From assembly GCA_029858755.1 (NCBI GenBank), contig JAOUEK010000017.1, positions 1 through 12,801 on the forward strand: a stretch of DNA of 12,801 nt. Direction: 5' to 3'. Origin of the DNA: Thermoleophilia bacterium. Lineage in GTDB: Bacteria; Actinomycetota; Thermoleophilia; Gaiellales; Gaiellaceae. The notes below the pieces were generated by a model that was given only the letters and a program-made list of their open reading frames with translations, was not told the DNA's origin and did not search any database. Below are positions 1 to 12,801 of the stretch, piece after piece (position 1 is the stretch's first letter; every line of letters starts with the position of its first letter). A program made the translations under genes and the position numbers.

Positions 1-2
1 TC

Positions 3-1118
3 GTCACCGCGCACGCGCGGCCGGTGTTGGTCGTCCTGCTGCTCGGCGGGCTGGTGCTGGCGTCGACGTCGGCGCTCGTGCGCCTGGGCGCGGCCGACCA
101 GGGCACGCAGCCGGTCGAGCAGACGAGCCGGCGGGCGTACGACCTGCTGGCCGAGGGCTTCGGCCCCGGCTTCAACGGGCCGATCCCGATCGTCGTCGAC
201 GTGAACGGCGACCCCCAGGCGCCGCAGAAGATCTACGACGGCGTCACGAAGCTCAGCGGAGTGGCCTCCGTCGCGGAGCCGCAGTTCAACGACGCCGAGA
301 GCGTGGCGATCGTCTCCGTCACGCCGTCCTCCGCCCCACAGGACGAGGCGACCGATCGCCTCGTCGACCGGCTCCGCAGCGACGTCGTGCCCGACGCGAC
401 TGCAGGAGGAGACGCCGTGGCCTACGTCTCGGGGCTCACGGCTGCCTTCAAGGACATCGGCGACCGCATCGTCAACCGGCTGCCGCTGTTCCTGCTCTAC
501 ATCGTCGGCGTCACGTTCGTCGTGCTGGCGATGGCGTTCCGCTCGATCGTCGTCTCGCTGACCGCCGCCGTGACGACGATCCTCTCCGCCTTCGTCGCCT
601 TCGGCGTCCTGACGCTGGTCGTGCAGGAGGGCCACCTGCTCGGGCTCACGGGCCTCGACCGCACGGGGCCGATCGAGACGTTCGTGCCGCCGATCGCGTT
701 CGCGATCCTGTTCGGGCTCTCCATGGACTACATGGTCTTCCTGATGAGCCGCATCCGGGAGGAGCACGTGCACGGCCTCGACACGCGCGACGCCGTCGAG
801 CACGGGATCGCCGCGATCGGCCGGGTGGTCGTCGCTGCGGCGCTGATCATGGGCACCGTGTTCGCGGCGTTCATCCTCTCCGCCGACCGCGTTCCCAAGG
901 AGTTCGGCCTGCTGCTGGCGGTGGCGATCCTCACGGACGCGCTCGTCGTGCGCATGACGCTCGTGCCCGCGTTCTTCACCGTGCTCCGCGAGCGGACGTG
1001 GTACATCCCGGGCTGGCTCGACCGGGCGCTGCCACAGGTGACGATCGAGCCGCCCCACGACGGCGACGCGCTGCCCGCGCCCGGCGAACGGCCCGAGCCA
1101 GGGCCAAGCGTGCCCTGA
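3..1118 (+). CDS. MMPL/RND family transporter, C-terminal half (5' end outside window)
   Basis: The frame is open to the left edge, so only the C-terminal half of a protein usually 700-1000 aa long is present; the internal GTG at 24 should not be taken as the start. The visible part begins with a membrane segment, followed by a periplasmic/extracellular porter-like domain (including RRAYDLLAEGFGPG, a familiar MMPL segment) and then a bundle of membrane helices from about nt 470. The proton-relay helix GLSMDYMVFLMSRIREE (around nt 714-764) carries the Asp-Tyr pair expected in TM10 of this family. The tail is Pro/Glu-rich and cytoplasmic. Such pumps use the proton gradient to export lipids or hydrophobic compounds across the inner membrane; the substrate cannot be read from this sequence. 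The gene converges on the site-2 protease gene, with a shared hairpin at the stop codons. Family assignment is secure. Confidence 0.93.
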   Translation, partial: VTAHARPVLVVLLLGGLVLASTSALVRLGAADQGTQPVEQTSRRAYDLLAEGFGPGFNGPIPIVVDVNGDPQAPQKIYDGVTKLSGVASVAEPQFNDAESVAIVSVTPSSAPQDEATDRLVDRLRSDVVPDATAGGDAVAYVSGLTAAFKDIGDRIVNRLPLFLLYIVGVTFVVLAMAFRSIVVSLTAAVTTILSAFVAFGVLTLVVQEGHLLGLTGLDRTGPIETFVPPIAFAILFGLSMDYMVFLMSRIREEHVHGLDTRDAVEHGIAAIGRVVVAAALIMGTVFAAFILSADRVPKEFGLLLAVAILTDALVVRMTLVPAFFTVLRERTWYIPGWLDRALPQVTIEPPHDGDALPAPGERPEPGPSVP

Positions 1119-1140
1119 CGGGCGGCCGGCGCCTCAGGGC
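1112..1140. terminator. Bidirectional hairpin between MMPL and site-2 protease genes
   Basis: Arms GCCCTGA (1112-1118) and TCAGGGC (1134-1140) are perfectly complementary, and an inner stem GGCG (1121-1124)/CGCC (1130-1133) closes a 5-nt loop. Only a two-base CG bulge interrupts an 11-bp stem. The left arm ends with the TGA stop of the plus-strand gene and the right arm begins with the stop of the minus-strand gene, so one hairpin ends both. There is no U-tract, as is common for high-GC hairpin terminators. Confidence 0.7.
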
Positions 1141-2294
1141 GTCGCCGTCGGTCCGGCCGCGTCGCCGCCGCGCCGCCGCTGCAGCCGGTCGGGAGCCGCG
1201 ATCTCGAGGGCCCGGGCGAGGTCGGTGATCGAGAGCAGCCCCACCAGCCGCCCCCCGTCGAGGACGAGCGCGCGGTGCACGACGTTCTCGCTCAGGGCGG
1301 CGAGGGCGTCGATCGCCCGGTCGTCCTCGGCGAGGACGGTGAGCTCGTCCAGGCCGATCACGCACTCGCGCACGCGGCGCGTGTCCCATTCGCCCCGCGG
1401 CACCTGCACGATGCGGCGGAAGGCGACGAGCCCGAGTACCCGGCCGCCGTCGAGCACCGGGTAGGTGGTGAAGCGCTCGCTCCAGGCGACGCGGTCGACG
1501 AGCTCGCCGATCGTCGCCTCCGCCGGGGCGGTCACCGGGTCTCGCACCATGAGGTCGCGGACACGGAGGTCGCCGAGCGCCTGCCGGGCGATCACGTACC
1601 GCGCCTCCGCGCTCGCCGCCTGCAGCAGGAACCAGCCGATGAAGGCCAGCCAGGCGCCGGAGAAGGTGCCCTGGAAGATGAAGAGCAGCAGCCCGCCGAC
1701 GATCATCGCGTAGCCGAGGGCACGCCCGATGCCAGCCGACAGGCGCGTCGCCGCCGCGAAGTCGCCCTTCACGTGCCAGAGGGTCGCGCGCAGCAGGCGC
1801 CCCCCGTCGAGCGGGAGCGCCGGGAGCAGGTTGAAGACGAGGAGGAGGAGGTTGATCCACCCGAGCCAGAAGACGACGCCGTCGACGCTCGCGGGCAGGT
1901 CGGCGACGAGCGCGACGAGCACGCAGGCGACGCCGATCGCGAGCGAGACGAGCGGCCCCGCGATCGCGATGCGGAACTCCGCGCCGGCGCTCGGGAACAT
2001 GCCCTTGAACTTGGCGACCCCGCCGAACAGCCAGAGGGTGATGCCCTCGATCTCCATCCCCTCCCGCCGCGCCCGGAGCGCATGGCCGAGCTCGTGAGCG
2101 AGCAGCGAGACGAAGAACACGGTCGCGGCGACGACACCCATGGCCACGTACGCCGCGTCGGAGAGGCCCGGGTTCTCGCTCGGGAAGACGCCGACGGTGA
2201 GCGTCCAGGCGATCAGCGCGAAGACCACCAGCCAGCTCCAGTTGACGCCGATCTCGACACCGGCGATCCGCCCGAGGCGAAGCGAGCTGTGCAC
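1134..2294 (-). CDS. Site-2 protease family (M50) membrane metalloprotease with two CBS domains
   Basis: Intramembrane zinc protease of the SpoIVFB/S2P type, predicted to cleave membrane-anchored regulators or clear membrane proteins. Numbered from the chosen start, the zinc motif is HELGH (His67, Glu68, His71) and the third ligand lies in NLLPALPLDGGR (Asp163, with Asn155). Several hydrophobic helices surround these, and a pair of CBS domains (about residues 244-369, beginning LRVRDLMVRDPVTAP) forms the cytoplasmic C-terminus; such domains often sense adenine nucleotides. I chose the GTG at 2294 because the family's N-terminus normally begins just before SLRLGRIAGVEIGVNWSW. An upstream start at 2372 would overlap yihY by 68 nt and add an unconserved stretch. 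A TAGCGT box lies 7 nt before the GTG, suggesting a leaderless transcript. The substrate is unknown. The preceding gene on this strand is yihY, 10 nt away. Confidence 0.93.
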   Translation of the reverse strand: MHSSLRLGRIAGVEIGVNWSWLVVFALIAWTLTVGVFPSENPGLSDAAYVAMGVVAATVFFVSLLAHELGHALRARREGMEIEGITLWLFGGVAKFKGMFPSAGAEFRIAIAGPLVSLAIGVACVLVALVADLPASVDGVVFWLGWINLLLLVFNLLPALPLDGGRLLRATLWHVKGDFAAATRLSAGIGRALGYAMIVGGLLLFIFQGTFSGAWLAFIGWFLLQAASAEARYVIARQALGDLRVRDLMVRDPVTAPAEATIGELVDRVAWSERFTTYPVLDGGRVLGLVAFRRIVQVPRGEWDTRRVRECVIGLDELTVLAEDDRAIDALAALSENVVHRALVLDGGRLVGLLSITDLARALEIAAPDRLQRRRGGDAAGPTATP

Positions 2295-2301
2295 GAGACC
2301 T

Positions 2302-2307
2302 ACGCTA
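2302..2307 (-). promoter_or_regulatory. Candidate -10 box of a leaderless promoter for the site-2 protease gene
   Basis: TAGCGT reads on the minus strand 7 nt before the GTG start at 2294, the distance expected if transcription begins at the start codon itself. No Shine-Dalgarno sequence precedes this GTG. The first three bases are also the TAG stop codon of yihY. No convincing -35 was found. Confidence 0.45.
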
Positions 2308-3360
2308 GCCTGCCCGAGGGTCGCCGGACTGCGGCTCATCACCGTCGTCGGGCCCGCCCTCGTGAGGCCCACCTCGGTCTTCGTCCCGCTCCTCGGGCGG
2401 AACCGCGACGAGGCCCCGGAGGACCGCGATCACCTTCTGCCCGATCGATGCCCCGGGCTCCCCGGAGTCCCCGTGGTCGCCCTCCCCACGCTCGAGCTCG
2501 TCGACCACGACGGGCAGGCCGGCCGCGGCGTGGGCGCCGAGCAGGAAGAGGCTCGACGACATGTAGACGAACACCAAGAAGGCGATCACCGCGCCGAGCG
2601 ACCCGTAGACGGCGTTGTAGTTGCCGAACGAGGAGAGGTAGACGCCGAACAGCATCTGCAGGATGGTGAAGGCGACGCCGACGGCGGCGGCGCTGGGCAG
2701 GATCACCCGATACGCGGGCCGCTCTGGGGTCGCCGGCACCACCCGGTAGAGGAACGCGACGGCGAGGAACGCGAGCACGGCCGGGACCAGGAAGCCGATC
2801 AGCCAGGTGAGCGCACCCGGCGGGATCCCGGCGCGCTCGAGCGCAGACGACGCATACGCCGTGACCATCCTCGAGCCCACGGCAAGCGCGGTCGAGAGCA
2901 GCAGGAAGACGCCCACGGCGAGCACGAGCAGGACGTCGACCAGCTTCCCGCGGACGAACGGCCGCGCGTGCACGACGCCCCAGGCCCGGTTGAGGGCGCC
3001 GCGGATGGCGGCCATCATCCCGCTCGCCGACCAGACGAGGCCGACGACGGCGACGAGACCGAGCGTGCTCTTGCCTCCCGTGACCCCTTCCAGCAGCTCC
3101 CGGACGCTCTGCTTGCCATCCTCGGTCAGTGGCACGTTGTCGATCACGAAGTCGATCACGTCCGCCTGGACGCCGGTCGTCCGCACCACGACCCCGAACA
3201 GGGCGGTGAGGACGATCACGAGCGGGAACACGGAGAACAGCACTCGATACGCGATGGCACCGGCAACCACGGGGCCGCCGTCGGCGTAGCCGCCCACGAC
3301 ACGTCCGACGAGACGGCCCGCGAGGGTGCCGATGCTGTAACTGCGCTCGTTCTCGCTCAC
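2305..3360 (-). CDS. YihY/BrkB family inner-membrane protein
   Basis: A 351-aa polytopic membrane protein of the YihY/virulence factor BrkB family, once misnamed ribonuclease BN; the molecular role is unsettled, with transport suggested. The N-terminal part GGPVVAGAIAYRVLFSVFPLVIVL is the conserved first helix (split here as GGPVVAGAIAYR and VLFSVFPLVIVL). About six hydrophobic segments follow, and the family signature GNYNAVYGSLGAVIAF lies before the last helix. The C-terminal roughly 60 residues are hydrophilic and strongly acidic (rich in Asp, Glu, Gly), a cytoplasmic tail longer than that of many homologues. The GTG start at 3360 has no ribosome-binding site but follows a CATGCT box by 6 nt. 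It lies 60 nt downstream of the peroxiredoxin stop, behind a hairpin, and 10 nt upstream of the protease start, so a yihY-protease pair is possible. Confidence 0.9.
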   Translation of the reverse strand: MSENERSYSIGTLAGRLVGRVVGGYADGGPVVAGAIAYRVLFSVFPLVIVLTALFGVVVRTTGVQADVIDFVIDNVPLTEDGKQSVRELLEGVTGGKSTLGLVAVVGLVWSASGMMAAIRGALNRAWGVVHARPFVRGKLVDVLLVLAVGVFLLLSTALAVGSRMVTAYASSALERAGIPPGALTWLIGFLVPAVLAFLAVAFLYRVVPATPERPAYRVILPSAAAVGVAFTILQMLFGVYLSSFGNYNAVYGSLGAVIAFLVFVYMSSSLFLLGAHAAAGLPVVVDELERGEGDHGDSGEPGASIGQKVIAVLRGLVAVPPEERDEDRGGPHEGGPDDGDEPQSGDPRAG

Positions 3361-3366
3361 ACCACG

Positions 3367-3372
3367 AGCATG
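3367..3372 (-). promoter_or_regulatory. Weak candidate -10 box for yihY
   Basis: CATGCT on the minus strand lies 6 nt before the GTG start at 3360, the same spacing as the better TANNNT boxes of other genes in this window. The first base departs from the consensus T, so this is tentative. Confidence 0.25.
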
Positions 3373-3377
3373 CCAGG

Positions 3378-3394
3378 CCGCCGCCCGGCGGCGG
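3378..3394 (-). terminator. GC-rich hairpin after the peroxiredoxin gene
   Basis: CCGCCG (3378-3383) pairs with CGGCGG (3389-3394) around a 5-nt loop, within a longer 8-bp inverted repeat. It lies 27 nt beyond the peroxiredoxin stop and just before the yihY start region, where it would separate the two transcripts. No U-tract. Confidence 0.5.
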
Positions 3395-3420
3395 ATCGGG
3401 CGCTCTCTTCCGCGCGCGCT

Positions 3421-4080
3421 CTAGCTGGGCTGCGGCACGATGCGGATGTAGGGCTTCGGCTCGCGCCAGCCGTCGGGCCAGATCTCGCGGGCCTCGTCGT
3501 TGGAGACCGAGCCGGCGATGATCACGTCGTCGCCCTGCTGCCAGTTCGCGGGCGTCGACACCTTGTGCTTCGCCGTCAGCTGCAGCGAGTCGATCACGCG
3601 CAGCACCTCGTCGAAGTTGCGCCCCGTCGTCATCGGGTAGACGAGGACGAGCTTGACCTTCTTGTCGGGGCCGATCACGAAGACGTTGCGCACCGTCTGG
3701 TTGTCGACCGCCGTCCGGTCGCCGGGATCGCCGGAGACGTCGGCGCCGAGCATCCCGTACAGCTTGGAGACGGTGAAGTCCGCGTCGCCGATGATCGGGT
3801 AGTTGGGCGCGTGCCCCTGCGTCTCCTCGATGTCGCGCGCCCACCCCTCGTGGTCGCCCGTCGAGTCGACCGAGAGGCCGATCACCTTCACGCCGCGGCG
3901 GTCGAACTCGGGCTTGATCTTGGCCATGTGGCCGAGCTCGGTCGTGCACACGGGCGTGAAGTCCTTGGGGTGCGAGAAGAGCACGGCCCACGAGTCGCCG
4001 ATCCACTCGTGGAAGTCGATCGGCCCCTCTGTCGTCTCGGCCTGGAAGTTCGGTGCCATGTCGCCGATGTGCAATGCCAT
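3421..4080 (-). CDS. 1-Cys peroxiredoxin (Prx6 subfamily)
   Basis: Cytoplasmic thiol peroxidase that reduces hydrogen peroxide, organic hydroperoxides and possibly phospholipid hydroperoxides. The active-site motif PKDFTPVC gives Thr42 and peroxidatic Cys45; His37 precedes it and Arg131 (TVRNVFVIG) is the likely catalytic arginine. Cys45 is the only cysteine in the 219 residues, so there is no resolving cysteine, and the length and C-terminal extension (STPANWQQGDDVII and after) fit the Prx6/1-Cys group rather than AhpC. The ATG at 4080 is preceded by AGGAGG with a 5-nt spacer, a strong ribosome-binding site. The gene is divergent from the secreted-protein operon and is followed by a hairpin. 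An external thiol or protein reductant is needed; none is encoded nearby. Confidence 0.96.
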   Translation of the reverse strand: MALHIGDMAPNFQAETTEGPIDFHEWIGDSWAVLFSHPKDFTPVCTTELGHMAKIKPEFDRRGVKVIGLSVDSTGDHEGWARDIEETQGHAPNYPIIGDADFTVSKLYGMLGADVSGDPGDRTAVDNQTVRNVFVIGPDKKVKLVLVYPMTTGRNFDEVLRVIDSLQLTAKHKVSTPANWQQGDDVIIAGSVSNDEAREIWPDGWREPKPYIRIVPQPS

Positions 4081-4119
4081 CGCAGCCTCCTCTCGCGGTC
4101 GGTGCCAGCGTCGTCCGAC

Positions 4120-4125
4120 ACCTTA
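4120..4125 (-). promoter_or_regulatory. Candidate -10 box for the peroxiredoxin gene
   Basis: TAAGGT reads on the minus strand about 40 nt before the ATG. It lies next to a short AT-rich patch (about 4123-4140) that stands out in this GC-rich DNA. No recognisable -35 was seen, and I could not assign an operator. Confidence 0.35.
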
Positions 4126-4201
4126 CTTCATTTTCGATAGCTTCGGCTTCGCTCCATGCCAGGCCTCGCCGGTCGATCCCAGCCGCGCCCGCCGGCGCCG
4201 C

Positions 4202-4258
4202 GGAACGCTGCGCCGACCGCGCACGTCTCCGGCGCTCTCGCAGGCCGGGGGGTAATAT
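4202..4258 (+). promoter_or_regulatory. Candidate promoter elements upstream of the secreted-protein operon
   Basis: Two alternatives are visible. GGAAC (4202-4206) and CGTC (4224-4227), 17 nt apart, resemble an ECF-sigma promoter, though the spacing is about one base longer than usual. TAATAT (4253-4258) is a good -10 for a housekeeping sigma factor but has no clear -35. Either would leave a long leader (about 160-190 nt) before the first gene at 4427. Confidence 0.3.
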
Positions 4259-4330
4259 CCCGAAGGGGCGATCGGCGGAACACCGGATGCCTGCTGGTCC
4301 CGCGGTGACGAGGATCACCCGCATGGAGAA

Positions 4331-4365
4331 CGGATGCGAGCGAGTCCACCGCTCGACGAGATCCG
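4331..4365 (+). promoter_or_regulatory. Hairpin in the 5' leader of the secreted-protein operon
   Basis: CGAGCG (4337-4342) pairs with CGCTCG (4350-4355) around a 7-nt loop, and an outer stem CGGAT (4331-4335)/ATCCG (4361-4365) extends it across an internal loop. A smaller dyad GGTGA/TCACC lies just upstream (about 4304-4319). The structure ends about 60 nt before the operon's first start codon. It matches no riboswitch class I know; it may be a leader or stability element. Confidence 0.4.
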
Positions 4366-4426
4366 ATGTGTCAATGGCGTCGTCACCGTCTCACCGGTGT
4401 CGACCCGAGGAGCAAAGGAGCAACCG

Positions 4427-4906
4427 ATGAGACGACCGATACTGATCGTCGCCGTCGCGGTGGTGGCGATCGCCGCCGCGGCCGTGGTCTGGGCCCAGAC
4501 GCCCGGGGAGACGCCCTTCCCGTCGCCGAAGGTCGAGCAGCTGTTCGTCTCGGCACAGACGGTGACGGCGGCCGGGCACAGCCTGGGCGCAGGAGCGCTC
4601 AACAACCGCTTCGCCCGCGGAGAGACCGTGGTCTTCCAGGTCTTCGGCGGTCAGAACGAGACCGGCCAGACGATCACCGACAAGGACGTCAAGTACGCCT
4701 ATGTCGCAGTCCCCGGGCAGCCCAACCTGAAGCTCCGCTACTCGGCCGCGAGCACGGCCTTCCCGTGGACGGCCTCGTGGACGATCCCCGCGACCTACCC
4801 GACCGGGCTCGTCCCGTTCAAGGTGCGGTTCCGGACGCTCACGAAGCAGTACGGCAACTTCGTCCAGATCCCCGTCACCAGCGCCCAGTTGACCGTGACG
4901 GGCTGA
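4427..4906 (+). CDS. Small secreted Ig-like protein A (unknown function)
   Basis: I do not recognise a named family. The ATG at 4427 follows AAAGGAG with a 6-nt spacer; the frame is open back to 4334, but that stretch is leader. The 159-aa product starts with MRRP and a long hydrophobic run (residues 5-22), a signal peptide with likely cleavage near VWA-Q (residue 23), so it is exported. The mature part has beta-rich character and the segment WTASWTIPATYPTGLVPFKV, typical of the last strands of bacterial Ig-like domains. It has no cysteine. It is a paralogue of the next gene: both have N-N-x(0-1)-F-x-R-G-E-x-V-V-F-x-x-(F/W)-G, V-P-G-x(3)-L-K-L and W-T-A-x-W-x-I-P-A-x-Y-P-x-G in order. It is the first of three co-directional genes for secreted proteins. 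A structural, binding or envelope role is inference. Confidence 0.85.
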   Translation: MRRPILIVAVAVVAIAAAAVVWAQTPGETPFPSPKVEQLFVSAQTVTAAGHSLGAGALNNRFARGETVVFQVFGGQNETGQTITDKDVKYAYVAVPGQPNLKLRYSAASTAFPWTASWTIPATYPTGLVPFKVRFRTLTKQYGNFVQIPVTSAQLTVTG

Positions 4907-4949
4907 GGGAGAGGCAGAGACCATGAACGCTGACAACCGGAGGTCCCCG

Positions 4950-5480
4950 ATGAGATGGCTCGTCCTGACAGTCGGGCTCGTGATCGCGATCGGCGCCGCG
5001 GCGTCGTCCGCGCTCGCCGCCCAGGACCAGACACCGGCGAAGCAGGACGTGTTCCTCTACGTGGACACCGTCAACGGCAGCCGCCCGGTCGGGGTCGCAC
5101 CGCGGCCGTTAAGCTGCACGCAGACGAACAACTTCAAGCGCGGTGAGCAGGTCGTGTTCCGCGCCTGGGGCAGCGAGGCGGCGACCGGCGACATCCTCTC
5201 CACCGAGAACGTGAAGAGCGGGGTCGTCCAGGTGCCCGGCGTCGCGGAGCCCCTGAAGCTCAACTGGGGTGCGCACGGGGCTACCTCGAACCGCGTCTGG
5301 TTCTGGACGGCGGCCTGGGTGATCCCGGCCGACTATCCGCTCGGAACCGCGAACGTCAAGGTGGTGATCGAGACCGAGGCGGGCAAGTTCGCACGCTACG
5401 ACTACTCGCTGACCGTGACCCCGAGCTCTGCGCTCAAGAAGGGCCTGAAGGCGAAGAGGGCCACGGCCCGCAAGAAGTGA
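4950..5480 (+). CDS. Small secreted Ig-like protein B, paralogue of protein A
   Basis: Function unknown. I chose the ATG at 4950 because GGAGG lies 6 nt before it and it puts MRW directly ahead of the hydrophobic core; an in-frame ATG at 4923 would add nine residues and also follows a purine-rich stretch. The 176-aa product has a signal peptide cleaved near ALA (residue 23). The mature region aligns along its length with protein A, sharing NNFKRGEQVVF, VPGVAEPLKL and WTAAWVIPADYPLG, and is again Ig-like. Differences are a single cysteine (Cys56, just before the shared NN motif) and a strongly basic C-terminal tail (KKGLKAKRATARKK) that could contact acidic wall polymers or nucleic acid. The gap to the upstream stop is 43 nt and to the next gene 36 nt, consistent with one operon. 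Confidence 0.85.
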   Translation: MRWLVLTVGLVIAIGAAASSALAAQDQTPAKQDVFLYVDTVNGSRPVGVAPRPLSCTQTNNFKRGEQVVFRAWGSEAATGDILSTENVKSGVVQVPGVAEPLKLNWGAHGATSNRVWFWTAAWVIPADYPLGTANVKVVIETEAGKFARYDYSLTVTPSSALKKGLKAKRATARKK

Positions 5481-5516
5481 TCGCAACGTGACCCCGGCTG
5501 ACGAAAGGAACTCTCG

Positions 5517-7088
5517 ATGATCCGCTCATTCCCGAGGACGAGGCCCTGGAGGCTTGTCCTTGCCGGTGCGGCGGCGGTCGCGACCGTGCTGCTCGTGCAG
5601 TCCACCGCCCTCGCCGACCCGACCCCCGTGCCGACACCCGTCGTCCCGGGGGCGCCGGGCCTCCCCGGCCCCGTCACCGACCTCGGCAAGCCGGGCGACT
5701 CGATGACGACGCTGAAGGCGACGCCGGACGTCGCCCCGGCCGGCAAGAAGATGACGCTCACGGGTACCGGGCTCCCGGCGAACAAGGACGTCACGATCGT
5801 CTGGATGACGGCGAGCGTCCGCTGGGTGCTCGATCCCAAGCCCGACAGCCTCGACTACGTCGGCCGCAAGGTCGACAAGTTCGGGGTCAAGCTGGCGACG
5901 GCGCGGACGGATGCGAACGGCGCGCTCAAGGCCGACCTGAAGGTCCCGGTCGACTTCGGCGGGTTGCACGACATCTACGCCGTCGTGGACGGAATCCAGG
6001 TCGCCAAGGGCGGCTTCCTCGTCGAGCGGGTGGTCACGATCAGCCCGAAGCGTGGCCCGGTCGGCACGCCGATCACGGTCACGGTGCAGGGCATGGGCTC
6101 GCCGACCTACGAGAGCGTCGGCGGCGTGCTCTGGGACAACCGCTTCACGGGTTCGGTCTCGGCCAACACCACGCGCGGCCTCGCGACCTTCAAGATCCGC
6201 GCAGCCGGGCCGCCCGGCACGCACTGGATCGAGCTCGGCGGGTCGAGCCACACCGTCCCGTACCTGAACATGGTGCAGTCGCCCGTGCCGTGGACGGACG
6301 GGCACCGGCTCAAGTTCACCGTGACGAAGGATGCCGGCGCACCGCCGAACCGGCTCGAGTGGCCGAAGCAGATCAAGCCCACGATCGACGCGAAGACGAC
6401 GCTCCTCGAGGCGAACCTCGACCCGAAGAGCACCGCGACCGTGAAGCTCGACTCCACGAGCGGCCCGATCCTCTCGAAGGTCAGCCTCACCGCCGCAGGG
6501 CTCGTGCCGAGCGCGCCGGTCGACCTCGTCTGGTCGACGGTCGTCGGCAACCGCGTCAACTGCACCGGGACGTGCTGGAACTTCGTCTCGGTTCCGCTGG
6601 GCCGTGGCACGGCCGGCGCCGACGGGTCGCTCACCAGCGCGGTGACGATCCCCGACGGGCTGGGCGGCTGGCACGTGATCCAGGTCGTGCAGGCGGGCCA
6701 GGTGAAGGCGCAGGTGCCGTACTTCGTGAAGCGGACCTTCGTCAAGGCACCCAAAGTGGTGAAGGCGGGTCAGCCGTTCATCGTCGAGCTCAAGGGCGTC
6801 GGCTGGACCCAGATCGACAACACGGTGGCCGTCACGTACGACAACGCGTACATCGGCTACGCGTGCGGGTTCAACTCGAACGGGTACGTCCGCATCCAGC
6901 TCTTCGCGACCGGGGAGCCGGGAACGCACCTGATCGACCTCTATCCGCTGCTCTACACGCAGCAGCCGGCGTACCCCTACTCGCAGCTCGGCATGGTGCC
7001 GCTGCTCGGGTGGGCGACCGATGCGCCGGGCCTGTCGGCAGGCTACGAGCTGCCGGCGTTCCGCCTGGCGATCAAGGTCGTCAAGTAG
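5517..7088 (+). CDS. Large secreted protein with two tandem Ig/TIG-like modules (unknown function)
   Basis: A 523-aa exported protein. The ATG at 5517 follows GAAAGGAA with a 6-nt spacer. Signal peptide residues 1-33 end in ALA before a Pro-rich linker (PTPVPTPVVPGAPGLPGP). The rest is a tandem duplication: residues about 76-240 match 318-475, with LTGTGLPANKDVTIVW against LTAAGLVPSAPVDLVW, DFGGLHDI against GLGGWHVI, FLVERVVT against YFVKRTFV, and PPGTHWIEL against EPGTHLIDL. Each module looks like two beta-sandwich (Ig/IPT-TIG-like) domains. Only the second module has cysteines: Cys349 and Cys353 (NCTGTC) and Cys450. No membrane anchor, sortase motif or enzyme motif is visible, so it is probably free or wall-associated. 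It is the last gene of the secreted operon and its stop lies 4 nt from the convergent MMPL stop. Function is not known to me. Confidence 0.88.
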   Translation: MIRSFPRTRPWRLVLAGAAAVATVLLVQSTALADPTPVPTPVVPGAPGLPGPVTDLGKPGDSMTTLKATPDVAPAGKKMTLTGTGLPANKDVTIVWMTASVRWVLDPKPDSLDYVGRKVDKFGVKLATARTDANGALKADLKVPVDFGGLHDIYAVVDGIQVAKGGFLVERVVTISPKRGPVGTPITVTVQGMGSPTYESVGGVLWDNRFTGSVSANTTRGLATFKIRAAGPPGTHWIELGGSSHTVPYLNMVQSPVPWTDGHRLKFTVTKDAGAPPNRLEWPKQIKPTIDAKTTLLEANLDPKSTATVKLDSTSGPILSKVSLTAAGLVPSAPVDLVWSTVVGNRVNCTGTCWNFVSVPLGRGTAGADGSLTSAVTIPDGLGGWHVIQVVQAGQVKAQVPYFVKRTFVKAPKVVKAGQPFIVELKGVGWTQIDNTVAVTYDNAYIGYACGFNSNGYVRIQLFATGEPGTHLIDLYPLLYTQQPAYPYSQLGMVPLLGWATDAPGLSAGYELPAFRLAIKVVK

Positions 7089-7092
7089 GTCG

Positions 7093-9336
7093 TCACATCG
7101 GTCGAGGCGGGGGCGGCGCTCCGGTGCCGCGCCCGCTCTCGTGCGAAAGGGCCGGATCGCCGACGAGGAGGGGCGAGGGCGCGACCCTGAGCACCCGCGC
7201 CATGCGGGCGGGTAGCCACCAGTTGTAACGTCCGAGGACGGCCATCAGCGAGGGGACGAGCGCCATGCGCACGATCGTCGCGTCGATCAGCACGGCGAGC
7301 ATGAGCCCGATCCCCAGCTCCTGCAGGGCGGCGACGCCGCCGAGCACGAACCCGAGGAACGCCGCGATCATGATCGCCGCCGCGGCCGTGATGATGCGCC
7401 CGGTGCGCTCGAGGCCGTGCGCCACCGCCCGCCTGTTCTCCGGCACATGGTCCCAGGACTCCCTCATCCTCGAGACGAGGAAGACCTCGTAGTCCATCGA
7501 GAGGCCGAAGAGCGTCGCGAAGAGGAGGATCGGGATCCACCCGTCCACCGCTCCCGTCTGCTCCAGTCCGACGAGCCCCGCGCCGACCCCCCACTGCGCC
7601 ACGGCGACGAGCAGGCCGCAGGCGGCAGCGACCGAGAGCAGGTTGAGGAGCACCGCCTTCAGCGGCAGCAGCAATGAGCGGAACGTCCGCAGCAGCACGA
7701 CGAAGGTCAGCGTGAGCACGGCGGCCACGAGCCACGGGAGCGCGGCGTACGCCCGATCGAGGAAGTCGACGCCCTGCGGGGGCGCTCCGCCCGCCTGGAC
7801 CGTGACGCCTGCCTGGAACCGCGCGCCCGGGATCAGCTCGCCGCGGATCCGCCGCACGAGGCGCTGCGACGACGGGTCGCCGTACTCGTGCCGCCCGGCC
7901 ACGATCACCCGTGCGTAGCGACCACTCTCGTCGACGTACGGCGACTTGCGCCCGGAGGCTACGACGGCGACCTCCGGCTCTCCGAAGAGCGCGTCGGCGA
8001 GCCGGTCGATCGCCTCGCGCGTCGGCCCGGTGTCGACGGCCTGCGGCCGCCCGGCGTCGACGACGATGTGCGTCGGCGTCACGGCTCCGGGGCCGACGCT
8101 GTCGCGGAGGAGCGCGAGGCCACGCGAGGACTCGAGGGAGGACGGGATGCCCGAGATGGAGCCCGGCGTGAGCTGGATCGCGAGCAGCGGCGCCGCCGCG
8201 GCGAGCAGCACGGCCGTGCCGCCGAGCAGGAAGGGCCACGGGCGACGCATGATCGCCCGGGCGAGCCGCGCCCAGAGCCCCCGGTCGACCGCCGCCGCGT
8301 CGCGGGGCTCCGGGAGCGTCGACACGTGGCGCCCGCGGGCGAGGTCGCCGAGCGCGATCCCTCGCGCACCCCGCGTGCCGAGGAACGAGAGCAGCACGGG
8401 CTGCAGCGTGAGCGCGGCGACGATCGACGCGAGCGGGATGAGGACGCCGGCGATGCCCAGCGAGCGGATGAACGGCACGGGGATCAGCGTGAGCAGCGCC
8501 AGCCCGATCGCCACGGCCGTCGCCGAGGCGATCACGGCGCGCCCCGCGGTCGCCATCGTGCGCACGATCGCCTCGTCCCGCGGGTGGCCGCGGGCGACCT
8601 CCTCACGAAACCGGTAGACGACGAGCAGCGAGTAGTCGATCGCCAGGCCGAGCCCGATCAGCTCCACGACGTTCGTGACGTAGGCGACCATCGCCACCGG
8701 GTGGGCCAGCGCCCAGAGGGCGACCAGCGCGGCACTGATCGTGCAGGCGGCGACGGCGACGGGGACGAGGACGGCGAAGGACACCCCGAGCAGCGCGAGC
8801 AACACGAGCAGCGCGATCGGGAGGGCGATCGCCTCGCCACGACGGAGGTCCGAGGCGAACACGGGGTCGAGGTCGCGCTGGATCGCCGGCGGCCCGGTGA
8901 CCACGGCGGGAGGCTGGCCGGGCTCGTCGAGCGCGCGGCGGAGGTCGTCGGCGTACCCCTTCGCGCGCTGCAGGTCGAGCCGGGTCGCGACCGTGCCGTA
9001 GAGGACGCCCGCACCGCTCTGGAGCTCGCCGGCCCTGGCCGTCGGGATCGCCTCGGCCACGCGCTCCAGCCGCCGCTGCTGCTCGCGCTGCACCCGCCGG
9101 TCGCCGGGGCGGGGCACGCTGACGACGACGGTGAAGGTACCGTCGGTGCGCTCCCCGAACCCGCGCTCGAGGAGCGTTGCGGCTCGATCCGACTCGGTGC
9201 CGGGCACCGCGAACGAGTTGGAGAGCAGCGCCGGCAGCCGCTGCGAGGCGACGACGCCGCCGGCCAGGAGGGCGAGGGCGAGCCCGAGGACGAGGAGCCG
9301 GAAGCGAAGGACTGCGCGGGTCCACCGCTCGAGCAC
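7093..9336 (-). CDS. MMPL/RND family transporter, complete
   Basis: A 747-aa inner-membrane transporter of the MmpL type, complete in this window. An N-terminal helix (residues 13-30) leads to an external porter domain, then a helix bundle (about 168-320), a cytoplasmic linker, a second helix and porter domain (about 367-530), and a second bundle (about 533-700). Both proton-relay helices are present: GLAIDYSLLVVYRFREE (Asp234-Tyr235) and GLSMDYEVFLVSRMRE (Asp615-Tyr616). The tail is Pro/Gly-rich. Such proteins export lipids or hydrophobic molecules using the proton gradient; the substrate is not predictable here. The GTG start at 9336 lacks a ribosome-binding site but sits 6 nt after TAGGCT, suggesting a leaderless message. 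Its similarity to the partial MMPL at the left edge is at family level. It is divergent from the cytochrome gene. Confidence 0.95.
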   Translation of the reverse strand: MLERWTRAVLRFRLLVLGLALALLAGGVVASQRLPALLSNSFAVPGTESDRAATLLERGFGERTDGTFTVVVSVPRPGDRRVQREQQRRLERVAEAIPTARAGELQSGAGVLYGTVATRLDLQRAKGYADDLRRALDEPGQPPAVVTGPPAIQRDLDPVFASDLRRGEAIALPIALLVLLALLGVSFAVLVPVAVAACTISAALVALWALAHPVAMVAYVTNVVELIGLGLAIDYSLLVVYRFREEVARGHPRDEAIVRTMATAGRAVIASATAVAIGLALLTLIPVPFIRSLGIAGVLIPLASIVAALTLQPVLLSFLGTRGARGIALGDLARGRHVSTLPEPRDAAAVDRGLWARLARAIMRRPWPFLLGGTAVLLAAAAPLLAIQLTPGSISGIPSSLESSRGLALLRDSVGPGAVTPTHIVVDAGRPQAVDTGPTREAIDRLADALFGEPEVAVVASGRKSPYVDESGRYARVIVAGRHEYGDPSSQRLVRRIRGELIPGARFQAGVTVQAGGAPPQGVDFLDRAYAALPWLVAAVLTLTFVVLLRTFRSLLLPLKAVLLNLLSVAAACGLLVAVAQWGVGAGLVGLEQTGAVDGWIPILLFATLFGLSMDYEVFLVSRMRESWDHVPENRRAVAHGLERTGRIITAAAAIMIAAFLGFVLGGVAALQELGIGLMLAVLIDATIVRMALVPSLMAVLGRYNWWLPARMARVLRVAPSPLLVGDPALSHESGRGTGAPPPPRPM

Positions 9337-9342
9337 GAGGCA

Positions 9343-9348
9343 AGCCTA
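9343..9348 (-). promoter_or_regulatory. Candidate -10 box of a leaderless promoter for the MMPL gene
   Basis: TAGGCT on the minus strand ends 6 nt before the GTG start at 9336; no Shine-Dalgarno sequence is present between them. No clear -35. Confidence 0.5.
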
Positions 9349-9369
9349 GACGAGCGGCGTCACGCGCCC

Positions 9370-9400
9370 AGGAGGATCCCCTACCGTGCGGGATCCCCCT
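9370..9400. promoter_or_regulatory. Inverted repeat in the MMPL/cytochrome divergent region (possible operator)
   Basis: AGGAGGATCCC (9370-9380) and GGGATCCCCCT (9390-9400) are complementary at 10 of 11 positions around a 9-nt centre. The dyad lies 22 bp upstream of the MMPL -10 box, over its expected -35 region, and about 47 bp upstream of the cytochrome -10 box. A regulator binding here could affect both genes. The regulator is unknown. Confidence 0.45.
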
Positions 9401-9446
9401 CACCGGGATGCGGAGTTCCCACAGGGGGGCGGCGGAGGGGCGGCGC

Positions 9447-9452
9447 TAGGAT
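9447..9452 (+). promoter_or_regulatory. Candidate -10 box of a leaderless promoter for the cytochrome gene
   Basis: TAGGAT ends 7 nt before the ATG at 9460, with no ribosome-binding site between. It fits the spacing seen at other genes in this window. Confidence 0.5.
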
Positions 9453-9459
9453 CGATCGC

Positions 9460-10251
9460 ATGGGGTCGTCCACCGCCCGGCGCAGGCGCTCTCTGGCGCG
9501 TGCGGCCGCGCTGGGCTGCGGAGCGCTGCTCACCGGCATCCTGGCCACCGGCGGGGCCGGCGGCACGAGCGCGCCGTCCGCCGGGAGCCCCGACCGGGGT
9601 CGCACCGTGTACCTGACGAGAGGCTGTGGCGGCTGTCACGACGCGAGCCCGGTGGGCGACGAACGGCCGGCGGGCCCCAAGCTCGAGGTGAAGGCGATGA
9701 CGCGCAACGCCAGGGCCGCCGGCCGGGCGCTCGGGCCGTACGTCCTCGAGTCGATCGTCGCACCGCGGGCGTTCGCCGTCCCCGGGTACGTCAGCGGCGC
9801 GATGCCCTCCTACGCGCAGCTCTCCACACGGGAGCTCGAGGACCTCGTCTCGTACCTGATCGGCGCGCCGTTCGCGGCCACGCCGGCAGCACGGATCCCC
9901 AAGCGGCCGGTCGCGGCCTGCGACGCGAGTGCACGCTGCAGGAGCACCGTCGCCCGCTGGCGCCGCGTCGCCTCGCTGCCGGCGTCGGCCGTTCCCGGCG
10001 CGAAGATCACGGCGGCCGCCGACTGCCTCACCTGCCACCGGTACGCGGGGAGCGGGCCGAAGGCGACGACCGCGCCGGACCTCACACGTCAGGCCCGTCG
10101 CAAGCGAACGGTCGCCTGGCTCGTCGCCAAGCTCCGCTGCCCCGACTGCCGGACGCCGGCCTCCGGGATGCCCTCGTACGAGGCGCTCGGCACGGCCAAC
10201 CTGCGCCGGGTGGCGATCTTCCTGCGGGCGTCACGCGGCGTGCAGCGCTAG
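9460..10251 (+). CDS. Exported di-haem cytochrome c
   Basis: A 263-aa electron-transfer protein outside the cytoplasmic membrane. An Arg-rich N-terminus (RRRRSLAR) and hydrophobic stretch (about residues 15-30) form a signal peptide or membrane anchor. Two haem c attachment sites are present, CGGCH (56-60) and CLTCH (189-193), each followed by a likely axial Met in a repeated motif, GAMPSYAQLS (Met115) and SGMPSYEALG (Met237), so it is two fused class-I-like domains. The second domain has an extra CPDC pair (227-230) followed by Arg instead of His, and the linker holds Cys154 and Cys160. The frame is open far upstream, but the ATG at 9460 is chosen because it immediately precedes the signal peptide and follows a TAGGAT box by 7 nt. 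No oxidase or dehydrogenase partner is encoded nearby, so its electron donor and acceptor are unknown. Confidence 0.92.
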   Translation: MGSSTARRRRSLARAAALGCGALLTGILATGGAGGTSAPSAGSPDRGRTVYLTRGCGGCHDASPVGDERPAGPKLEVKAMTRNARAAGRALGPYVLESIVAPRAFAVPGYVSGAMPSYAQLSTRELEDLVSYLIGAPFAATPAARIPKRPVAACDASARCRSTVARWRRVASLPASAVPGAKITAAADCLTCHRYAGSGPKATTAPDLTRQARRKRTVAWLVAKLRCPDCRTPASGMPSYEALGTANLRRVAIFLRASRGVQR

Positions 10252-10271
10252 ACGCGCACGACGGCCCATCC

Positions 10272-10292
10272 ACCGGGCGGCCGCCGCCCGGT
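10272..10292. terminator. Perfect hairpin between the convergent cytochrome and lyase genes
   Basis: ACCGGGCGG (10272-10280) and CCGCCCGGT (10284-10292) form a perfect 9-bp stem with a 3-nt loop. It starts 21 nt after the cytochrome stop and its last base is the final base of the lyase stop codon, so it can end both transcripts. No U-tract. Confidence 0.7.
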
Positions 10293-11695
10293 CAGGCCCG
10301 GCCCGCCGCGCGCCACGTCGTGGCCGAGCCTTCAAGCATCGGCGTGAGCGGCTCGAAGCGGGCCTGGAAGAACCGCAGGTGGGCGGGCTCGTACGTCATC
10401 CTTAGCCCCGACAGTCCCTCCCGCAGCTCGTGCACGGCGATCACCGTTTCGGCGACGTAGGTGAGGTGCTCCTGCGTGTACACGCGGCGGGGGATCGTGA
10501 GCCGCACGAGCTCGAGCCCGTCGTACGGCTCGTCGCCGTGCTGGCCGGAGACGATCCCGCGCTCCATCGACCGCACCCCGCCCTCGAGGTACAGCGCTGC
10601 AGCGAGCGCCTGCGCCGGGAACTCAGCCTGCGGGACGTGCGGCAGGAACCGCTTGGCGTCGAGGAACACGGCGTGCGCGCCCACGGGCACCACGATCGGC
10701 ACGCCCGCGTCCAGCAGGAGCCCGCCCAGGTACGCGGCCTGCTCGACCTCATGGCGCACCATGGCCTCGTCGGCCGACTCACGGATCCCCTGCGCGAGCG
10801 CCTCCATGTCGTGCCCCGCGATGCCGCCGTAGTGGGGGAAGCCCTCGTAGACGACGACCAGCTCCTTGAGCCGCTCGGCCAGCTCGTCGTCGTTGACGGC
10901 GACGAAGCCGCCGATCGGGACGAAGTGGTCCTTCTTCGAGGAGAAGACGGCCCCGTCCACCTGGTCGGCGATCTCGCGGATGATCTCGGGGAGAGGCCGG
11001 CCCGCATGGCCGGGCTCGCGGTCCTTCACGAACACCGCGTTCTCGGAGATCCGGGTCGCGTCGAGGACGAAGGGGACGCCGTGCTCGCGGGTCAGCGCGC
11101 GCACCGCGCGCAGGTTGTCGAGCGAGAACGGCTGGCCGCCCGCCATGTTGAGGCAGGCCTCCTGGCGGACGAACGCGACGCCCTCGGGCTCGGCGACGGT
11201 CAGCACGCGCTCGAGCGCGGCCAGGTCGATGTCGCCCTTGAACGGCGCCGTCGACTCGGGGTCGCTCGCCTCGGGCACGGCCACGTCGACCCACGTGCCG
11301 CCGGCGAGCACGACGTGCTCGCGCGACGTGGTGAAGTAGAGGTTCGAGGGGACGAGCAGGCCCGGTCGCACGAGCACCTGCGAGAGCAGGTGCTCGGCGC
11401 CTCTCCCCTGGTGGGTGGGGATCACGTGCCGCCACCCGTAGACGTCGTGGACGGCCGCCTCCAGCCGGAAGAAGCTCCGCGACCCCGCGTACGCCTCGTC
11501 GCCGAGCTCCATCGCCGCCCGCTGCTCCTGCGAGAGCGCCGACGTGCCGCTGTCGGTGAGCAGGTCGACGAAGACGTCCTCGGAGCGCAGGAGGAAGGTG
11601 TTGTACCCGGCCTCGGCGAGCGCCCGGCGCCGGTGCTCGCGGTCACGTAGCTCGATCGGCTCGACGACCTTGATCTTCCACGGCGGCGCCCGCAT
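10292..11695 (-). CDS. Tyrosine phenol-lyase/tryptophanase family PLP enzyme, TPL-like active site
   Basis: Cytoplasmic PLP-dependent beta-eliminating lyase (fold type I) that splits an aromatic amino acid into phenol or indole plus pyruvate and ammonia. From the ATG at 11695 it has 467 aa, normal for the family. Visible residues: Tyr69 (GDEAYAGS), Asp212 and Arg215 (VLDATR), PLP-binding Lys255 (SSKKD), and Arg in RLTIPRRVY for the substrate carboxylate. Motifs that separate the subfamilies favour tyrosine phenol-lyase: FTTSR (Thr122, equivalent to TPL Thr124) and GVRSMERG (Met377, Arg379, equivalent to Met379/Arg381), where E. coli tryptophanase has Val and Ile, plus paired Phe in LRFFQARF. 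Starts at 11704 and 11731 are possible; GGAG about 10 nt upstream supports 11695. Automatic annotation may call it tryptophanase. It stands alone, divergent from the cupin, with no amino-acid transporter in view. Confidence 0.93.
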   Translation of the reverse strand: MRAPPWKIKVVEPIELRDREHRRRALAEAGYNTFLLRSEDVFVDLLTDSGTSALSQEQRAAMELGDEAYAGSRSFFRLEAAVHDVYGWRHVIPTHQGRGAEHLLSQVLVRPGLLVPSNLYFTTSREHVVLAGGTWVDVAVPEASDPESTAPFKGDIDLAALERVLTVAEPEGVAFVRQEACLNMAGGQPFSLDNLRAVRALTREHGVPFVLDATRISENAVFVKDREPGHAGRPLPEIIREIADQVDGAVFSSKKDHFVPIGGFVAVNDDELAERLKELVVVYEGFPHYGGIAGHDMEALAQGIRESADEAMVRHEVEQAAYLGGLLLDAGVPIVVPVGAHAVFLDAKRFLPHVPQAEFPAQALAAALYLEGGVRSMERGIVSGQHGDEPYDGLELVRLTIPRRVYTQEHLTYVAETVIAVHELREGLSGLRMTYEPAHLRFFQARFEPLTPMLEGSATTWRAAGRA

Positions 11696-11740
11696 CCACC
11701 TCATGCTCCGTGTGGGGCTGCCGACGCGCATCCGCGGCCA

Positions 11741-11752
11741 CGCCGATCGGCG
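11741..11752. promoter_or_regulatory. 12-bp perfect palindrome in the lyase/cupin divergent region
   Basis: CGCCGATCGGCG reads the same on both strands and lies 45 bp upstream of the lyase start. It could be an operator, but GC-rich palindromes arise readily by chance in such DNA. The rest of the roughly 210-bp spacer shows only the cupin promoter. Confidence 0.25.
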
Positions 11753-11877
11753 GCGGGAGGACTACGGACGGCTCGCTCCGGCCGGCGATCGGGCTGCGCG
11801 CGTCTGCCGGGCTACCGAGCGTCCCGGGCCCGCCGACCTGTGCCCGAGCGCGATGGTCGCCGGCCCGCGCCTTCGTC

Positions 11878-11883
11878 TAGTGT
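11878..11883 (+). promoter_or_regulatory. Candidate -10 box for the cupin gene
   Basis: TAGTGT lies 25 nt before the GTG start. Unlike the leaderless cases, a strong AAGGAGG ribosome-binding site (11896-11902) fits between the expected transcription start and the gene. Confidence 0.4.
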
Positions 11884-11908
11884 CGGCCCGTCGACAAGGA
11901 GGAAGCCG

Positions 11909-12301
11909 GTGCCCGACTACACGATCAGGCCGCTGCATCAGGTCACCGACGTGCTCGGCGACTATCCGGGTGAGATGCGTCTCGCGACCTACGAGATCGA
12001 CGCTGAGCAGGCCGCACTGACCTGGCGGCGGATGCCGGCCAAGACCGGAGGGAAGGGGTCGTACGGCCACCGGCACAAGACGCAGGAGGAGATCTATCTC
12101 GTCGTGTCGGGAACCCTGCAGTTCAAGCTCGGTGACGACGTTGTCGACGTTCCCGCGGGAACGGTGGTCCGCGTCGCTCCCCACGTCGTGCGCTCCGTGT
12201 GGAACGAGGGGCCCGACGACGTGGAGCTCGTCATCGCCTCGAAGAAGATCGACGACCCGCAGGGTGACGCGGAGCTGGTCGAGGGCTTCTGGCCCGAGTA
12301 G
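11909..12301 (+). CDS. Small single-domain cupin
   Basis: A 130-aa cytoplasmic cupin (conserved beta-barrel). The GTG at 11909 is chosen because AAGGAGG lies 6 nt upstream and the protein then begins PDYTIRPLHQ; an open extension to 11840 is not conserved-looking. Cupin motif 1 is GSYGHRHKTQEEIYLVVSG, giving His54, His56 and Glu61 as metal ligands followed by Gly68 at the usual spacing. Motif 2 aligns as Gly84-x5-Ala90-x-His92-x2-Arg95-x3-Asn99, so the fourth ligand, normally His, is Arg95, and the conserved Pro/Gly are changed. It may bind metal with three residues or bind a small ligand without catalysis. Many such proteins are isomerases, dioxygenases or sugar-binding proteins, and nothing here decides. 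It is divergent from the lyase. Confidence 0.88.
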   Translation: MPDYTIRPLHQVTDVLGDYPGEMRLATYEIDAEQAALTWRRMPAKTGGKGSYGHRHKTQEEIYLVVSGTLQFKLGDDVVDVPAGTVVRVAPHVVRSVWNEGPDDVELVIASKKIDDPQGDAELVEGFWPE

Positions 12302-12318
12302 GCCGTCAGGTCGAGGTC

Positions 12319-12345
12319 GCGGCGGCCAGCCCTGGCCTCAGCCGC
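12319..12345. terminator. Hairpin between the cupin gene and the convergent broken gene
   Basis: GGCCAG (12324-12329) and CTGGCC (12332-12337), with an outer stem GCGGC (12319-12323)/GCCGC (12341-12345), form an 11-bp dyad. The only bulge, TCA (12338-12340), is the stop codon of the minus-strand frame. Lies 18 nt after the cupin stop. The 2-nt centre means the innermost pairs must open to form a loop. Confidence 0.5.
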
Positions 12346-12745
12346 TCGACCCGGGAGTCACGTCGAGGACGACCTCGAACGTCTCGCATGGCGTGCGGCG
12401 ACCGCTGCCCCCGGACGTCGGCGACATCGCGTGCAGAGCGGCGTCCGCTGCGCCGAGGTCGTCCTCCGTCTCGCAGAGCGTGAGGTCGATCACCGTGCCG
12501 ATCGTGTGTCGAGAAGAACGACGACCCTGGGCACGTCGCCGGCCTCCCATTGGGCATGGTGCGCGCTCCAGCTTCCGCTCGAACTCCGTATCGCGCCCGA
12601 GCATGTACGCCGCCGTCACGAGCAGCTCCAGATCGCCCGGGCCGAGCGGAGCCCGCTCGGCTACCCCCGACAGGGCCTCGTGGGCCTCCGCCCACGATCG
12701 GCGGCCGTACGCCGCGCGCCCGCGTTCGAGCTGGTTCGTCGTCAT
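12338..12745 (-). pseudogene. Broken chimera: TPR-type regulator start fused to ABM-like domain end
   Basis: One frame runs from ATG 12745 (preceded by GGAAGGAAGG) to the stop at 12338, but its two ends look like different proteins. Residues 1-60 (MTTNQLERGRAAYGRRSWAE, then EALSGVAERAPLGPGDLELL, then AAYMLGRD) resemble the N-terminal TPR region found in many actinobacterial LuxR-type regulators and related proteins. At GCGCGC (12561-12566) the expected continuation (AHHAQWEAGDVPR) moves to another frame, as if one GC dinucleotide had been lost. From about 12509 the original frame reads TVIDLTLCETEDDLGAADAA and later FEVVLDV, resembling the C-terminus of ABM-like (antibiotic biosynthesis monooxygenase) domains. 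Most of both parent genes is missing. I infer deletion and decay; a short expressed fusion protein of about 135 aa is the alternative. Confidence 0.6.
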
Positions 12746-12801
12746 CCCTTCCTTCCCCCGCAAGCCGTCACCGCAGCCTGGACGCGAAGGCCAGTCCGGA
12801 G
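12746..12801. other. Right-edge leader, no gene visible
   Basis: This short stretch holds the purine-rich ribosome-binding region of the broken gene and then ends. I see no further coding region or structure in it. Confidence 0.5.

Follow-up and report, generated by a model that had tools for sequence, protein, structure and literature searches.

What might a group of adjacent genes contribute to a cell when all of their products appear to be exported? We addressed this question for three genes, g1, g2 and g3, which occupy positions 4427–7088 on the plus strand of a 12,801-nt stretch of DNA from a Thermoleophilia bacterium (contig JAOUEK010000017.1; the whole stretch is referred to below as the window).

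Three exported Ig-like proteins encoded side by side

The first gene, g1 (4427–4906), codes for a predicted exported protein of 159 aa with a single Ig-like domain and no cysteines. The second, g2 (4950–5480), codes for a 176-aa protein of the same type with one cysteine (C56); its open reading frame spans 4923–5480, and the start at 4950, which matches the database protein P0121, was preferred. The third, g3 (5517–7088), codes for a putatively exported 523-aa protein with four Ig/MG-like domains in an (A-B)x2 arrangement. Gaps of 43 bp (g1-g2) and 36 bp (g2-g3) separate the genes, and each has a Shine-Dalgarno-like sequence 5–7 nt 5′ of its ATG: AAAGGAG at 4414–4420 for g1, GGAGGT at 4939–4944 for g2 and AAAGGA at 5504–5509 for g3, all on the plus strand. 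Inspection of the N-termini by eye showed a strongly hydrophobic segment followed by a signal-peptidase-like site in all three proteins. Beyond the N-terminus, no second strongly hydrophobic stretch was found (Kyte-Doolittle 19-mer values of 1.23 or less), and the three products look like proteins exported via cleavable signals. Relatives of g2 and g3 in one genome (G034) carried possible lipoprotein sites, also identified by eye, which would fit with an action at the membrane face.

Comparison of g1 with g2 (36% identity, E 1e-14) identified them as paralogues, and we use S for the small exported Ig-like proteins or genes of the g1/g2 type that are paired with g3. Among the 120 listed relatives of g2, 35 were apparent g1-g2 fusions of ~300 aa, 29 of which were aligned. 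The g3 protein is internally duplicated: its first half (domains A1-B1, residues 58–275, encoded at 5688–6341 of the plus strand) and its second half (domains A2-B2, residues 303–523, at 6423–7085 of the same strand) each consist of one A module and one B module and matched each other both in BLASTP (26.5% identity over 200 residues, E 1e-17) and in hhalign (99.6%). Comparison of S modules with g3 modules by hhalign revealed no convincing homology, the best probability being 18%. These results bear out the first-pass annotation of the locus, made from the sequence alone, which had described a tightly spaced trio with ribosome-binding sites and signal peptides, two paralogous small proteins, and a large protein built of duplicated modules.

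The AlphaFold2 model of g3 was all-beta with a mean pLDDT of 88.6. A natural g1-g2 fusion of a relative was likewise modeled as all-beta (pLDDT 83.7), and the Ig-like fold of g1 and g2 was deduced from this fusion model. Searches with Foldseek and VIA returned many single-domain matches to Ig, MG and FnIII domains for both g3 and the fusion, including complement C5, bacterial alpha-2-macroglobulin (A2M) and RbmA for g3, and an S-layer chain, A2M, ICAM-1 and RbmA for the fusion. Only single domains superposed: the top whole-chain structure matches of g3 had rmsd values of 17–20 Å, and the whole-chain TM-score against the top complement and A2M chains was at most 0.18. Profile searches against solved structures with g3, S and B (a neighboring family described below) yielded nothing significant, and no Pfam or NCBIfam model matched g1, g2 or g3 above its cut-off. 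Residues 173–208 of g3 gave a weak match to IPT/TIG (PF01833; 18.9 bits, cut-off 20.9), and 18 of 65 g3 relatives matched this family at E ≤0.1. The A2M family PF00207 was matched by one of the 65 relatives, weakly (E 0.0044), and not by g3 of the window. Of the earlier "Ig/TIG-like" label, the Ig-like part is thus upheld by the models and domain matches, and TIG taken alone is weak. Overall, the fold evidence supports a generic "Ig-like" assignment and names no ligand or particular function.

This bears on the reading that the Ig-like proteins form a surface layer, matrix or adhesive complex, with any neighboring transporter being an unrelated or loosely related envelope gene. The fold picks no function here, since antibody, complement and ICAM chains turn up in the very same lists. 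The Pfam matches of g1, g2 and g3 (E ≤1) included no anchoring domain such as SLH, and Pfam scans of 50 S and 65 g3 members yielded none either. We consider this reading improbable, also in light of the gene neighborhood described next.

Conservation of the unit and its transporter neighbor

To follow the unit across genomes, we assembled 82 loci, comprising the window and all matches to a g3 profile in three genome sets, together with their flanks, by a six-frame profile search. In the window's family, represented by 103 genomes from 34 genera, the g3 profile matched 9 genomes in 7 genera; the window's own genome was among them, and none of the six other listed genomes of its genus was. One acidimicrobial family gave matches in 65 of its 172 genomes, which all belong to a single one of its 21 genera. 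In a sample of 396 genomes from across the phylum, 4 matched, again counting the window's own. Within the 103 genomes of the window's family, where the occurrence of S without g3 was examined, the S profile matched the identical nine genomes. All 73 loci that extend 1 kb or more upstream of g3 carried an S gene there. Gene order and close spacing were kept in the acidimicrobial loci, at 41–52% g3 identity to the window; the locus counts are not independent, because the majority of loci come from one acidimicrobial genus. Conservation of the trio in related genomes, proposed earlier as a check, is therefore borne out, and so is the view of an all-exported Ig-like unit of unfamiliar make-up, given its conservation as a unit and the lack of curated family matches.

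Relatives found by pattern scans came mostly from Acidimicrobiaceae, Actinomycetes and Thermoleophilia drafts, many of them from peat or permafrost (palsa, bog, fen). In 16 of the pattern-scan loci, a LysR-type gene, confirmed by Pfam for one protein, lay three genes upstream in divergent orientation. One apparent S-g3 gene fusion (ORF L031) contained an ambiguous residue followed by apparently out-of-frame sequence and was not counted. A phage origin was rejected, as g3 had no match in phage records; a scan of viral contigs with a Deinococcus g3 relative as query also found no relative.

That g3 relative is encoded on a plasmid of Deinococcus sp. D7000 (31.8% identity over 86%, E 1e-45), and the 160-aa gene directly upstream of it matches g2 (29%, E 1e-9, in a single comparison). 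The same plasmid stretch contains integrase and transposase genes, which makes cross-phylum transfer possible. Five of the Deinococcus-type g3 relatives were assigned to Trueperaceae or Deinococcales; the gene context of this type is known from the single D7000 record.

In the window, a gene for an MMPL (RND) transporter of 747 aa (7093–9336, minus strand) lies 4 bp downstream of g3 in convergent orientation. The protein scored 226.2 bits against PF03176 (cut-off 20.5), and its closest solved structure was MmpL3 (PDB 7nvh; E 5e-66), with a near end-to-end alignment; its score against the MmpL3 equivalog model NF052608 was 232.9 bits, below the cut-off of 1400. Both Asp-Tyr motifs are kept, with aiDYs and smDYe aligning with aiDYg and stDYe of 7nvh. 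These two DY motifs presumably constitute the proton relay, and we infer from them that the transporter is proton-driven. Of the 69 loci that extend 700 bp or more past g3, 64 had an MMPL gene adjoining it downstream (8 of 9 loci in the window's family, 56 of 60 in other groups), at a median distance of 53 bp between profile edges; the downstream stretches of the other five (L021, L198, L234, L235 and L236) contained none. Since the linked MMPL was convergent in 63 loci and codirectional in one, it is not expected to be co-transcribed with the trio. Nor does it appear obligatory, as no MMPL gene was found beside the S-g3 pair in the D7000 plasmid stretch or in those five actinobacterial loci. 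The 12 genomes examined contained two to eight MMPL matches each, fragments counted, from which we estimate chance adjacency at roughly 0.2–0.3% per gene.

A tree of 53 MMPLs was built from 31 trio-linked sequences (6 from the window's family and 25 acidimicrobial) and 22 unlinked ones; all rows of the window's family and every second other trio row were kept, and rows shorter than 560 aa were dropped. The 22 unlinked sequences were drawn from those unlinked matches in the 12 examined genomes that had loci, and every one belongs to the window's family; the acidimicrobial MMPLs in the tree were all trio-linked. In this tree, the 31 trio-linked MMPLs formed one clade (99/98) separate from the unlinked ones, with no unlinked MMPL inside it. 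The nearest outsider was an unlinked copy in genome G037, followed by MMPLs of the trio-less genomes G002, G006 and G024. Within this sampling, the MMPL lineage has remained associated with the trio, and near relatives of it are also found away from the trio. A surface layer or matrix would leave both the persistent linkage and the separate clade unexplained.

Upstream of the unit, 66 of the 70 loci that reach 2.5 kb or further in this direction contained another exported family of ~200 aa, termed B. The four loci without it were the window itself, L021, L234 and L235; no B copy was found in the window's 80%-complete assembly. B occurred in six of the nine genomes of the window's family that carry S and g3, and in none of the other 94. 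No curated model scored above cut-off for B in Pfam (36 proteins) or NCBIfam (two proteins). Sub-threshold Pfam hints were limited to AOC_like, DUF3224, META and BIg21, and to call B a "barrel" is a guess. The first-pass statement that the unit includes no transporter is accurate for the operon and misleading as regards the locus, given the downstream MMPL with its own clade of linked members and B on the upstream side.

The genes could also have moved as a block among Actinomycetota without any joint function, the MMPL being carried along as a general exporter. The patchy spread (9 of 103 and 65 of 172 genomes, the latter in one genus) and the loci lacking MMPL, including the Deinococcus pair, speak for such a cassette. 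On the other hand, order and close spacing were kept at 41–52% g3 identity, and the trio clade contained no unlinked MMPL, the unlinked rows coming from the window's family only. We regard a cassette without joint function as unlikely and somewhat favor a functional link between the trio and the MMPL.

Conserved single cysteines in g2 and g3

The three proteins of the window contain four cysteines in total, at positions C56 of g2 (codon 5115–5117, plus strand) and C349, C353 and C450 of g3, and none in g1. C349 and C353 (6561–6575, plus strand) are predicted to form an intrachain disulfide. C450 (6864–6866, plus strand), the lone cysteine of domain B2, lies in the motif GY[AG]CGFNS and was invariant, being kept in 78 of 78 covering sequences from the profile-found loci and in 241 of 241 listed relatives (120 close and 121 Deinococcus-type). 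C349 and C353 were kept in 76 of 79 covering sequences and lost jointly in the other three, in which C450 stayed. C56 was kept in all 75 g2-type domains of the profile-found loci; a conserved cysteine was found in none of seven g1-type domains. In each of the 120 listed g2 relatives, C56 was kept and exactly one cysteine occurred after residue 28, which also holds for the 35 long g1-g2 fusions, and the close listed g3 relatives had exactly three cysteines in 117 of 120 cases and four in the other three. The database relatives were the best 120 of 2687 (g3), 384 (g2) and 828 (Deinococcus-type g3) matches in a word-based search. All these counts rest on profile and word-based matches; pattern-scan counts were set aside because the patterns contained Cys349 or Cys450. 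The possibility that C56 of g2 belongs to a thioester or Cys-Gln arrangement was rejected, as Gln at +2 residues is missing in most of the acidimicrobial S rows displayed.

The Deinococcus-type proteins showed a sparser version of this cysteine pattern. In D7000, S and g3 each have a single cysteine in the whole chain, at the C56 and C450 positions, and g3 lacks C349/C353. Among 121 Deinococcus-type g3 proteins (D7000 and the 120 best of 828), C450 was present and C349/C353 absent in all 121; one cysteine after residue 28 was counted in 115, two in five and three in one. Exported proteins seldom retain an unpaired cysteine. Together with the lone conserved cysteine in each D7000 chain, this makes an interchain g2-g3 bond the simplest reading, in which the bond would be the old core, and C349-C353, MMPL and B would be found, so far, on the actinobacterial side only.

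Alternatively, the lone cysteines may not pair with each other: each protein could form disulfide homodimers, or Cys450 could join H151, H386, N435 and N453 in a metal or thiol site for a ligand. Once C349/C353 are set aside, each conserved cysteine is indeed alone in its chain, and several polar residues, namely H151, H386, N435 and N453, were likewise invariant in the 241 listed g3 relatives. However, S and g3 are found together, by genome as well as by locus, and the g1-type domains lack the conserved cysteine, which would fit one S partner being reserved for g3. The GG-x-H motifs that contain H151 and H386 are similar in the two g3 halves, so both residues may be structural. We judge mutually unpaired cysteines to be a minority possibility, perhaps one case in a few, and favor the C56-C450 interchain disulfide with some reservation; that g2 and g3 form a complex in one way or another is quite probable. 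An earlier proposal had been a surface layer, matrix or ligand-binding complex; the cysteine pattern suggests that the proteins form a physical complex, and nothing points specifically to the layer or matrix.

A proposed envelope complex and its known counterparts

Based on these data, we propose that g1, g2 and g3 would leave the cell via their signal peptides and oxidize outside the membrane. Because oxidation would follow export, the lone cysteines of g2 and g3 could pair with each other, and C349-C353 of g3 would close within the chain. The core would be a g2-g3 heterodimer with one interchain disulfide from g2 Cys56 to g3 Cys450, and g1 would be a Cys-free duplicate of g2; the heterodimer, its disulfide partner included, is a prediction from sequence. 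In Actinomycetota, the proton-driven MMPL pump would move a lipid, or some other hydrophobic molecule, to the outer face of the membrane. There, the Ig-like complex, joined by protein B in loci that encode it, would accept, hold or place the exported molecule in the envelope. The lipid role of the MMPL and its physical contact with the complex are drawn from the gene neighborhood, and both substrate and contact are guesses. A soluble carrier would be useful here, as the MMPL aligns with the MmpL3 core and lacks the long coiled-coil insertion known from MmpL4/5.

The explanation as a whole, an exported disulfide-linked g2-g3 core working with an MmpL3-like exporter in Actinomycetota, has in our estimate slightly less than an even chance of being right, and the lipid handoff is more tentative still. 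The broadest version is rather doubtful: a covalent Ig-like heterodimer common to Actinomycetota and Deinococcota, whether inherited or transferred early, that serves in actinobacteria as the extracellular receiver of an MmpL3-like exporter. Taken together, the data suggest a cell-envelope machine not described before, in soil and wetland bacteria that have received little study. The envelopes of the trio-bearing bacteria are little known, and the single-cysteine prediction is sharp and cheap to test. To our knowledge, bacteria carrying the trio are not known to make mycolic acids; a confirmed function would place an MMPL envelope machine outside mycolic-acid bacteria. Should the pair work independently of MMPL in Deinococcota, it would constitute a novel family of exported proteins whose role is broader. 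Our literature searches, which largely excluded subscription papers, turned up no paper on this locus among those listed.

Known systems offer partial parallels. The MG domains of alpha-2-macroglobulin and complement, and RbmA, share the Ig/FnIII-type domain fold with the proteins studied here; no common architecture is apparent. MmpS is a beta-sandwich adaptor of MmpL4/5 in mycobacteria (PMC12803245, PMC12346298), so that there, as also here to judge from the relative's model and the gene order, a small extracytoplasmic beta-sandwich protein is encoded next to an MMPL exporter. In contrast to MmpS, which is one membrane-anchored protein, the proteins of the trio have cleavable-looking signals and include the large four-domain g3; and unlike the MmpL with its long coiled-coil domain, the MMPL found here has the length of the MmpL3 core. 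MmpS was absent from the 10 Pfam families matched at E ≤0.1 by 50 S members, and no MmpS chain appeared among the structure matches listed, which is not evidence of absence.

The second parallel is MmpL3 with PgfA, TtfA and MSMEG_5308 (PMC9678360, PMC6593404), MmpL3 being the transporter that our MMPL most resembles. PgfA is described there as a periplasmic MmpL3 partner that interacts with an analogue of the lipid TMM, the role proposed here for the Ig-like complex, and the MmpL3 accessory proteins known before it as cytoplasmic or cytoplasm-facing (PMC9678360). Our candidate partners differ in being Ig-like and encoded next door, and the MMPL scores far below the MmpL3 equivalog cut-off. The PgfA and MmpS precedents show that partnerships of this kind exist (PMC9678360, PMC12803245, PMC12346298). 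Onward lipid handoff by MMPL exporters outside the membrane is an open question even in mycobacteria, and a conserved exported complex of soluble appearance, linked to an MmpL3-like pump, would give a simple system for this step. If the proposed function holds, the locus would encode a further form of MMPL accessory system, with a type of partner unlike MmpS, PgfA and TtfA.

Neighbours of MMPL

In the window, the start of the MmpL3-like transporter (MMPL) gene convergent with g3, which encodes the four-domain exported Ig-like protein, was adjoined by a cytochrome c gene (9463-10251, + strand) in which two heme-binding stretches were matched. An enzyme resembling tyrosine phenol-lyase/tryptophanase was encoded at 10292-11731 (− strand), scoring 594 bits versus the equivalog cut-off of 720.7. 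At four loci of g3 relatives (L022, 13716-14174; L023, 13816-14238, among them), MMPL was adjoined by a small protein that looks exported and bears a CHVW motif, for which no Pfam matches were obtained at E-values up to 1.

Upstream part of the window

A second MMPL transporter (PF03176) was represented at 3-1118 (+ strand) by its C-terminal part, the remainder being lost to the contig start. At 1134-3360 (− strand), the ORF of an M50-type protease with CBS domains showed a 68-bp overlap with a BrkB-family gene.

Regulator and unusual g3 loci

A LysR-type regulator gene was divergent from the operon in which the exported family B, the small Ig family S and g3 follow in this order, in 16 loci (L089, 7509-8453, and 15 others). 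Tandem duplication of g3 was found in one acidimicrobial-type genome (L050, 1580-5379). Besides its ordinary locus, genome G594 carried a distant second S-g3 pair (L235), with MMPL, B and the g3 cysteine pair C349/C353 absent nearby, which resembled the Deinococcus form.
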